A stretch of 64,000 bases of DNA, taken from assembly GCF_018771565.1 (NCBI RefSeq), contig NZ_CP076326.1, forward strand, positions 2,797,785 to 2,861,784. Direction: 5' to 3'. Every line of letters begins with the position of its first letter. The stretch's first letter is position 1. The notes beneath the pieces are model-generated. The model did no database searches. It was not told where the DNA came from and worked only from the letters and a program-made list of their open reading frames with translations. Origin of the DNA: Thermoflexus hugenholtzii. GTDB lineage: Bacteria > Chloroflexota > Anaerolineae > Thermoflexales > Thermoflexaceae. Below are positions 1 through 64,000 of this stretch, piece after piece. A program made the position numbers and the translations under genes.

Positions 1-2825
1 TCCGCCTTGAGCTTCTCCCCGCGGATCTCCCGCTTGGCCTGGGCGCGGCTCATGACGCGGCCGGCCCCGTGGCAGGTGCTCCCGAAGGTCTGGGCCATGG
101 AGCCGGGCGTCCCCAGCAGCACGTAGGAGGCGGTGCCCATGGAGCCGGGGATCAGGACCGGCTGACCGATGTCGGCGTATTTCTTCGGCAGGCCGGGAGA
201 GCCCGGCCCCCAGGCACGGGTCGCCCCTTTGCGGTGCACGCACACCGTCATCCGCTGGCTGTCGATCTCGTGGGTCTCGATCTTGCCCATGTTGTGGGCG
301 ATGTCGTAGACTTGCCAGACGTCGTGGGCGATGCCCCTCGGTTTGAGGACCTCCTCGAAGCTCTTGCGGATGTAGTGGGCCAGGATCTGGCGGTTGCAGA
401 AGGCGAAGTTCGCCGCGCAGGCCATGGCCTTGATGTAGTCCTGGCCCTCGGGGCTGTCGATGGGGGCGCACATCAGCTCCTTGTCGGGGAGCTTGATGCC
501 GTATTTATGGATGACCCGCTCGAAGCGCTGCAGGTAATCGGTGCAGATCTGGTGGCCGAAGCCCCGCGAGCCACAGTGGATCTGCACGGCCACCTGTCCC
601 TTGAAGAGCCCCATGCGCTCTGCGGCTACCGGATCGAAGATCTCGTCTACCACATCCACTTCGATGAAGTGGTTCCCTGCGCCCAGGGTGCCCAGCTGAT
701 CCTTCCCCCGCTCCTTGGCCTTAGGGGTGGCCTTGTCGGGGTCGGCGTTGGGCATGCAGCCGAACTCCTCGGTGCACTCCAGGTCCTCGGGCCGGGCGTA
801 GCCGTGGCGCAGGGCCCAACGGGCCCCCTCCGCCAGCACCTCGTCCAGCTGCCGGGCGGTCAGGGGCACATGGCCCTCCGAGCCCACCCCGCTGGGACAG
901 TTGTGGTAGATCCGGGTGGCCAGCTCCGCCAGATGGGGCGCGATCTGTTCCTCGGTCAGGTTGGTCGCCAGCAGACGAACGCCGCAATTCGAAACCACAA
1001 AACCATTGGCGACGAAGTTATGGTCTTCATGCAAAACCGTGAAGTCATACACTTCGCCCTTGTAATCCTCTACCCGCTCAATGCGATCGATTTCCTCCCA
1101 CACTATACCGGACCGCCCGAGCCCTTCTGTCGCCTGCTTCATGTAAGTGGGGAAGTCTGGGAAATCCCGCGGAAGCCCAGCTCCCTTCGGTTGCGCTTCC
1201 CACATGGATCGTGTTACGAAACGGGTGTTCACCGGGATCGAGGCGGCTTCCAGCACCGCCTGAACCGGCTGCCCTTGGCGATAGGCTTCCGCGATGGCGC
1301 GGCGCAGAGCTTGCCGGGCCTGACGAACAGTCTGTTTCCGCTTCAGGTATTGGGCGCTGACCAGGCTCAGGAACCGACGTTCCATGTTGTATTCAACGCC
1401 GACTCGCGTAAACAACCGAATCAGATTCTCTGTATCCCCTGAGATCAACAAGCGGAGAATTCGAGAGCGCGAGCCATCGCTTCGCAGAAGCGCCCGCTTT
1501 TCGACATAGATCCCGTTGGTTCGAACCCCGAAGCGCTCCAACATCTCCGCGATATCCGCCAGAAACCGATATCCCTCCGCAAGGTGATGTTCGGCGCAGG
1601 CGATGGTCAGGACAGGTCGCCGCATCTTGATGGCGGACCGGCCATGCAGAGCCGGTGCCGGAAGTTCTGCTCCGAAGAAAGCGGCGAGGAAGAGTCGCTG
1701 TTGCCAGAGGGGGGCTCGCTTCAACCACTCCGGGATGCGTCCGCCGTGCTCCGTCTTGGAGCCCAGGGGCAATCCCATCGCGGCCAGGAGGGCCACCAGC
1801 CCGGTGGAGTTTACTTCCAGCTCTCCTGTGGCCCCCACCGTCTCATAGACCTGATAAGGGGTTCGGATAACCACCTTTCGGCGTCGAGAGCGGAGGTAAC
1901 CTCCGTATCCCAGGCGGTGGAGATCGTCCAGGATCTGTGCGAGATCCTCCTCCTTTCCATATAGGACCAACACCCCCTCTTTTCGACGGCGCATGAACCC
2001 AGCGGTTCCATCGCCCCATGCGTAGCCCAGGAGTTTCAGCAAATACGGGAGAGCGGGGGATGTGTAACGCAGAGGCAACAGCCCCCTGCGCTGAAGGCCT
2101 GTAATGGCCTTAGTGATCCCACCTCGCTGGTTGTCTTTGCCAGCCTCCTGTAGGATGCGTTCTACATCCGGGATATCCACGATCACTTCATCCGGGGGAT
2201 CTTCATAGGGGACGCCTTCGAAGGGCAGGAAAGCAATCCGATCCCCCGGCTGCAGCTCGTCCACCGGACGCATTCCCTCCGGGGTCAGGAAGGGGTGATC
2301 TCCGGTGGCGATGATCTCGTCCCCGGAGCGGGTGAGCACCCGGTAGAGCACCGGATCCGCTGGCCGATGCAGGAAGCGGATGATCGGTGTCGAATCCAGG
2401 CAGGTTGAACGGGTGTTGTAGCAGATCAGCTCCGCACGGGACCAGTCCTGAGCGAGCTCTTGGATCGCCCGCGTATATCCGAAGCGGTGGAGGATGCGGG
2501 CATCTCCAGTCAAGCAGTTGATGTCATATCCGATGGCTCCCGGCGAGATGATCCCCCCGGGGACTTTGCTGGCCATCACCCCTCCAATGGGGAACCCGTA
2601 GCCCATATGCACGTCCGGCATGACCACCACAGCCCCCACCAGGCCGGGTAGCGAGGCCGCGTTCACCGCCTGGTGGACCGAAAGGTCCCCCAGGGCATCC
2701 TCCAGCAGCTCCTCGTCCGCGTAGATGCGAACGGGGACGTTCATCCGCGGGTCAAAGGACGTGGGCAGCTCCCAAAGATACTCATTGATCCGACGGAAAT
2801 CCTGCTTGCGAATCTCCCGAGCCAT
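1..2825 (-). CDS. rtcB: RtcB RNA ligase precursor interrupted by an intein (3' end outside window)
   Basis: GTP- and Mn-dependent tRNA-splicing/RNA-repair ligase that joins 2',3'-cyclic phosphate or 3'-phosphate ends to 5'-OH ends. ATG at 2825 follows a GGGGTGAGAG ribosome site. The N-extein (103 residues) carries [14 protein letters not shown] and ends GYDIN; the C-extein restarts with CGVRLL at 986 and contains [27 protein letters not shown] and HGAGRVMSR, which correspond to the metal-ligand histidines and the guanylated histidine of the family. About 330 C-extein residues are visible; roughly 50 should lie left of the window. A 510-residue intein sits between Asn and the metal-ligand Cys. 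The gene lies 59 bp downstream of archease, its usual activator, so co-transcription is likely. Confidence 0.95.
987..2516 (-). other. Intein (510 residues, LAGLIDADG type) inside RtcB
   Basis: In-frame insertion within rtcB whose removal restores the RtcB motif GYDIN-CGVRLL. It begins with Cys (CLTGDARIL), has the splicing block B motif [11 protein letters not shown] about 70 residues in, two dodecapeptide-like endonuclease motifs ([12 protein letters not shown] and [13 protein letters not shown]), and ends with block F/G ([17 protein letters not shown] then FVVSN) followed by extein Cys+1. These are the parts of a class 1 protein-splicing element with a homing endonuclease domain. The penultimate residue is Ser where most inteins have His, so the Asn cyclisation step may be slower or use another residue. 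The second endonuclease motif has Ala-Glu in place of the expected Asp-Ala, so nuclease activity is uncertain. Confidence 0.93.
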
Positions 2826-2884
2826 CTCTCACCCCCTCTATTCCATCCCGCTGCCGGAACGCAGGGCGCCTCCGGGCATTGTGT

Positions 2885-3328
2885 TCACACGTCGAACACC
2901 AGCTCCACCACGTAGAGGCCGTCCTCCTGCCGAATGGCCACGTTGTGATACGTGACCGCCTTAATATATTTTCGCACGGACTCCGGGTGCCCTCCATAGG
3001 CGGCGGCGCGGAGCCGGCCGATGGACTCCGGATCCTCGGGATCCGGAAGGTGGAGCTCCAGGATCTCGAAGCGCTTGAAGGCCAGCCCCTCGCGCTCCGT
3101 GAGGTAGACCAGCTCGTTCAGCCAGGCCACCAGCAGGCCTTCGGGGCTGGCGGCTTCGACCAGGGCCTCCCGCCGCTCTGCCTCGGGCACGGTTTCCAGG
3201 TCCGTGAGCAGGCTATACATCCCCAGGGCGGCGTGGGCGAACAGCTCCGGCAGCGTGCGCCCGTAGGCCCGGATGGCCCAGTCCGCCGTGTGGGGGATCT
3301 CCTCAAAAGGCACCGCCAGCTCCGGCAT
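2885..3328 (-). CDS. Archease, RtcB activating protein
   Basis: 147-residue archease, the small protein that speeds guanylation of RtcB and lets it turn over. The N-terminus has the family signature (EEIPHTADWAIRAYG, then LPELFAHAALGM) and the C-terminal half has the conserved KAVTYHN strand and an acidic end (ELVFDV). The length matches the family. It stands 59 bp upstream of rtcB and 49 bp downstream of selD on the same strand, so the three are probably one transcript. Proximity of archease to rtcB is widespread in bacteria and archaea, which supports both calls. Confidence 0.93.
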   Translation of the reverse strand: MPELAVPFEEIPHTADWAIRAYGRTLPELFAHAALGMYSLLTDLETVPEAERREALVEAASPEGLLVAWLNELVYLTEREGLAFKRFEILELHLPDPEDPESIGRLRAAAYGGHPESVRKYIKAVTYHNVAIRQEDGLYVVELVFDV

Positions 3329-3377
3329 CGGGTTCCCTCCCGGTAAAGGATGGAGGAGCGGGGGACGCGGGGCTCGG

Positions 3378-4427
3378 CTACGGGATCACGCGGATCCCGG
3401 GCTCTCCTTCGAAGCGGCCGATCACCCATGCGGGCTCGCCGGCCTCAGCCATGCGGGCGAGGAAGGCCTCCGCATCCCGGGGCGCGAAGGCCAACAGCAG
3501 CCCGCCGGAGGTCTGGGGATCATACAGGAGGGCCTCTGTGCGTTCGTCGATGGAGGGATCCAGCGCGACATGGGGGCGATAGAAGTCCCGGTTGCGCCAG
3601 AGCCCGCCGGCGAAGGCCTCGGCCTCGGCGCAGCGCTGCGCCCCTCGCATCCAGGGCAGCCGCCCGACCTCCAGGGTCAGCCCCACCCCCGAGGCCTCGA
3701 CCATCTCCCAGGCGTGGCCTAGCAGCCCGAACCCGGTGACATCGGTGGCGGCATGGGCGTTGCTTTTGACCGCCAGCCGGGCCGCCGTCTTGTTCAGGCG
3801 CATCATCCAGGCCATGGCCTCCTCAACCTCTTCCGGCCGGGCCATGTCCCGCTTGAGGGCGGTGGTGATCACCCCGCTGCCCAGGGGCTTGGTCAGCACC
3901 AGCACGTCCCCCAGCCGGGCGCCGGACTTCCGCAGGATGCGCTGGGGGTGGACGATGCCGGTGACCGCCAGCCCGAACTTGGGCTCGCGATCGCTGACCG
4001 TGTGGCCGCCCAGGACCACCCCGCCTGCCTCTCGCACTTTCTCGGCAGCTCCCTTCAGGATCCGGACCAGGATCTCCGGATCCAGTCCCTCCGGGAAGGC
4101 CACCAGGTTCAGGGCGAAGCGGACCTCGCCGCCCATGGCGTAGATGTCGCTCATGGCGTTGGCGGCGGCGATGGCCCCATAGGCGTAAGGGTCATCCACC
4201 ACCGGCGGGAAAAAGTCCACCGACTGGACGAGGGCGGTCTCCTCGTCCAGCTGGTAGACGGCCGCGTCATCCGGCGCCTCCAGCCCGACCAGAACCGCCG
4301 GATGCGGCCGGGATGGGAGTTCTTCGTGGAGCCGGCGCAGCACGTGCGCCAGGGCCTCCGGGCCCATCTTGCTGGCTCAACCTGCGCACGAAGCCAGCGC
4401 CGTCAACCGGACGGTCTTGTTGTCCAA
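3378..4427 (-). CDS. selD: Selenide, water dikinase read as a selenoprotein (in-frame UGA = Sec17)
   Basis: Makes selenophosphate from selenide and ATP for selenocysteine and selenouridine synthesis. The body (QSVDFFPPVVDDPYAYG, NAMSDIYAMGG, GGHTVSDREPKFG, ATDVTGFGLLGHA) is clearly SelD. The first ATG (4367) would give a protein lacking the catalytic N-terminus. Reading upstream in frame gives RLTALASCAG-UGA-ASKMGPEAL, which aligns with the SelD active-site segment where position 17 is Cys or Sec in other species. A TTG at 4427 with AGGAG seven bases upstream is the best start and yields 349 residues, the normal length. A compact hairpin starts right after the UGA (see separate entry). A TATACT at 4488-4493 might be its own -10 element. 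I infer Sec insertion; selA, selB and tRNA-Sec are not in this window. Confidence 0.88.
4350..4379 (-). promoter_or_regulatory. UGA Sec codon with candidate bacterial SECIS hairpin in selD
   Basis: The in-frame UGA is at 4379-4377. Sixteen bases later lies a hairpin with stem GGGCC/GGCCC (4365-4361 and 4356-4352) and the tetraloop CGGA, whose GG fits the exposed guanines seen in bacterial SECIS loops. GCCA just after the UGA can also pair with UGGC beyond the stem, leaving a one-sided internal loop. The loop distance is at the short end of the usual range. Structure was judged by eye. Confidence 0.6.
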
Positions 4428-4529
4428 CGCCTTGCTCCTCTCAATGGAATTGCGCGTCGCGCGGCGGATCCGCCGGTGCCGCTATGAAGTATATCTCGAG
4501 CGGGCGATGGCGCTCACCCCTACCCGGCC

Positions 4530-5348
4530 TCACGCCCACGTGATCCGGGTCCCCCGGATCCGGAGGGGATCCCGGAGGGCCTCCCGAAGGGCGCCCGGGC
4601 GTCGTCCCGAGAAGATCCAGACTTCCAGGCGGGGATCCCGTTCCACCCAGCGCAGGGCCATCTCCAGCTTGGCTCGCATCCCTCCGGTGACGTCGATCCC
4701 GTGGGATCCTCCGACGGCGTGGAGGATCTCCCGAAACCGTGCGGGGGTGAGGTGGGGGATGACCTGGTGTCCTTCGGGCCCGTCGGCCAGCACCCCGGCC
4801 ACCTCGCCGACCAGCAGGATGCGGGTGGGGCGGAGGACCTCCAGCAGGGCATCGAACACCGCCTCGGTGGAGAGGATCGTCGCCCCCCGCTCCCGATCGA
4901 AGACCACATCCCCGCCGGTCAGAGGGATCAGGCCGACCTCCCACGCCCGCTGGAAGGCCCGGGCCTCGAAGGCGATGGGGATCCCGCCGGCGGCCTCCGC
5001 GACGGCGGAGGGAGGGATGCTGAGGGCGGGCAGGCCGGCCGCGTGGAAGGCGCGGCGGACGTGCATGTGGAGCTCCGCGGCCGCCAGGGCCACCTCCGCG
5101 AACCCCCACCAGTCCTCCGGGCGGGAGATCCCTTCATAGATGCGGGTGCGGGCGGCGGCGGCGTGGCCGAAGGAGCCGCTGCCGTGGCCGACCAGGATCC
5201 GCAGCCCGGGCCGCTCCTGCAGGGCCTCGCGGATCTCCTCCGCCAGCCGGCGGATCACCCGCAGGCGCGCCCGCCGCTCCCGGCGCTTGTCGGTGATCAG
5301 GGAGCCGCCCAGCTTGATGAAGATCCGTTCTCCCGTTCCTTCACGCAT
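4530..5348 (-). CDS. Isopentenyl phosphate kinase
   Basis: 272-residue amino-acid-kinase-fold enzyme that phosphorylates isopentenyl phosphate to isopentenyl diphosphate in the alternative mevalonate route. Diagnostic features are the N-terminal IFIKLGGSLITDK phosphate-binding loop, the GHGSGSFGH segment holding the catalytic histidine, the LTGGDVVFD segment, and the C-terminal nucleotide-site region DVTGGMRAKLEMAL. Isopentenyl phosphate kinases are typical of archaea and are known in some Chloroflexota. It begins 6 bp after the stop of the deacetylase-like gene upstream and sits 100 bp upstream of selD, so it is likely part of the same transcript. No other isoprenoid gene is beside it. Confidence 0.92.
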   Translation of the reverse strand: MREGTGERIFIKLGGSLITDKRRERRARLRVIRRLAEEIREALQERPGLRILVGHGSGSFGHAAAARTRIYEGISRPEDWWGFAEVALAAAELHMHVRRAFHAAGLPALSIPPSAVAEAAGGIPIAFEARAFQRAWEVGLIPLTGGDVVFDRERGATILSTEAVFDALLEVLRPTRILLVGEVAGVLADGPEGHQVIPHLTPARFREILHAVGGSHGIDVTGGMRAKLEMALRWVERDPRLEVWIFSGRRPGALREALRDPLRIRGTRITWA

Positions 5349-5354
5349 GGGTGT

Positions 5355-6398
5355 TCATCCCTCCAGGCGGTGGAGGCGGCGGACCTGGGCGATCAGGTTC
5401 TCCACGGAGGGCTCATCGGCCCGAGGCGGCGGTCCCAGGGGATCCAGGACATCGTCGTGTCCGAGCCAGAGGCGGAAGGCCGCCAGGACCCCGTAGGCCA
5501 GGGCGTCCCGGTGGTAGCCACCTTCCAGCACAAACACGAGGCGTCCCTGGCAGAGGGCATCGGCCAGCTCGGTTAGCCCCCGGGTCAGGGCGGCGAACCC
5601 CTGCACTGTCATCGACAGCCCGCCCAGGGGATCTCCCCAGTGGGGGTCGTAGCCGGCGGAGACCAGCAGCAGCTCCGGCTCGAAGCGTCGCGCGGCGGGG
5701 GCGATCACGGCCTCCAGGAGGCGCTGGAAGCCATGGTCGCCCACCCCTGCCGGCAGGGGGAGGTTGATGGTGGCTCCCTCCCCGGGCCCGGCCCCGATCT
5801 CCCGCCAGTGGCCGCTCCCCGGGTAGATCCCCCACTGGTGGGTGGAGAGATACAGCACGGTGGGGTCTGTATAGAAGATCGCCTGGGTGCCGTTGCCGTG
5901 GTGGAGGTCGAAGTCGACGATCATCACGCGGCGCGCGCCCAGCTCCTCACGGGCGAAGCGGGCGCCGAGGGCGATGTTGTTGAAGAGACAGAAGCCCTCG
6001 CCGTGGTCCGGGAAGGCGTGATGGCCGGGGGGGCGGACCAGGGCGAAGGCCCTGCGGGCGCGGCCTTCCCACACGGCGGCGACGGCGGCCTCCACGGCCC
6101 CGGCGGCCCGCCGGGCGGCTTCAAAGGAATGGGGGGTCACGTAGGTCTCATCGCCGGGGAAGTTCAGGCCCCCGCCGCCCCGCTCGGCCAGGCGGCGCAC
6201 CCGCTCCACATAGGCGGGCTCATGCACCCGGGTCAGGCGCTCCATCGGGATGGGTTCGATGGGGAGCGGGGTGATCCGGTCCAGGACCCCGTGGGTCCGG
6301 AGGACCTCCAGGATGCGTTCCAGGCGGTCGCGGCGCTCGATGTGCTGGGGGTCATCGTGCTCGAGGAAAACGGGATCAAAAGCGTAGGCGATGGCCAT
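5355..6398 (-). CDS. Histone deacetylase superfamily zinc hydrolase (AcuC/AphA-like)
   Basis: 347-residue arginase/deacetylase-fold enzyme expected to remove acetyl groups from acetyl-lysine, acetylpolyamines or small amides. Visible active-site motifs are RPPGHHAFPDHGEGFC with the tandem histidines, the zinc ligands in VDFDLHHGNGTQ, the downstream STHQWGIYPG, and LVSAGYDPHWGDPLGG with the second metal Asp and the general structure of class II bacterial members. The substrate cannot be told from sequence. ATG at 6398 has a GGGGAG ribosome site 4 bases upstream, which is buried in a stable hairpin described separately. It lies 103 bp after rbsK and 6 bp before the isopentenyl phosphate kinase. 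Confidence 0.9.
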   Translation of the reverse strand: MAIAYAFDPVFLEHDDPQHIERRDRLERILEVLRTHGVLDRITPLPIEPIPMERLTRVHEPAYVERVRRLAERGGGGLNFPGDETYVTPHSFEAARRAAGAVEAAVAAVWEGRARRAFALVRPPGHHAFPDHGEGFCLFNNIALGARFAREELGARRVMIVDFDLHHGNGTQAIFYTDPTVLYLSTHQWGIYPGSGHWREIGAGPGEGATINLPLPAGVGDHGFQRLLEAVIAPAARRFEPELLLVSAGYDPHWGDPLGGLSMTVQGFAALTRGLTELADALCQGRLVFVLEGGYHRDALAYGVLAAFRLWLGHDDVLDPLGPPPRADEPSVENLIAQVRRLHRLEG

Positions 6399-6401
6399 CG
6401 C

Positions 6402-6435
6402 ACTCCCCTCTGGGTAGAGCTCTCCAGAGGGGAGT
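6402..6435 (-). promoter_or_regulatory. Hairpin that sequesters the ribosome site of the deacetylase-like gene
   Basis: Perfect 11-bp inverted repeat ACTCCCCTCTG/CAGAGGGGAGT (6425-6435 pairing with 6402-6412) with a 12-base loop containing GAGCTC. In the mRNA the 3' arm holds the purine-rich Shine-Dalgarno and ends three bases before the ATG at 6398. It has no U-tract on the minus strand, so it looks like a translational control element rather than a terminator of the ribose operon, though it could do both. Confidence 0.6.
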
Positions 6436-6501
6436 TTAGTAGGGATTCGAGCACCCTGCCATTTCGGTTTTCAAGAGCGAGGCGGTTTCTGCGGATGGGT
6501 C

Positions 6502-7428
6502 TCAGCGCGTTTCGGGACGTTGAGCGAGGAAGGCGAGGAGCTCTTCTCGGGTCGGCATTGAGGGCTGAGCGCCGTGTTTGGTGACGCTTAAAGCTCCGGC
6601 CGCGCTGGCCCAGCGGAGGGCTTCCTCGACGGACCGGCCCTCCCACAGCGCCGCCGCCAGCGCTCCGTTGAAGGCATCCCCTGCCGCCACTGTGTCCACC
6701 ACCGGCACTCGATAGGCCGGCACCCAGCGTGTCCCCTTCTCATCCGCATACACGCATCCGCGTTCCCCCAGTGTGATCACCACGTGCCGGCATCCCCGTC
6801 CCACCAGCGTCCGTGCCGCCTCTTCGATGGCGTTCGCATCTCGCAGCGGGAAGCCCACCAATCCCTCCGCCTCCACCTCGTTCGGTGTCAGCCACGCGCA
6901 CCATCGATAGATCTCCTCCGGCAGCTCCATCGCCGGCGCGGGGTTCAGGATCACCGTCACCCCGGCCCGGGCCGCCCGCTCCGCCGCCGCGGCCACCACC
7001 TCCAGCGGCACCTCCAGCTGTAGCAGGAGCACCCGGGCCTCGGCGAGGGCCTCCTCCAGCCGGGCCAGCTCGGCTTCCCCCACCCGGCCGTTGGCGCCCG
7101 GGATCACCACGATGGCGTTCTGTCCGCTCTCCTCCAGCACGATCAGCGCGGTCCCGGAGCTCGCCTCCGGGTCCGTCATCACCCCGCTGATCTCCACCCC
7201 GGCCTCTGCCAGGCCCTGGCGCAGGGCCGGGCCGAACACGTCGTTCCCCACCCGCCCGATCATCCGGGTCGGCACCCTTAGGCGGGCGGCGGCCACCGCC
7301 TGGTTGGCCCCCTTGCCTCCCGGGGCGGTGAAGAACCGGTGCCCCCGCAGCGTCTCCCCAGGCCGTGGGAACCGTGGGGCCACCGCCACCAGATCCATGT
7401 TGATGCTCCCCAGCACCACCACACTCAT
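6502..7428 (-). CDS. rbsK: Ribokinase
   Basis: PfkB-family sugar kinase, 308 residues, phosphorylating ribose (or a related pentose) to the 5-phosphate. Motifs: [19 protein letters not shown] at the N-terminus, [14 protein letters not shown] for sugar binding, and [14 protein letters not shown] with the catalytic Asp and anion hole. I start it at ATG 7428, which follows GGAGGAGCGAAGG and overlaps the stop of the upstream permease as ATGA, rather than at an upstream ATG that adds 17 unconserved residues. It closes the ribose-type operon, which explains its job: trapping imported sugar after RbsD has produced the furanose form. Confidence 0.93.
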
Positions 7429-8417
7429 CCTTCGCTCCTCCTTCGGATCAAACGGGAGGTTCGAGGGAGGCGTCCCCATTCAACGCCGGCCTGCAGGGCG
7501 CGATCCAGCCCGACTGCGAGGATGAACACCAGCCCCTTGATCACCTGCTGATGATAAGAAGGAACTTCCAGCAGATTGAGGCCGTTGCCCACGGTAGCCA
7601 TCACCAGCGCTCCGATGAGCGTGCCCTCTACACGGCCGTAACCCCCGCTGAGGCGGGCGCCCCCCAGGACGGAAGCGGCGATGGCCTCCAGCTCCAGGCC
7701 GACGCCCACATTGGGTTGGGCGGACCAGAGGCGAGCGGTCAGCAGGATGCCTCCCAGCGCGGCCAGGAGGCCGCTCAGGGCGTAGACCATCCCCTTGACC
7801 CTCCGCACGCGAACGCCGGAAAGCCAGGCCAGTTCTTCCCCCCCGCCGATCGCATAAAGATGTAAGCCCCAGGCGGTGCGATGGAGCAGGAGGCGAACCA
7901 CCAGGGCGACAAAGAGCATGACCAGGACAGGCATCGGGATGCCCGCCAGGTCCCCGGTGCCCAGAAAGGTGAAGGAGTCCGGCAGTCCGGAGATCGGATA
8001 TCCACGGGTGTAAACCAGCGTGAGCCCGCGCGCGATGGCCATGGTGGAGAGCGTGGCGATGAACGGTGCCAGGCGGCCGTAGACCACCAGGGCTCCGTTC
8101 AACGCGCCCAGGATCAGCCCCACCCCCAGCGCGGCCGCGATTGCGATCCCCACCGGCCATCCGTCCCGGACCATCCACCCGGCGGCCAGGGCGCCTGTGA
8201 GGGCGACCACTGAGCCCACCGAGAGATCGATCCCCCCGCTGATGATGGTCATCGTCATCCCCATAGCTACCACGGCGAGGATGGAGGACTGAAGGGCCAC
8301 GTTCAGCAGGTTGGAAGGGGTCAGGAACTGCGGGGTCAGCGCGGCCAGCGCCAACCAGAGCATCGCCAGAACCAGCGCCCCACTCCATCGTCCGAGAAAC
8401 TCACGCAGCTCGAACAT
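7425..8417 (-). CDS. Ribose-type ABC transporter permease (second copy)
   Basis: RbsC/BPD_transp_2 family inner-membrane permease, 330 residues from ATG 8417 (GGGGGAAGGCG ribosome site); an ATG at 8447 is possible but less well placed. It has about eight to ten hydrophobic helices and the family signature [20 protein letters not shown] near residue 75, plus [16 protein letters not shown] towards the end. It overlaps rbsA upstream by 17 bp and rbsK downstream by 4 bp. A second, clearly different RbsC homologue lies at 11,077-12,078 in the same operon, so the membrane part may be a heterodimer or the operon may serve two permeases. Confidence 0.9.
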
Positions 8418-9903
8418 CGCCTTCCCCCATCGCCAGGGCGAGGACACGGTCGGCGGTGGCCTCCTCCCGACTCAACTCGCCGACGATCCGACCCTCTCGC
8501 ATCACCACGATCCGATCACTCACGCCCAGGACCTCGGGGAGATCTGAGGAGATCATGAGAATGGCCATCCCTTCGCGGGCCATCTGGTCCATGAGCCCGT
8601 GGATCTCCGCCTTGGCCCCCACATCGATCCCCCGCGTCGGCTCGTCCAGGATCATGATCTTCGGCCGGAGCATCAGCCACCGTGCCAGGACAGCTTTCTG
8701 CTGGTTCCCACCGGATAAATAACGGACCCGAAGGGCTGGGCGGGGTGGACGGATGTCCAGCGCGCGGATGTAAGGGACGCACGCCCGGTCCAGCTGCGCA
8801 GGGAAGAGCAACCCCAGGCGAGCAAGGCGAGGAAGGGAGGAAATCGTGACGTTGGAGCGCAAGGCCATGCCCAGGAACAGCGCCTGCGCTTTGCGATCCT
8901 CCGGGACGAAGGCCATCCCCAGGCGGATGGCATCCGCAGGGGAACGAATGGTCACCGGCCGGCCCTCTATGCGCACCTCCCCGCCATCGAGGGGGTCCAG
9001 CCCGAACAGGGCGCGGGCCACCTCGGTGCGGCCGGCCCCTACCAGCCCGGCCAGCCCCACGATCTCCCCGCGGTGAACCTGAAACGAAACCTCGTGGAAG
9101 ACCCCCACGCGGGTCAACCCCCGGACTTCCAGGACCACTTCCTGCCCGGGCGTTGCGGTTTTCACAAACATCTCTTTCATCTCACGCCCGACCATCATGC
9201 GCACCACCGCGGAGGGTGTCACCTCCGAGATGGGGAAGGTCCCGATGTGCCGGCCGTCCCGCAGCACGGTGATCCGGTCGGCGATGCGGAACACCTCCTC
9301 CAGCCGGTGAGAGATGAAGAGGATCGCCACCCCTCGTCGCTTCAAGTCCGACAGCAGCTCGAACAGACGATGGATCTCCCGCTCGCTGAGGGCGGAGGTA
9401 GGCTCGTCCATGATCAGCAAACGGGCGTCCTCGGAGAGCGCCCGGGCGATCTCCAGCATCTGGCGCTGGGCGAAGGGGAGGTTGCCGACCACGGCGCGGG
9501 GGTCCAGATCCAACCCCACCCCGTTCAGGATCCGCCGCGCCTGCTTTTCCATGGTCCGCGGATCCAATCCTCCCCAGAAGGTGCGGGGCTCCCGGCCCAG
9601 AAGGAGGTTCTGGGCGACGGTGAGGTTGGGCAGCAGGCTGAGCTCCTGGTGGATCACGGCGATCCCCAGGCGGCGCGCGTGGCGGGGATCGGTGATCTCC
9701 ACCGGCTGGCCCTTCCAGAGGATCCGGCCGCTGTCCCGGGGGATGACCCCCGCAAGGATCCGGATGAGGGTGCTCTTGCCTGCGCCGTTCTCCCCCACCA
9801 ACCCGTGGATCTCCCCGGGGAAGATCTCCAGGGAGACCCGGTCCAGGGCCTGAACGCCCGGGAAAGCTTTGGAGATCTCTTCGGCGCGCAGCAGGGGCTC
9901 CAT
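8401..9903 (-). CDS. rbsA: Ribose-type ABC transporter ATPase (double domain)
   Basis: 500-residue ATPase with two ABC modules, as in RbsA/MglA. Module 1 (residues about 1-240) has GENGAGKST and the signature region NLPFAQRQMLEIARAL, then LLIMDEPTSAL. Module 2 (about 255-495) has GLVGAGRTE in the Walker A position, LSGGNQQKAVLARWL, and ILDEPTRGIDVGAKAE. A degenerate second Walker A (GAGRTE instead of GKST/S) is normal for this family, where only the first site is fully active. It sits between the rbsB stem-loop and the second permease, and provides energy for sugar import. Confidence 0.93.
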   Translation of the reverse strand: MEPLLRAEEISKAFPGVQALDRVSLEIFPGEIHGLVGENGAGKSTLIRILAGVIPRDSGRILWKGQPVEITDPRHARRLGIAVIHQELSLLPNLTVAQNLLLGREPRTFWGGLDPRTMEKQARRILNGVGLDLDPRAVVGNLPFAQRQMLEIARALSEDARLLIMDEPTSALSEREIHRLFELLSDLKRRGVAILFISHRLEEVFRIADRITVLRDGRHIGTFPISEVTPSAVVRMMVGREMKEMFVKTATPGQEVVLEVRGLTRVGVFHEVSFQVHRGEIVGLAGLVGAGRTEVARALFGLDPLDGGEVRIEGRPVTIRSPADAIRLGMAFVPEDRKAQALFLGMALRSNVTISSLPRLARLGLLFPAQLDRACVPYIRALDIRPPRPALRVRYLSGGNQQKAVLARWLMLRPKIMILDEPTRGIDVGAKAEIHGLMDQMAREGMAILMISSDLPEVLGVSDRIVVMREGRIVGELSREEATADRVLALAMGEGDVRAA

Positions 9904-9925
9904 TATCTGCTCCAGAAGATGAAGG

Positions 9926-9951
9926 TGCGGGCGGGGGTCCCCCCGCCCGCA
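9926..9951 (-). promoter_or_regulatory. GC-rich stem-loop between rbsB and rbsA
   Basis: A perfect or nearly perfect 12-bp inverted repeat (TGCGGGCGGGGG pairing with CCCCCGCCCGCA, two-base centre) in the 106-bp gap after the rbsB stop. There is no U-tract on the minus strand. Such stem-loops after binding-protein genes commonly protect the upstream mRNA or lower read-through, giving excess binding protein over transporter; that role is inferred here from position. Confidence 0.55.
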
Positions 9952-10009
9952 TCGGCGATCACCGGGATGAGCGAGGAACCGGCTCGCCTGCCCCTCCTCT
10001 TAAGCTTGC

Positions 10010-10960
10010 CTACTTAACGGTGTCCTTGGTCACCAGGGAAAGGGGGACAGGGATGAATTTCTCGACCTTCTCGCCCCGCAGATACTTGACCGCCATCTCC
10101 ACAGCGAGCCGGCCCATCTCCGCCGGCTGCTGGGCCACCGTGGCCGCCAGCTTCCCTTCCTTCACCGCTTTGACGGCGTCGTCGATAGCGTCAAAGCCTA
10201 CGAAGATGATCCCGGTGCGCCCGGCCGCCTCGGCCGCCTGGATGGCGCCCAGGACCATTTCATCGTTGTGGGCGAAGACGCCGTCGATCTGAGGCTGGGC
10301 CTGGAGGATGTTCTCGAAGACCTGCAGGCCCTTAGCGCGGTTGAAGTCGGCGGGCTGGCGGGCGACCACCTCGAGGCCCGGGCACTTCTCCTTCAAGTAG
10401 TCGTTGAAGCCTTTGCCCCGATCGCGGGCAGCGGAGGTGCCCGGGATGCCCTCCAGCTCTACCACCTTGCCCTTGCCGTTCAGAGCCTTGCAGAGGAACT
10501 CGGCGGCCATCTGTCCCCCGGCCACGTTATCCGAGGCGATGTGGGAGACGATCTCACCCCCCTCCGCGGCCCGGTCCACGGTGAAGACGGGGATCCCGGC
10601 CTGGTTCGCCTTCTGGATGCTGGGGACCACGGCCTTGGTGTCGGTGGGGTTGATCAGGAGGGCGGAGACCTTCTTCTGGATGAGGTCCTCGATGTTGGCC
10701 GCCTCCTTGGCGGGATCATCCTGGGCATCCACCACGATGAGCTTCACCCCATACTGGGCGGCGGCACGCTCCGCGCCCTCCTTCAGGGTGACGAAGAAGG
10801 GGTTGTTCAGGGTGGAAAGGGAAAGACCCAGGACGATTTCCTTGGGTTGCGCCGCAGCAGGGGTCGCAGTAGCCGAAGGGGCTGCGGGCGTGGCCGGCGC
10901 GCAGGCGCCGGCGGCCAGCGCCAGAACCAATCCCACCAGCACAGCTACACGGGCGCGCAT
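10010..10960 (-). CDS. rbsB: Ribose-type periplasmic-binding lipoprotein
   Basis: 316-residue sugar-binding protein of the RbsB (Peripla_BP_4) family. It starts with a signal peptide (VLVGLVLALAAGACAP) whose Cys at about residue 20 sits in a lipobox-like AGAC, followed by an Ala/Pro/Thr-rich tether, so it should be anchored outside the membrane. The core begins at EIVLGLSLSTLNNPFFVTL and has the typical DAQDDPAKEAANIEDLI, LLINPTDTKAV, GIPVFTVDRAA and FAHNDEMVLGA segments that line the ribose pocket. It lies between the two permease genes, and delivers sugar to the RbsA/RbsC complex. Confidence 0.92.
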   Translation of the reverse strand: MRARVAVLVGLVLALAAGACAPATPAAPSATATPAAAQPKEIVLGLSLSTLNNPFFVTLKEGAERAAAQYGVKLIVVDAQDDPAKEAANIEDLIQKKVSALLINPTDTKAVVPSIQKANQAGIPVFTVDRAAEGGEIVSHIASDNVAGGQMAAEFLCKALNGKGKVVELEGIPGTSAARDRGKGFNDYLKEKCPGLEVVARQPADFNRAKGLQVFENILQAQPQIDGVFAHNDEMVLGAIQAAEAAGRTGIIFVGFDAIDDAVKAVKEGKLAATVAQQPAEMGRLAVEMAVKYLRGEKVEKFIPVPLSLVTKDTVK

Positions 10961-11076
10961 CGCTTCTCCTCCTTTCGCTTGCTTAAGGTTTCAGAACCGG
11001 GACGCAGGGCCGATCGCTCATCCCGGGAACTCCCATCTCCGCACAATGTCCTCCCGGGTTCAACCGGGCGACGCCG

Positions 11077-12078
11077 CTACTCGCGCCGCAGGAGCCGGTG
11101 GAGCAGCAACGCGATGGCGATCACGCCGCCTTTGAACACCTGCTCGTAGAACGAGGGGATGTTCAGCAGGTTGATCCCGTTGTTCAGCATCCCGATGAGC
11201 AGGGCGCCGATCAGCGTGCCCCCCAGCCATCCTTCCCCACCGGCCAGGCTGGTCCCGCCGATGACCACGGCGGCGATGGCGTCGAACTCGTAGCCGATGC
11301 CCAGGGTAGGGGGCGCCGAATCCAGCCGACCGATCAGGATCAGGCCGGCCAGGGCAGCCAGCCCCCCGCTCAGGGCGTAGGTCAGCACCAGGCGCCGCGC
11401 GACCGGGATCCCGGCGGCGCGTGCGGCCGTCGGGTTGTTGCCGATGGCCAGCAAATGCTCTCCCCACACCGTGAACTGGAGCAGGATCCCTCCGAATCCG
11501 AACACCAGGGCCATCACCAGAACCGGAACCGGGAACGGCCCCACCCAGCCGGCCCCGAGCCACCGGAAGGCGTCTGGGAACCCGGTGATAGGCCGGCCCT
11601 GGGTGTAGCTGAGGGCAAGCCCCCGAGCGATGGTCATCATCCCCAGGGTGGCGATGAAGGGCGGAATCCGGAGATAGGCCACGGCCATCCCGTTCAGGGC
11701 CCCCAGGGCGAAGCCCAGGGCCAGGGCGCTGAACATCGCCAGGGGCGGGGCCTGCCCGCTGGTCACCAGACTGGCCGCCACCACCCCCGTCAGGGCCAGG
11801 ATCGAACCGACGGAAAGATCGATGCCCCCGCTGAGGATCACCAGGGTCATCCCCACCGCGATGATGCCGTTCACCGAGGTCTGGCGGACCACGTTGATCA
11901 GATTGCCCGGCGTGAGGAAACGCGGGGAGGCCAGGCTCAGCACCACGCCGAAAATGAGCAGCGTGAGCACCAGACCCCATCGGGTCCAGCGTTCCCGGGC
12001 CTCCAATGTGCTTCCCCATCGGGGAAGCCAGGCCGGCCGTCCCAGCGCCCTCACGGGTTCCACGGAGGGACGATCCAT
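11077..12078 (-). CDS. rbsC: Ribose-type ABC transporter permease (first copy)
   Basis: 333-residue BPD_transp_2 family permease with a 35-residue cytoplasmic N-terminus, then about eight to ten membrane helices. Signature [17 protein letters not shown] lies near residue 100, and TSLAGGEGWLGGTLIGAL near residue 280. It is about half identical by eye to the permease at 7,425-8,417 (shared [42 protein letters not shown]), which suggests duplication and divergence. It is encoded upstream of rbsB, 52 bp after rbsD. The name rbsC is by homology; either copy could be the partner of RbsA. Confidence 0.9.
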   Translation of the reverse strand: MDRPSVEPVRALGRPAWLPRWGSTLEARERWTRWGLVLTLLIFGVVLSLASPRFLTPGNLINVVRQTSVNGIIAVGMTLVILSGGIDLSVGSILALTGVVAASLVTSGQAPPLAMFSALALGFALGALNGMAVAYLRIPPFIATLGMMTIARGLALSYTQGRPITGFPDAFRWLGAGWVGPFPVPVLVMALVFGFGGILLQFTVWGEHLLAIGNNPTAARAAGIPVARRLVLTYALSGGLAALAGLILIGRLDSAPPTLGIGYEFDAIAAVVIGGTSLAGGEGWLGGTLIGALLIGMLNNGINLLNIPSFYEQVFKGGVIAIALLLHRLLRRE

Positions 12079-12129
12079 CCCTTTACGCCTCCAGGGAGGT
12101 CACGAGAGCCTCCGCCGCGTCATATCGGA

Positions 12130-12525
12130 TCAGAAAATCACACCCGAGACCAGGATCACGTTCGCGTAAGGCGTGCATTCCCCGGTGCGGACCACCGCCC
12201 GGGCCCTGCCGGTCATCGCTTTGAAGGTCTCATGGGGCACGTGCTCGATCTCGACGGCGCGCAGCCGATCGCGCACGGCCTCATAAAGCTGCGGGCTGCG
12301 TTCTCTCATCTCCATGGCGACGATCGCTTTCTCCACGTGGAGCTCCTCCAGGACGGCATCGAGGACCTCCAGGAAGGGGGGCAGGCCGGGGCGGACAGCG
12401 AGATCGATCCGTGCAACGGTAAGGGGGATGGGCAGCCCGGCATCGGCGATAACCAGCAGATCCCCATGGCCCATCTCGGCGATCACCTGGCTCAGAGGCG
12501 CGTTGAGCAATCCCCGTTTTTTCAT
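12130..12525 (-). CDS. rbsD: D-ribose pyranase
   Basis: 131-residue RbsD/FucU family mutarotase that interconverts the pyranose and furanose forms of ribose so that ribokinase can act. The N-terminus MKKRGLLNAPLSQVIAEMGHGD has the conserved catalytic histidine, followed by LLVIADAGLPIP and an ending ARAVVRTGECTPYANVIL with the Tyr-Ala-Asn pocket residues. Presence of this gene is the strongest sign that the operon handles ribose rather than another pentose or hexose. It is 11 bp downstream of the regulator gene. Confidence 0.93.
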   Translation of the reverse strand: MKKRGLLNAPLSQVIAEMGHGDLLVIADAGLPIPLTVARIDLAVRPGLPPFLEVLDAVLEELHVEKAIVAMEMRERSPQLYEAVRDRLRAVEIEHVPHETFKAMTGRARAVVRTGECTPYANVILVSGVIF

Positions 12526-12536
12526 GGGCCTCGCTC

Positions 12537-13532
12537 CTAAGTGGACTGACGGACCACTAGGCGCACAGGGAGGATCAGGCGAGCCGGCGGGCGATCCGGC
12601 TCCCCCAGCCGGCGTAACAGGAGATCCCCCGCCATACGTCCCATCTCATAGGTGGGCTGGGCCACCGTGGTCAGGGGCGGGATCACATAGGACGCCAGGA
12701 GGATGTCGTCGAATCCCACTAAAGCGATGTCGTCCGGGATCGACAGGCCGGCCTCCCCGATCGCCCGCATCGCCCCGATGGCCATCAGGTCGTTGCAAGC
12801 GAAGATGGCTGTGGGGCGGACCTCCGCGGGCAGGCCCAGGAAAAAGCGGGCCGCCTCATAACCGCTCTCCGCCCGGAAATCACCTCGCCGCACCCAGACC
12901 TCCGGCGGCCGGATTCCCGCCTCCTCCAACGCTTTCCGGTAGCCCCGCACGCGATCCGCGCTGGGGGTCAGCTCCGAGGGACCAGTGATGCAGGCGATCC
13001 GCCGATGCCCTCGCTCCAGGAGGTGGCGGGTTGCCAGATACCCACCTTGGAAGTTATCCGCCAGCACGCAATCCGCCTCTAGGCCCGGCAGATCCCGGTC
13101 GACGACCACGAAGGGGATCCCGCGCTGGCGCAGCATAGAAAGATGCGCCGGGGTGGACCGGACCGAAACCAGGGCGATCCCATCCACCTGCTGCTCGATC
13201 AGAACCCCCAAGTAACGCTGCTCCTTGGCTGGATCCCCGTCGGAGTTGCAGAGGATCACGCTGTGATCGTGGGCGAAGCTCAGATCCTCCAGCCCGCGGG
13301 CGATTTCCGCGAAGAACGGGTTGGCGCTGTCGGGGACAACGAGGCCGATCACATGGGTGCGCTTGCGTCGGAGCCCCCGGGCCAGCCGGTTAGGGCGATA
13401 TTGCAAGGCACGGACAGCCTCCCGAACCCGAGCCTCTACCTCCGGACTCACCGACCGGGTCCCGTTCAGCACATACGAGACCGTGGCGATCGAAACCCCC
13501 GCCCGCCGAGCGACATCCCGAAGCGTCGCCAT
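12537..13532 (-). CDS. rbsR: LacI-family repressor of the ribose operon
   Basis: 331-residue regulator with an N-terminal LacI helix-turn-helix (TLRDVARRAGVSIATVSYVL, residues 3-22), the hinge helix around RPNRLARGLRR, and a periplasmic-binding-like effector domain (HVIGLVVPDSANPFFAEIARG onwards). It is the first gene of the operon and starts 12 bp from a perfect LacI-type palindrome that overlaps its own promoter, so autoregulation with release by ribose or a related ligand is expected. Ligand identity is inferred from the operon. Confidence 0.93.
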   Translation of the reverse strand: MATLRDVARRAGVSIATVSYVLNGTRSVSPEVEARVREAVRALQYRPNRLARGLRRKRTHVIGLVVPDSANPFFAEIARGLEDLSFAHDHSVILCNSDGDPAKEQRYLGVLIEQQVDGIALVSVRSTPAHLSMLRQRGIPFVVVDRDLPGLEADCVLADNFQGGYLATRHLLERGHRRIACITGPSELTPSADRVRGYRKALEEAGIRPPEVWVRRGDFRAESGYEAARFFLGLPAEVRPTAIFACNDLMAIGAMRAIGEAGLSIPDDIALVGFDDILLASYVIPPLTTVAQPTYEMGRMAGDLLLRRLGEPDRPPARLILPVRLVVRQST

Positions 13533-13543
13533 CGCTCATGCTG

Positions 13544-13589
13544 GTTAAACGTTTAACTTCATGAAAGCATAAAGCCGGGAATCTGTCAA
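13544..13589 (-). promoter_or_regulatory. Promoter and LacI-type operator of the ribose operon
   Basis: On the minus strand a perfect TTGACA (13589-13584) is followed after 17 bases by TTTCAT (13566-13561) as the -10 element. Immediately downstream, at 13557-13544, is the perfect 14-bp palindrome GTTAAACGTTTAAC with the central CG pair typical of LacI-family operators. Bound repressor would cover the transcription start. No second copy of the palindrome was noticed in the operon. Confidence 0.8.
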
Positions 13590-13660
13590 GTCGGGGCCCC
13601 GCGGCGAGGTGGTCCGGAGGCTATCATCTTTTACGAGGGATTCCCGTCTCGAGGAGTTCG

Positions 13661-15316
13661 ATGCTGCGGTATTCCCCGCCTCCCTTTCGGGTGGGGCCGG
13701 CGCTGGGGGCGCTGGCCCTCGCCCTGGCCGGATTGTTTTCGCTCTGGATCCAGGCCCGTCTCCAGTCTGTGCCCGCCTTATCCCTTGCGGATTTGTCGGG
13801 GGGCGCGATCGCCGGCTACGTCCGCGTCCACGGGGTTCTCCCCGAGCCCCCACGCTGGGAGCCGGAAGGCCCCCGCCTCCGCTTCCACCTCAGCGACGGC
13901 ACGGGCGAGCTCTGGGTTCTCGCCGATGGATCGGTCGCCGCCACCCTGGCCCGGGCGAACCGGATCCCCCGCGCCGGCGACGGGGTCACCGTGGAGGGAC
14001 GTCTGCGGGAGGATCGGGATCCTCCCGCGCTGGAAATCGTCCACGCGGAGGCCCTGCGTATCGAGCGTCCGGAGCCTCTTCCCCTCTCCATCGGCGATCT
14101 CCCCTCCGCCCCGGTGGGAGCCCGGGTGCAGATCACCGGGCAGATCCGAAGCGTCCGCCGCCCCTATGAGGGCCTCACCCTGATCCGCTTGCAGGATGAG
14201 ACCGGGTCCATTGATGTGGCGTGGTATGAGGCCCTGGTGGGGACGCGGGCGGAGCTGCCCCTGGGCGCGGGCCTTCGGATCACAGGGGCGCTGACCCTGT
14301 ATCGGGAAGTCCCTCAGGTGGCGCTGGACGATCCGGAGGGCTGGGCCCGGATCCCCTGGACGCCGACGCCTCAACCCATCTCCCGCGCTCAGGAGCGCCC
14401 TGACGGCGCCTGGGTCGGCGTGGAAGGGATCCTGGAGGAGCGCTCCGACACCCGCTGGACCCTCGCGGATGAGACGGGATCCCTCGAGGTGCGCCTCTCC
14501 CGGGAGCTGCGGGCGGCTCTTCCCGCCACCCCGCCGCCGGGGGCGCGGGTGCAGGTATGGGGACGCGTGCGCTGGCGCACAGGGACCCCGACGCTCTATC
14601 CCGAGCTTTCGATCGACATACGCTGGGAGCCTCCGGTGGCGACCCCCACGCCGGTCCCTCGCCCAACGGCTTCACCCACGCCCATCCGATCGCCCACCCC
14701 CACGCCTCGGCCGCGGCCTTCCGCGACGGCAACGCCGTTCCCCCTGAGCGCCCTCGCGACCCTCGCCCCGGGTGCCTCCGTGACGGTGGCCGGGACGGTC
14801 GCGGAGTTGCAGGGGTTCTCCGCCGGCTGGGCGCTGATCCTGGAGCAGGAAGGGCACCGCCTTCGGGTCTTCATCCCCAGCGAACAGATGGCGGGCGTCC
14901 CCGGCCGGGAAGGGATCTACCCGGGCGCGCGGATCCGAGCCACCGGTGTGCTGACCCTGTATCGGGGGGAGCTGGAGTTGCTCCCTCGTTCCGGCCGTGC
15001 CATCCTTGTAGAAAAGGGCGTTCGACCGGATGCGCCCCCGCGGGCCATCGGGAGCCTGGGCCCCGCAGATCAGAACGCAACGGTGCGCATCGCCGGGCAG
15101 GTGGTGGAGCGCACCCGCTTCTCCGCCGGGATCCGGCTGGTGGTGCGGGATGAGAGCGGGGCGCTTCCGGTGATCCTCTGGGAAAACGTCGCGGCCCTCA
15201 TCCCGGAGCCCCTTCAAGAGCCGGGAGCGAACGTGGAGATCATCGGTCGGGTTCGCCTTTATCGAGGGGAGTTGCAGGTCATTCCCACGGTGCCGTGGGA
15301 GGTCCGTTCGCGATGA
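13661..15316 (+). CDS. Membrane-anchored protein with repeated OB-fold domains
   Basis: 551 residues, not a named protein. An N-terminal hydrophobic helix (about 12-30) anchors it outside the membrane. The rest is a string of roughly four to five OB-fold-like units ending in recurrent strands such as ITGALTLYREVPQV, ATGVLTLYRGELELL and IIGRVRLYRGELQVIP, with phrases like LQDETGSIDVAWYEAL and LVVRDESGALPVILWE between. A Pro/Thr linker with TPTPxPxPT spacing (about 325-365) separates two halves. Similar OB folds occur in nucleic-acid-binding proteins and in extracellular YhcR-like nucleases, but no nuclease motif is visible here. Start ATG follows GAGGAG. Its stop overlaps the start of the DUF58 gene, so the two are co-translated. 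Confidence 0.75.
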   Translation: MLRYSPPPFRVGPALGALALALAGLFSLWIQARLQSVPALSLADLSGGAIAGYVRVHGVLPEPPRWEPEGPRLRFHLSDGTGELWVLADGSVAATLARANRIPRAGDGVTVEGRLREDRDPPALEIVHAEALRIERPEPLPLSIGDLPSAPVGARVQITGQIRSVRRPYEGLTLIRLQDETGSIDVAWYEALVGTRAELPLGAGLRITGALTLYREVPQVALDDPEGWARIPWTPTPQPISRAQERPDGAWVGVEGILEERSDTRWTLADETGSLEVRLSRELRAALPATPPPGARVQVWGRVRWRTGTPTLYPELSIDIRWEPPVATPTPVPRPTASPTPIRSPTPTPRPRPSATATPFPLSALATLAPGASVTVAGTVAELQGFSAGWALILEQEGHRLRVFIPSEQMAGVPGREGIYPGARIRATGVLTLYRGELELLPRSGRAILVEKGVRPDAPPRAIGSLGPADQNATVRIAGQVVERTRFSAGIRLVVRDESGALPVILWENVAALIPEPLQEPGANVEIIGRVRLYRGELQVIPTVPWEVRSR

Positions 15317-16626
15317 CGTCGAGGCCGGTGTGGCTTCCATCGGCGTCTTCGCCGCCGCGGCCGGGCTTCCGGCTGGCTCTGCGGCCCCGAGCGCGCGGCC
15401 TTCTCCTCCTCACGGCCGTGGTCACCCTGGCCGCCCTCATCACCGGCCGATCGATCCTTTACAACCTGGCCTACCTGCTGATCGCCCTCCTCCTCGTCTC
15501 CCTGGCCTGGGCGTGGAGCGCGGTGCGGGATCTGGAGATCCGCCGCATCCCCCGGGTTCGTCGCCAGAACGTGGGCGGGTTCTTCGAGGAAACCCTGATC
15601 CTCCGCAACACCGGCTTCTTCCCCAAGGTCTGGCTGGAGATCCGGGATGGATCCAATCTGCCGGGCCATCGGGCCAGCTTCGTCCTGGACAACCTCGGGC
15701 CCCAGCGGGAGCGGCTGTGGACGGCGCGGACCCGCTGCCGGCGGCGCGGGCTGTATCGCCTGGGCCCCCTGACGCTGATCGGCACGGATCCCTTCGGCCT
15801 GTTCGAGGCCACCCTGCAGCTCGCCGAGACCTCGGAGGTTCTGATCTACCCGCCGGTGCTCCCCCTCTGGCGGATCGGCCTTCCGGTTGGGCTCTGGCGA
15901 AGCAGCGAGGCCGCCCGGCGCCGCACCTCCGAGGTGACGCCGAGCGCCGGGGGGGTTCGGGAGTATCAGCCCGGGGATGCCTTCCACCGGATCCACTGGC
16001 CCTCCACCGCGCGGCGGGATCGCCTGATGGTGAAGGAGTTCGATCAGGACCCGGCGGCCGATCTCTGGATTGTGCTGGACATGATGGCGGAGGTTCACGT
16101 CCAGCGCCCGCTGCCCGAGGAGGAATGGGGCCTCGGAGCTCCCCGTGGGCTCCTTCCTCCTTCGACGGAGGAATATGCGGTCGCCGCGGCCGCGTCCCTG
16201 GCCGCCTATTTCCTGAAGCGGGAGCGGGCGGTGGGGCTGCTGGCTTACGGCTCCCAGCGCTTGCTCCTGCCGCCCCATCGGGGGGAGGCCCAGCTGGAGC
16301 GCATCCTGGAGGGGCTGGCGCTCCTGCGAGCCTACGGGACGCAGCCCTTCCACGATGTGTTGCAGACCCACGCCATGCGGATGGTCCGCGGCGCCGTCCT
16401 GATCCTGATCACCCCCTCCGGGGATCCGCGCTGGGCGATCGTGGCCCGGAGCCTGGACGGACACGGGATCCGGGTGGCGGCAGTGGTGCTGGAGGCGTCT
16501 TCCTTTGGGGGGGCGGAGACCGGCCCCCGCGTCCTGCCCATCTTGCAGAGCGCCGGCATCCCGACCGCTGTGATCCGGTTCGGCGAAGCGCTTCCTCTCG
16601 CCCTGGAGGCGCTGGGAGCCCCGTAG
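15313..16626 (+). CDS. DUF58 domain membrane protein
   Basis: 437 residues from ATG 15313, which overlaps the previous stop as ATGA. Two hydrophobic helices (about 30-75) are followed by a soluble region with the DUF58 hallmark GGVREYQPGDAFHRIHWPSTARRDRLMVKEF and DLWIVLDMM (VWA-like fold). DUF58 proteins usually accompany MoxR ATPases and transglutaminase-like proteins; neither is in this window. Function is unknown; a role in assembling or holding an envelope complex is a common guess. The gene ends 1 bp from the convergent stop of the export permease. Confidence 0.85.
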   Translation: MTSRPVWLPSASSPPRPGFRLALRPRARGLLLLTAVVTLAALITGRSILYNLAYLLIALLLVSLAWAWSAVRDLEIRRIPRVRRQNVGGFFEETLILRNTGFFPKVWLEIRDGSNLPGHRASFVLDNLGPQRERLWTARTRCRRRGLYRLGPLTLIGTDPFGLFEATLQLAETSEVLIYPPVLPLWRIGLPVGLWRSSEAARRRTSEVTPSAGGVREYQPGDAFHRIHWPSTARRDRLMVKEFDQDPAADLWIVLDMMAEVHVQRPLPEEEWGLGAPRGLLPPSTEEYAVAAAASLAAYFLKRERAVGLLAYGSQRLLLPPHRGEAQLERILEGLALLRAYGTQPFHDVLQTHAMRMVRGAVLILITPSGDPRWAIVARSLDGHGIRVAAVVLEASSFGGAETGPRVLPILQSAGIPTAVIRFGEALPLALEALGAP

Positions 16627-16627
16627 G

Positions 16628-17440
16628 TCAGACTTCCTCAGCAAAGCGGGGGCTGAGGCGGCGGAAGAGGGCGTAGCCGAGGGCCAGGGTGAGGGCCGCC
16701 GTCGCCCAGGTGCGCAGCAGGAACTCCGGCGCCGTGTAGATCCCGTAATAAAGCAGGTCGTGATACGAGGCGATGATCGAGGCCATGGGGTTCAGGCGGC
16801 GGGTCCAGAGCCAGACGTCCACGGAAAGCCCCAGGATCACCGCGTGGCGCGGCAGGACCGAGATCGGATAGAAGATGGGGGTGAGGAAGAACCAGGCCAG
16901 CAGCAACACCTGGAGGATGTGCGCGGTGTCCCGGTAGAACACGTTGAGCGCCGCCACCGTGAGGGAGACCCCCGCTGTGAACATGAGATGGGCCATCAGG
17001 GTCACCGGGAGGAGCAGCAGCCAGGGGGTCGGGCGGATCCCGGAGATCCAGGCGATGGCGAAGTAGATGGGAAGCGAGATCAGGAAATTGAGGGCGTTGG
17101 AGAGGACCACGGCGAGGGGCAGCACCTCCCGGGGGAAATACACCTTGCGGACCAGGGCGGCGTTGGCGGTGACGCTCTCCGCCGCTCCCTGCACGGAGAC
17201 CGCAAAGGCGTTCCAGGCCAGGATGCCGATCAACACGAAGGCGTGGAAATGAGGCAGACTGGCCGGCCCCCGGTTCATGACCGTGAACACCACGGTGAAC
17301 ACCGTCATCATCAGCAGGGGGTTCATCCAGGACCAGGCGATCCCCAGGACGGAGTTCCGGTAGCGGACCTTCAGATCCCGCAACGTCAGCAGCCAGAGCA
17401 GATCCCGATATCCCCACAGTTCCTTCAACGCGCGCCCCAT
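16628..17440 (-). CDS. ABC-2 type polysaccharide export permease
   Basis: 270-residue inner-membrane protein of the Wzm/TagG family, with six predicted helices and the N-terminal amphipathic segment DLLWLLTLRDLKVRYRNSVLG followed by WSWMNPLLMMTVFTVVF, both typical of O-antigen or teichoic acid exporters. It overlaps by 16 bp the end of the glycosyltransferase gene, so the two are translationally coupled. The partner Wzt-type ATPase is not in this window, which is unusual because the two are normally adjacent. Confidence 0.87.
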   Translation of the reverse strand: MGRALKELWGYRDLLWLLTLRDLKVRYRNSVLGIAWSWMNPLLMMTVFTVVFTVMNRGPASLPHFHAFVLIGILAWNAFAVSVQGAAESVTANAALVRKVYFPREVLPLAVVLSNALNFLISLPIYFAIAWISGIRPTPWLLLLPVTLMAHLMFTAGVSLTVAALNVFYRDTAHILQVLLLAWFFLTPIFYPISVLPRHAVILGLSVDVWLWTRRLNPMASIIASYHDLLYYGIYTAPEFLLRTWATAALTLALGYALFRRLSPRFAEEV

Positions 17441-18810
17441 CCTCGGTGCTCCCCCGGATGGCGTTTCAGGCTTTCTGGGGTGGAGAGGAAAGGCTCATGC
17501 CCGGGGCGCCCCCGGGCCTCCGGGCCGGTGGTGGCGCGCCGAGGCGCCGGGGCGTATACCCGCTGTGGGAGCTTCCCCGCTCGAAGCGCCTCATAGAGGG
17601 CGAGGAGGGTTCGTCCCGCGGTCTCCCAGCTGTAATGGGCGACCGCGCGGGCGCGGAGCCGTCTGCCGCGTTCCCGGGACTCCTCGGGGTGCTGGAGGGC
17701 GTAACGGATCCAGGCCGCGAGGCTCTCCGCATCCCCCAGCCGGGCGTAATAGCCGGCCTCCCCCAGGAACTCCCGGCTCACCGGGGTGTCGAAGGCCACC
17801 ACGGGCAGGCCGGTGGCCATGTAGTTGAGCAGCTTGCCGCTTCCCTCCGTGGCGGACATCTTGGGAGCCACCGCTACCTCCCCCAGGCGGAGGTAGAGGG
17901 GGGCCGCCTCATAGGGCACCTTCCCGGTGAAGGTCACATGGCCTCCGATCCCCAGGGCCTGCGCCCGGGCCGCATAGGTCGTTTCCCCCGGGAAGCCCAT
18001 CACCAGGAAGTGAACTTGAGGGTCGCTCGAAACCACCCGGGCGGCGGCCTCTAAGAGCAGGTCGGTCCCCTGATAAGGTGCCAGCAGCCCCAGATACACC
18101 ACCACCCGGCGCTCCGACGGGATCCCCCACTGGGCCCGCAGGCGCTCCAACACAGGCCCCTCTTCGGGTTGCGGAGGGCGGAAGACCTCGGTGTTCACCG
18201 CGTCCGGGAAGGGGATCACCCGCTCCGGCCGCACGCCGAACGCTTCGATCAGCAGGCGCGCCCCGTGGATGGAGCTGGTGAGGATGAGATCGGGCTGACG
18301 GTCGATCCAGACCTCCAGCCGTCGCATGAAGGGATACCAGGGCCCTTCCGGGTTCAGGAAGCGGTGATCGATCATCTCCCCGGTGAGGCTGCCCTGGAAA
18401 TCGAAGATCAGCGGCGTCCGAAGCAGCGCCCGCAGGGCGGTCCCGATGAGGGCGCCCTCATGCAGGTGGGCGTGGATCAGATGCGGGCGCCACCGGAGGG
18501 CGGTGATCAGGGCCGTCGCCGAGAGATAGACGTCGAAGGCGATCTTGTGACGGGAGGATCCCACCTCATAGTGGGAGCGCCAGGGCAGGGGCGGGGTGCG
18601 CACGATCTCCAACCCGGGCAGGTCACGGCCCTTGTAATACGTCACGATTCGGACCCGGAGGCCCAGGGCCTGGAGCGCCCGGGCTTCCTCCAGGATGCGG
18701 ACGTGGCATCCGTAGTCGTTGAAGAACGAGGTCGGCGCGATCATCAACACCCGCATCGGGCGTGCCTGTCCTTCTCCGGTGTGGGCCGCGCTTCGCTTTC
18801 GAGCCGCCAT
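17425..18810 (-). CDS. Glycosyltransferase family 4
   Basis: 461-residue GT-B fold transferase. The catalytic domain begins at RVLMIAPTSFFNDYGCHVR and includes HAHLHEGALIG, a donor-domain strand RRVVVYLGLLAPYQGTDLLL, and the nucleotide-sugar motif ATEGSGKLLNYMATGLPVVAF with the conserved Glu. The annotated ATG at 18810 is 6 bp after the upstream stop but has no clear ribosome site; ATG 18756, at the start of the conserved fold, is an alternative and would give 443 residues. With the permease it overlaps, it likely builds and exports an envelope glycan. Donor and acceptor are unknown. Confidence 0.87.
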   Translation of the reverse strand: MAARKRSAAHTGEGQARPMRVLMIAPTSFFNDYGCHVRILEEARALQALGLRVRIVTYYKGRDLPGLEIVRTPPLPWRSHYEVGSSRHKIAFDVYLSATALITALRWRPHLIHAHLHEGALIGTALRALLRTPLIFDFQGSLTGEMIDHRFLNPEGPWYPFMRRLEVWIDRQPDLILTSSIHGARLLIEAFGVRPERVIPFPDAVNTEVFRPPQPEEGPVLERLRAQWGIPSERRVVVYLGLLAPYQGTDLLLEAAARVVSSDPQVHFLVMGFPGETTYAARAQALGIGGHVTFTGKVPYEAAPLYLRLGEVAVAPKMSATEGSGKLLNYMATGLPVVAFDTPVSREFLGEAGYYARLGDAESLAAWIRYALQHPEESRERGRRLRARAVAHYSWETAGRTLLALYEALRAGKLPQRVYAPAPRRATTGPEARGRPGHEPFLSTPESLKRHPGEHRGWGAR

Positions 18811-18816
18811 GGCCGC

Positions 18817-19761
18817 TCAGCGCTTGCGGGTAGGGCGAAGGCGATGGAGGCCCAGCAAGGCCTCCAACGGGCGGGTCCCCTCGAGAGGGATGGAGGGACC
18901 GAGCGGGCTTTCCCGACGGGTCTTCAGCCAGTCGCTTCGGGTTTGGGTAGCCGTCTGGAAAAGGTCCTCCAGCTCTGTGGCGCTTTCGGCGCTGGCCAGG
19001 GCGCCCCGCAGCTGACCCAGGGTCTCCAGCAGGCGATCCAGCCAGTAGAGCAGAGCGTCCCGGTTGGCCACCGCGGCCAGCCGCGCGCTGGGGGCGTCCG
19101 GGAGGTCGGCGGTGATCCGGGCGAAGCGCGCCCCGACGGCCTGGGGCAGCTCCCGCCGGGTCGGCGCGGCGGACCACAGTGTCAGGAGGGCGGCCCCGAG
19201 GAGGGCCGGCAGCTGCTCCAGGGCCGCCATCCAGCCGTCGTGCTCGACAGGGTCCATGAAGAACGGCCGGGCGCCCAGGCGCTGGGCCAGCCCCGCCGCC
19301 GCTTCCACCGCCCAGGCGGGCGATTGGGCGGAAGGGGTCAGGCAGAACAGGGCGTCCCGGAAAAGATCGGCCGCGGGCTCCTCCCCCGCGTCCGGCCGAA
19401 GGATGGGATGGCCGCCCACGAAGGGCGTGGCAGGGGGGAGATGCTGCCGGGCCCAGGCCATGACCGGCGCCTTCAGCTCAGCGGTGTCCATCACCAGGGC
19501 GCCCTCGGCCAGGACCGGGGCGATGGCCTGCAGGGTTCGCTCGATCTCCGCCAGGGGGAGCGTCAGGAGGACCAGGTCGGCTCCTTCGCAGGCCCCCGGC
19601 AGGTTCCAGTCCGTGCGGTCCACGGCCCCTCGTCGCAGCGCCTCCCGCGCCTGCGCCGGGTCTGGATCATGGCCCACCCGCTGGGCCTGGGGCACTGCCT
19701 CCCGCAGCGCCAGCCCCAGGGAGATCCCGATCTTCCTTAACCCCACGATCGCGATCCGCAT
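18817..19761 (-). CDS. Prephenate dehydrogenase family protein (TyrA-like)
   Basis: 314 residues from ATG 19761 (AGGAG seven bases upstream). The N-terminal Rossmann fold reads IAIVGLRKIGISLGLAL, where the second glycine of the usual GxGxxG is Arg. The catalytic region has VGGHPILRP, and the helical domain has EHDGWMAALEQLPALLGAALL, matching the TyrA EHD(x)4A(x)2qLPh pattern. These support a prephenate or arogenate dehydrogenase homologue, normally making hydroxyphenylpyruvate for tyrosine. No aromatic-pathway neighbour is present, and the altered dinucleotide loop leaves substrate and cofactor open. It may be co-transcribed with the glycosyltransferase that starts 6 bp after it. Confidence 0.75.
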   Translation of the reverse strand: MRIAIVGLRKIGISLGLALREAVPQAQRVGHDPDPAQAREALRRGAVDRTDWNLPGACEGADLVLLTLPLAEIERTLQAIAPVLAEGALVMDTAELKAPVMAWARQHLPPATPFVGGHPILRPDAGEEPAADLFRDALFCLTPSAQSPAWAVEAAAGLAQRLGARPFFMDPVEHDGWMAALEQLPALLGAALLTLWSAAPTRRELPQAVGARFARITADLPDAPSARLAAVANRDALLYWLDRLLETLGQLRGALASAESATELEDLFQTATQTRSDWLKTRRESPLGPSIPLEGTRPLEALLGLHRLRPTRKR

Positions 19762-19854
19762 GCGGCTCCTGATCTCGCCGAAAGGTTCAATCTTTGTGCC
19801 TGCCGCTTCGAGTATACCACCTCTCCTGAGGAGGGAGAGTTTCTCGGAAAAAAA

Positions 19855-19882
19855 CCGGGCGGGTGGAGGCCCACCCGCCCGG
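19855..19882 (-). terminator. Intrinsic terminator of the solute-binding protein gene
   Basis: On the minus strand, 22 bases after the stop at 19905, a perfect 12-bp stem (CCGGGCGGGTGG with CCACCCGCCCGG) closes a 4-base loop and is followed directly by seven Ts (19854-19848). This is a textbook Rho-independent terminator and implies the binding-protein gene is a single-gene transcript. Confidence 0.93.
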
Positions 19883-19904
19883 GGATGGATGGCGGCTTCC
19901 CGCC

Positions 19905-21803
19905 TTACTGCTCGATGTCGAACTCCTCGATGTTCCACATCTCGGAGTTCGCCGTGGGGTCGACGATGAAGTTCTTCACCTTCGGCGAGGCCACGGCGAT
20001 CTTCAGCCGCACGAAGAGCGGCAGCGCCGGCAGGTCCTCGCTGAAGATCCGCTGGGCCTCGGCGTGCCACTTCTTCTTCTCGTCGGGATCCAGGGTGCTC
20101 AGGGCGCGGTTGCAGGCCTCATCATACGCCGGGTTGCTGTAGCCGGTGTTGTTCTGGCCGCCGGGGTTCTCGTCCGACGGGATCTGATCGGTCTTGTAGA
20201 GCTCGCACGGCGGCTCCACACCGGTCACCCAGGCGTATTCCGCCAGATCGAACTTGCGCCCGAAGACCGGGCCGTCCGGCCAGTTGGCGAAGAACTCCCG
20301 GGCCGGCTTGTAGTAGAGGTTGACCTCGATCTGGCAGTTATCCTTGAGCTGTTTCTGGATGATCTGGGTGACCTGCTCCCGCAGCCGGTTGCCCGCCGTG
20401 GTCCCGTAGGTCACGCTGAACTTCTTGCCGCCCTTGTCCCGGATCCCGTCCCCGTCCGTGTCCTTCCAGCCCGCCTCCTCCAGGAGGGCGCGGCCCTTCT
20501 CCGGGTTGAACTCATAGACCGTCACCACATCCTTGGCGTAGAGCGGGTGGATGGAAGGCATGTAGACGGCGGGGGCTTCGCTGCGGCCGAAGAGCACCTT
20601 GTCGATGATGGCCTTGCGGTCGATGCAGTAAGCGAAGGCCTGGCGCACCCGCTTGTCCTGGAACACATCGTTGCCGGCCGCGATCTGGTAGCCCGGCGCC
20701 GGCTGGATGTTGAAGTCCAGGTGCTCGAAGGCGGTGCCCAGGACGAACTGCGGCTTCAGCAGCCCCTCGGCCTCCGCCTGCTTGAGGAACTCGGCCTGCG
20801 CGTCGAAGGCGGCGTCCTGCGTGCCGATGTCGCAGTCGCCGGAGAGCAGCTGGGCCAGCAGCTGGTTGGTGTCCTGCACGATGCGGAAGATCACCGTGTC
20901 GATCCGCGGCAGGCCCTCCTTCGCCCGCCAGTAATTGGGGTTCTTCACCACCGTGATGTGATCCCCCGCCACCCACTCCTTCATCATGAAGGCGCCCCAG
21001 CCCAGCGGGTTGCGGTTCACATCCGGATCCTCGTTCATCTGGGCCGGGGTCAGTTTGCCATACTTATGCTTGGGCAGCGGAGTCCAGAAGTTGATGAAGT
21101 AAGTGGCGTCGATCCAGCCCGGGATCCCCACCCACTGGGTGGTGCGGGCGTCCAGGGCCTTGTATTCAGCGGTGCGCTCGATGGTGAACTTGGAGACCTT
21201 GGTCTCGGGGGCCTTGGCCACCTCGAAGGAGAAGACCGAGTCCTCCGCCGTCACCGGCTGGCCATCCGACCACAGGACCCCCTCCTTGATCTTGAAGGTG
21301 ACCTTCATGACGGGCAGCTTGATGGAGCCGCCCTCAAACGTGCGGTCCTCCGTCTTCCCCGTCTTGGGGTCGACCAGGACCTTCACCGTGACCCCTTTGG
21401 TGAGGGTGACCACGTTCCCCGCTGCATCGGCGATGGGGTAGGTGCCTTCCTGGACCTCGACCTCCTCGACCACTGCGTCCCCGTCCTTGATGCTGGGCAG
21501 TTTCTCCAGGATGACCGGCTGATAGGCGAAGGTGCGGCTGTCAATGGGGCCATCCATGATCGCTTCGAGGACGTGGGACCTCACCAGCATGGGTTCGGAG
21601 TAAATATAGAGACTGGCCGGCTCCTGGGCCATGCAGACCACCAGGGTCTTCGGGGCTGGGGTGGGAGTAGGCGGTGGCGGGGTGGGCTGCGGCGGCTGGG
21701 TAGCCGGAGCCGGGGTGGGGGTCGCAGCGGGCGCACACGCTCCGGCCACCAGGGCCAGGAGCATCAAAAAGGCCACGCTCCATCCAAGCTTTTTGGGAAC
21801 CAT
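19905..21803 (-). CDS. Family 5 solute-binding lipoprotein (peptide/nickel/oligosaccharide ABC import)
   Basis: 632-residue extracytoplasmic binding protein. A signal peptide (SVAFLMLLALVAGACAP) ends in a lipobox-like Cys near residue 23, then a Thr/Pro tether, then the SBP_bac_5 fold with IKEGVLWSDGQPVTAEDSV, the NRNPLGWGAFMMKEW region, KNPNYWRAKEGLPRID, and QDKRVRQAFAYCIDRKAII. A DTDGDGIRDKGGKK stretch resembles the calcium-binding-like insert common in this family. There are no permease or ATPase genes alongside, so it must work with a transporter encoded elsewhere. It has its own promoter and terminator. Ligand is unknown. Confidence 0.9.
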   Translation of the reverse strand: MVPKKLGWSVAFLMLLALVAGACAPAATPTPAPATQPPQPTPPPPTPTPAPKTLVVCMAQEPASLYIYSEPMLVRSHVLEAIMDGPIDSRTFAYQPVILEKLPSIKDGDAVVEEVEVQEGTYPIADAAGNVVTLTKGVTVKVLVDPKTGKTEDRTFEGGSIKLPVMKVTFKIKEGVLWSDGQPVTAEDSVFSFEVAKAPETKVSKFTIERTAEYKALDARTTQWVGIPGWIDATYFINFWTPLPKHKYGKLTPAQMNEDPDVNRNPLGWGAFMMKEWVAGDHITVVKNPNYWRAKEGLPRIDTVIFRIVQDTNQLLAQLLSGDCDIGTQDAAFDAQAEFLKQAEAEGLLKPQFVLGTAFEHLDFNIQPAPGYQIAAGNDVFQDKRVRQAFAYCIDRKAIIDKVLFGRSEAPAVYMPSIHPLYAKDVVTVYEFNPEKGRALLEEAGWKDTDGDGIRDKGGKKFSVTYGTTAGNRLREQVTQIIQKQLKDNCQIEVNLYYKPAREFFANWPDGPVFGRKFDLAEYAWVTGVEPPCELYKTDQIPSDENPGGQNNTGYSNPAYDEACNRALSTLDPDEKKKWHAEAQRIFSEDLPALPLFVRLKIAVASPKVKNFIVDPTANSEMWNIEEFDIEQ

Positions 21804-21919
21804 CGCTTCTCCTCCTTGCTGAAAATGAGGGGGGGAGCTGCTACCCAGACGACGCGGGGCCAGCGCTCAGTCGAGGCTCTCGGCCTGTCCCTCCTTCATA
21901 GCCTGAGGTTACACCCTAA

Positions 21920-21947
21920 ATTATACAAAATGTGCGCCTTCCCGCAA
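21920..21947 (-). promoter_or_regulatory. Promoter of the solute-binding protein gene
   Basis: Perfect TATAAT on the minus strand (21925-21920) with TTGCGG (21947-21942) as a -35-like element 16 bases upstream. The predicted start leaves a leader of about 110 nt before the ATG at 21803. No riboswitch class was recognised in that leader. Confidence 0.65.
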
Positions 21948-22160
21948 GGCTCTTTTCTTAAATCCGGGGGACCCGGACTTGAGCGTTATCCGGGGCGTCT
22001 TCCCCGGACCGGACGGCGTGAAGGATCTCCTCATCGAGGGCTGGGTATGGAGGGAGGGCGTCGCGATCCCGTCGGCCGAGGCGGCCTCCAATCAGGCGTA
22101 AGAGATATCCGGTAAAATGGGGCTGGCCGCGGTTGGAAACGCCGTCGTGGAGAGGGAGAG
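21948..22160. other. Intergenic region between divergent genes
   Basis: Holds small GC-rich inverted repeats (CCGGGG with CCCCGG near 21,990; TCCGGG with CCCGGA near 21,965) and a weak TAAAAT at about 22,113 that could be the -10 of the SH3 protein gene. I see no gene here. Confidence 0.4.
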
Positions 22161-22649
22161 ATGCAACGGCCGATTCGCATCCGACCCCGACCCGGAGAGG
22201 GCGAGTTACGACCCGGGGAATGGCTTCTTCTGCTGAGCGCCCTGCTCATGGCCACCCTGCTCTGCACAGGGGGCTTTCGATATCTGCAGCGCACCCTCGC
22301 CGCGGACCTGAGGGGAGCGCCTACGGCGACGCCCCGACCGACCTGGACGCCCGCTCCCTCGCCGACGCCCACGCCTCCGGAGCCTACCCCTACGCCGACC
22401 CTCCCCGCCGCCGTTCAGGTGGGGATCTTCGTGAAAGTGAGCGGCGCCGGCGACCAGGGGCTCAGCTTCCGCAAGGCCCCCGGCCTGCAGGCGGAGCGGA
22501 TCCGCTTCCTCCCTGAGGGAACGGTGATGCGGGTGATCGGCGGCCCCACAGAGGCGGACGGCCTGACCTGGTGGCAGCTGGAGGATCCCCGCACGGGGGA
22601 GCAAGGCTGGGCCGCCGGCGCGTATCTGGTGCCTTCCTACGGACCGTAG
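22161..22649 (+). CDS. Membrane-anchored SH3-like domain protein
   Basis: 162 residues: short basic N-terminus, one transmembrane helix (about 20-40, LLLLSALLMATLLC), a Pro/Thr linker (about 52-86) and a C-terminal bacterial SH3-like domain (VKVSGAGDQGLSFRKAPG, then VMRVIGGPTEADGLTWWQLE and EQGWAAGAYLV). Bacterial SH3 domains of this type bind cell-wall peptides or glycans; the target here is unknown. Architecture matches many small Chloroflexota envelope proteins. A MITE is inserted 10 bp after its stop. Confidence 0.8.
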   Translation: MQRPIRIRPRPGEGELRPGEWLLLLSALLMATLLCTGGFRYLQRTLAADLRGAPTATPRPTWTPAPSPTPTPPEPTPTPTLPAAVQVGIFVKVSGAGDQGLSFRKAPGLQAERIRFLPEGTVMRVIGGPTEADGLTWWQLEDPRTGEQGWAAGAYLVPSYGP

Positions 22650-22651
22650 GG

Positions 22652-22747
22652 TGGATCCCGGGTGTGTCCCAATTTTGTCGGGCCTCGCCGCGTTGTAGGA
22701 CAACTGCTCGCAGTTGTCCTACGATTTTGGGACACACCCTGGATCCC
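22652..22747. mobile_element. MITE copy 1, 80 bp, with 8-bp target duplication
   Basis: Element 22660-22739 has 11-bp perfect terminal inverted repeats (GGGTGTGTCCC/GGGACACACCC) and an internal palindrome TAGGACAACTG/CAGTTGTCCTA around a 4-base loop. It is flanked by the 8-bp direct repeat TGGATCCC (22652-22659 and 22740-22747). A second copy in the same orientation lies at 58,735-58,811. No coding capacity, so it must have been moved by a transposase encoded elsewhere. Confidence 0.85.
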
Positions 22748-22773
22748 CGCCGCGAAAGCCTGGAGGGGAGGGG

Positions 22774-24174
22774 ATGCCTCATCGGGATGTGAAACGCGCC
22801 CCCAGCGCGCTGGGGATTTCCTGGAAGGCCCGCATCCATCCGCGCGCCCCAGGGACGCAGACCATCCGGGTGGTCCTTCAGCTGGCCGGCCCCGCGGCCC
22901 TGGAGCAGCTGCTCAACATCGTGGTGGACTGGACGGATGCCTACCTGGCCGGGCACCTGGGGACAGTGGCCCTGGCGGCGGTGGGGCTGAGCGGCCAGGT
23001 GATCAACCTGGTGGCCGCCTTCTTCGGCGCCCTGGGGGTGGGCGCGACCGCCCTGGTGGCCCGAGCCGTCGGCGCCCGGGACCCTGAACAGGCCGGCCGG
23101 ATCACCGTCCAGGCCCTCCTCAGCGCGGGGCTCCTCGGCATCGGCGGGGCCCTTTTCGCCCTTCTGAGCGGACCGGCCCTTTTCCGCGGGCTGGGCGCGG
23201 AGCCTGCGGTGGAACATGCCGCGGCCACGTATCTGGGCTGGGTCGCCCTCTCCTTTCCGGCCATGGCCGTGCTCTTCGTGGGGAACGCGGCCCTCCGCGG
23301 CGCCGGTGATACCCTCACGCCGATGCGCACCTGGGCTGTGGTGGTTTTCACCAACGCCCTTCTGGCCTGGGCTCTGGTCGGCCCGTGGAGCCCATGGCAT
23401 GTGGGCGTGGCCGGGCTGGGCATGGCAGCCGCCTGCGCCCGCGCCCTGGGGGCAGGCCTGGTGCTGATCCGTCTGTGGCAAGGCACCTCCGTGCTTCGCC
23501 TGCCGCATCGCTGGCCGGGCCTGGAGTGGGGGCTGGTGCGAAGGATCCTGAACGTCGGGTTGCCCGCCGGCCTGGAGCAGCTCCTCCTCCAGCTCGCCCT
23601 GCTGCAGCTAACCGGGGTGATCACCGGCCTGGGCACGGCGGCTTACGCCGCCCATCAGGTCGGCCTGCGGGTGATGTCGCTCTCTTTTCTACCCGGATGG
23701 GGGTTCGCAGTGGCCGCCTCCACCCTCACCGGTCAGGCCCTCGGGGCCCGGCGGCCGGAGGAGGGGAAACGGGCGGCCCTCGTTGCGCTCCTCCTGGCCC
23801 TGGGGCTGATGGGCTCGCTGGGGCTGATCCTGGCCCTCGCCGGGCCGTTGCTCGTCGCGTTGTTCACAGAGGACCCGGCGGTCATCGCCCAGGGCACGGC
23901 GGCCCTGCGCATCACCGCGCTGATCCAGCCGGTGATGGCTGTCAGCTTCGTGTTCTCGGGAGCCCTGCGCGGCGCAGGAGACACGCGCTACACGCTGCTG
24001 GTCACCGCCGCCTCCATCTGGATGGTTCGGCTCCCGGTCGCGGCGCTCCTCGCCCATGGCCTGGGCTGGGGACTGCCCGGGGCCTGGCTGGGGATGTTCG
24101 CCGACTTCGCCGTGCGGGCGCTGCTGTTCGGCTACCGCTTCCGCAGCGGGGCCTGGCAACGCATCCGGGTTTGA
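22774..24174 (+). CDS. MATE family efflux protein
   Basis: 466-residue multidrug/toxin extrusion-type antiporter with about twelve membrane helices in two repeats. N-repeat: LLNIVVDWTDAYLAGHLGTVALAAVGLSG, where the DAY/AYLAG region is typical of MATE helix 1-2; C-repeat: MAVSFVFSGALRGAGDTRYTLLV and the earlier GNAALRGAGDTLTPM. Uses Na+ or H+ gradients to expel cationic compounds. I choose ATG 22774 because it has GGAGGGGAGGGG just upstream; an ATG at 22714 lies inside the MITE. Ends 22 bp before trmO. Confidence 0.93.
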   Translation: MPHRDVKRAPSALGISWKARIHPRAPGTQTIRVVLQLAGPAALEQLLNIVVDWTDAYLAGHLGTVALAAVGLSGQVINLVAAFFGALGVGATALVARAVGARDPEQAGRITVQALLSAGLLGIGGALFALLSGPALFRGLGAEPAVEHAAATYLGWVALSFPAMAVLFVGNAALRGAGDTLTPMRTWAVVVFTNALLAWALVGPWSPWHVGVAGLGMAAACARALGAGLVLIRLWQGTSVLRLPHRWPGLEWGLVRRILNVGLPAGLEQLLLQLALLQLTGVITGLGTAAYAAHQVGLRVMSLSFLPGWGFAVAASTLTGQALGARRPEEGKRAALVALLLALGLMGSLGLILALAGPLLVALFTEDPAVIAQGTAALRITALIQPVMAVSFVFSGALRGAGDTRYTLLVTAASIWMVRLPVAALLAHGLGWGLPGAWLGMFADFAVRALLFGYRFRSGAWQRIRV

Positions 24175-24196
24175 AGGAAACCTGCGGGGGTCTGGG

Positions 24197-24625
24197 ATGG
24201 ATCGGAAAGAGTGGACCTTCCGGGCCATCGGTTATGTGCGGAGCCGCTTCACGGAGTGGACCGAGGCGGACGTGATGCGGCAGGAGGAAAGCGAGCTGGT
24301 CCTCGACCCCGAGTTCGTGGAAGGGCTGGAGGGCCTGCAGCCCGGCGATATCCTGATGGTGCTCTACGTCCTGGACCGCGTGAAGGAGCCCCGGCTGAAG
24401 GTTCATCCCCGAGGGGATCCAACCAAGCCCATGAAAGGGGTGTTCGCCACCCGTTCCCAGTATCGACCTAACCCCATCGGATTGACCGGCGTGCGGGTGC
24501 TGGCCATCGAGGGCAACGTGGTGCGGGTGCGGGGCTTGGATGCCCTGGACGGCTCCCCCATCCTGGACCTCAAGATCGCCTCCGACCTGGATCGTCCACC
24601 CGACCCTCCGGAGCCCGCCCCCTGA
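24197..24625 (+). CDS. TrmO-type tRNA (N6-threonylcarbamoyladenosine37) methyltransferase
   Basis: 142-residue UPF0066/YaeB fold protein. Motifs: FRAIGYVRSRF at the N-terminus, GVFATRSQYRPNPIGLTGVR, and VRGLDALDGSPILDLK, which are the SAM-binding and substrate motifs of TrmO, the enzyme that N-methylates t6A at position 37 of certain tRNAs. The C-terminal domain found in the E. coli enzyme is missing, as in archaeal and many thermophile members. ATG 24197 follows a weak purine stretch. Probably co-transcribed with the MATE gene. Confidence 0.87.
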   Translation: MDRKEWTFRAIGYVRSRFTEWTEADVMRQEESELVLDPEFVEGLEGLQPGDILMVLYVLDRVKEPRLKVHPRGDPTKPMKGVFATRSQYRPNPIGLTGVRVLAIEGNVVRVRGLDALDGSPILDLKIASDLDRPPDPPEPAP

Positions 24626-24741
24626 TGCCTCTTCATCGCCCGGACACCGCGCCCGCCTTGTCGGTTTTCCATCAGGGCAACAAGGCCGGCGCGGAGGTTG
24701 CCCCGGACGGAGGCCTGCGGCTCCATCGGTGACAGGAGCCG

Positions 24742-24765
24742 AAAAACCGCCCCGGCCGGGTTTTT
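24742..24765 (+). terminator. Possible bidirectional terminator after trmO
   Basis: AAAAACC at 24742-24748 can pair with GGTTTTT at 24759-24765 around a GC-rich centre, ending in five Ts that overlap the following -35 element. The hairpin interior is not well matched, so this is tentative. Confidence 0.35.
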
Positions 24766-24812
24766 GACAGGCCGGCCCCTGAGATTTATAATGCGCCTCG
24801 CTAACTTTTAGC
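24764..24812 (+). promoter_or_regulatory. Consensus promoter and candidate operator of the MarR-ABC operon
   Basis: Perfect TTGACA (24764-24769), 17-base spacer, perfect TATAAT (24787-24792). At the expected transcription start lies GCTAA-CTT-TTAGC (24800-24812), a short inverted repeat that could be the MarR binding site. The 11-mer CAGGGCAACAA occurs at 24673-24683 and again at 24813-24823, flanking the promoter. A full consensus promoter usually needs repression to be off, which fits a MarR-type autorepressor. Confidence 0.75.
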
Positions 24813-24842
24813 CAGGGCAACAATCCGAGCAGGAGCCGGCCT

Positions 24843-25346
24843 GTGGCGACCCGGGGTTCCCTGAGCGAGGGCCAGCTGGCCCGTGTGGTGCTGGAGACCC
24901 TGCATCGGGTGATGCGTCAGATCTGGGCGGAGGTGAAAGGGGAGGCCGGGGAGCTCTTCCCGGCCCAGTCCTATCGCATGCTGGGCATGCTGGCCCAGCG
25001 GCCCTACACTCTCACGGAGCTGGCCCGCGCCCAGGCCGTCCGCCCCTCCACGGTCTCCCGCGCCATCCGGACCCTCTCCGAGCAAGGTTGGGTGAGGGTG
25101 GAGCGGGATCCCTCGGACCGGCGCCGGGTGTGGATCCGGCTGACTCCCCAGGGGCGACGGGCCCTGCGGCGGCTTCAGGCCCGGGCGGCGGCTCGCCTGG
25201 GGCGCCGCCTGCGCCCGCTGGGCCCGGAGGAGCGGGCGCTGCTGGCCCAGGCGATGGCCCTGTTGCAGCGGACCCTCGGGCCGGCGGAGCCCTCTCCGCA
25301 GCAGGGGCCGCGGGAAGCCCAGCGCGCTCGCCGTCCCATACCGTGA
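24843..25346 (+). CDS. MarR-family transcriptional regulator
   Basis: 167-residue winged-helix regulator with GTG start at 24843 behind AGGAG. The DNA-binding part is PYTLTELARAQAVRPSTVSRAIRTLSEQGWVRVERDPSDRRRVWIRLT, with the characteristic DxRxxxxxLT wing. First gene of an operon with a drug-export type ABC transporter starting 12 bp after its stop; by analogy it represses the operon until a toxic ligand binds. The Arg-rich C-terminus is unconserved. Confidence 0.9.
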   Translation: MATRGSLSEGQLARVVLETLHRVMRQIWAEVKGEAGELFPAQSYRMLGMLAQRPYTLTELARAQAVRPSTVSRAIRTLSEQGWVRVERDPSDRRRVWIRLTPQGRRALRRLQARAAARLGRRLRPLGPEERALLAQAMALLQRTLGPAEPSPQQGPREAQRARRPIP

Positions 25347-25358
25347 GGAGGTGGAGGA

Positions 25359-26351
25359 ATGAACGCGATCGAGGCGGAGCGTCTCACCCGACGGTTCGGC
25401 GATTTCACGGCCGTGCGGGAGGTCTCCTTCGAGGTCCGGGAAGGGGAGCTCTTCGCTTTCCTGGGCCCGAACGGCGCAGGCAAGACCACCACCATCAACA
25501 TGCTCTGCACCCTGTTGCGGCCCACCGCCGGGACCGCCCGGGTGGGCGGCCACGACATCGTGCGCGAGCCCCATGCCGTGCGCCGGCGCATCGGGCTGGT
25601 CTTCCAGGATCCCAGCCTGGACGATCGCCTGACGGCGTGGCAGAACCTGGCGTTCCACGCCATGCTCTACGACGTCCCCCGACGGATCTTCGAGGAGCGG
25701 GCGAAGCGTCTGCTGGAGCTGGTGGACCTCCTGGACCACGCCCACCAGGAGGTGCGCACGTTCTCCGGCGGGATGAAGCGCCGGCTGGAGCTGGCCCGCG
25801 GCCTGTTGCATCAGCCGAAGGTCCTCTTCCTGGACGAGCCCACCCTGGGGCTGGATCCCCAGACCCGTCGCCACATCTGGGATTACATCCTCCGCCTGCG
25901 GGACACCGAGGGAACCACCGTCTTCTTCACCACGCACTATATGGATGAGGCGGAGCGGGCGGATCGCATCGCCATCATCGACCACGGCCGCATCATCGCC
26001 CTGGACACCCCTGACAATCTGAAAGCCATGATCGGCGGGGATGTGATCCTGGTGCGGACCAGCGACGACGCCCGGGCGGTGGAGCGCCTGCGGGAGGCCC
26101 TGGGGTTGGATCCCCGGCCCACGGCGGAGGGGGTTCTGGTGGAAGCCCCACGGGGCGATCAGCTGATCCCCCGCCTGCTGGGGGTCCTCCAGAACGGCGC
26201 AGAGCCTCCGCTGATCGTCCACAGCATCAGCTTGCGCCGGCCGAGCCTGGAGGATGTCTTCATCAAGCTGACCGGACGCGCCATCCGGGACGAGGAGGCC
26301 TCGCCCCTGGAGCGGATGCGCCTGAGCCGTCGACTCTGGGGTCGGAGGTGA
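25359..26351 (+). CDS. ABC transporter ATPase, daunorubicin-resistance (DrrA) type
   Basis: 330-residue single ABC domain with Walker A GPNGAGKTTT (near residue 37), signature FSGGMKRRLELARGLL, Walker B VLFLDEPTLGLDP, and a switch His in TTHYMDEAERADR. The C-terminal extension of about 90 residues, ending in a segment with SLEDVFIKLTGRAIRDEE, is typical of DrrA-like exporters. AGGAGGTGGAGG precedes the ATG. Pairs with the permease starting 3 bp after its stop to expel drugs, lipids or other hydrophobic substrates. Confidence 0.92.
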   Translation: MNAIEAERLTRRFGDFTAVREVSFEVREGELFAFLGPNGAGKTTTINMLCTLLRPTAGTARVGGHDIVREPHAVRRRIGLVFQDPSLDDRLTAWQNLAFHAMLYDVPRRIFEERAKRLLELVDLLDHAHQEVRTFSGGMKRRLELARGLLHQPKVLFLDEPTLGLDPQTRRHIWDYILRLRDTEGTTVFFTTHYMDEAERADRIAIIDHGRIIALDTPDNLKAMIGGDVILVRTSDDARAVERLREALGLDPRPTAEGVLVEAPRGDQLIPRLLGVLQNGAEPPLIVHSISLRRPSLEDVFIKLTGRAIRDEEASPLERMRLSRRLWGRR

Positions 26352-26354
26352 TCC

Positions 26355-27137
26355 ATGGCTTTTCTCAAAACGGTCTACACCATCTGGTATCGGGATCTCC
26401 TGCGGTTCCTGCGGGACCGCGCGCGGATCATCAGCTCCCTGGGGCAGCCCTTGCTGTTCCTGATCGTGTTCGGGAACGGTCTCGCCCCCGCCGTAGCCGC
26501 GGGAATGGGCGGGGTGGACTTCCGGGCTTTCCTCTTCCCGGGCATCCTGAGCATGGCTGTGCTGTTCACCGCCGTCTTCTCCGCCGTCTCCATTGTCTGG
26601 GATCGGGAGTTCGGCTTCCTGAAGGAGGTGCTGGTGGCCCCGGTCTCGCGGACCGCCGTCGCCCTGGGGAAGGTGGCCGGCGGCAGCACCACCGCCCTGA
26701 TCCAGGGACTGCTGATCATGCTCCTGGCCCCTCTGGTCGGCGTGCGGTTCACCCTCCCCCAGGTTCTCACCCTGGTGGTGATGATGATCTTGGTGGCGGC
26801 TACCATGACCTCCTTCGGCATCCTGATCGCCGCCCGCATGCGGTCGATGGAGGGCTTCCATATGATGATGAACTTCCTGCTGATGCCCATGTTCTTCGTC
26901 AGCGGGGCTTTCTTCCCCCTGCGCCAGGTGCCGCTCTGGATGGAGTGGCTGGCCCGCGTGGACCCGGTCACCTACGGGGTGGACGCCATGCGCCAGACGG
27001 CGCTGCAGGGCCTGGTTCCGGAGCCGATCCTGCGGATGTTGATCCTCCATCCGCTGGAGGTCAACCTGATCGCCCTCATCGCCTTTTGGGCCCTCTTCCT
27101 GATCCCCGCGGTGTGGCTGTTCAGCAAGACCGAATAA
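26355..27137 (+). CDS. ABC-2 type export permease (DrrB-like)
   Basis: 260-residue membrane protein with six predicted helices and the ABC-2 signature around VDPVTYGVDAMRQTAL near residue 210. The long hydrophobic region MNFLLMPMFFVSGAFFPLRQVP is characteristic of DrrB/NodJ-type permeases. Start 3 bp after the ATPase stop, with GGTCGGAGG as ribosome site. Forms the export channel with the preceding ATPase; substrate unknown. Confidence 0.92.
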   Translation: MAFLKTVYTIWYRDLLRFLRDRARIISSLGQPLLFLIVFGNGLAPAVAAGMGGVDFRAFLFPGILSMAVLFTAVFSAVSIVWDREFGFLKEVLVAPVSRTAVALGKVAGGSTTALIQGLLIMLLAPLVGVRFTLPQVLTLVVMMILVAATMTSFGILIAARMRSMEGFHMMMNFLLMPMFFVSGAFFPLRQVPLWMEWLARVDPVTYGVDAMRQTALQGLVPEPILRMLILHPLEVNLIALIAFWALFLIPAVWLFSKTE

Positions 27138-27151
27138 GCCCATCCGAAAAG

Positions 27152-27179
27152 GGGGGACGCAGCGATGCTGCGTCTCCCC
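27152..27179. terminator. Hairpin between convergent genes
   Basis: ACGCAGC and GCTGCGT pair around a 3-base loop, extended by GGGG/CCCC (27,152-27,179). No T-tract follows on either strand. It lies between the ends of the ABC permease (+) and the CPBP protease (-), so a shared transcript end is plausible. Confidence 0.45.
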
Positions 27180-27209
27180 TCCTACCGCAACGATGAAGGG
27201 GCGTCCCAT

Positions 27210-28373
27210 CTACCTCGAGAACAGAAGGCCCCACACCCAGTCCACCAGGGCATGCACCATCGCCGCCGTGGTCACCTTCCCCGTCTGCAAATATGTCCGC
27301 CCGTAGAAGAAGCCCGCCACGGTGGCCAGGACGGCGTAAAGCCCCACCTTCGGGGGGTTGTTCAGATGGGCGAGGCCGAAGAGCAGAGAGGATAGCAGCA
27401 GGGTGCGCAGCGGCGGCCATCCCAGGGCCCGCTGCAGGTGGACATGCAGCGCGCCCCGGAAGAGGATCTCCTCCGGAAGGGCGATGAAAAGATAGATGGC
27501 CAGCAGGCGGAGGAGGGCCTCCGGCAGGCCCGGATGGGTCGACGCCGGGGTCAGGAAGCCGGTGAGCCACCCGAAGGGGAGGGCGAAGGCCGCGAACCCG
27601 GCCAGATGGACCAGGATGGCGAGGAGATCCCGCCCCGTCCAGCGGAAGGTCAACCCCAGATCGGGGAAGCGCCCGCTCAGGAGCATCAGCCACAGGAACA
27701 GCGGGATGGCCGCGAGGTGGAAATACGAGGGTCCACCGCGCAGCAGGGGCAGCGCCGGGAGGCGGTCGAACTCCACGGCATACCACACAAACAGGATCGC
27801 GCCGAAGTAGAGCAGATGGGCCCGCGGGCGGGCCGCGGCGGGCCATCCGAGGATCAGCGGGAGGGGCCAGAGCCCGGCCCCGATCCGAAAGGCCCAGCCC
27901 ACCGGATCCCCGGGGAGGGGACCGGGGATCAGGATCAGGGCCAGGGTGCCCAGGACCACCAGGGCGGGGATCGGACCCCAGGCGGCCCGGTTGTGGAGGA
28001 CGAGGGCCACCGGCCAGACCAGGAAGGCCAAACCCCCGAGAAGGGCCCATGGATCCGTAGGAAGCCCGCGCAGGATCTCCAACAGGCCGCCGGCGAACCA
28101 GAGCGCGAAGGGAATCCCGTAAACCCGCCGGAGGTCCTCGCCGGCCCAGCGCCGCGCGGCCTCGACGGGCAGGAAGGCGCTCCCCATATAGGCTGCCATC
28201 AGCAGTGCGAAGACCGCCAGGGCAGGAAGTCCCTGTCCGGCTCCTTCTTGGGAGAGGGCCTGCCATCCGAAGCCGAGGACTGCCAGGATCCAGATCCCCA
28301 GCGCCGGCCACTCCCGGGCCAGGGTCTCCGAAACCCGCGTCACCGGAGGGGTTCCGCTCGATGCCCGCATCAT
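27210..28373 (-). CDS. CPBP family intramembrane metalloprotease
   Basis: 387-residue polytopic membrane protein with about ten helices. The C-terminal domain has the three CPBP (Abi/Rce1) motifs: ALPEEILFRGALHVHLQR with the Glu-Glu and Arg, FGLAHLNNPPKVG with the His, and AAMVHALVDWVWG with the second His. Members cleave substrates inside the membrane or, in bacteria, are linked to bacteriocin self-immunity and maturation. The N-terminal 250 residues of extra helices are longer than in the minimal family. Stands alone, convergent with the ABC operon. Confidence 0.88.
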   Translation of the reverse strand: MMRASSGTPPVTRVSETLAREWPALGIWILAVLGFGWQALSQEGAGQGLPALAVFALLMAAYMGSAFLPVEAARRWAGEDLRRVYGIPFALWFAGGLLEILRGLPTDPWALLGGLAFLVWPVALVLHNRAAWGPIPALVVLGTLALILIPGPLPGDPVGWAFRIGAGLWPLPLILGWPAAARPRAHLLYFGAILFVWYAVEFDRLPALPLLRGGPSYFHLAAIPLFLWLMLLSGRFPDLGLTFRWTGRDLLAILVHLAGFAAFALPFGWLTGFLTPASTHPGLPEALLRLLAIYLFIALPEEILFRGALHVHLQRALGWPPLRTLLLSSLLFGLAHLNNPPKVGLYAVLATVAGFFYGRTYLQTGKVTTAAMVHALVDWVWGLLFSR

Positions 28374-28686
28374 CCGGGCTCTCCGGAAGAGGATCCACGC
28401 CGCATGGAAGCGCTCTCCTCGCTCAATCTAATGTCTCCGGATCCTGCGCGCAATCCTCCATCTTCCTGTAGGAAGGCCTTTCGCCCCGAACCTCCGTCTT
28501 CGAGGATGCAAGGGTTGCGGCGGAAGCCGCTCCGGCAACTCCCAACCTCCGGTTTTCGATGACGCAAGGGTCGCGGCTGAAGCCGCTCCTACATCGATTG
28601 ATTTTCCCGCAGGAGGGGCTTTCGCCCCGAACCTCTCGTCTTCGATGACGCAAGGATCGCGGCGAGGGTCGCTCCGACAATGAGGG

Positions 28687-28756
28687 GAGCCGTCCACGAA
28701 TCCCATCCACGAATGCGGCCTTCGGAGCCTCCGCTTATCCCTCATTCGTGGACGGC
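28687..28756. repeat. Long inverted repeat inside the REP cluster
   Basis: AGCCGTCCACGAAT near 28,688 pairs perfectly with ATTCGTGGACGGCT near 28,743, separated by about 40 bases that contain CCACGAAT again and a small CGGCCTTCGGAG hairpin. It differs in sequence from the surrounding REP units, so it is probably a separate element captured by the cluster. Confidence 0.6.
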
Positions 28757-29039
28757 TTTTCTCCATCGCCACAATCGGTCGCGGCGAAAGCCGCTCCGAC
28801 AACCTCAATCTTTGACAGGAAGGGCTTTCGCCCCGAACCTCCGTCTTCGATGACGCAGGGGTCGCGGCTGAAGCCGCTCCTACAAAAGGCGGTTTTTTGG
28901 TAGGAGGGGCTTTAGCCCCGAACTTTCCATCTTCGATGGCGCGGAGGTCATGGCTGCAGGAGAGGCTTTCACCCAGAGCCTCGGTCTTTGATGGCATAAG
29001 GGTCGCGGCTGAAGCCGCTCCTACAACAAGCATGTGGAT

Positions 29040-29057
29040 GCCGAAATGAATTTCGGC
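29040..29057. repeat. CCGAAAT-type palindrome matching the RAYT element ends
   Basis: GCCGAAAT-GA-ATTTCGGC, followed by CTACA, is the same kind of palindrome that flanks the RAYT transposase gene at 48,615-48,632 and 49,393-49,408. It lies 10 bp before the last GTAGGAGG unit of the cluster. Confidence 0.65.
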
Positions 29058-29311
29058 CTACACATCCTGTAGGAGGGGCTTTCGTCCCGAACCCTTCGTC
29101 TTCGAGGCTGCAAGGTCGCGGCGGAATCTGCTCCTGCGCTCCAAACCCCGATTTCCCCACAAGGGAACCCCTGGATGGGCCCGGAGGCCCCACCCTCTAT
29201 CCAGGTCCGGCCTCAGACAGGGGAGGGTTGCAAGCTCCTTCGGATTGCAATAAAATTTGCTTTGCTCTTTTTTATTCTGCAGATTTGTGAACATTCTGCA
29301 GGTGGTGTGGG

Positions 29312-29443
29312 ATGAGGGATTCCGGGGGGTTCGGGTGGATGCGCTGGGGGGTGCCGGCGCTGTTGATCCTGCTGGGGGCGATCCTGCTGGCCCTGATCGG
29401 GATCGCGGTTGGGGTGGTGGCGGGCTGGATCCCGTGGGTGTAG
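29312..29443 (+). CDS. Small single-helix membrane protein (43 residues)
   Basis: ATG at 29312 with AGGTGGTGTGGG upstream. After a short Gly-rich, weakly basic start (MRDSGGFGWMRWG) the protein is one hydrophobic helix (VPALLILLGAILLALIGIAV) and a short aromatic tail ending IPWV. No family recognised. It is upstream of and co-directional with the seven-helix protein gene. Composition and single-TM design are typical of real small membrane proteins, but I cannot exclude a chance frame. Confidence 0.45.
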   Translation: MRDSGGFGWMRWGVPALLILLGAILLALIGIAVGVVAGWIPWV

Positions 29444-29506
29444 TGGGGCGGGGCGCCGGGCGATGGCGGGAGGCTTGCGCCAACTTCTCCGGAAGGGAGG
29501 CCGGTG

Positions 29507-30223
29507 ATGTCGGTGCATCAGATCCTTCCCTTTCTCTCCACCGCGGTGATGGCCGCCTTCGTGGCGGCGGTGTTCCGGCGGTATGCAGAGCGGCGTGGGA
29601 CGCATCTTCTGCTCTGGGGCATCGGGCTGACCATGTTCGGGCTGGGCAGCTTCGCTGAGGCGTATCTGGCCGTGGGCTGGAACCCATGGATCTTCCGGGC
29701 CTGGTATCTCTTCGGCGCGGCGCTGAACGCCGCCTGGCTGGGCCAGGGGACGGTTTATCTGCTGGTCCGTCGGCGGGAGGTCGCCCACGCGTTGCTGGCG
29801 GTCCTGATCTTAGGGAGCCTCTTCGCCGGATATCTGATGCTGACCACCCCCTTGGATTCTTCCGCTTACACCCCTGCTCGTCCCATCAGCGAGCAGTATC
29901 GCGCGATCATGCCTTCGCGGGCGCCGGTTCGCCTGACCACGCCCTTTTTTAACGTCTACGGTCTGATCACCCTGGTGGGGGGTGCGCTCTACTCGGCGTA
30001 TCTGTTGTGGCGCCGGCAGACGTTCCCCCAGCGGGTGGTCGGGAACATCCTGATCGCCGCAGGCGCCCTCTTGGTGGCGGCGGCGAGCACCCTGACCCGC
30101 CTGGGGGCCGGGCAGTATCTGTATCTGGGGGAGCTGCTGGCGGCCACGTTGATGTTCGCCGGCTTCCTCCTGGCCACCCAGCGTCCGGCTGTGTCGACCG
30201 CCCTCCAGGAGGCTGGCCGCTGA
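29507..30223 (+). CDS. Seven-helix membrane protein, function unknown
   Basis: 238 residues from ATG 29507 (GGGAGG six bases upstream; a GTG at 29504 is possible). About seven hydrophobic segments are separated by short basic loops such as RRYAERRG and RRREV. A periplasmic-like loop of about 35 residues (TPLDSSAYTPARPISEQYR onwards) lies between helices 4 and 5. No catalytic motif or named family recognised. Neighbouring threonine synthase does not suggest a role. Confidence 0.7.
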   Translation: MSVHQILPFLSTAVMAAFVAAVFRRYAERRGTHLLLWGIGLTMFGLGSFAEAYLAVGWNPWIFRAWYLFGAALNAAWLGQGTVYLLVRRREVAHALLAVLILGSLFAGYLMLTTPLDSSAYTPARPISEQYRAIMPSRAPVRLTTPFFNVYGLITLVGGALYSAYLLWRRQTFPQRVVGNILIAAGALLVAAASTLTRLGAGQYLYLGELLAATLMFAGFLLATQRPAVSTALQEAGR

Positions 30224-30338
30224 AAGAGCCCTCTCGAAGATCCCGTCCGCCCTTTGCGGGGGCCATGCGCTGTCCGGAAACCCCGGGGTGCTCGAGTTAA
30301 AATGGAGCCACATCCCGGAGGTGGGGAGTGAGGACCTC

Positions 30339-31475
30339 ATGGCGGAAGGATCGATGTGGCGCGGCATCATCCATGCGTATCGCCCGTTTCTGCGCGTGGC
30401 CCCGATCGATCCCATCACCCTCCACGAAGGCAACACCCCGCTCGTGCCCGCTCCCCGTCTGGCGCAGGCCATCGGCTTTCCCGGTTCCCTCTATCTGAAA
30501 TACGAAGGCCTGAACCCCACGGGCTCTTTCAAGGACCGGGGGATGACCACGGCGCTGACCCAGGCGGTGGCGGAGGGCGCTCGGGCGGTGATCTGCGCCA
30601 GCACGGGGAACACCGCCGCCTCGGCGGCCGCTTATGCCGCCCGCGCCGGCCTGCGGGCCATCGTCCTGGTCCCGGCTGGGAAGATCGCCCTGGGCAAGCT
30701 GGCGGCGGCGATGGCCTACGGCGCGACCGTCCTGGCTGTGGAGGGGAACTTCGATGCGGCGCTGGCGCTGGTCCGGCGCGCCGTGGAGGTCTATCCCATC
30801 GCCCTGGTGAACTCCCTGAACCCCTACCGGTTGGAAGGTCAGCAGACCGCTGCCTTCGAGATCTGCGATCAGCTGGGCCGGGCGCCCGACTGGCTGGCGA
30901 TCCCGGTGGGGAACGCCGGGAACATCACCGCCTACTGGAAGGGGTTTTGCGCTTACCATCAGGCCGGCCGCATCGCCGCCTTGCCGCATCTGCTGGGCGT
31001 CCAGGCGGAGGGGGCGGCGCCGCTGGTGCGGGGCCATCCCATCGATCAGCCGGAGACGGTGGCCACGGCGATCCGCATCGGGCGGCCGGCCCGCGGACCT
31101 GAGGCGGCGCAGGCCGTCCGGGAGTCCGGCGGGCGGTTCCTCGCGGTCCCGGATGAGGAGATCCTGGAGGCGTGGCGGATGCTGGCGGCCCTGGAGGGCC
31201 TTTTCGTGGAGCCGGCCTCAGCCGCCGCGGTGGCCGGGCTGCGCCGGGCGCTGGCCGAGGGGCTGATCCCGCGCCGGGAGGAGCTCCAGGTGGTGGCGGT
31301 GCTGACCGGCCACGGCCTGAAGGATCCCGAGATCGCCATGCGGGTCCTCCCGGTGCCCGTCCAGGTCCCGGCGGACTGGGAGGCCTTCCGTCGGACCCTG
31401 GAGCCGTTGCTGGAGCGCCCGCCTGAGCCCCGGGCGGAAACCGAAGCGCCCCTCCCTCGCCCGAGCGTTCCCTGA
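30339..31475 (+). CDS. thrC: Threonine synthase
   Basis: 378-residue PLP enzyme (fold type II) converting O-phosphohomoserine to threonine. The PLP lysine lies in NPTGSFKDRGMTTAL; ASTGNTAASAAAYAARAG binds the phosphate, and PVGNAGNITAYWKGF is the glycine-rich cofactor loop. The N-terminus MWRGIIHAYRPFL and HEGNTPLVPA match the class of threonine synthases lacking the long plant-type extension. ATG 30339 has GAGG five bases upstream; ATG 30354 (behind GGAAGGA) is an alternative start five residues in. First of a probable co-directional group with the PPOX genes. Confidence 0.9.
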   Translation: MAEGSMWRGIIHAYRPFLRVAPIDPITLHEGNTPLVPAPRLAQAIGFPGSLYLKYEGLNPTGSFKDRGMTTALTQAVAEGARAVICASTGNTAASAAAYAARAGLRAIVLVPAGKIALGKLAAAMAYGATVLAVEGNFDAALALVRRAVEVYPIALVNSLNPYRLEGQQTAAFEICDQLGRAPDWLAIPVGNAGNITAYWKGFCAYHQAGRIAALPHLLGVQAEGAAPLVRGHPIDQPETVATAIRIGRPARGPEAAQAVRESGGRFLAVPDEEILEAWRMLAALEGLFVEPASAAAVAGLRRALAEGLIPRREELQVVAVLTGHGLKDPEIAMRVLPVPVQVPADWEAFRRTLEPLLERPPEPRAETEAPLPRPSVP

Positions 31476-31517
31476 GCCGTTCGTTCCCTCGTTTGATTCC
31501 GGTCCGGAGGTGAACGG

Positions 31518-32000
31518 ATGAGCCGCTTGCCGGAAGCGGTGGAAGCCTTGCTGGAGGCCGCCCTGGTGGCGGAGTTCACAGTGCTGGATGGTCGGAACCG
31601 TCCCGTGGTCCATCCCATGCTCCCCCTTTACGTCGGGGATGGACGGATCTATCTCACCTCCAGTGTGCTGTTCTCCCGCAAGCTCTTTCACATCCGGCGG
31701 AACCCACGGGTGGCTCTGAGCATCACGGACCCCGTGGCGGCGCCGGTGGCGCGCTGGGGGGCGGTGACGATCCAGGGGGAGGCCACGATCGATGACGCGG
31801 ACCCCCACTCTGGATGGCTGTGGTTGTTGCCGGCCTGGGCGCGGAAGGAGCCGGATATCCCTCGCCTCGTGAAAAACCGGTGGATGCTCCCGCTGTTCTG
31901 GGAGCGCGCGGTGATCGCCATCACCCCTCGCCGGATCTTCCACTGGCCCCCCGGTGGGGTGGGGGAGCCGGTTGTTTACGATCTCTCGGAGGGTGGCTGA
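31518..32000 (+). CDS. Pyridoxamine 5'-phosphate oxidase-like flavin-binding protein
   Basis: 160-residue split-barrel protein of the PPOX class. Recognisable segments: LVAEFTVLDGRNRPVVHPML, YLTSSVLFSRKLFHIRRNPRVALSI, and AVTIQGEATI. These proteins bind FMN, F420 or haem; here the F420-type is plausible because cofC is in the window, but the sequence alone does not decide. It starts 42 bp after thrC, and ends 1 bp before a MenA-type gene that itself carries a PPOX-like N-terminus. Confidence 0.8.
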   Translation: MSRLPEAVEALLEAALVAEFTVLDGRNRPVVHPMLPLYVGDGRIYLTSSVLFSRKLFHIRRNPRVALSITDPVAAPVARWGAVTIQGEATIDDADPHSGWLWLLPAWARKEPDIPRLVKNRWMLPLFWERAVIAITPRRIFHWPPGGVGEPVVYDLSEGG

Positions 32001-32001
32001 G

Positions 32002-33360
32002 ATGTCCCAGCCTGCGATGCGCGAGATCCTGGCGGAGGCGCAGCGGCGGACGGCGGAGCATCCCTTCGCCGTCCTGGTTTGGGTGGACGAGGCGGGCTAC
32101 CCGATGCATCGCCCGGGGCCTTTTGAGGTGGAGGAGGATGGGATCCGGTTGCGGATCTCCGATGAGCCCCTGCCACCGGATGGTGCCCCGGTCGCGGTGA
32201 TCCTGAGCCGGATCCGGCCGCGGCCTCAGGGAGGCTACGAGGGGCGACGATACTGGACCTTCCACGGTTCTGCACACCGTCGAGCCGATGGCGTGGCCGT
32301 GCGGCCCCATCGGGTCTCCGGATGGCGGGAGGATGAGCGGCCGTTCCTGGCGTTGTGCGAGGGGGCAGTGCCGCAAGCGCAGCGCTATTTCGCCTTTCTG
32401 AGCCGGATCCACGGCCGTCCGATCCGTCCGCGCCTGCCGCTTGTCGGGCTGCTCCTCCGGGCGACGCGAGCGCCGTTCCTGACGGCCACCGTGATCCCGG
32501 TGCTCCTGGGGGCGGCGGTGGCCTTCTACGAGGGGTCCTTCTCGTTGCCCTGGCTGGTCCTCACCCTGGCCGCCGCGGCATTGGTGCACCTGGGGCTCAA
32601 CGTGTGCAACGACATCTTCGACGCGCTCTCCGGGGCGGACGCGGTCAACCCGAGCCCTACGCCGTTCAGCGGCGGCTCGCGGGTGATCCAATATGGCCTC
32701 CTGGGGATCCGGGAGATGGCCCTCCTGTGCGCAGCCCTGTATGGAGGTGGAGCTCTCCTCGGCCTGTTGATGGTGATCTTCCGCGCCGGGGTGCCGCTTC
32801 TCGTTCTGGGGGCCTTGGGCCTTCTGCTCAGCATCGCGTATACGGCCCCTCCGCTGCGGCTGGCCTATCGGGGGCTGGGGGAGCTGGCGGTGGCCTTGGG
32901 CTTCGGCCCCCTGATGACCATAGGCGCCTATATGGTCCAGACCGGCCGCATCGGGTGGCCCCCCCTGATCGCCTCCGTGCCCGTCGCCCTCCTGATCGCG
33001 CTGGTGCTTTATGTCAACGAGGTGCCGGACCGGGCGGGGGATGCGGCGGCTGGGAAGCGCACTTTGGCCGTTCGCCTCTCCGGGCGATGGCGGGCAAGGA
33101 TCTACGGGATCGGGGTGGCGGCTGCTTATCTCTTTGTCGGGATCGCGGTGATCCTGAGGTGGATGCCCCCCTGGGCCGTCGCGGTCGGAGTGACCCTCCC
33201 TATGGCCGTCTCCGTCGGCCGTTCCCTTGCCCGTTTCGCCGAGCAGCCTTACGCCCTGATCCCGGCGATGGCCACACAGATCCGTCTGCATCTTTACGCC
33301 GGGCTGTTGCTCACCGCCAGCTATCTGGTGAGCCGATGGCTGGGGCCTGGAGGATCCTGA
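32002..33360 (+). CDS. Fusion of PPOX-like split barrel and UbiA/MenA-type prenyltransferase
   Basis: 452 residues from ATG 32002. Residues about 1-135 resemble a PPOX split barrel (HPFAVLVWVDEAGYPMHRPG, then AVILSRIRPRPQGGYEGRRY). Residues about 150-450 form a UbiA superfamily membrane domain with eight or nine helices, the first Asp-rich motif NVCNDIFDALSGAD, NPSPTPFSGGSRVIQ as in MenA, and the second motif EVPDRAGDAAAGKRTLAVR. MenA attaches a polyprenyl tail to dihydroxynaphthoate in menaquinone synthesis. The fusion and the free-standing PPOX gene just upstream suggest that a flavin or F420 step is coupled to prenylation; that is inference. Confidence 0.85.
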   Translation: MSQPAMREILAEAQRRTAEHPFAVLVWVDEAGYPMHRPGPFEVEEDGIRLRISDEPLPPDGAPVAVILSRIRPRPQGGYEGRRYWTFHGSAHRRADGVAVRPHRVSGWREDERPFLALCEGAVPQAQRYFAFLSRIHGRPIRPRLPLVGLLLRATRAPFLTATVIPVLLGAAVAFYEGSFSLPWLVLTLAAAALVHLGLNVCNDIFDALSGADAVNPSPTPFSGGSRVIQYGLLGIREMALLCAALYGGGALLGLLMVIFRAGVPLLVLGALGLLLSIAYTAPPLRLAYRGLGELAVALGFGPLMTIGAYMVQTGRIGWPPLIASVPVALLIALVLYVNEVPDRAGDAAAGKRTLAVRLSGRWRARIYGIGVAAAYLFVGIAVILRWMPPWAVAVGVTLPMAVSVGRSLARFAEQPYALIPAMATQIRLHLYAGLLLTASYLVSRWLGPGGS

Positions 33361-33400
33361 GCCCGGGCGGGGGCGAACCCAGAGATGAGGTGGAACGCGC

Positions 33401-33820
33401 ATGGCCGAGGTGCAGATCAAGTGGGTGGAGAAGCGCCAGTTTGTGGGGATCGACAGCACGCGGCACAGCGTGGTGATCTCCGGCACCGGGCCGGAGGACG
33501 GGGTGGGGATGAAGCCGGCGGAGCTGTTGCTGATCGCCCTGGGGGCGTGCTCCGCCTTCGACGTGTTAGACATCCTGGAGAAGAAACGGCAGAAGGTCAC
33601 CGGCCTGGAGGTCCGGGTGCACGGCGAGCAGGATCCGGAGCCGCCGTGGGCCTTCCGTCGCATCCACGTGACGTATCGGGTCCGGGGCCGCGGGCTCTCC
33701 TCGAAGGCGGTGGAGGACGCAGTGCGCCTTTCGGAGGAGAAATACTGCTCCGTCAGCGCTACGGTCCGCGGGGTGGCCGCGCTCACCCACACCATCGAGC
33801 TCGTGGAGGAAGAGGGATGA
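33401..33820 (+). CDS. OsmC family peroxiredoxin-like protein
   Basis: 139 residues with the two conserved cysteines of the OsmC/Ohr fold: one in LIALGACSAFDVLDILEKK and one in SEEKYCSVSATV, plus the substrate-site segment GMKPAELLL. This YhfA-like branch is thought to reduce organic hydroperoxides or bind thiols. It begins 40 bp after the prenyltransferase fusion on the same strand, so co-transcription is possible. Confidence 0.88.
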   Translation: MAEVQIKWVEKRQFVGIDSTRHSVVISGTGPEDGVGMKPAELLLIALGACSAFDVLDILEKKRQKVTGLEVRVHGEQDPEPPWAFRRIHVTYRVRGRGLSSKAVEDAVRLSEEKYCSVSATVRGVAALTHTIELVEEEG

Positions 33821-33892
33821 GGCTCCACATCCCGAAGGCTCTCCCAATGGAAGGTGCGGACCTTCTGAGATCTCCGGCGCGTGAGGTCGGAC

Positions 33893-34162
33893 ATGCCCTG
33901 CGTTAGCGTGCGCGAACTCAAGGAACAGCTCAGCCGGATCTTGCGGGATGTGCGGGAGGGAGGGGAGGAGTATCTGGTCACATACCGTGGCCGCGTGGTG
34001 GCGCGCATCTCGCCCGTTGTGCCACCGGAGCGGCGGGTGGGGATGAAAAAGGTGCGGAAGGTGCTACGCGACCTGGATCGGCTGGCCGCGGAGATCGGCA
34101 AAAAGTGGCCAACGGGCGTGTCCGCGGTCGAGGCGGTTCGGGGAGAGCGAAGGGATTTCTGA
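33893..34162 (+). CDS. Phd/YefM-type antitoxin without an adjacent toxin
   Basis: 89 residues from ATG 33893. The N-terminal domain VSVRELKEQLSRILRDVREGGEEYLVTYRGRVVARISPV (shown in part) is the Phd/YefM DNA-binding and dimerisation fold; the C-terminus is a charged tail that would wrap a toxin. Normally a VapC/PIN or Doc/YoeB toxin gene follows within a few bases, but here a terminator-like hairpin and a convergent operon follow instead. It is therefore an orphan, or regulates a toxin elsewhere. Confidence 0.8.
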   Translation: MPCVSVRELKEQLSRILRDVREGGEEYLVTYRGRVVARISPVVPPERRVGMKKVRKVLRDLDRLAAEIGKKWPTGVSAVEAVRGERRDF

Positions 34163-34190
34163 CGGTGTCCCTCTCATCCCCTCCAAGCAG

Positions 34191-34223
34191 CCGGGGGCCC
34201 GGCGATCTTTGCCGGGCCCCCGG
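34191..34223. terminator. Strong hairpin between convergent transcripts
   Basis: Perfect 13-bp stem (CCGGGGGCCCGGC with GCCGGGCCCCCGG) and a 7-base loop, 28 bp after the antitoxin stop and about 80 bp from the convergent end of moeB. No T-tract on either strand, but stability alone could end or protect both transcripts. Confidence 0.65.
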
Positions 34224-34304
34224 CCCTTAGGGGGTGCGCGCTTCCGGAATCCGGGGCGCCGGTGTATGGAGCGGGTTATCGGCCGCCTGGTATTTCCTCC
34301 AATT

Positions 34305-35462
34305 TTAATAGAGGGGCACGTTGGGGTCAACTTCCCGCGACCAGGCGTTGATGCCCCCCCGCAGGTTGCGGACCCGCAGGCCGGCCGCCTGCATGATCCG
34401 GGCCGCCTGGGCGCTGCGCGCCCCCGTCTTGCAGTAGACCACGTATTCCCGGGTCGGGTCCAGCCGGTTCAGGTGCGCCGGCAGCTCGCGAAGCGGGATG
34501 AGGATGGCCCCCTCCAGGCGGCAGATCTCCCACTCGTGGGGCTCCCGCACGTCCAGCAGCACGATCCCCCGGCCGTCCCGCTCCAGCATGGCCTTGAGCT
34601 CCTGCGGGGTGATGTCGAACTCCGTGCGCACCTCATGCTCATGGATGGGCACGCCGCAGAAGGCCTCGTAGTCGATCAGCTCCCGGATGGTGGGGTTCTC
34701 CCCGCAGACGGGGCAGGCCGGGTTCTTGCGCAGCTTGAGCTCCCGGAAGCGCATGCTCAGGGCATCGTAAAGCAGCAACCGGCCGATCAGCGGCTCGCCC
34801 TGGCCGATGATCAGCTTGATGGCTTCGGTGGCCTGGATGGCTCCGATCACCCCGGGCAGCACGCCGAAGACCCCGCCCTCGGCGCAGGAGGGCACCAGGC
34901 CGGGCGGCGGGGGCTCCGGGTAAAGGCAGCGATAGCAGGGCCCCACCCGGGCGTCGAAGACGGTGGCCTGCCCCTCGAACCGGAAGATGCTGCCGTAGAC
35001 CAGGGGCTTCCCCAGGAACACGCAGGCGTCGTTGACCAGGTAGCGGGTGGGGAAGTTGTCCGTGCCGTCGATGATGATGTCGTAGTCTTTGAGGATCTCC
35101 AGGGCGTTGGCGCTGGTCAGCACCGTCTCGTGGGTCTCCACCGTGATGTCCGGGTTGAGGTCCAGCAGACGCGCCTTCGCCGAGGCCAGCTTGGGCTTGC
35201 CCACCCAGGAGGTGCCGTGCAGGATCTGGCGCTGCAGGTTGCTCTCGTCGACCACGTCGAAATCCACCAGACCGATTCGCCCCACCCCGGCGGCGGCCAG
35301 GTAGAGGGCGGCGGGGGAGCCCAGCCCGCCCGCCCCGATGATGAGGACGCTGGCGGCCTTCAGTTTCTTCTGGCCGGTCAGGCCCACCTCCGGCATCAGG
35401 AGATGCCGGCTGTAGCGGCGGATCTCCTCGTTCGTCAGGATGACCTCGTTCACGTTCTGCAT
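34305..35462 (-). CDS. MoeB/ThiF-type adenylyltransferase with C-terminal rhodanese domain
   Basis: 385 residues. The E1-like domain (1-270) has the ATP loop GAGGLGSPAALYLAAAGVG, DFDVVDESNLQRQIL, the DGTDNFPTRYLVND segment, and zinc cysteines in CYRCLYPEP and CPVCGE. The rhodanese domain (about 285-385) has the persulfide Cys in CKTGARSAQAARIM. Such MoeZ/MoeBR proteins adenylate the C-terminal Gly-Gly of small sulfur carriers and convert it to a thiocarboxylate. Last gene of the cysteine operon, so the expected partner is the CysO/MoaD-like protein at 36,402-36,692. Confidence 0.93.
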   Translation of the reverse strand: MQNVNEVILTNEEIRRYSRHLLMPEVGLTGQKKLKAASVLIIGAGGLGSPAALYLAAAGVGRIGLVDFDVVDESNLQRQILHGTSWVGKPKLASAKARLLDLNPDITVETHETVLTSANALEILKDYDIIIDGTDNFPTRYLVNDACVFLGKPLVYGSIFRFEGQATVFDARVGPCYRCLYPEPPPPGLVPSCAEGGVFGVLPGVIGAIQATEAIKLIIGQGEPLIGRLLLYDALSMRFRELKLRKNPACPVCGENPTIRELIDYEAFCGVPIHEHEVRTEFDITPQELKAMLERDGRGIVLLDVREPHEWEICRLEGAILIPLRELPAHLNRLDPTREYVVYCKTGARSAQAARIMQAAGLRVRNLRGGINAWSREVDPNVPLY

Positions 35463-35492
35463 CCGAACCTCCCGAAAGGGGAAGGATAACCG

Positions 35493-35909
35493 TCAGGAAA
35501 GCGGGGTGGATCCCTCGAGCTTCCTCTGAAGCTGGAGCCACTGCCGGCGCAGCGTCTCCGCCGTCGCCACCCCGTTGTTGACCGCCCGCACCGTCCCGGA
35601 GGCGTCCACCCACATGGTGGTCGGCACTGTCCAGACCCGGTAGCGGGTTGCAGCCTCCGGCTCCGCGGTGACGTCCACCGCTCGCACCCGCACGGCCTCC
35701 CGCCACTCCGCCGCAAGGGTCTCGAGGATCGGCGTCTGGATCAGACGGCACGGGCCGCAGGAGGGCGTGTAGAAATACAGGAGGGTCAGCGGACCCTCCA
35801 GGTCCTCCGCTCGTGGCCGGGCCAGCCGGCGCTGGGCGCAGGCGATCAGGCACCAGGCCAGCCAGAGGCCCAGCAGCACCCCAAGGGCCATCAGGGCCCG
35901 CTCGATCAT
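35493..35909 (-). CDS. Membrane-anchored thioredoxin-like protein
   Basis: 138 residues from ATG 35909. One N-terminal membrane helix (MALGVLLGLWLAWCLIACA) is followed by a thioredoxin fold with the active site YTPSCGPCRLIQTP (CGPC) and the cis-Pro loop VWTVPTTMWVD. It should reduce or receive sulfur at the outer membrane face, or deliver electrons to a partner. The start overlaps the stop of the DUF4395 gene as ATGA, and it sits in the sulfur-carrier operon, so a redox role in sulfur mobilisation is likely. Confidence 0.88.
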   Translation of the reverse strand: MIERALMALGVLLGLWLAWCLIACAQRRLARPRAEDLEGPLTLLYFYTPSCGPCRLIQTPILETLAAEWREAVRVRAVDVTAEPEAATRYRVWTVPTTMWVDASGTVRAVNNGVATAETLRRQWLQLQRKLEGSTPLS

Positions 35910-36370
35910 CCCTCCACCTCCCGACGTTCGATGGGCCGGGCGGTGAAGCCGGGGACGCCCAAGCGGCTCAGCTGGTAATACACGAAACAGCCGGCGCAGA
36001 ACCCGAAGAAGAGGTTCAGGGCGGCCAGGACGATCACCAGCCAGGCCAGGGCCCAGCCGATTGGGGTGTAGCCCAGGAAAAGAGCCGCCGCCCCCAGGGC
36101 CAGGAAGGTCCCGCCCAGCCCCTGGGCGAACCGGTGGGGCTCCGGGTTGTCCGTCAGCACCCGGGGCCGCAGCCACCCCCGCGGCTTCAGAATCCGAAAG
36201 TAGATCTGCTGGAACAGGGCGGCCGCGGGGAAGGCGGTTCCCACCAGCATCACGAGGGCCACGAAGGCCACCAGCGCCGGCAGGTTGAACACGAAGGCCA
36301 GCAGGTTCAGGGTGATGATGCTGGCCTGATTGAACTTCAACGCCGTGTGATCCACCCGTCGTTCCACCAT
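35906..36370 (-). CDS. DUF4395 membrane protein
   Basis: 154 residues from ATG 36370 (GGAGGTGGGAG region upstream). N-terminus VDHTALKFNQASIITLNLLAF and a motif RILKPRGWLRPRV, with four hydrophobic helices; near the end FGFCAGCFVYYQL has a Cys-x-x-Cys in or next to a helix. DUF4395 proteins are often encoded with thioredoxin-like proteins and rhodaneses in sulfur metabolism clusters. Overlap with the thioredoxin gene suggests the pair functions together, perhaps as a thiol electron or sulfur shuttle across the membrane. Confidence 0.85.
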   Translation of the reverse strand: MVERRVDHTALKFNQASIITLNLLAFVFNLPALVAFVALVMLVGTAFPAAALFQQIYFRILKPRGWLRPRVLTDNPEPHRFAQGLGGTFLALGAAALFLGYTPIGWALAWLVIVLAALNLFFGFCAGCFVYYQLSRLGVPGFTARPIERREVEG

Positions 36371-36401
36371 CTCCCACCTCCATCGGCGATCCGGTGCCGG
36401 T

Positions 36402-36692
36402 TCAGGACCCGGGCGACCTTCCGCCGGCGATGGAGGGCACGATGCTGAGGGTCTGCCCATCCGGGATCGGGGTCTCCTCCCCCTGCAGATAGCGGACGTC
36501 CTCATCGCCCAGGTAAAGATTCACGAAGGAGCGCAGGCGCCCCTCTTCGTTGAACAGGTGCCGCTTGAGCTCCGGAAACTGGTCCGTCAGCGCCCGCAGG
36601 GCTTCCCCCACCGTGCGGGCCTCCACGGTCACCACTTTCTCCCCGCGGGTGTAGACGCGCAGCGGGGTTGGGATCAGGATCTGCACCGCCAT
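36402..36692 (-). CDS. MoaD/ThiS/CysO-like sulfur carrier with C-terminal extension
   Basis: 96-residue ubiquitin-fold protein from ATG 36692 (GGGAGG eight bases upstream; a GTG at 36701 is the alternative). Body: TPLRVYTRGEKVVTVEART, EALRALTDQFPELKRHLFNEEG and FVNLYLGDEDVRYLQGEETP, matching CysO of actinobacteria. It ends SIVPSIAGG followed by five more residues, RSPGS. A carrier must end in Gly-Gly to be adenylated, so the tail must be removed first; the adjacent JAMM protease is the obvious candidate. After activation by MoeB-rhodanese it would carry sulfur as a thiocarboxylate to the CysM-like enzyme. Confidence 0.88.
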   Translation of the reverse strand: MAVQILIPTPLRVYTRGEKVVTVEARTVGEALRALTDQFPELKRHLFNEEGRLRSFVNLYLGDEDVRYLQGEETPIPDGQTLSIVPSIAGGRSPGS

Positions 36693-36767
36693 CGGTTTCA
36701 CCTCCCGACGAAGGATGGAGGATCAGGTCCACCGCTTGCGGCTCCGGCCGCTGCGGCAGGTTTCCGC

Positions 36768-37199
36768 TCAGCCCGTGACCTCCAGGGGTCGCTCGACGAA
36801 GGCGGAGCGATCCTCCTGGAGCTCCCAGACTCGCCAGTCGACGGCCCGGCCGTCCTCCACCGAGACGATCAGGTAGGCATACCAGGGCCAGGCGTGCTCT
36901 CGATCGAAGGCGGAGGGCCGGGCCGGGTGATCCGGGTGGGAATGGAAGAACCCGATGATCTCCAGCCCCGCCGCCGCGGCGGCCCGCTCCGCCGCCCGCA
37001 CCTCCTCCGGCGGGATCAGGAAGCGATGGGTCTGCTCCGCCGGGTTCTCCCAGCGGTTGTCGACCAGCCGCAGGTCCTCCACGACCTTGATCCCGTCGAC
37101 CTCCCGGCCCAGGAGGATCCCGCAAGCTTCCGCCGGATAGCCCGCTTCGACATGGGCCCGAATCCGGTCCCGCTGTGAGACGGACAGCCGCAACGTCAT
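36768..37199 (-). CDS. JAMM/MPN+ metalloprotease (Mec-like)
   Basis: 143 residues with the complete JAMM zinc motif: Glu in PAEACGILLGREVDG, then FFHSHPDHPARPSAFD (HxH, Ser and Asp). In Mycobacterium the homologue Mec cleaves cysteine from the CysO-cysteine adduct; in pseudomonads QbsD-type enzymes trim the tail of the carrier QbsE. Here both jobs are conceivable, since the adjacent carrier has residues beyond its Gly-Gly. Start ATG overlaps the stop of the cysteine synthase gene, so production is coupled. Confidence 0.92.
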   Translation of the reverse strand: MTLRLSVSQRDRIRAHVEAGYPAEACGILLGREVDGIKVVEDLRLVDNRWENPAEQTHRFLIPPEEVRAAERAAAAAGLEIIGFFHSHPDHPARPSAFDREHAWPWYAYLIVSVEDGRAVDWRVWELQEDRSAFVERPLEVTG

Positions 37200-38152
37200 C
37201 GATGACCTCCCGGAGGATCGGCCTCGAACCAGAAGGGCTCGCTGAGATACTTGTATCCGGCGTCCGGGAACAGGGTCACCACCACCCCCTCCCGCAGGCG
37301 GGCGGCGACCTTGAGGGCGGCCGCCATCGCCGCCCCGGCGGAGATGCCCACGAACAGGCCCTCCTCCCGGGCCAGCCGCCGCGCCATCGCGTAGGCCTCC
37401 TCGGTGGAGACCGTCAGGAGCTCATCCAGGAGCTCCGGGTCGTAAATGCCCGGACGGATCGCGGTTTCCATGTGTTTGAGCCCCTCCAGGCCGTGGAAGG
37501 GCCCGTCGGGTTGCACGCCGATCAGGCGGATCTCCGGGTTCTGTTCTTTCAGGTAGCGGCCCACCCCCATCATCGTCCCGCTGGTCCCCAGGCCGGCGAC
37601 GAAGTGGGTGATCCGCCCCTCCGTCTGAGCCCAGATCTCCGGCCCCGTGGTGCGGTAGTGGGCCTTCCAGTTGGCCGGGTTGTTGTATTGATCGGCGTAG
37701 AAATACCGCTCGGGGTCGGCCTCGTAGCGACGGCGGGCCTCCAGGATCGCCCCATCGGTCCCCTCCAGGGGATCCGTGAGGATGAGCTCGGCGCCGTAGG
37801 CCCGCAGGATGCGCAGCCGCTCGGGGCTGGCGTTGGCCGGGATGCAAAGGGTGACCGGGTAACCCCGGGCGGCCCCCAGCATCGCGTAGGCGATCCCCAT
37901 GTTGCCGGAGGTGGCGTCCAGGATGACCTTGCCCGGCCGCAGCCGGCCCTCCCGCTCCGCCGTCAGGATGATCTCCCGCGCCGGGCGATCCTTCACGGAT
38001 CCCCCCGGGTTATACCATTCCGCCTTGGCGTAGATCTCCACCGGCGCGAGCGGCGCCGTAATGCGCCGGAACCGGATCAGCGGCGTGTGGCCAATGAGCT
38101 CGAACAGATCTTTCGCTTCCACCACCCGGGCTCGGGCGATCGTGGGCACCAT
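37196..38152 (-). CDS. cysM: Cysteine synthase, CysM/O-phosphoserine sulfhydrylase-like
   Basis: 318-residue PLP enzyme of fold type II. PLP lysine lies in NPGGSVKDRPAREI; the substrate loop is DATSGNMGIAYAML; the phosphate cup is GLGTSGTMMGVGRYL; and the C-terminus ends PDAGYKYLSEPFW. ATG 38152 follows a run of Gs and gives the normal length; an upstream in-frame ATG would add 54 unconserved residues that overlap the leader hairpins. The operon order cysM-mec-cysO matches the actinobacterial pathway in which thiocarboxylated CysO gives its sulfur to an O-phosphoserine-derived aminoacrylate. First gene after a structured leader. Confidence 0.92.
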   Translation of the reverse strand: MVPTIARARVVEAKDLFELIGHTPLIRFRRITAPLAPVEIYAKAEWYNPGGSVKDRPAREIILTAEREGRLRPGKVILDATSGNMGIAYAMLGAARGYPVTLCIPANASPERLRILRAYGAELILTDPLEGTDGAILEARRRYEADPERYFYADQYNNPANWKAHYRTTGPEIWAQTEGRITHFVAGLGTSGTMMGVGRYLKEQNPEIRLIGVQPDGPFHGLEGLKHMETAIRPGIYDPELLDELLTVSTEEAYAMARRLAREEGLFVGISAGAAMAAALKVAARLREGVVVTLFPDAGYKYLSEPFWFEADPPGGHR

Positions 38153-38289
38153 CGACCCCCCCTTGATCCTGTGGCAAATAAAAAGGACCAACACGATTCG
38201 GCGGGCCGGGAACGGGCCAGCGACCTCGACACCCTCAGGGCGCGGGGGCGTTGGCCACCCACCGATCGGTTGGTCCGCGATCAGGCGGG

Positions 38290-38344
38290 AAAAGGGCTCT
38301 CGCGGAGCCCTCATCCCGGGCGGGTGGCGTTAACGCCCCCGCCC
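38290..38344 (-). promoter_or_regulatory. Structured leader with intrinsic terminator upstream of cysM
   Basis: On the minus strand, a stem GGGCGGG/CCCGCCC plus GGCG/CGCC capped by TTAA (38344-38318) is followed by a terminator hairpin AGGGCTC-CGCGA-GAGCCCT and TTTT (about 38311-38290), 140 bases before the cysM ATG. Upstream, GCATG/CGTGC near 38,375 makes another small hairpin. The layout is that of a transcription attenuator or riboswitch, but I recognise no known class: T-box and SAM-I consensus sequences are absent. Confidence 0.6.
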
Positions 38345-38414
38345 AGGACAGATGCAATGCACGGGCTTCATGCCGGTTCGCATTTTGGGTCCACCGGATC
38401 AGCGTTTCTTTTAC

Positions 38415-38443
38415 ATCTTACGGAGCGCCCTGGTTGTTGTCAA
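38415..38443 (-). promoter_or_regulatory. Promoter of the cysteine/sulfur-carrier operon
   Basis: Perfect TTGACA (38443-38438), 17-base spacer, TAAGAT (38420-38415). The expected start near 38,408 gives a leader of about 255 nt before cysM. The 110 bp between this promoter and the plus-strand protease gene at 38,555 contain no other clear signal. Confidence 0.75.
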
Positions 38444-38554
38444 ATTTGGGGTGTTGTCGAGGCCTGTCACCGTTGACGGGATAGGCGGGAGAAGCCATCC
38501 TAAACCGGCGAGGCCGTTCGGGCGATTCGAAGAGCTGTCGCGAGGAAGCGACAT

Positions 38555-40144
38555 ATGGCGCGCATCCGTCGATGGGTCTTCGCCGGGGTTTTGCTGCTGG
38601 TCCTCTGGCTGCTCGGGGCCCGGCCTCCCGAAGCCGTCCTCCTTCGTCCGATGGCGGGGACGCCCTCGCCGGCGCTCCCTACTCTCACACCGTCCGCTGT
38701 TCCCACCGCCTCGCCTCCGACGCCGGGCTCGCGTTACGGGCTGGCCATCGTGGACTTCCGGCTGCATCCGGACGGACCGCTCTACGCCGGGGATCGGCTC
38801 AGCTTCGAGGTGGAGGTCCGGAACGTCGGCCGCGCCTCCCTTGCGGGAGGCCGGGTGGAGATCCGGCGCGGGGGACCGGAGGGCGAGGAGATCCTGGCGG
38901 AGGCCGCGTTGCCCGAGCTGGCGCCCGGCGCCTCCCATCGTGTGGCGTGGACCTGGGTCTGGCAGGCCCCCGGGTCAGGGACTTTCCCTCTGATTGGGAT
39001 CGCCCGGGGCGAGGGCGCGGGCGGCGCGACGGAGGCCCGGTGGGCGCAGCTGGTGACCCTGGGCCCACAAGAGGCGCTCCCGGAGACGGAGCGCCGGGCC
39101 CGCTGGGCTCAGGCCCGCAGCCGGTGTTGCACCCACGTCTACCTCACGGGCACGGCGGCGGAGGCGGACCTCGCGCGGTTGATGGCGTGGGCAGATGAGG
39201 CGGAGGCGACGGTGCGGGCTCGCATGGGCCTTTCCACCCCGCTTCCCATCTACGTGGTCTGGATCCCCCGCCTCCTGGGACACGGCGGGTTCGCTGTGGG
39301 AGATAGCTTGATCCTGACCTACCCGGTGGCGGATCGCCTGCCGGTGGATCTCCCCACCATCCTGCGTCACGAAATGGTCCACCGGATGACATGCGCGTGG
39401 ATCGGCCGCGAGGACTGTGTGGGGCATCTCCCGGCGCTGATCACGGAGGGGCTGGCGGTCTTCATCGCCGGGGGGCATTACCGTCCGGAGCCGCTGACCC
39501 AACGGGCCGCAGCCCTTCTCCGGATGGGCGGCTGGATCCCGCTGGAGGAGCTGGTCGAGGACTTTTATGCCCATCCTCACGAGATCGGTTACCTGGAAGC
39601 GGGCGCCTTCGTGGAGGAGCTGGTCCGGAAGGGCGGATGGCCCCGCTTCCTGGACTTCCTCCGATCCCTGGAACGCCGGCCCGGGGAGTCCGATCGAACC
39701 GTCCTTGACCGGGCCCTCCGGGATGTCTATCATCAAGATATCCGGGGGATCGAATCCCGCTGGCGGGAGGCCCTGGAGCGACTGTCGCCGGATCCGGAGC
39801 AGGCGGCAGACCTGCGATTCGTGTGGACCTTCTTCGAGGCCTTGCGAGCCTACCAGCGAACCTACGATCCCTCGGCGTATTTCCTGAAGGCGTGGCTGCC
39901 GGACTGGCGTCAGGCGGTCCGCGAGGGGATCGTGGCGGATTTCATGCGGGCGCCGGATTCCCCGGAAGGGAGGCGGGCGTGGCAGGACCTGCAGGCGGCG
40001 CGGGCGCAGGCGGCCCGCGGCGATATCGCGGCGGCGCTCGCTGCCCTCCAGGCGCTCTGCCGGGCCCTGGGTTGCTCCGACGTTGCCGAGCCCGTTCCGG
40101 AGCGTCCGGGCCTTCCGGTCCCAGACGGACGGGCGAAAGGGTAG
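38555..40144 (+). CDS. Secreted or anchored metalloprotease with N-terminal CARDB-like domain
   Basis: 529 residues. An N-terminal hydrophobic helix (about 8-22) is followed by a Pro/Thr stretch, a CARDB-like beta domain (YGLAIVDFRLHPDGPLYAG, FEVEVRNVGRASLAGGRVEI; about 60-165), and a gluzincin-type protease domain with HEMVHRMTCAWIG (HExxH) near residue 275 and ITEGLAVFIAGG supplying the third, Glu, ligand about 20 residues later. The fold matches peptidase MA-like families. Helical C-terminus of about 130 residues unassigned. It is 6 bp upstream of the next gene, so the two are an operon; substrate unknown. Confidence 0.82.
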   Translation: MARIRRWVFAGVLLLVLWLLGARPPEAVLLRPMAGTPSPALPTLTPSAVPTASPPTPGSRYGLAIVDFRLHPDGPLYAGDRLSFEVEVRNVGRASLAGGRVEIRRGGPEGEEILAEAALPELAPGASHRVAWTWVWQAPGSGTFPLIGIARGEGAGGATEARWAQLVTLGPQEALPETERRARWAQARSRCCTHVYLTGTAAEADLARLMAWADEAEATVRARMGLSTPLPIYVVWIPRLLGHGGFAVGDSLILTYPVADRLPVDLPTILRHEMVHRMTCAWIGREDCVGHLPALITEGLAVFIAGGHYRPEPLTQRAAALLRMGGWIPLEELVEDFYAHPHEIGYLEAGAFVEELVRKGGWPRFLDFLRSLERRPGESDRTVLDRALRDVYHQDIRGIESRWREALERLSPDPEQAADLRFVWTFFEALRAYQRTYDPSAYFLKAWLPDWRQAVREGIVADFMRAPDSPEGRRAWQDLQAARAQAARGDIAAALAALQALCRALGCSDVAEPVPERPGLPVPDGRAKG

Positions 40145-40150
40145 AAGGCG

Positions 40151-42163
40151 ATGCGCGCGGCGTATGGGGGCTGGTATAGAGGCGCCCCGCTCTCCGGCCT
40201 GGTGCTCGCGCTGCCGCCGCGCGGCCGCGGGCGGCGGGAACCGCTCTACGCTGTCCTGACCGTGCACGGGGATCCGGGGACGCTCCCCTTCGAAGAGATC
40301 GCCCGGTGTTTGCGGGACGCCTTCGATCGGCAGGCCGGCAGCCTGACCGGCGCGCTCCGGGAGGCCGTGCTGGCTTTCCATCGCTGGCTTCTGGAGCAAA
40401 ACCGGAACGCGCCGCCCGGGGAGCGCTGGGAGGTCGGCCTGACCCTCCTGGCGTTGCGGGAGGAGACGGCCTTCCTGGTGCAGGCCGGCCCGGCCTGGGC
40501 GGCCCATGTGACCCGGGAGGGCGTTCGTGTGTTCGCCCCGGAAGGGGAGCCGCCGGCCACCCTGGGAGCCGCCCGGGCGGTCTCGCTCCATTATGGGATG
40601 GCCTCCCTTCGCCCGGAGGATCGTTTGATCGTGACGGATGGGGTCACGGGCCCTCTGCTGGACCCCGGGGCGTTGATCCCCCTCACGCGCATTCAGAACC
40701 TGCCTCTGATCCTGGAGGCCATCGAGGCTCAGGTGGCCCGCACGGTGGAGCATCCGGTGGCCTTCCTGATCATGGCAGGGGAGCCCGGCCGGGCCGCCGC
40801 CGTTTCCCGGCCTCGTCCTCCAGAGCCGGCCCCGGTGGCTTCGACGCCCGCTTCCCCTGCGCTTCCTCCGACGGTTCAGACCGCTCGAGGCGGGCGCTGG
40901 AGGCTCCCGCGACCGCCGGGCATCCGGTTGCCCTTTTCTGTTCCCCGGGTTCGGTGGCGGGGATGGCCGCGGGTCTCGCTCCCGGCTTCCCCGGGATGGG
41001 TGCGGACGCTGGCGATGGCCCTCCCCTGGCTGCTCCTTCTCCTCACACTGGGGGTTTACATTCACCAGCGGAGCATCCTGATCGCCAGCCGGTTGCTGGC
41101 CCAGGCGCGGGCCGAGGCGGAGCGGGGGGCGCAGGCTCAGGCGCCCGGAGAGGCGCGCCGGCACTGGGAGGCCGCCCGGGATCTCGCGCAGGCCGCTCAG
41201 GGATATGCTTCGCTGCCGGAGGCGGCGGCGCTGCAGGCTACCGCTCAGGCGCGGCTGGATCAGCTGGATCAGGCGGTGCAACCCCTCCATCCAACCCACC
41301 TCGTCACCCTTCCCTCCGGCCGTCTGCGCCGGATGATCCTGCGGGACGTGGAGCTTTACCTGCTGGATCGGGAGGGGCGTTGCCGGGCGGAGGCTCCCCA
41401 TCGCGGCGGGTGCGTGCTCTGGCTGGGCTACGATGAGATCCATCGGGGGCTGCTGAACGAATCCCCGCGGGAGCTGCTGTGGAGCGGGATGATCCTCCAG
41501 GGCTATCCCGTGAAGGACCTGCTCGACCTGGCCTGGGTGGAGGCGGCGGGGGAGCGCACGGCCGGCGGGCTGATCGTCCTCCACGCCCAGGGCCTGGCGG
41601 AGAGCCGGAACCAGAGCCCGCGCTGGGTGGCCAGCCGCCTGACCCCGCCGGCGGATGGGTTGTTGCGCGCCTATCAGGGCAACCTCTACGTGCTGGATCG
41701 CGGGAACGGTCAGATCTGGCGGCTGCGTCCGGCAGGGGAGGATTACTCCCGGGAGCCCGAGCCGTATCTGTCATCGCCCCGCTCAGACCTGAGCGAAGCG
41801 GTGGATTTCCTGGTTTACCAGAACGTCTACGTCCTGTATCGGGACGGGCGGATGCGGATGTTCGTGAGGGGGCAAGAGGACGAAGGGTTCCCGCTGCGGG
41901 AGCGGCCTTCCCCGGCGCTGCCGAGCCCGGTGCGCCAGCCGATCGGTCTGCTGATGGATGCCACGGCCCCGCGCCCATGGCTTTACATCCTGGAGCCGGA
42001 TCGCCTGATCCAGCTCGGCCTGCGGGGCGATTTCGTCCGACAGATTCGGGGGGAGAAACTGCAGGATGTGATCGCCGCTGCCGTCGACGAGCGGCGGCAC
42101 CGGCTCTTCTTCCTGCGCGGCGATGGGTCCCTGTGGGTGGCGGATCTCCCGCCGGTGGAGTAA
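40151..42163 (+). CDS. PP2C-like domain, transmembrane helix and propeller-like domain protein
   Basis: 670 residues, no named family. Residues about 1-215 look like a degenerate PP2C phosphatase fold (LYAVLTVHGDPGTLPFEEIAR; RWEVGLTLLALREETAFLVQAG; SLRPEDRLIVTDGVTGPLL), with only some of the metal Asp residues. A Pro-rich, basic linker leads to one membrane helix (about 288-305, LPWLLLLLTLGVYIHQ), a coiled-coil-like Ala/Glu/Arg stretch (310-355) and a 300-residue beta-rich region with repeated YVLDRGNGQIWRL-like units suggesting a propeller. The arrangement suggests an envelope sensor with an inside phosphatase-like domain. Co-transcribed with the metalloprotease. Confidence 0.65.
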   Translation: MRAAYGGWYRGAPLSGLVLALPPRGRGRREPLYAVLTVHGDPGTLPFEEIARCLRDAFDRQAGSLTGALREAVLAFHRWLLEQNRNAPPGERWEVGLTLLALREETAFLVQAGPAWAAHVTREGVRVFAPEGEPPATLGAARAVSLHYGMASLRPEDRLIVTDGVTGPLLDPGALIPLTRIQNLPLILEAIEAQVARTVEHPVAFLIMAGEPGRAAAVSRPRPPEPAPVASTPASPALPPTVQTARGGRWRLPRPPGIRLPFSVPRVRWRGWPRVSLPASPGWVRTLAMALPWLLLLLTLGVYIHQRSILIASRLLAQARAEAERGAQAQAPGEARRHWEAARDLAQAAQGYASLPEAAALQATAQARLDQLDQAVQPLHPTHLVTLPSGRLRRMILRDVELYLLDREGRCRAEAPHRGGCVLWLGYDEIHRGLLNESPRELLWSGMILQGYPVKDLLDLAWVEAAGERTAGGLIVLHAQGLAESRNQSPRWVASRLTPPADGLLRAYQGNLYVLDRGNGQIWRLRPAGEDYSREPEPYLSSPRSDLSEAVDFLVYQNVYVLYRDGRMRMFVRGQEDEGFPLRERPSPALPSPVRQPIGLLMDATAPRPWLYILEPDRLIQLGLRGDFVRQIRGEKLQDVIAAAVDERRHRLFFLRGDGSLWVADLPPVE

Positions 42164-42202
42164 GCGCTCGGATGCCGTTGATCGCTGGACGGAGGTGAAC
42201 CG

Positions 42203-43087
42203 ATGCGGTCGTTGGGGTTCATCGGTCTGGGGCGCATGGGAACTCCCATGGCGCGTCGTCTGCTTCAAGCCGGGCACCGGCTCACGGTTCACAACCGCAC
42301 CCGGTCGAAGGCGGAGGCGCTGGTGGCCGAGGGAGCGCAGTGGGCGGATTCCCCTCGTGCGGTCGCGCAGGCCAGCGAGGTGGTTTTCATGATGTTGGCG
42401 GATTCCCAGGCCAGCGAGGCCGTGCTGACGGGACCGGAGGGGGTGCTGGCGGGTGCCCGGGAGGGACTGATCGTGGTGGATATGAGCACCATCGCGCCTG
42501 CGGTTTCCCGGCGCCTCGCTGAGCAAGCGGCGCGTCAAGGGGTGACGATGCTGGACGCGCCGGTATCCGGCAGCGTGGGCCCGGCGACGGAGGGAACGCT
42601 CACGATCTTCGTGGGAGGGCCTCGGGAAGCCTTCGAGGCGGTCCGGGATCTGCTCGGGATCCTGGGGCGGGATATCCATTACGTGGGGGAGAACGGGATG
42701 GGGTGCGCAGTGAAGCTGGCCGTGAACCTCATCCTCGGCGTCTCGATCCAGGCGCTGGGGGAGGCCTTCGCCCTGGGGGCCCGGGCAGGGATCCCGCCGG
42801 CCCGGTTGTGGGAGATCCTGTCGGATCTGGCGGTGATCTCTCCATCGCTTCGCAACAAGGGTGGGAAGATCGTCCAGGGGGATTTCGCGCCCTCTTTCGC
42901 CCTCCGGCTGATGGAGAAAGACCTGGGCCTGATCGTCGAGTTCGGCCGCCAGGTGGGTGCCTCGACGCCTCTGGCCGCCGTCGCCCAGCAGACGTTCCTG
43001 GCGGCCCGGGAGCACGGATGGGCGGAGGCGGATTACTCCGCCATCGCGGCATGGTTGCTGGATCAGCGGCCGCTGAATGCGGGATGA
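42203..43087 (+). CDS. 3-hydroxyisobutyrate dehydrogenase family oxidoreductase
   Basis: 294-residue beta-hydroxyacid dehydrogenase. NAD(P) loop GFIGLGRMGTPMARRLLQAGH at the N-terminus, substrate motif DAPVSGSVGPATEGTLTIFVGG, and the catalytic Lys in GMGCAVKLAVNLILG near residue 172. The family includes tartronate semialdehyde reductase and succinic semialdehyde reductases, so the exact substrate is uncertain. GGAGG precedes the ATG. Neighbours do not point to a pathway. Confidence 0.88.
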   Translation: MRSLGFIGLGRMGTPMARRLLQAGHRLTVHNRTRSKAEALVAEGAQWADSPRAVAQASEVVFMMLADSQASEAVLTGPEGVLAGAREGLIVVDMSTIAPAVSRRLAEQAARQGVTMLDAPVSGSVGPATEGTLTIFVGGPREAFEAVRDLLGILGRDIHYVGENGMGCAVKLAVNLILGVSIQALGEAFALGARAGIPPARLWEILSDLAVISPSLRNKGGKIVQGDFAPSFALRLMEKDLGLIVEFGRQVGASTPLAAVAQQTFLAAREHGWAEADYSAIAAWLLDQRPLNAG

Positions 43088-43127
43088 TCCGTCGCCTCCG
43101 AATCCTGGCCGGGAAGGCAGGTCGGAG

Positions 43128-44543
43128 ATGTGGGAGTCGGATCCACAAGCCCGATGGATCTCGCCGGAGGAGGCCGGGCTGACCGAGCGGGAGCAGGAGA
43201 TCCTCCGCCTGGTGGCGCAGGGCCTGGCCAACAAGGAGATCGCTTACCGGCTCGGCATCAGCCAGAACACGGTGAAGGTCCACCTCCGGAACATCTTCTC
43301 CAAGACCAACCTCCAGTCCCGGACCGAGGCGGCGATGTATGCGGTCCGCTTCGGCCTGGCCGACATCCGCCCCTCGCTTCCGGAGGCGGTGGAGGCTCCC
43401 GCAAGCGCCCTCCCCGAGGCGCTTTCCTCCGGGGAGGCCGTCGCCGGGCCGGAGGAGCCCGCAACGCTCCCGGAGCCGATCCCGGCGGAGCCGGCGGGAT
43501 CGGCCTTCGTGGTTTTCCCGCTCTGGAAGGCGGCGGTGCTGATGGTCGGGATGATCATGGGGATCCTCTGGGCGCTGACGCCCATCCCGGCCCGGACGGA
43601 GGCCCCGGCGGTGAGCTTCGCAGGGGATCAGCCGGGCCAGGGGGTGGAGCGCGCCGGGACCCTCCCCCGCTGGAAGCTGGTGAGCCAGATGCCGGCCCCC
43701 CGGGCGCGCTTCGCCCTGGTCCGATGGGGAGAGGAGCTGATCGCCATCGCCGGGGAGGCGCCTGAGGGGATCACGGATCGGGTGGAGCGCTTCGATCTCC
43801 GACAGGAGGTATGGCGCCGCGGAGCTCCCAAGCCTCATCCGGTGGCGGCCGTCGCGGCGGGGGTGATCGGGGGGCGCGTTTATGTGCCGGGCGGGGTGAA
43901 TCCCCAGGGTCAGCCCATCGATCGACTGGAGATCTACGATCCCGCATCGGATCGATGGTCGGAGGGACCGGCGCTCCCCTCCCCGCTGGCGGCATATGCG
44001 CTGGCCGTGGCGGAGGATCGCCTTTACCTGTTCGGAGGATGGGACGGCCGTCGCCTGCGCGGAGAGGTGTGGATGCTGGATCCCGGCCGCGGCCTCTGGC
44101 AACCCCGCGCGCCGATGCCCACGCCCCGCGCCTTCGCCGCCGCGGCAGCCCTCGGCGATGCGATCTATGTGGTGGGCGGTTACGATGGGCAGCGGGAGCT
44201 GGCTGTCTGCGAACGCTATCGGGTGGAGGCCGACCGCTGGGAGCCGTGCCCGCCGTTGAACGTGGGGCGGGGCGGGCTGGCGCTGGCGGCCAGCGACGGA
44301 TACCTCTTCGCCCTTGGAGGCGGATGGCGGATCCCCCTGGCATTCAACGAGCGCTATCAGCCCGGCGAGACCGGATGGGTGCCTCTGGAAACCCCCATCG
44401 TGGGGACATGGCGGAACCTGGCTGCCGTCGCCGCCGACGGGGCGATCTGGATCCTGGGGGGCTGGAGCGGGGAGCTGCGGGCCGGGCTCTGGCGCTTCAC
44501 TCCTTTCCCCTTCCGGCTCTTCCTGCCGGCCACGCAACGCTGA
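43128..44543 (+). CDS. LuxR-type HTH, transmembrane helix and Kelch-repeat protein
   Basis: 471 residues from ATG 43128 behind GGAAGGCAGG. Residues about 15-75 are a GerE/LuxR helix-turn-helix (LTEREQEILRLVAQGLANKE, then LGISQNTVKVHLRNIFSKTN). A Pro/Glu linker and a membrane helix (about 143-160, AAVLMVGMIMGILWAL) follow, then five to six Kelch repeats (about 190-460) with motifs such as GGRVYVPGGVNPQG, RLYLFGGWDGRRLRGE and AIYVVGGYDGQRELAV. It therefore looks like a membrane-bound one-component regulator whose sensor is an outside propeller and whose DNA-binding domain is inside. LuxR HTH domains are usually C-terminal, so this order is unusual. Confidence 0.85.
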   Translation: MWESDPQARWISPEEAGLTEREQEILRLVAQGLANKEIAYRLGISQNTVKVHLRNIFSKTNLQSRTEAAMYAVRFGLADIRPSLPEAVEAPASALPEALSSGEAVAGPEEPATLPEPIPAEPAGSAFVVFPLWKAAVLMVGMIMGILWALTPIPARTEAPAVSFAGDQPGQGVERAGTLPRWKLVSQMPAPRARFALVRWGEELIAIAGEAPEGITDRVERFDLRQEVWRRGAPKPHPVAAVAAGVIGGRVYVPGGVNPQGQPIDRLEIYDPASDRWSEGPALPSPLAAYALAVAEDRLYLFGGWDGRRLRGEVWMLDPGRGLWQPRAPMPTPRAFAAAAALGDAIYVVGGYDGQRELAVCERYRVEADRWEPCPPLNVGRGGLALAASDGYLFALGGGWRIPLAFNERYQPGETGWVPLETPIVGTWRNLAAVAADGAIWILGGWSGELRAGLWRFTPFPFRLFLPATQR

Positions 44544-44576
44544 GGGCTGAGTTTCGATTCCGGATCGAGATCCTCG

Positions 44577-45185
44577 ATGTCCATCTGGCTGCTCATCCCG
44601 ATCAAGCGCCTGGAGCGCTCCAAGTCGCGGATGGCCTCCGCTCTCCCTCCCTCCGCGCGGCAGCGCCTGGCCTGGCGTCTGGCGCGACGGACCCTGCGGG
44701 TGGTCGCCCGCGTGCCGGAGGCGCATCCGCTGGTGATCAGCGCGGACCTGCGGGTGCTGGCCCTGGCGCGCGGCCTGGGGCTGGATACGTATTTCGATGT
44801 CTGGGAGGATCTCAACCGGGCCCTCACGGCCGCCCGCCGCTACGCGGTCCGTCACGGCGCGGAGGCCATCGGCGTGCTCCCGGTGGATCTGCCCGGGCTG
44901 ACGGTGGAGGCCGTCCGCGACCTGCTCCGGGCCGGGTTCTCCGATCGCGGTTTGGTTCTGGTCCCGGATCGCTGGGGGCAGGGGACCAACGCCCTGCTGG
45001 TTCGCCCGCCGGAGGCGATCCCCTTTCGGTTCGGGCCGGGGAGCCTGGAGGCCTTCCGGGCGCAGGCGGAGGCCATCGGCCTCCCGGTGCGCATCCTTCC
45101 CCATGAGGTCCTGGCTTACGATCTCGACACCCCCGCGGACTGGACGGCGTGGCGCGCCCGACAGGCGATCCGGAAGGCGGACTGA
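44577..45185 (+). CDS. cofC: 2-phospho-L-lactate guanylyltransferase (coenzyme F420 synthesis)
   Basis: 202-residue nucleotidyltransferase. N-terminal IWLLIPIKRLERSKSRMASAL matches the CofC GTP-binding start (lPvK.l..aKsRLa), IGVLPVDLPGL is the metal-binding centre, and LVPDRWGQGTNALLVRPP and FRFGPGSLEAFRAQAEA match the family C-terminus. CofC (FbiD in actinobacteria) activates 2-phospholactate or phosphoenolpyruvate with GTP to start F420 assembly. The other cof genes are not in this window. Its presence indicates the organism makes F420. Confidence 0.9.
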   Translation: MSIWLLIPIKRLERSKSRMASALPPSARQRLAWRLARRTLRVVARVPEAHPLVISADLRVLALARGLGLDTYFDVWEDLNRALTAARRYAVRHGAEAIGVLPVDLPGLTVEAVRDLLRAGFSDRGLVLVPDRWGQGTNALLVRPPEAIPFRFGPGSLEAFRAQAEAIGLPVRILPHEVLAYDLDTPADWTAWRARQAIRKAD

Positions 45186-45268
45186 AATCGGTCGTCCGAC
45201 GCGGAGGGGATCCGACCAGCGGGGCCCGGCTCTCCGTCTCCGGGCGGACGGGGGGATCCTGCAGGTTG

Positions 45269-45277
45269 TGCTACAAT
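45269..45277 (+). promoter_or_regulatory. Possible extended -10 promoter of the darA pair
   Basis: TGCTACAAT, an extended -10 element 30 bp before the first darA-like gene. No convincing -35 hexamer. The 120-bp gap after cofC supports a separate promoter here. Confidence 0.4.
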
Positions 45278-45306
45278 GGCTGCAACCGTGCGCGGGAGCG
45301 GGCCGG

Positions 45307-45627
45307 ATGAAACTGATCCTCGCCATCATCCAGGACGAAGACGCCCCTTCCACCGTCCAGGCCCTGGTGGAGCGCGGCTACCGGGTGACCCGCATCGCCT
45401 CGACAGGGGGCTTTCTGCGCCAGGGGAACACCACCCTGCTCATCGGGGTGGAGGATCCCCGGGTGGAGGAGGTGGTGGAGATCTTCCGGCGGTGCTGCCG
45501 GACCCGCACGGCCTACCTGCCGGTGGCGGTGGAGGCCACGGGGCTGCTCCAGGCCCACATGATTGAGGTGGAGATCGGGGGCGCCACGCTCTTCGTCCTG
45601 GACGTCGAGCGCTTTGAGTCCCTCTGA
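45307..45627 (+). CDS. DarA/YaaQ-like PII-fold protein (cyclic-di-AMP receptor family)
   Basis: 106 residues. MKLILAIIQDED at the start, then RGYRVTRIASTGGFLRQGN, TTLLIGVEDPRV and EVEIGGATLFVLDVERF at the end; this closely follows Bacillus DarA (PstA/YaaQ), which binds cyclic-di-AMP through the loop containing TGGFL. These are PII-superfamily trimers that signal by conformational change to unknown partners. Followed 13 bp later by a second, shorter homologue, then a protease and an Amt-like permease. Confidence 0.9.
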   Translation: MKLILAIIQDEDAPSTVQALVERGYRVTRIASTGGFLRQGNTTLLIGVEDPRVEEVVEIFRRCCRTRTAYLPVAVEATGLLQAHMIEVEIGGATLFVLDVERFESL

Positions 45628-45640
45628 GGGGGGAAGGGGC

Positions 45641-45901
45641 GTGAAGCTGATCCTGGCGGTGCTGCCGGAGCGGGCCGCGACCCTGGCCTCCGATCGGCTG
45701 GTGGCCCAGGGGTATCGGGTGACCCGCCTGGCCTCCACGGGCGGTTTCCTGCGTCGGGGCAACGTCACCCTGCTCATCGGCGCGGAGGAGCATCAGGTGG
45801 AGACGGCCTTGCGCCTCCTGCGGGAGGCCCGACAGCAGGCCCGCGGGGAGCCGGGAGGGATCGCCATCGTGCTGAACGTCTCCGGCTTCGAACGATTTTA
45901 G
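45641..45901 (+). CDS. Second, shorter DarA/YaaQ-like protein
   Basis: 86 residues with GTG start at 45641 behind GGGGGGAAGGGG. It keeps MKLILAVL, RVTRLASTGGFLRRGN, TLLIGAEE and ends IVLNVSGFERF, but lacks about 20 residues of the long B-loop region present in the first copy. Tandem duplication is evident. Shortening in the loop that covers the ligand could change or abolish cyclic-di-AMP binding, or the two may form mixed trimers. Confidence 0.85.
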   Translation: MKLILAVLPERAATLASDRLVAQGYRVTRLASTGGFLRRGNVTLLIGAEEHQVETALRLLREARQQARGEPGGIAIVLNVSGFERF

Positions 45902-45919
45902 CCGTCCAGGAGCGCGCCC

Positions 45920-46924
45920 ATGGGAACCGAATGGCGGTCGCTGGCGCAGGTGAAAGCTTCCCATCTCCCCCGATTGCTGACCCGTCGCCACGTCGTCGGG
46001 GTGGGGATCGGCTATAAAGTGAAGGGCGGACAGACCCTCGATGTCCTCAGCGTGGTGGTCTCGGTGGAGCGGAAGGTCCCCGCGGCCCAGCTGGCCCCCT
46101 CGGACCTGATCCCCCCGACGCTGGATGGGTTCCCCACCGATGTGGTGGAGACAGGGCGGTTCCGGGCCTTCCAGGATCCGACCCGCCGCTACCGCCCGGC
46201 CCCGCCCGGCGTCTCCATCGGCCATCCCCTGGTCACCGCTGGGACCTTCGGCTGCGTCGTGCGGCGAGGGAGCGAGGTCTTCATCCTGAGCAACAACCAC
46301 GTGCTGGCGGCCACCAACCGTGGGCGGCCCGGAGATCGGATCCGGCAGCCCGGCCCGGTGGATGGAGGGACGGTGGCGGACGAGATCGCCGAGCTGGTGG
46401 AATTCGTCCCCATCCGGTTCGGGGATGAACCGGCCACCTGCCCGTGGGCGGAGTGGTTCGTGCGATGGCTGAACGAGTTGTTGCGCTGGATCGGCTCCTC
46501 CCATCGCTTACAGGCCGTGCGGACCGCGGCGGCCTTCAACGAGGTGGACGCGGCCATCGCCCGTCCGCTGAACCCGAACGACATCACCCCGGCCATCCTG
46601 CAAATCGGGATCCCGAAAGGCGTGGCGGATCCCACGCTGGGCATGGAGGTGCAGAAGTTCGGGCGGACGACCCGCTACACCCGCGGGCGGATCCTCCAGG
46701 TGGACGTCACCGCCAATGTGGATTACGACGGGCGCATCGCGACGTTCCAGGGCCAGGTCATGGCGGGGGCGATGAGCGCCCCCGGGGACTCCGGGTCCGC
46801 CATCCTGGACATGAACGGTCGCCTGGTGGGGTTGCTGTTTGCGGGCTCCGAGACCACGACCCTGATCCACCCCATCGGGCGGGTCCTCCAGGCCCTGCGG
46901 GTGGAGGCGGTGGTGGAAGGCTGA
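45920..46924 (+). CDS. Trypsin-fold serine protease-like protein without signal peptide
   Basis: 334 residues. Catalytic triad candidates are His in FILSNNHVLAATN, Asp in NEVDAAIARPL and Ser in SAPGDSGSAILDM. The N-terminal 80 residues (RHVVGVGIGYKVKGG, LDVLSVVVSVERKVP) form a separate small domain often found in cytoplasmic Nal1-like or chymotrypsin-fold proteases of bacteria. No signal peptide or membrane helix, so it should act in the cytoplasm. It lies between the PII-like pair and the Amt-like permease, on the same strand with gaps of 18 and 25 bp. Confidence 0.8.
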   Translation: MGTEWRSLAQVKASHLPRLLTRRHVVGVGIGYKVKGGQTLDVLSVVVSVERKVPAAQLAPSDLIPPTLDGFPTDVVETGRFRAFQDPTRRYRPAPPGVSIGHPLVTAGTFGCVVRRGSEVFILSNNHVLAATNRGRPGDRIRQPGPVDGGTVADEIAELVEFVPIRFGDEPATCPWAEWFVRWLNELLRWIGSSHRLQAVRTAAAFNEVDAAIARPLNPNDITPAILQIGIPKGVADPTLGMEVQKFGRTTRYTRGRILQVDVTANVDYDGRIATFQGQVMAGAMSAPGDSGSAILDMNGRLVGLLFAGSETTTLIHPIGRVLQALRVEAVVEG

Positions 46925-46949
46925 GGAGGTTTCAGGAGGCGCATCGGCG

Positions 46950-48254
46950 ATGGACGGCTTCGCGTGGGGGTGGCCTCTGGGGATCATGGGGGTGCTGTGG
47001 GCCGGGATGAGCGAGGAGGAGGCCCGCCGGGCGCTGGTGCGAGGGCTCTCCGCCGGGGTGGCGGCGTGGCTGATGTGGGCTCTGGTGGGCTTCGGCTTCG
47101 CCTACGGGGGCCTCGGCCTGTGGGTGGAGGAGCCGGGGTTCGCGGCGCTGCGTCGGGTTTACACCCTGGGGGCGGACCCCCAACCCCTCTGGAGCCTGAT
47201 GGGGCTCAGCGGGTTTCTCTTCCGGGGCGTGGAGGGATCGCCCCAGGCCGCGACCCTATGGGGCCACGCCGCCCTGGCCGTGCTCTCCGCCGCCCTCCTG
47301 CTGGGGATGGGCATGGAGGGTTTCTCTCCGCTCATCGCCGCGGCGGCGGGGGCCTGGCTGGGAGGCTTCCTGTTGCCGCTGGGCATCCACTGGGTGTGGG
47401 GGAACGGATGGCTCAGCCGCCTGGGGCTCACCCTGAGCCTGGGTCACGGAGTGGTGGATCCGGCGGGGTCCGGTGTGCTGTTCGCCCTCGCCGGCGGGGC
47501 GCTCCTCGGGCTGCTTCTCCCCTGGGGCCGGCGGACTCCGCAGCCGGAGCACGCTTTCCCCCCGGTGCACCTCCCGTTGCTGGGCGGGTGGGGGAGCTGG
47601 TTGCTCGGTGGAGGCTGGCTGGCCTGGCTGCGCGCGGATCCCCTGGCAGCGGCCCATCCGGCTCTGGAAAGCTCCCTGCTGGCCCGGAACGCCATGCTGG
47701 GGGCGATGGGCGCGGCCCTCGGGGCTGGGGTCTACACCGCCTTCGTCGCCCGGGAGGTGGACCTCCTGATGCTGATCCGGGCCATCGCCGTGGGGTGGAT
47801 CGCCGGGATGGCCGCAGCGCCTTTCACCGGTCCCTGGCAGGCGATGGGCTGGGGGATCCTGGTGGGCCTGGCCACGCCCGGGATGATCTACGCCCTGCGC
47901 CGCGGGGGGATGGCCGTCCAGAGCCTGGCGCTGCTCTATGGGGCAGCGGGGGTCCTGGGGGTGCTGGCGGTGGGGATTCTGGCCGATGGCCGGGCCGGAG
48001 TCGGCTGGAACGAGGTGGGGAAATCGGCCTTCATGGGGCATCCGGGGCTGGGCGTGGTGGGGGTTCCCGGCTGGGGGCAGCCGGCGGATCCGGGCCAGCT
48101 CACCGCCCAGGCCGTCGGGGCCCTCGTGCTGGTCCTGTGGGGGTTCCTCGGCATGGGCGGCCCCGCGGCGCTGCTGCGCTGGGGATGGCAGCGGTGGGCC
48201 CGGCATCGAGGCCCGCTTCCGGCCTCCGGGGAGACCTCCGAAAACCGGGGATGA
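46950..48254 (+). CDS. Ammonium transporter (Amt)-like permease lacking the twin histidines
   Basis: 434 residues, about eleven hydrophobic helices. The Amt landmark GIHWVWGNGWLSRLG then DPAGSGVLFALAGGALLG aligns with the Amt DFAGGTVVH segment, and VQSLALLYGAAGVLGVLAVG aligns with the segment that holds the second pore histidine. In these alignments by eye the first pore His is Phe and the second is Tyr. It is therefore a divergent Amt/Rh superfamily protein that probably does not conduct ammonium in the usual way and might be a sensor or carry another small solute. Encoded downstream of two PII-fold proteins, the classic partners of Amt. Confidence 0.65.
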   Translation: MDGFAWGWPLGIMGVLWAGMSEEEARRALVRGLSAGVAAWLMWALVGFGFAYGGLGLWVEEPGFAALRRVYTLGADPQPLWSLMGLSGFLFRGVEGSPQAATLWGHAALAVLSAALLLGMGMEGFSPLIAAAAGAWLGGFLLPLGIHWVWGNGWLSRLGLTLSLGHGVVDPAGSGVLFALAGGALLGLLLPWGRRTPQPEHAFPPVHLPLLGGWGSWLLGGGWLAWLRADPLAAAHPALESSLLARNAMLGAMGAALGAGVYTAFVAREVDLLMLIRAIAVGWIAGMAAAPFTGPWQAMGWGILVGLATPGMIYALRRGGMAVQSLALLYGAAGVLGVLAVGILADGRAGVGWNEVGKSAFMGHPGLGVVGVPGWGQPADPGQLTAQAVGALVLVLWGFLGMGGPAALLRWGWQRWARHRGPLPASGETSENRG

Positions 48255-48280
48255 GCCGCTCGGCGGTCGGGGGCTTCCCA

Positions 48281-48601
48281 ATGGTCAAGGTGATCACCCT
48301 CTACCGTGTGCCTGGGGATCCGGAGGCGTTTGAGCGCTGGTATGTGCAGCATCTGGCGCGGATCGAGCGCATCCCGCATCTGCGGCGGGTGGAGGTCTCC
48401 CGCATCTGGGGGACGCCGGCGGGGGCCTCTCCCTTCCATCTGATGGTGGAGCTATATTTCGAGGACCGGGCGGCCCTGGAGGCCGCCCTGCGCTCCCCGG
48501 AGGCTGCTGAGGCGTCCGCCGATCTGGCGCGGGCCATGGCCGGCCAGGTGCTGGTGATGTTCGCGGACGCTTTCGAGGAGGAACGACCGGCGGCGGGATG
48601 A
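48281..48601 (+). CDS. EthD-domain protein
   Basis: 106-residue ferredoxin-fold protein: MVKVITLYRVPGDPEAFERWYVQHLARIERIP and SPFHLMVELYFEDRAALEAAL (shown in parts) match the EthD family, a dimeric alpha-beta barrel. EthD itself supports a cytochrome P450 that degrades ethers; most homologues have no known role. I prefer ATG 48281, at the conserved start, with GGGGG upstream; ATG 48251 overlaps the permease stop and would add ten residues. Confidence 0.8.
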   Translation: MVKVITLYRVPGDPEAFERWYVQHLARIERIPHLRRVEVSRIWGTPAGASPFHLMVELYFEDRAALEAALRSPEAAEASADLARAMAGQVLVMFADAFEEERPAAG

Positions 48602-48614
48602 GAGGTATTTGTAA

Positions 48615-48632
48615 ATCGAAATTTATTTCGAT
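48615..48632. repeat. Left palindrome of the RAYT element
   Basis: ATCGAAAT-TT-ATTTCGAT followed by CTACCA, abutting the RAYT stop codon (48633-48635). Same family as the palindromes at 49,393-49,408 and 29,040-29,057. Confidence 0.7.
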
Positions 48633-49280
48633 CTACCACGCAACAAACGAGAATTTCCAATCTTCCCAGTTTTCTACCAGCCCGGCTTTGACAGGATTGT
48701 TCAAAATATAAGCGACAATTCGTTCGTATTCTTGCTGATTGCGAACGATATGATCATAACTTTCGTGGTGCCAGAAAGGACCGCTACGTCCTAGGGCCAG
48801 GTTACAACGTCGGGCGGTGCGCCCTTTGAGTCGCTTAAGGGTATCGGCAAGCGGATAGGGTGCTGTTGGACCGCGATGATGGATTTCGATTTCGTATCCA
48901 GTGGTATCTATCACCAAATGGACATGATTGGGCATCAAGCAGTAAGCAAGAAGACGATAACGCTCACCATCCATGGAATGAAGTTCATCTGCCACAACTT
49001 GGGCAATCTTCTCCTCTGTTAGCCAGCGAGGACTTCCGGCGAGGCAACGATCGAGCCAAGCATCAAAATGACTGAAGTATTTTTTGCTGAGCTTATAGAG
49101 CTTTTCGGTCTGCTCCCGGCCTTGAAGTTGAGAGAGAATGCGGGCTCGTTCGCGTTCACGCCACGCCTGAAGCTCTCGGATCACCTCTCGCGGCAGGGAG
49201 TTCGTCAGCCGAAAGGTGATGAAATACATCGCTCCACTCAGTATCCAATGTGGCAAATTGCGTCGGTAGAAATCGATCAT
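48633..49280 (-). CDS. REP-associated tyrosine transposase (RAYT)
   Basis: 215-residue Y1 transposase of the IS200-like TnpA_REP class. Motifs: MYFITFRLTNSLPREVI near the start, the HUH motif in YCLMPNHVHLVID, and ESYDHIVRNQQEYERIVAYILNNPVKAGL near the end with the candidate nucleophile Tyr. RAYTs mobilise or copy REP palindromes rather than moving themselves. The gene is markedly AT-richer than its neighbours and uses A/T-ending codons, suggesting recent arrival. Both ends carry a CCGAAAT-type palindrome, and a third lies in the REP cluster at 29,040, making this enzyme a candidate for spreading that element. Confidence 0.88.
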   Translation of the reverse strand: MIDFYRRNLPHWILSGAMYFITFRLTNSLPREVIRELQAWRERERARILSQLQGREQTEKLYKLSKKYFSHFDAWLDRCLAGSPRWLTEEKIAQVVADELHSMDGERYRLLAYCLMPNHVHLVIDTTGYEIEIHHRGPTAPYPLADTLKRLKGRTARRCNLALGRSGPFWHHESYDHIVRNQQEYERIVAYILNNPVKAGLVENWEDWKFSFVAW

Positions 49281-49409
49281 AAGTTCTTCTAAAAAATAAT
49301 CAAATTTCAGTATTTTCGAGATCTATTTTGTATTACTGGACTTGTTGGCACGATATAGCAAGCGCGCATTGAAACAAAATTCAATTTATAGTCCGAAATA
49401 AATTTCGGT
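49281..49409. repeat. AT-rich flank and right palindrome of the RAYT element
   Basis: The 129 bp after the RAYT start are strongly AT-rich and carry CCGAAAT-AA-ATTTCGG at 49,393-49,408, followed by TTTACA, where the TTA is the stop codon of the zinc-ribbon gene on the minus strand. This probably marks the right boundary of the element, inserted at the very end of that gene. The rest of the stretch has no gene. Confidence 0.65.
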
Positions 49410-49703
49410 TTACATTCCTCGCAGGCGACGGCGGACCTCGCGGCAGTGGGGGCAATCCCAGCCCACGTATTCCCGGCCGCAGGTGCGGCAGACCCGGGTC
49501 GGCAGGGGGGCGTCCTCGGAGAGGGAGGCCAGGATCAGGACGGCCTCATGCCCCTCGTAGGCGGAGAGCCACTCCTCCAGCGGGGTCTCGCCCATCCACC
49601 ATCGCCCCTCGGGATCCCGGCGCAGGAGGCCTCGCAGGACCCGGGCCTCCAGCTCATAGGCCGCCGTGGCCAGCTCCAGCACGCTCGCTTTCCGCAAGGA
49701 CAT
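49410..49703 (-). CDS. Small protein with C-terminal zinc ribbon
   Basis: 97 residues. Helical N-terminal half (SVLELATAAYELEARVLRGLL) and a C-terminal CRTCGREYVGWDCPHC with two Cys-x-x-Cys knuckles that would bind zinc. No named family. Its start overlaps the end of the RNase Z gene by 50 bp, so it is co-translated with it. Perhaps a tRNA- or nucleic-acid-binding accessory; that is a guess from context. The last codons abut the RAYT palindrome, so a few C-terminal residues may have been altered by the insertion. Confidence 0.65.
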   Translation of the reverse strand: MSLRKASVLELATAAYELEARVLRGLLRRDPEGRWWMGETPLEEWLSAYEGHEAVLILASLSEDAPLPTRVCRTCGREYVGWDCPHCREVRRRLRGM

Positions 49704-50670
49704 CCCGTTCCTCCTCGATTTCGTGGACCTCCGCTCGTTCTACCTCCAGCTGGCCATCTTTCAGGATGCGATAGCGATCGAAGTCCCGGGCCACCCAGAC
49801 CCGGGGGAAGAGGGCCATCGCCTCCTGCCGGATCTCCCGCTCCCGGTAGCGTCGGGAGACATGGGTCAGGATCAGATGCCCCACCCCGGCCGCGCGGGCC
49901 AGCCCGGCCGCCTCGGCGGCGGTGAGATGGTCGTGGCGACGGGCCAGGTCCCGGTCCGCCTCCAGATAGGTGGCCTCGATCACCAGCGCCCCCACTCCCC
50001 GGACGGCCTCCACCAGATCGTCCACCCGACCCGCGTCCCCCACCAGGGCCAGGGACGCCCCCTCCACCGGTGGCCCCAGCACGTCGTCCGGCCTCACCAC
50101 TCGCCCGTCGGGCAGGGTCACCGGCTCCCCCTGCACCAGGCGCCGGCGCTCCGGGCCCGGGGGGATCCCCAGGGCCTCGGCCTTTTCAACCAGGAAGGGC
50201 CGTCGCGGCTTCTCCCGAAAGAGATACCCCAGGCTGTCCCCGCCGCGATGGGTGACCGGGAAGGCGTAGACGCTGAGCTTCTCGTCCTCGAAGAGCAGTC
50301 CGGGCTCGATGACGTGGAAGGAGATCTCAATGGAGGGCCGCACCCCGCGCAGGACCACCCGGTAGATCAGATCCTTCACCCGCTCGATGGTCCCGCGACG
50401 ACCGTAGATGGCCACGCGGGGGAGGATCTCCCAGCGCATCACCGTCGACAGAAACCCTGCCAGCCCCAGGATGTGGTCCAGGTGGGCGTGGGTGAGCAGG
50501 ATGGTCTCCAGACGGCGGAAGCCCAGGCCGCTCTTCAGCAGCTGCCGCTGGGTTCCCTCCCCGCAATCCACCAGGAAGCGGCGGTCCTCGAACATCACCA
50601 CGTGGGCGGGCAGCCCGCGCCGGATCGAAGGGGCGGAGGCGGAGGTGCCCAGGAAGACGATCTCGATCAT
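49654..50670 (-). CDS. rnz: Ribonuclease Z
   Basis: 338-residue metallo-beta-lactamase fold tRNA 3'-endonuclease, which trims precursor tRNAs before CCA addition. N-terminus IEIVFLGTSASAPSIRRG, FLVDCGEGTQRQLLKSGLGF, the zinc motif LLTHAHLDHILGLAGFL (HxHxDH), the later FPVTHRGGDSLGY, ALVGDAG and ILTHVSRRY provide the remaining ligands and the PxKxRN-like region. Length and motifs fit the short bacterial tRNase Z. It lies 3 bp after rtcA on the same strand, making an RNA-end-processing operon. Confidence 0.92.
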   Translation of the reverse strand: MIEIVFLGTSASAPSIRRGLPAHVVMFEDRRFLVDCGEGTQRQLLKSGLGFRRLETILLTHAHLDHILGLAGFLSTVMRWEILPRVAIYGRRGTIERVKDLIYRVVLRGVRPSIEISFHVIEPGLLFEDEKLSVYAFPVTHRGGDSLGYLFREKPRRPFLVEKAEALGIPPGPERRRLVQGEPVTLPDGRVVRPDDVLGPPVEGASLALVGDAGRVDDLVEAVRGVGALVIEATYLEADRDLARRHDHLTAAEAAGLARAAGVGHLILTHVSRRYREREIRQEAMALFPRVWVARDFDRYRILKDGQLEVERAEVHEIEEERDVLAESERAGAGHGGL

Positions 50671-50673
50671 CCC

Positions 50674-51747
50674 TCATCCCTCCACCGGGCGGACACGCAC
50701 CTCGCCGGGGCCGCCCTCTTCCCCGATGACTTCAAAACGGTCCCCGACGAAGTGGCAGGCCACCCAGATACTGGTCAGCAGATGGGCGGTGATGCAGGAA
50801 GTGGTGAACCGGGAGGCCCCGGGCGAGAGGGCGAGCGGCAGGATCAGCTGATCGGCCAGATGCGGATCCACCGCCGCGCCGGAGCGATGGAAGGCGAGGA
50901 AGCCGGACACCGCTTCCTCGGCCACCCGCTCGGCCGGGAGGCCCTTCTTGCCGTAGGCGGAGGCCCCCGCCCGGATGTTCGCATATTCCGCGATCAGGAA
51001 GATCCCGGCCCCCGGCCCCGGGCTCTCCGCCAGGATCGCCTCCACCTCATCCGGAAGGCCGGCCTCCCGCAGCAGGCGGTTGGCCCGCCCGGCCATCCGC
51101 TTGGCGATCTCCAGGGGCAGATTGGAGACCGCCGCCCATCCCCACAGCCGGCGCAGCGGCCCCCGCTCAGTCAGGGTCAGCGGCTTCAGGCGATAGAGCC
51201 CCTCTCCCTCCAGCGGGCCGTGAACGTAAAGATGGATCTCGCCACCCCCTGCGGGATACCAGCCCCAGCGCTCCAGATGGACTTCGGCGTGCAGGCCCAT
51301 GCGGCTCAGGGTCGGCAGCAGCACGTCGCGCACGTAATGGAAGGGCGGGCTCCACGGCACATGGGTTCCTCCCCGCAGGGTGACCCGGGAGGATCCAGAG
51401 GCGTAGGCCAGGGGGAGCAGGATGGCCTGCAGGATCAGGGTGACCGAGCCGGCGCTCCCGCCGGCCCGCGCCGCTCCCACGTCAACGGTGTAAGCCCCCG
51501 GGGCGGGCGGCGATTGGGGGATGAAGGTGAGGGCAGTGGAGCCTAAGGCGGCGCCCTGGACCTGGGCGCGGCAGAGCGCAGCGGCGGCCTTCACCGCGCT
51601 GAGGTGCTGCGCCTGAAGGCCGGGATTGGGGCGTCGGGCCCGGATGTTCTCCACCCGCACCGGCCGCCCGGTGATCGCCGAGAGGGCCAGCGCCGAGCGC
51701 AGGATCTGCCCGCCGCCCTCGCCGTAGCTGCCATCCAGGACGATCAT
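50674..51747 (-). CDS. rtcA: RNA 3'-terminal phosphate cyclase
   Basis: 357 residues from ATG 51747, where the conserved start IVLDGSYGEGGGQILRSALAL begins. Further motifs are RPNPGLQAQHLSAVKA, PAGGGEIHLY and AVDPHLADQLILPLAL with the histidine that becomes adenylated. RtcA converts RNA 3'-phosphates to 2',3'-cyclic phosphates, the substrate form for RtcB. RtcA and RtcB are adjacent in many bacteria, but here they are 49 kb apart, each in a different operon (RtcB with archease, RtcA with RNase Z). Confidence 0.93.
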   Translation of the reverse strand: MIVLDGSYGEGGGQILRSALALSAITGRPVRVENIRARRPNPGLQAQHLSAVKAAAALCRAQVQGAALGSTALTFIPQSPPAPGAYTVDVGAARAGGSAGSVTLILQAILLPLAYASGSSRVTLRGGTHVPWSPPFHYVRDVLLPTLSRMGLHAEVHLERWGWYPAGGGEIHLYVHGPLEGEGLYRLKPLTLTERGPLRRLWGWAAVSNLPLEIAKRMAGRANRLLREAGLPDEVEAILAESPGPGAGIFLIAEYANIRAGASAYGKKGLPAERVAEEAVSGFLAFHRSGAAVDPHLADQLILPLALSPGASRFTTSCITAHLLTSIWVACHFVGDRFEVIGEEGGPGEVRVRPVEG

Positions 51748-51860
51748 CGACAACGCCGCCGAAGACCTCCCCCGGGATGCCGGCCCTGTCATGGCTTCCC
51801 TCGTCCGCCCCACAGGATGACGGTTGAGGGATCGAATGGACGCCAGCGGTCGAGCCTCCC

Positions 51861-51980
51861 TTACGCGATCCGAATCGCCCGCAGACCGGCCACGCGTTCC
51901 AACTCCTCCGGGTTCGCCGTGATCAGAGCGGAGGCCTCGATCATGGTTCGACGCGCCCTGTCCCCCACCCCTTCCGCAGA
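51861..51980 (-). pseudogene. Possible C-terminal remnant of a PIN-domain (VapC-like) toxin
   Basis: On the minus strand the frame before TAA 51863-51861 reads MIEASALITANPEELERVAG and then LRAIRIA, which resembles the end of VapC proteins (Asp-rich helix, then LVTNNPxEFxRVxGL). Upstream coding is lost, and the TnpB element begins 30 bp further on. Too short for certainty. Confidence 0.4.
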
Positions 51981-52009
51981 TCGGAGACCGCCTGCTTCTC
52001 CTTTCAGAT

Positions 52010-53318
52010 CCTTAGGACTTACGCCGTTTTCTGCGTATTCCGGTCGTGGCCTTAGGTTTTAGCCCGAGGCCAGAGGACCGGCCACCGGGGTCGCCCACCG
52101 ACCCCTGCCTCGAAGGCCCAAGCCCTCGAGGAATTCCACCCCCCTGCGGGCGATGTTCACCGCCGCCGCCTCGTGACGGCTCATCCTCACCCCGCAAGGG
52201 CACGCCAGGGCGTGTCCCCTTAGCCTTTCACCCACCCTGCCGCATACCGGACACGCCCGGGACGTGTTCCGCGGATCCACCCCAATCACCGGAACCCCAT
52301 AAAACCTCGCCTTGTGAACCAGTATTCGGTGGAAAGTCATAATGCTCCAGAAGTTGAGCAGACGCTGCCGCATCCTCCTGGACTTCCCCTCCCCGATCCG
52401 CTCCTTCATCCCCCGAAGGTCCTCCAGCACCAGAGCCGCCTTCATCCCGATGGCCCACGCCATCAGCGCCAGGGCCAGATGATGCCAGAAGTTCTCCGTC
52501 TTCTCCCGGCGAATCCTTCGATGCTTGGAGGCGATCTTCTTTTTGGCCTTCGGGTTGTGCTTCCCTCTCGTCCCTCTGATCTCGCGCCGCAGATGGTCCC
52601 GGTTGACCTTCCCCACATACCCCGTGTCGATCTCCCGGATCTCGCCGGTGGAGGTCACAAAGGCCGTGAGGTTCCCTTCATTGCTGTCGATCCCGATCAC
52701 CCCCTCCGGCTTATAGGGGATGGGGTCGGGGAACTTGAGGGGGATGGAGAGGGAGTGGGCCGTGAGCGTCGGCTCCCCCATCCGCGCCCGCCCTGCTTTC
52801 CACTCATCCAGCAGCCGGCGATACTTGTGGTGAGGGCGAAAGGTGAGGACGATGGGCTCCGGATCCCGGGGGGAGACCGGGATCGTGACGGTCAGGGTCT
52901 CGCCGTCCCATTCGATCTTCACCGTCTGCCGGACCAGATAGATCGAGGGGCGCCGGATCTCCGGCCGGTCCGCCCGGGTCTTCCCCTTCCGCTGCTGGTT
53001 CCGGAAGCCGTGGACGATCCGGGCGCCGGATCGGATCGCTCCGTAGATGAGGTTGGAGTGGAGATCCGGATGCTGCGCGCGCAGGGAGGGGTAGAGGGCC
53101 TGGATGAGGGTGAAGGTGGCGGTTTTGCCGTTTTCCAGGGCGTAGTCGACGGTCTGCCGCTGGATGTCGGCGCAGGCCTCCATCAGGGCGCGGATCCTGG
53201 GATGCTCCTCGAATCGGAACCGCAGGCAGACCGTCGGCATCGTTGCCGCCTCCATCATGAGGATAGCCCTGTCCGCCGCGCAAGGATAAGGGCACATCCA
53301 ACTGCGTAACTCCTAATC
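52010..53318 (-). mobile_element. IS200/IS605-like element carrying only tnpB
   Basis: The tnpB gene is bounded by related sequences: TTAGGACTTACGCCGTT at 52,012-52,028 and, inverted, AACTGCGTAACTCCTAA at 53,300-53,316 (about 14 of 17 matching). There is no tnpA in the element. The non-coding stretch between the tnpB stop (52,059) and the right end contains paired segments (TACGCAGAAAACGGCGTA) that may belong to the guide-RNA scaffold. Boundaries are by eye. Confidence 0.65.
52059..53240 (-). CDS. TnpB-like RNA-guided nuclease homologue with altered third active-site motif
   Basis: 393 residues from ATG 53240 (GGAGG eight bases upstream). RuvC-like motif I is GVIGIDSNEGNLTAF (Asp), motif II is ALVLEDLRGMKERIG (Glu), and the zinc ribbon is CPVCGRVGERLRGHALACPCG. 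Motif III, normally DRDxNAAxNI, reads SRHEAAAVNIARRG, so the usual Asp is His with Glu next to it. Either the catalytic acid has shifted to that Glu or cleavage is lost. TnpB normally cuts at the donor site to help its element persist. The region between motif II and the ribbon is Arg/Lys-rich as in active enzymes. Confidence 0.87.
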   Translation of the reverse strand: MPTVCLRFRFEEHPRIRALMEACADIQRQTVDYALENGKTATFTLIQALYPSLRAQHPDLHSNLIYGAIRSGARIVHGFRNQQRKGKTRADRPEIRRPSIYLVRQTVKIEWDGETLTVTIPVSPRDPEPIVLTFRPHHKYRRLLDEWKAGRARMGEPTLTAHSLSIPLKFPDPIPYKPEGVIGIDSNEGNLTAFVTSTGEIREIDTGYVGKVNRDHLRREIRGTRGKHNPKAKKKIASKHRRIRREKTENFWHHLALALMAWAIGMKAALVLEDLRGMKERIGEGKSRRMRQRLLNFWSIMTFHRILVHKARFYGVPVIGVDPRNTSRACPVCGRVGERLRGHALACPCGVRMSRHEAAAVNIARRGVEFLEGLGLRGRGRWATPVAGPLASG

Positions 53319-53520
53319 CTATGGAAGCGTTCCGAAGCGGTTCGCCGGCGCGCTCGAACCATCTCCGGCCGTTCCGTCCGCGCTCGCTCCACCGCTTCCG
53401 GGGAGCTCGAAGCGCCCGCGTGGATCATCCCCCGTTCCGACTCCTCTTTCCGAGCCTCCGCCCATGGGGTTCAGGCCTGCGCGAGCGAGCCCGCGGGCCT
53501 CGCCGAGAAGTCTTCTCTCA

Positions 53521-55881
53521 TTATAGCCCAGAGGGAGAGCCCGACAGACGATCCGACGGCGTCGGGGCGACCGGCTCCAGGGTCCAGATCCGCCGGGTGT
53601 GGGCCCGCACGGCCTCCGGGCTCCAGGGCATCGGCCGGGCCCGGCCTGCATGCCAGAGGGGGAACTGATCGAAGTAATGCCGCGAGGTCGGGGATCCCCC
53701 TTGCCCGCCCGGGAGCACCGCCAGACAGCGGTCCCAGTCGCTCAGATCGGCGACGAAGCGCCAGGAGGGCAGCGCCCCCAGGGGGCCGCCGAGCTGATTG
53801 CCCTGGAAGCCGGCCTGCAGGGGAGTATCCCCATCCCCGCCGAGGGGGAAGGGCCCCCGATTGAACAAGGGCGCCAGCGCCGGCGCCTGGCCCAGGACGT
53901 GGCGGAGCGTCACCCGGTGGATCCGCCCCCACGTCCAGCGGGTGGGGTCCTGCCCCAGCCGCTTCCGGAGCCAGCGGACCGCCTCGCGGAAGGCCTCCGC
54001 CACCCATTCGACGGCCGGGCGCTCCCCCAGCCAGAAGGGATCCCCGCGGCGGAGGAGGGCCCGCAGGGCATGGGGGGCGGTGCGATAGAACGAGTGGCCC
54101 GGCAGGAAGACGTTGAGGGACTCCCCCAGATACCGGCGCCATGCCGAGCGGAGCCGGGGCTCCAGGAGGCGGCGAAGCAGCCGCCATTCGACGGCTGCCA
54201 CCACCGTCGGCGCCACCGCTCCGGCATCCATCCGCCCGTCCCATGCCTTGACCTGGGCCAGCAGCCACGCCTCGTCCGCATCCCCCGGCTCCACCTGCGC
54301 CAGCCAGGGCTTCCACTCCAGGGCCCCCAGGGAGACCACATCCGTCTGGATGGTCAGGCAATCCGCCGCCGTGAGGGCCGGCGTGGATTCCAGCCGCTCC
54401 CGGATCCGCCGCGCCCGGTGATCCGGCATCCATTCGGCGCTGATGAAGTAGGGATAGCGCGGGCCCACGATGCGATGGTTGGCGGTGACCACCTGCCCCT
54501 CAGGAGGATCGAAGGCGAAGGGAAGCGCTTCAAAAGGGATCTCCCCTACCCAGTCGAACTCCCCGCTCCAGCCCGGGACCGGAACCAGGCCGTGGCCCTG
54601 ACGCCGGATGGGGATGCGGCCGGCCATCTGATAGCCGATGTGCCCTTCCCGATCCGCGTAGACGAAGTTGAGAACCGGGGCCGGCCAGCGGCGCAGGGCC
54701 TCCCGGAACTCCTCCCAACCGGAGGCCCGGTTCAGCCGGAGGATCGCCTCCCACCACGTCTCCGCCTGGGCCCCCGCCCAGGCCAGGGCCAGGCCGACCC
54801 GGGGCCAGGGGATCCCCTCCGGCTCATACTCCGGGAGGAGATCGGTGAGCACCGGCCCGTGACGGGTGACTCGCATGCGGAAGCGCTCCGGAGCGCGCGC
54901 GCCGCGCACCCGGATCTCGATCTCCCGCACCTCCGCCTCCGCCCATCCCTCGGGGGTCTCATACCGCAGCGGGTTCTCCGGATCGAAGCGCTCGATGAAC
55001 CAGTCCTGGGTGTCGGCGAGGACCGCCGTGGCCCCCCAGGCGATGGCCGCGTTGTGCCCCAGCACGACGCCGGGCAGGCCCGGGACGGTCACGCCGGCGA
55101 CGGCGAACCCCTCCGGCTCGCAGACCAGATGCTGCTCATACCACAAGTTGGGCAGGGAGAGAGGAAGATGGGGATCGTTGGCCAGCAACGGCTGTCCGGT
55201 GGCGGTGCGGGAGCCGGCCACCACCCAGTTGTTGCTGCCGATCCCTTCCCGGTGGCCGAGCCAGCGGGCCAGGGCGCCATACATCGAAAGCAGTCTCTCG
55301 GCCATCGGTTCGATCCCCATCGTCTCGGGGAAGAGGGCCGTCTCTCCGAAGACCGCCTCAGGCTCCAGATCCGCTGCGCGCTCCCCCAGGGCCTGGGCCA
55401 TCGCCACCCGGCACAGCTCGCTGTCCCAGTTCCATGAGAGGGACCAGGCCACCACCAGCCCCCAGGCCGCGCTGTGCAGCGGGGTCCAGGGGAAATCCGG
55501 GAGGGGGACCAGGCGGTCCTCGATGCCGGACGGGCCGCACCGGAACGCGGCGGTCACCCCGGCCGCGTAGGCCTCCAGCAGCGATCGGAGCGGCGGCGGG
55601 ATCCGCTCCAGGCCGGCCCGGGCGTGCTCGGCCCAGCCCACCCCCCGGGCGAAGCGATCCATCTCCAGCCCCATCGGGCCGAAGACCTCGCTCAGACGGC
55701 CCAGGGCCACCAGGCGGTTGAAGCGCATCTGCCATCCTCGATCCCGCCCGTGGACGAACCCCTGGGCGAAGAAGAGATCCGCCAGCGTGCGGGCCTCGAT
55801 ATGGGGGATCCCCCATTCATCGAACCGGATCTCCACCCGATCCTTCAGGCCTTCCAGCCGGAACGAACGGGCTCGAGCCAT
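53521..55881 (-). CDS. Penicillin acylase family (S45) N-terminal nucleophile hydrolase
   Basis: 786 residues. The precursor architecture is clear: A-chain start VEIRFDEWGIPHIEARTLADLFFAQGFVHGRDRGWQM (in part), a linker, then the autocleavage site GIGSNNWVVAGSRTATGQPLLANDPHL where the Ser after Gly becomes the nucleophile. Later QVVTANHRIVG and GATAVLADTQDWF match S45 B-chain motifs. Substrates in the family range from beta-lactams to acyl-homoserine lactones, so activity is open. No signal peptide is seen, which is unusual since most members are exported. Divergent from the ABC ATPase gene. Confidence 0.9.
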   Translation of the reverse strand: MARARSFRLEGLKDRVEIRFDEWGIPHIEARTLADLFFAQGFVHGRDRGWQMRFNRLVALGRLSEVFGPMGLEMDRFARGVGWAEHARAGLERIPPPLRSLLEAYAAGVTAAFRCGPSGIEDRLVPLPDFPWTPLHSAAWGLVVAWSLSWNWDSELCRVAMAQALGERAADLEPEAVFGETALFPETMGIEPMAERLLSMYGALARWLGHREGIGSNNWVVAGSRTATGQPLLANDPHLPLSLPNLWYEQHLVCEPEGFAVAGVTVPGLPGVVLGHNAAIAWGATAVLADTQDWFIERFDPENPLRYETPEGWAEAEVREIEIRVRGARAPERFRMRVTRHGPVLTDLLPEYEPEGIPWPRVGLALAWAGAQAETWWEAILRLNRASGWEEFREALRRWPAPVLNFVYADREGHIGYQMAGRIPIRRQGHGLVPVPGWSGEFDWVGEIPFEALPFAFDPPEGQVVTANHRIVGPRYPYFISAEWMPDHRARRIRERLESTPALTAADCLTIQTDVVSLGALEWKPWLAQVEPGDADEAWLLAQVKAWDGRMDAGAVAPTVVAAVEWRLLRRLLEPRLRSAWRRYLGESLNVFLPGHSFYRTAPHALRALLRRGDPFWLGERPAVEWVAEAFREAVRWLRKRLGQDPTRWTWGRIHRVTLRHVLGQAPALAPLFNRGPFPLGGDGDTPLQAGFQGNQLGGPLGALPSWRFVADLSDWDRCLAVLPGGQGGSPTSRHYFDQFPLWHAGRARPMPWSPEAVRAHTRRIWTLEPVAPTPSDRLSGSPSGL

Positions 55882-55996
55882 CGGCGACCTCCGGGATTAG
55901 GGTCCGGGAAGGACGGTGCGGTTATCATGATGAGGGATCTTCCGGAAAGAGGAAGAATCTCCTCAAGGTCGGGAACACGCATGGAGCGGATGGGCG

Positions 55997-56776
55997 ATGG
56001 TTGAGCTGCGTGGGGTGTGGTTCGGATACGGGGGGCGGTGGCTCTTCCAGGATTTCTCGTGGTCGGTGGAGCGGGGGGAGGCCTGGGCGATCATCGGCCC
56101 CTCCGGGTGCGGGAAGACGACCTTGCTTTACCTGCTGGCCGGGTTGCGCCGGCCCCAGCGGGGGGAAATCCGGATCGACGGACAGCCCTTGCGACGGCCG
56201 CGCCCGCGCACCGGCCTGATCCTTCAGGATTACGGGCTCCTGCCCTGGGCCACGGTGTGGGAGAACGTCGCCCTGGGCCTGCGCATCCGTCGCTTCTACG
56301 GGCCGGACGGGCGTCACGCGCCGGCGGACGCGCCGGTGGCGGAGATCGAGGGGCCGGTGAACGCCTGGCTGGAGCGCCTGGGGCTGGCCGCCGTGCGGGA
56401 TTATTACCCGGGGCAGATCTCGGGGGGGCAACGCCAGCGGACGGCCATCGCCCGCGCCCTGGTGCTGAAGCCGGACCTGCTGTTGATGGACGAGCCTTTC
56501 GCGTCGCTGGATGCGCCCACCCGGGAGGACCTGCAGGAGCTGACCTGGCGTTTGAAGGAAGAAGAGGCCCTGACCCTGATCCTGGTCACTCACAACATCG
56601 AGGAGGCCGTCTTCATGGGCCAGCGGATCATGGTCCTGGGCCAGCCGCCCCATACGGCGCCGGTCGTCGTGGAGAACCCCGGGGCGGGGGATCCGGCCTT
56701 CCGTGGGACAGCGGATTACTCGGAGCAGGTGGAGCGGCTGCGCCGGGCCCTGCGGAGCCCGGCCGGCCCGGGGTGA
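55997..56776 (+). CDS. ABC transporter ATPase, nitrate/sulfonate/taurine (SsuB/TauB) type
   Basis: 259-residue ATPase: Walker A GPSGCGKTTLLYLLAGL, Q-loop LILQDYGLLPWATVWENV, signature ISGGQRQRTAIARAL, Walker B LLLMDEPFASLD, switch VTHNIEEAVFMG. The QDYGLLPWATVWENV segment is characteristic of the SsuB/TauB/NrtD branch. No permease or binding protein is encoded next to it, so its partners must be elsewhere; it stands alone between a divergent acylase gene and a convergent thioesterase gene. Substrate cannot be stated. Confidence 0.87.
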   Translation: MVELRGVWFGYGGRWLFQDFSWSVERGEAWAIIGPSGCGKTTLLYLLAGLRRPQRGEIRIDGQPLRRPRPRTGLILQDYGLLPWATVWENVALGLRIRRFYGPDGRHAPADAPVAEIEGPVNAWLERLGLAAVRDYYPGQISGGQRQRTAIARALVLKPDLLLMDEPFASLDAPTREDLQELTWRLKEEEALTLILVTHNIEEAVFMGQRIMVLGQPPHTAPVVVENPGAGDPAFRGTADYSEQVERLRRALRSPAGPG

Positions 56777-56787
56777 TCCGGGCGTCC

Positions 56788-57267
56788 TCACCGGGCTTCC
56801 CGGGCCTCGCGGCGGGCCAGCCGTTCCGCCCGGCGCTGGTCGGCTTCCTCCGCCTTCCGTCGTTCCTCCTCGGTCTCCAGGATGAGCGGGGGCACCGGGG
56901 CGGGCCGGCCGTCGCGGTCCAGGGCCACGTAGACGAAGTAGGCGGTGGCGGTCAGCCGGCGTTCGCCGGTCAGCAGGTCCTCCGCCTCCACCTGGATCTC
57001 CACTTCCATGGAGGTCCGCCAGGCCTGGGTCATGCGCGCCCGCACGTGCACCAGGTCCCCCACGTGGACTGGGGCGCAGAACTGGATGGAGTCCACCACC
57101 ACCGTCACCGTGGGCCGGCGGGCGTGGCGGGAGGCGACGATGGCCCCTGCCTCGTCCATGAGCTTCATGATCCATCCGCCGTGGACGTTGCCCAGGATGT
57201 TGGCGGATTCCGGCTGCATGATCTGGGCCAGCACCACCTCGCTGTCTTGTATGCGCTTCCCTTCCAT
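56788..57267 (-). CDS. Acyl-CoA thioesterase, hotdog fold (YciA-like)
   Basis: 159 residues from ATG 57267. Core motifs VLAQIMQPESANILGNVHGGWIMKLMDEAGAIVA (in part) and FCAPVHVGDLVHVRARM are those of the BACH/YciA group of acyl-CoA hydrolases, with Asn and Asp in the active centre. The C-terminal 30 residues are a charged Arg/Glu helix (EEERRKAEEADQRRAERLA) not needed for the fold. It hydrolyses acyl-CoAs to free acid and CoA; preferred chain length is unknown. Ends the tyrS transcript, 68 bp downstream. Confidence 0.88.
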   Translation of the reverse strand: MEGKRIQDSEVVLAQIMQPESANILGNVHGGWIMKLMDEAGAIVASRHARRPTVTVVVDSIQFCAPVHVGDLVHVRARMTQAWRTSMEVEIQVEAEDLLTGERRLTATAYFVYVALDRDGRPAPVPPLILETEEERRKAEEADQRRAERLARREAREAR

Positions 57268-57335
57268 GGCGAAGGCTCCGGCCGAACGATGGTGGATGGA
57301 GATCCGAGCAACGCGGCGTCCCGGCGTGGTCCGGT

Positions 57336-58565
57336 TCACTCCGGCTCCGCCGGCACCAGGCGCATGAAGCGCCGGCGGCCGACCTGAAGCACCCGCGGCC
57401 GATCCACCTGAATGATCGTCTCCACCTCGGAGAGGGTCTCCCCATCCAGGCGCACGCCGCCCTGGCGGATCAGGCGGCGGGCCTCGCTCCGGCTGGGGGC
57501 CATCCCCGTGAGGACCAGGAGGTCGACCAGCGGCTGCGGCCGGGAGAGCAGGAAGGTGGGCATCTCCTCCGGATAGGCCCGCTCCTGGAACACTGTGCGG
57601 AAGTGGGCCTCCGCCCGCTCCGCCGCCTCCTCCCCGAAGAAGATCGAGACGATCTCCCGGGCGAGCTCCATCTTCACGTCCCGGGGATGGAGGGTTCCCT
57701 CCCGCAGCCCTTGCTCGATGGCGGCGATCCGCTGCGGCGGATATCGGGTGAGCAGCTTGAAGTAGGTAGGCATCACCTCGTCCGGGATGCTCATCACCTT
57801 GCCGAACATGTCCTCCGGGGTGGTGTTCAGCGGGATGTGGTTGCCCAGGGATTTGGACATCTTGCGCACCCCGTCGGTGCCCGGCAGCAGCGGGAGCAGG
57901 ATGGCCACCTGGGGCCGCTGGCCGAAGGCTTCCTGGAGCTTCCGCCCGGCCACCACGATGTTGAACAGCTGGTCGGTCCCGCCGATCTGCACGTCGGCCT
58001 GCAGGGCCACCGCGTCGTAGCCCTGCATCAGCGGGTAGAACAGCTCGTGCAGGAAGATGGGATCCCCGATGTCCAGCCGCGCGGAGAAGGACTCGCGGGC
58101 CAGGAACTGCTGCACCGTGAAGTGAGAGGCCAGGTGGATGAGATCCCGGAAGGTCAGGCCGGAGAGCCATTCCGCGTTGTAGCGGATGATGGTCTTCTCC
58201 GGATCCAGCACGCGGAAGGCCTGCTCGGCGTAGGTGCGGGCGTTGGCCTCCACCTCCTCGGGGGACATCAGGGCGCGCCCCATCAGGTGGCCGGAGGGAT
58301 CTCCGACCAGGGCCGTGAAGGTGCCGATGACCAGGATGGTCTCGTGGCCGAGATCCTGGAACTGGCGGAGCTTGCGCAGGGGCACCGTGTGTCCCAGGTG
58401 CAGGTCGCTGGTCCGGGGGTCCACCCCCAGGTAGACCCGCAGGGGGCGCCCTTCCTGGAGGCGCTCCCGCAGCTCCGCCTCCATTGTCCGGCGCAGCGTC
58501 TCATCGCCGTATTCGGTCCCCTGCATCAACAGGGCCACCTGTTCATCGATGGACATGCGCGTCAT
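57336..58565 (-). CDS. tyrS: Tyrosyl-tRNA synthetase
   Basis: 409-residue class I synthetase. Signature HLGHTVPLRKL (HIGH), LVGDPSG, the tyrosine-site segment MQGYDAVALQADVQIGGTDQ, KMSKS in RKMSKSLGNHIPL, and a C-terminal S4 RNA-binding domain (SRSEARRLIRQGGVRLDG). It attaches tyrosine to tRNA-Tyr. ATG 58565 has AGGAGG five bases upstream. No T-box sequence was noticed in the 270 bp upstream, which instead hold MITE copy 2. Confidence 0.95.
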   Translation of the reverse strand: MTRMSIDEQVALLMQGTEYGDETLRRTMEAELRERLQEGRPLRVYLGVDPRTSDLHLGHTVPLRKLRQFQDLGHETILVIGTFTALVGDPSGHLMGRALMSPEEVEANARTYAEQAFRVLDPEKTIIRYNAEWLSGLTFRDLIHLASHFTVQQFLARESFSARLDIGDPIFLHELFYPLMQGYDAVALQADVQIGGTDQLFNIVVAGRKLQEAFGQRPQVAILLPLLPGTDGVRKMSKSLGNHIPLNTTPEDMFGKVMSIPDEVMPTYFKLLTRYPPQRIAAIEQGLREGTLHPRDVKMELAREIVSIFFGEEAAERAEAHFRTVFQERAYPEEMPTFLLSRPQPLVDLLVLTGMAPSRSEARRLIRQGGVRLDGETLSEVETIIQVDRPRVLQVGRRRFMRLVPAEPE

Positions 58566-58726
58566 CCCCGCCTCCTCTCAAGCCTCCCTGACGGGTTGCC
58601 TTCGAAGCGTGTGGGCTCCCTGCCGTGTGCCCGGCCTCCCGGGATCGGGGCTTTCCCATCGCCGCGAACGGATGGGGTCAACTTCAACAGTATGCCATGG
58701 AGAGGATGGATCGCCAAGCTCCGGGG

Positions 58727-58819
58727 CGGCATGGATGTGTCCCGATTTTGTCGGGCCTGGCCGCCTTGTAGGACAACTGCGAGCAGTTGTTCTACGATTT
58801 TGGGACACACCCGGCATGG
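58727..58819. mobile_element. MITE copy 2, about 77 bp, with 8-bp target duplication
   Basis: Element 58735-58811 matches copy 1 (22,660-22,739) over its whole length with a few changes, in the same orientation: ATGTGTCCCGATTTTGTCGGG at the left (in part), internal TAGGACAACTG palindrome, and GATTTTGGGACACACC at the right. It is flanked by the direct repeat CGGCATGG (58727-58734 and 58812-58819). Lies 22 bp beyond the stop of the TPR/propeller gene. Confidence 0.85.
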
Positions 58820-58833
58820 TCCTCGTTCGCCCC

Positions 58834-60522
58834 CTATGGCCCCCAGGCCACCCGCTGGCTCAGCGGATCGGGGAGATGCTCCCCCAGGTCCAGGATCTTG
58901 CGGGGGGTGCCGCCGGCGGCCGGGATCAGATACACGCCCCATCGGCCGTCGGCGTCCGAGAGATAGGCGATCCAGCCCCCGTCCGGAGACCAGGCGGGCC
59001 CGGTCTCCTGCCCACCTCCCGAAGTGAGCGCCCGGAAGAAGCCCTGGGGGGTGGCGATCACCAGGTCCCAGCTTCCCTGAACGTCCGTGGTGTAAACCAG
59101 AGCGGAGCCATCCGGGGACCAGGCGGCCTGGAGGTCGTTGGGGTGCTGGCTCAGGCGGACGGGGGCGCTGGCCCCGGGCGGCAGCAGCAGCAGCCCGCAC
59201 CCGCCGGCCGCGCAGCCGGTCCACGCCAGCGTCCCCTGGGCGCTCCATGCGGGGAACCGTCCGGTCGCGATCCGCTGGGCCTGGCCGGGCTCCTGGAGGC
59301 TCAGGACCCGGATCCCGCCGGCTCCGTCCATGAAAGCCAGATGCTGGCCATCCGGGGCCCAGGTGGGCCATGCGGCCCCGGGCCCGGCGATCTGCACGGT
59401 CTCCCCGCTCTCCAGGTCCCGGATGAACAGCCCGACCCCGGCGACCCGGTAGGCCAGCCGTCGGCCGCCCGGTTGCCAGGCCGGCTGATCGGCTCCCACC
59501 GCCACCCGGAACCCCCGTCCGCTGGCCTCGATGACGTAGAGCACGTAGGTTCCCGCCTCCGAATCGTAGAGCGCGTAGGCGAGGCGGCCCACCGGGATGG
59601 GCGGCGGGAGCGGGGTGCCTCCGCCGGGGAGGGTCCCCGGGATGGGGGTGGGGGTGGCCAGCAGGCAGCGCGCCCCGGCTTCCTGAGCTTTGGCCTGCAC
59701 CGCGGGGTCGTCGAACAGGCGCAGGGCGGCCTGATACTGGGCCTCCGCCGGGCAGCTCTCCCCCTGGGCGGTCAGGAGGTCGCCGTAGGCCACGTGGGCC
59801 TGGAAGAGCCGGCGCGCGGTGTCCCGGTATCCCGGGGCCAGGGCATAAATCTCCCGGAGCCGCCGGATCGCCTCCGCCCAGTTCACTCCCCAGTGGTCCC
59901 GGGCGGCGAGATACAAAGCGGCGAGGCGGTAAGCGGTGGCCGCTTCAGGCGGAAGCGGCCCCAGGCGGGCTGCCTGGTCCAGGTAGAAAAGGCCTTCGGC
60001 CAGGCGATCCTCGGGATCCTGGAGCAGCTGCATGCCGTGCCGGAGGGCCGCCTCCCGCAACAGGGCGCTTACCTCCGCCGCCCGGAACGCCGGATCCCGG
60101 TTCCGGATCTGCAGGAGGAGCTCGACGGCCCGGGGCAGGTCGCCGGCCTCATAGGCCTTGCGGGCGGTTTGAAAGGCGTCCTCCAGGAGGATCTCCGGCG
60201 GGAGGGAGGTGGGGGTGGGTCGGGCGGCGATGCGGCGCTGGGCCTCGGCCCGGGCCGCTTCCACGGTGGGGTCGCCCGGGCGCAGCCGCGCGGCGGCTTC
60301 GAGGAAGGCCAGGGCCCGTTCCTCCTGGCCGGCGTCCAGGAGGTCCATCGCCTGGTGGACCGCGGCGTCGGCCGTGGCCTGGATCCGCCGGGCCTGTTCG
60401 GCTTTCCCGCGCTCCCAGCCCATCCGCCAGCCGGCCAGGGCCATCCCGCCGATCAGGGCGAGGGAGAACAACGCCATCGAGGCGCCGGCCAGCCCCCGGC
60501 GCATCCGTCGGGACCATGTCAT
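58834..60522 (-). CDS. Membrane-anchored TPR and TolB-like propeller protein
   Basis: 562 residues. One N-terminal membrane helix (about 14-32, ASMALFSLALIGGMALAG), a TPR-like helical region (about 45-285: ATADAAVHQAMDLLDAGQEE, FQTARKAYEAGDLPRAVELL), a Pro/Thr linker, and a C-terminal propeller (about 305-560) with PD40/WD40-like repeats: DQPAWQPGGRRLAYRV, WPTWAPDGQHLAFMD, QAAWSPDGSALVYTTD, GPAWSPDGGWIAYLSD. Such proteins are common in Chloroflexota envelopes and are thought to form scaffolds; function unknown. Followed by a MITE. Confidence 0.83.
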   Translation of the reverse strand: MTWSRRMRRGLAGASMALFSLALIGGMALAGWRMGWERGKAEQARRIQATADAAVHQAMDLLDAGQEERALAFLEAAARLRPGDPTVEAARAEAQRRIAARPTPTSLPPEILLEDAFQTARKAYEAGDLPRAVELLLQIRNRDPAFRAAEVSALLREAALRHGMQLLQDPEDRLAEGLFYLDQAARLGPLPPEAATAYRLAALYLAARDHWGVNWAEAIRRLREIYALAPGYRDTARRLFQAHVAYGDLLTAQGESCPAEAQYQAALRLFDDPAVQAKAQEAGARCLLATPTPIPGTLPGGGTPLPPPIPVGRLAYALYDSEAGTYVLYVIEASGRGFRVAVGADQPAWQPGGRRLAYRVAGVGLFIRDLESGETVQIAGPGAAWPTWAPDGQHLAFMDGAGGIRVLSLQEPGQAQRIATGRFPAWSAQGTLAWTGCAAGGCGLLLLPPGASAPVRLSQHPNDLQAAWSPDGSALVYTTDVQGSWDLVIATPQGFFRALTSGGGQETGPAWSPDGGWIAYLSDADGRWGVYLIPAAGGTPRKILDLGEHLPDPLSQRVAWGP

Positions 60523-60834
60523 CCTTGCGGTTTCCTCCGGTGAACTTCCCGGGCTCCTGCAGGCCTTCCGTCCTGGGCGGCCGGATGCAAGGAAAGATCA
60601 AAGAGGAGCCCGGCGGGTCTTATTCTCCCTGGAGCTCCGAGAATTGAGGAGGCCTCCAACCCTGGGGTTCTCCGGCGGATCCGGATTATCTCCGGGGTCG
60701 CAGGATGTCCGCGGAGGGATCCCAGCCCAGGTCCGACAAGTTCCCGGTGCGCATTGTCTCCCAGGAAGCGAATGATTCGATCAGGCCCTCTGGGACCGTG
60801 TCGCTGGAGGGCGGAGGCGACCCGCCGGGTCGCT
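60523..60834. other. Intergenic region with weak coding-like frame
   Basis: 312 bp between the DUF499 ATPase and the TPR/propeller gene, both minus strand. A small hairpin GCGACCC-GGC-GGGTCGC lies directly after the DUF499 stop (60,833-60,817). No promoter or gene could be supported. Confidence 0.4.
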
Positions 60835-63800
60835 CTATTCCATCTCGAACTCGTAAGTCATAAATTTCAGGGTCCGGCAGTTCTCCGTGACGCGGTGCTT
60901 CACATCCTCCGGGATGCCCTCCGGAATGGTAGCCTCGATTTCCAAGGTGACTCGAACCTGGGCACCACGGAGCCCCGCAAGGTGAGCGATGACCTCCTGG
61001 GCGATCCGGCCGGCATCCGCTCCGACCCGCAACGGGTTTAGCTCCACATTGCCATGAAAGCGGCGCGGGAGAACCGCCTCGGAAGGTTGGGGGGGCGTCT
61101 CAATTGGGGTGGGGGTTTTCACCGGCCCAGGGATTACGATGACATCTGGCGATCCTGTCTCCCTGATCGAACGATCCCGGGCCTCAACGTCCATCTGCCG
61201 CCGTGCCGCCTCGGGCTTCACGACCAGGCCCCTCGGGTTGTCTGGGGAGAGCTGGATCTGCTGCCCTGCTCGCAGGCCCCGATACCTGCTCGTGGCTTCG
61301 TCATAGCTGTCTGCGTAGGCAAAAGTGTCCTGTTCCCATGTGGGCAGTGCTACTCCATCCTCCACCGCCTTTACAAGCACCAGATGGTCCCTAAGGCGTG
61401 GGAGATACACATACCGGGCGAAGTCCTCTATGAGCTGCCGGACTTCTACATGGTCGCCTCGCCACAGAGGCACTCGATCGAGCTCCATTCGCAGGCGGGT
61501 CCCTGCCAGCTGGACAATGAGCAGCTCGTCGCGCAACAGCCTCCGGCTTGCTCGCTCCACCAGTCCATTGTTGCCCTGCAGGCGGATTTCCTGCCATTCC
61601 AGGGACCCGTGAGGATCCTGCTGGACTGGCACCAACAACCAGCAGAAGGTCTCCGGAAGCCGGGCCCTTACGGTGGTATCGCTGGCGTCCATCTGCTGCT
61701 CCGCCTGCCGCACCGCGTGGGGCATCAGGTCCAAGGTCTCTTGGTCTCTGAGTATGGAAGCCCACGCGAGGTACCGCCGGACTGCCTCGTCCAGGTCCTG
61801 CACCCGCGCCCGATCGGGGGCCAGGAAGACCAGGGTGTTGCGATACAAACGCGGCGCGCTCCCGCGTGATTCCAAGATTCGCTTCGCCTCTTGTAGCGCC
61901 GGGCTGTCCTCCCCTCGCGCGTGCGGGTAATCCAATCCCAACACCACCAGCCGCGCGTCCAGGTCGTCCGGGATGTCCTGGGGGGACTGGGGGAAGACGT
62001 GCACGCGACTGAAAGCTCCGGGCCTGCGGACTTCCTCCCGCACCCGGCGCTCCACTTCCCGCGCCACCTTCTCCGGCTCCCGCTTGAGCTGTTCGGCCCG
62101 GCCCTCTGCAAGGCTCGTTACATTGGGCTGGGTGGAGTACCAGTAGCGCGGGCCATCCTGATAGAGGTAGGTTGCCTCCCTTGCGAGCCTTCGCAGGGCA
62201 TCTCCGAAGATCTGGGGCGACTCTCCCGGCGCTACGCAGCCCAGCCGCACCCGTCGGTCGTCGATCCCCTGGTGGGCGGCCCGCTGGATGGGAGCCGAGC
62301 CCAGATAAATAGTGCGGGCCACCCGACGGCAGGCGTGGTATTTGCCGAGGTTGGGCACCTCAGCGTCCAGGCGCGCCGGGAGCGAGTTCGGCCCGTCCAC
62401 GTCTTTCTCGATCACCGGCACCCAGTTTTCAGAAAGGTAGCGAGTGAGTTCGAACTGTACCCGGGGGTCGTCCATCGGGATGGTGGATGGCAGGATAAGC
62501 GGGCTCCTATCGCCCCGCTCCCACAGGCTATGGATCACCGCGGCCATGAGGCGCAGCACGCCCCGCGTTCGCTGGAACGTGGGGAGGGCAGCCCAGTCCT
62601 CGTAGAGGCGCGCGAACACCTCGGGGTGGATAGGGTAGGCGTCCTTCAGCCTGCGCTCGTAGTCCGGCTCGCTGCACTCTGGAGGGAATTCTCCCTTCTG
62701 CGTGCGGTAGAGGTCGGCGAAGGCCCGGGCCACCACGTCTCGCGCCTTGAACTGCTCGGGGTCCGTCATCGGCTCGAACAGACGGCGGCGCACGATCTCG
62801 AAGCTCTCCTCCTGGGTGGCCGGCCGCCACGGCGCTTCCATCCGCCCGATCACGTTGCGCAGCCGGGCCAGAGCTTCGCGACCCCGGATCCCCCCGACCT
62901 CGATGTTCTCTGCCTGAAGGTGTGGGGATACAGGATCGTCGGCGGCCGGGAGGGAGATCGCGACCAGGCAGGCGCGTGCGACCCGCGCCGACTCCGTCAG
63001 GGCCTGGGCGAAGGTGAACTGGGTGTCGAACGTCCCGCCGGGGAGGTCGGGCGCATCATGGAGCTGGCGGGCGTAAGCGACCCACTCGTCGATCAGGATG
63101 AGGCATGGGCCATAGGCGTTGAACAGCTCCCGGAGAGCATCGCCCGGACTGGTGGCCTGCTCGTCGTCTGCGGCGATCCGGGCGTAGGCCTTGCGGGCTT
63201 CTTCAATTCCCCCTGTCGCGAACCCCAGCTGCCAGGCCAGCTCGCCCCAGAGCGTGCGCACCACGGTTCCATCGGGCTTCCGACTGGGGTTCCCGGGCGA
63301 GATGCGGTTACCCACTAGGACCACCCGCCGGACCTGGGGCAGTGAGCGCACCCCTGCTTCGGTCATCACCTCATCCACTCCGGGGAGCTCCGCCAGGGCC
63401 TTTCCCGAGAACAGATGATACAGGGCGATCATGGCGTGTGTCTTGCCGCCCCCAAAGTTCGTCTGGAGCTGCACCACCGGATCGCCTCCAGATCCAGAAA
63501 GACGCCGGACTGCGTTCACGAGCAGGCGTTTCAGGTTCTCTGTGAGATACGTGCGTCGGAAGAACTCCACGGGATCCTGGTACTCGGAGGACGCCTCCCC
63601 CAGGTAAACCTGCCACAGATCTGCGGCGAACTCTGCCTGCTGGTAGCGGCCGCTCGCCACGTCCGGGTGCGGGCTCACTACCTCCCGCCACGGCTTCAGG
63701 ACGCCTGCCGCAGCAGCCTCCACCAGCGCCCCACCCACCTTGCGCCGCTCGGCCCGCACCTGCTCGTCGAACCGCACCCGCAGCAGCTCCATCTTCATGC

Positions 63801-64000
63801 GCTCCAGCTCCTCGACCTGCGGCGCGGAGATGGCTGAAAGCAACCGGGCGGCGGAGTCCAGCATTCGGTAGGCGTCGTCGCTGGAGAAGGCCTCCTGGTG
63901 CGCCCACTTGTTCCGCCAGTCCCGGAGCTCCGAAACCAGACTCCGCTCCGTCTGGCCCAGGGTCCGGCGGAACACTTCGTTCCATCCTTCCCACATGATC
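60835..64000 (-). CDS. HEPN-DUF499 ATPase, likely anti-phage related (5' end at window edge)
   Basis: At least 1,053 residues; the frame is open to the edge, so the true start may lie outside. The first 60 residues are a Swt1-like HEPN domain with the RNase-type motif RNKWAH (R-x4-H). DUF499 follows with Walker A NFGGGKTHAMIALYHLF near residue 185 and Walker B CLILIDEWVAYARQ near 310, then a long helical and beta-rich C-terminal half ending TENCRTLKFMTYEFEME. DUF499 ATPases are usually encoded with DUF1156 methyltransferases and helicases in phage-defence loci; those genes would be expected to the right of the window. Function inferred from family context. Confidence 0.85.
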   Translation of the reverse strand, partial: IMWEGWNEVFRRTLGQTERSLVSELRDWRNKWAHQEAFSSDDAYRMLDSAARLLSAISAPQVEELERMKMELLRVRFDEQVRAERRKVGGALVEAAAAGVLKPWREVVSPHPDVASGRYQQAEFAADLWQVYLGEASSEYQDPVEFFRRTYLTENLKRLLVNAVRRLSGSGGDPVVQLQTNFGGGKTHAMIALYHLFSGKALAELPGVDEVMTEAGVRSLPQVRRVVLVGNRISPGNPSRKPDGTVVRTLWGELAWQLGFATGGIEEARKAYARIAADDEQATSPGDALRELFNAYGPCLILIDEWVAYARQLHDAPDLPGGTFDTQFTFAQALTESARVARACLVAISLPAADDPVSPHLQAENIEVGGIRGREALARLRNVIGRMEAPWRPATQEESFEIVRRRLFEPMTDPEQFKARDVVARAFADLYRTQKGEFPPECSEPDYERRLKDAYPIHPEVFARLYEDWAALPTFQRTRGVLRLMAAVIHSLWERGDRSPLILPSTIPMDDPRVQFELTRYLSENWVPVIEKDVDGPNSLPARLDAEVPNLGKYHACRRVARTIYLGSAPIQRAAHQGIDDRRVRLGCVAPGESPQIFGDALRRLAREATYLYQDGPRYWYSTQPNVTSLAEGRAEQLKREPEKVAREVERRVREEVRRPGAFSRVHVFPQSPQDIPDDLDARLVVLGLDYPHARGEDSPALQEAKRILESRGSAPRLYRNTLVFLAPDRARVQDLDEAVRRYLAWASILRDQETLDLMPHAVRQAEQQMDASDTTVRARLPETFCWLLVPVQQDPHGSLEWQEIRLQGNNGLVERASRRLLRDELLIVQLAGTRLRMELDRVPLWRGDHVEVRQLIEDFARYVYLPRLRDHLVLVKAVEDGVALPTWEQDTFAYADSYDEATSRYRGLRAGQQIQLSPDNPRGLVVKPEAARRQMDVEARDRSIRETGSPDVIVIPGPVKTPTPIETPPQPSEAVLPRRFHGNVELNPLRVGADAGRIAQEVIAHLAGLRGAQVRVTLEIEATIPEGIPEDVKHRVTENCRTLKFMTYEFEME

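Follow-up and report, generated by a model that had tools for sequence, protein, structure and literature searches.

A candidate family of cysteine-codon transcription attenuators upstream of sulfur-assimilation genes in Anaerolineae

The cysM operon of Thermoflexus hugenholtzii and its leader

The window analysed here, a 64,000-nt stretch of contig NZ_CP076326.1 of Thermoflexus hugenholtzii, contains an operon headed by a gene for a cysM-like cysteine synthase, whose product scores 387.1 bits against TIGR01138, just below the cut-off of 394.2 (Table 1). The operon further encodes a Mec-like metalloprotease of the JAMM family, a CysO-like sulfur carrier and thioredoxin/DUF4395 proteins, and it ends with a MoeZ-like adenylyltransferase/sulfurtransferase; we take this gene set to be one for sulfur-carrier-dependent cysteine synthesis. 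An ORF of 93 aa on the opposite strand (33881–34162, plus), next to the 3' terminus of the ThiF-rhodanese gene, by eye resembles antitoxins of the Phd/YefM type.

All elements of the cysM leader are on the minus strand. A promoter scan found one sigma-70-type promoter, against 0.1 expected in shuffles, and the promoter can be aligned in the other Thermoflexus leaders, where the -10 box is TATGAT in five (one of the eight same-genus extracts begins 3' of the -35 box). Transcription is predicted to start at about position 38408, which gives a leader of ~256 nt up to the cysM ATG at 38152. The fold of this leader, at -135.8 kcal/mol, is considerably more stable than those of dinucleotide shuffles (-110.6 +/- 5.65, z -4.46, 0/200). 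It includes a very strong GC stem, CCUGGGCGGGGGCG-UUAA-CGCCACCCGCCCGGG, and a hairpin (C) of variable sequence, the stem of which is kept in Thermoflexus by compensatory changes (AGGGCUC:GAGCCCU versus AAGGCCG:CGGCCUU). About 24 nt 5' of the cysM start there is an intrinsic terminator, which a simple terminator scan overlooked owing to its long loop. The eight Thermoflexus leaders all have this terminator, at a varying distance from the start codon. The leader is not a repeated element of the genome: in a repeat check its DNA matched only itself, through its own palindrome, and later searches added one diverged functional copy. An earlier note, made from the DNA letters, had described a good promoter, an untranslated leader of about 250 nt, several hairpins including the GC stem, and an intrinsic terminator ahead of the ATG; this layout is confirmed, except that the leader is most likely not untranslated, because a conserved ORF of 17 codons lies inside it.

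Table 1. Predicted features of the cysM leader and genes of the operon (window coordinates)
Feature	Position	Strand	Evidence or remark
Sigma-70-type promoter of the cysM operon, TTGACA(38443)-17-TAAGAT(38415)	38415..38443	-	score 10/12
uORF/leader peptide MRTGMKPVHCICPGRGR*, 17 codons; ATG at 38383, TAA 38332-38330	38330..38383	-	Thermoflexus alignment
Regulatory codons TGC-ATC-TGT (Cys-Ile-Cys)	38348..38356	-	Cys codons kept in 67/67 members
Segment A, GCGGGGGCGUU, switching strand in the uORF 3' end	38332..38342	-	pairs with B or D'
Protector hairpin A:B, CCUGGGCGGGGGCGUU/AACGCCACCCGCCCGGG, uORF stop codon in the loop	38315..38347	-	folds
Hairpin C, AGGGCUC...GAGCCCU, then UUUU	38292..38312	-	Thermoflexus alignment and folds
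Segment D, GGACCAACCGAUCGGUGGGUGGCC, terminator 5' arm	38253..38276	-	folds
Segment D', AACGCCCCCGC, antiterminator partner of A	38242..38252	-	RNAalifold and covariation
Terminator 3' arm GUUGGUCC and U tract UUUUUAUUU, long stem	38176..38192	-	alignment and folds
cysM-like cysteine synthase, first operon gene	37196..38152	-	TIGR01138 cysM, E 5.7e-116; TIGR01136 cysKM above cut-off
JAMM-family (Prok-JAB) metalloprotease, Mec-like	36768..37199	-	PF14464, E 1.9e-27
ThiS/MoaD-family sulfur carrier, CysO-like	36402..36701	-	PF02597, E 5e-10; SAMP1, 58 bits vs cut-off 60
MoeZ-like ThiF-rhodanese adenylyltransferase/sulfurtransferase, operon end	34305..35462	-	PF00899 and PF00581

Related leaders in the class Anaerolineae

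Relatives outside the genus were searched for with a degenerate pattern of the uORF end and then with a covariance model. The pattern matched 17 of the 396 genomes of the class, 13 of these matches being judged true and four being coding false positives. With the covariance model (R1), for which 12 sequences were used, matches at E<=0.05 were obtained in 64 of the 396 genomes. Checked true members come from ~44 genomes and at least 16 families of the class, as families are labelled in the genome set; many of them are from metagenome-assembled genomes.

Several genomes contain more than one copy. In the genome of the window, a second copy (contig C1, 60352–60445, E 4.8e-12) precedes a gene for a thiosulfate-sulfurtransferase-like rhodanese, and a third one, before a gene for a YeeE/YedE-type Sulf_transp transporter, is found in two Thermoflexus genomes (L149:3055-3147 and L151:2992-3084); this transporter was not found in the window's genome. 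Before sulfite reductase genes the element can be duplicated, the tandem copies being ~220–350 nt apart (L148:301-408 and 584-688; L153:301-406 and 600-699; L160:2998-3103 and 3218-3321; L165:2649-2750 and 2996-3101). In genome G030 (contig C7), which belongs to a different family, a sulfurtransferase leader almost identical to that of Thermoflexus stands before an apparently decayed rhodanese frame (L129:3016-3109) and looks like a transfer or a bin contamination.

An exact scan of named genomes added loci from Chloroflexota and two Armatimonadota/uncultured loci. In the latter two (L074:5367-5386 and L083:5466-5485), a uORF ending in CICPGRG is located before a gene which, by sequence appearance, is sulfate adenylyltransferase-like. 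A pattern search with three mismatches in 400 genomes of the phylum returned nothing convincing outside the class, where a further model, R2, gave one weak match (G583, E 0.009). Pattern matches that lie in coding genes or lack the element were discarded (L053, L054, L056, L059, L077, L078, L082, L086-L088, L091-L093, L136, L157 and L159).

The window has no Rfam match at the gathering score, and the leader at E<=10 has only chance matches; among 20 other member loci, the only hits at the gathering score were two unrelated tRNAs in flanking DNA. This bears out the view of the earlier note that the leader fits no known class. Two of the checks proposed there, a comparison with Rfam and a search for covariation in homologous leaders, returned no known family and covariation (see below), respectively, so that neither of the outcomes named in the note as refuting was observed. 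If the interpretation given below is right, these leaders are an RNA family absent from Rfam.

A short ORF with two invariant cysteine codons

The uORF is in frame in 8/8 Thermoflexus leaders. All of them share the start codon, an ATG, and the C-terminal residues C-I-C-P-G-R-G-R before TAA or TAG, while the first eight codons vary freely without frameshifts. Given the conserved frame, the leader of the window is in all likelihood translated; GGUGGA, ~10 nt 5' of the ATG, is a plausible Shine-Dalgarno sequence. Across the family, both Cys codons are invariant (67/67 members): Cys1 is TGC in 52 members and TGT in 15, and Cys2 (38348–38350 in the window) is UGU without exception, very GC-rich genomes included. 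Twelve different codons occur between the two, with variation at each of the three positions. Also invariant (67/67) is the Arg after C-x-C, in the arrangement C-x-C-x-x-R. In 97% of the 67 members, an ATG in the open frame lies at most 20 codons upstream; the corresponding values in the two remaining frames are 9% and 22%. The stop codon is exactly eight codons past Cys1 in 34 members, and the length of the N-terminal part varies. Upstream of the element, 63% of dereplicated members have a promoter scoring at least 10/12, in contrast to 1.2% of shuffles. Only 21 of 52 dereplicated uORFs have an SD-like motif ahead of the in-frame ATG. In six of the 32 members with a good promoter, the ATG follows the -10 box by 4–10 nt, which is compatible with a leaderless start; in the window this distance is 31 nt.

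Cysteine genes, an unpaired UGC 5' of a terminator and the UGC and GGUGG motifs are also what one might see in a tRNA-Cys T-box having TGC as its specifier codon. However, no T-box model matched the window or the members at the gathering score, or the leader at E<=10, and what is conserved is not one specifier but two Cys codons, the ORF containing them having its end within the switching helix. A T-box was therefore rejected, and we assign it a negligible probability.

Mutually exclusive helices

Segment A (GCGGGGGC) keeps a fixed distance of 14 nt from the start of the Cys1 codon in all members and has two potential partners, B, which lies 3' of it, and the more distant D'. When a MAFFT alignment of 12 members, a set collected through the ORF pattern, the similarity of the leaders or their gene context and not by the covariance model, was submitted to RNAalifold, the program returned exactly one helix, namely, A:D', although this helix had not been supplied beforehand. 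In the alignment of 68 rows, 97.0% of A:D' cells are paired, a value biased upward because the rows were retrieved with a model containing A:D', and sliding the partner lowers it to 50–63%. The helix displays 23 double changes versus 3.8 in shuffles, its covariation score being reached by 0/500, and it is built from pairs as different as GCGAGGGC:GCCCUCGC, GCGGAGGCAG:CUGCCUCCGC and GCGGGGAUGGG:CCCAUCCCCGC. The region from A to D' varies in both length and sequence. Inside A:D', B pairs with D, which lies 5' of D', in sequence-variable ways; in the window, GGGUGGC of D can pair with GCCACCC of B within the antiterminator. The extended antiterminator of the window has a dG of -74.3, compared to -50.3 +/- 3.4 with a shuffled middle (z -7.0), and in 52 dereplicated members the mean z was -2.87 (Stouffer z -20.7), 75% of them being individually better than with the shuffled middle. 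The A:B hairpin is above chance overall but weaker than the antiterminator, with a Stouffer z of -9.4 in the 52 dereplicated members and individual p<0.05 in a third of them.

A terminator-like hairpin followed by a U run is found downstream in 58 of 67 members and can be arranged in three ways. In 16 members (e.g. L140, L150, L058) the stem includes D' or the nucleotides next to it, and in 15 (Thermoflexus, L118, L122) it includes D, upstream of D'; in these 31 the antiterminator and the terminator cannot coexist. In the remaining 27, the terminator is a separate local hairpin further downstream, which could plausibly be coupled to D'. Computationally, A:B and the covarying A:D' helix are mutually exclusive.

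No terminator was detected in nine of the 67 members, and some genes may begin close behind the element. Both observations would suit translational or Rho-dependent control, in which translating the uORF would hide or uncover a Rho site or the site where ribosomes bind for the main gene, similarly to the mycobacterial poly-cysteine short ORFs, which reportedly act by unmasking the main ribosome-binding site. We regard such control as improbable for the family, given the hairpin and U run in most members, the inclusion of D or D' in so many stems and, in Thermoflexus, the conservation of the terminator at varying distances from the start codon.

The length of the leader, its hairpins and the terminator ahead of the ATG could equally be those of a metabolite-binding riboswitch (for cysteine, O-phosphoserine, O-acetylserine or sulfide) which uses the terminator as its platform and in which the ORF is incidental. 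No Rfam class contradicts this, and nucleotides around TGCATCTGTCC are strongly conserved. Nevertheless, beyond the uORF end, A and D' there is no conserved aptamer core, as the interval between A and D' shows, and the invariant positions are two in-frame Cys codons separated by a free codon and preceded nearly always by an ATG in the same frame. Since conservation centres on an ORF with Cys codons, the riboswitch was rejected and is, in our estimate, very unlikely. The part of the earlier note that called the leader attenuator-like and possibly cysteine-sensing is supported by the absence of Rfam matches and the covariation, whereas its suggestion of a riboswitch or an aptamer for O-phosphoserine or sulfur is not: the strongest constraint is on two Cys codons which, within a short ORF, keep a constant distance to the switching helix, as ribosome-mediated attenuation would lead one to expect.

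Genes downstream of the element

Pfam analysis of 30 downstream proteins identified 13 with the cysteine-synthase fold, 8 with NIR_SIR domains (sulfite/nitrite reductase), one of these fused to a PAPS reductase domain, and 4 rhodaneses. The others comprise one each of a Cys/Met-metabolism enzyme, a Sulf_transp protein, a PF03601 transporter-like protein, a HemC-HemD protein, which would fit via the siroheme route, and a thioredoxin with cysK further down. A role in sulfur or cysteine metabolism fits 30/30 of the downstream genes scanned, and cysS is absent among them. Because gene content was not used in finding the members, the association with sulfur genes constitutes independent support. 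If our interpretation is right, it offers an annotation rule at the level of the regulon: where a uORF with C-x-UGU is combined with an A/D' helix, a sulfur gene follows.

Proposed model of attenuation

The conserved ORF and its Cys codons, the exclusive covarying helices, the terminators, the promoters and the association with sulfur genes are established computationally; we infer that the uORF is translated, that ribosomes stall on it, that cysteine is the signal and that the response has the direction described here. Very probably, this leader works as a ribosome-mediated transcription attenuator, gauges the supply of Cys-tRNA(Cys) and belongs to a family spread over the genes for sulfur assimilation in this class of Chloroflexota. 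During transcription of the leader by RNA polymerase, a ribosome would be translating the uORF. In a shortage of charged tRNA-Cys, the ribosome would stall at the UGC/UGU codons with its front edge at or just before A, leaving A single-stranded and covering the lower strand of the A:B hairpin. Free A could then pair with D', as could B with D; the resulting antiterminator would use up or displace the terminator arm, and cysM would be transcribed. With plentiful cysteine, the ribosome would pass the Cys codons to the stop and cover A, leaving D and D' free for the intrinsic terminator; upon release of the ribosome, A:B could re-form and hold A off D'.

Folding with ribosome-masked positions agrees with this scheme. 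For transcripts ending at D', A:D' formed in 64/67 members when no ribosome was placed on the RNA, in 67/67 when one occupied Cys1 and in 0/67 when it stood at the stop codon. Thus, in these folds a ribosome past the Cys codons removes the antiterminator and one waiting there allows it, implying that low Cys-tRNA means readthrough. A ribosome at Cys2 with a 13-nt front footprint already covers part of A (mean A:D' pairing 0.30), so in this model only a tighter footprint would make both Cys codons useful. Helices at the mRNA entry tolerate tighter spacing, as in frameshift signals, and with such spacing (5 nt from Cys2 to A) a stall at Cys2 would also allow A:D'. If the model is right, the strict 14-nt spacing renders the geometric relation between a stalled ribosome and the forming helix amenable to testing. 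At equilibrium, the complete Thermoflexus leader adopted the terminator fold at every ribosome position masked. Since equilibrium always favours the terminator, the model requires that the choice is made while transcription proceeds, as it is in classical attenuators.

An alternative is that the nascent C-x-C-x-x-R peptide, sensing a thiol, sulfide or metal in the exit tunnel, arrests the ribosome. The invariance of C-x-C and the following Arg would be expected from such a sensor. However, the A:D' helix accounts for the Arg and Gly codons (CGR, GGN/RGN), the residues before and between the cysteines vary widely, the N-terminal length varies, and, with A exposed, no more than a few residues separate the cysteines from the decoding centre, so the peptide would be barely inside the tunnel. 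A peptide sensor of this kind is improbable as the explanation; hardly more probable is a combination in which the peptide is part of the sensor (e.g. for a thiol, sulfide or metal), an arrest-peptide switch joined to an RNA attenuator and shared by the whole sulfur regulon.

Returning to attenuation by Cys-tRNA(Cys) supply, the occurrence of the same switch before sulfur genes in at least 16 families suggests that these bacteria probably sense cysteine shortage through a stalled ribosome. If this is right, many lineages of Anaerolineae control sulfur assimilation via many independent copies of one ribosome-read attenuator.

Comparison with known systems

An ORF in conserved frame, codons for the end product, exclusive covarying helices and a terminator, present together in the window and, as to the terminator, in 58/67 members, are among the features by which attenuators are recognized. 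Like the trp, his and leu attenuators, the Chloroflexota leaders combine a leader peptide containing codons of the product, mutually exclusive antiterminator and intrinsic terminator, an upstream promoter and a biosynthetic gene downstream. Unlike them, they have only two such codons, in the form C-x-C and at a fixed 14 nt from the switching strand, and a single family, sometimes in tandem, serves the whole sulfur regulon instead of one operon. A literature search, in which coverage of subscription papers was poor, returned no report of such an attenuator in Chloroflexota. Attenuation by cysteine codons is already known, but none of the described cases has the C-x-UGU/A/D' architecture and none was found in Chloroflexota; we therefore consider the family a variant of a known mechanism, of which the C-x-UGU/A/D' form and the regulon-wide use appear to be undescribed.

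The uORFC-8-2 motif, located before cysS in Rhodobacterales, shares with the present family conserved Cys codons, a terminator with a U run and predicted ribosome-mediated attenuation (PMC8632094). It differs in having tandem Cys codons and in its restriction to cysS and to Rhodobacterales, whereas the Chloroflexota leaders have C-x-C, different stems and no cysS among the downstream genes scanned. Leader peptides with runs of Cys codons precede actinobacterial cys operons as well, in that case without conserved terminator hairpins (candidates of Seliverstov et al. 2005, PMC1262725). Mycobacteria possess poly-cysteine leaderless short ORFs (Canestrari et al. 2020, as cited in PMC9094748 and PMC13236596). 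They resemble the Chloroflexota elements in being Cys-rich short ORFs at several cysteine-metabolism loci, with several independent copies per genome, and, if our reading is correct, the family would form a ‘ribulon’ comparable to the mycobacterial one but differently built. They differ from the Chloroflexota members, which have C-x-C throughout, no Cys run and, in addition, an intrinsic terminator and antiterminator. As to leaderless starts, the promoter spacing would be compatible with one in only 6 of the 32 Chloroflexota members with a good promoter, the copy in the window not being among them.
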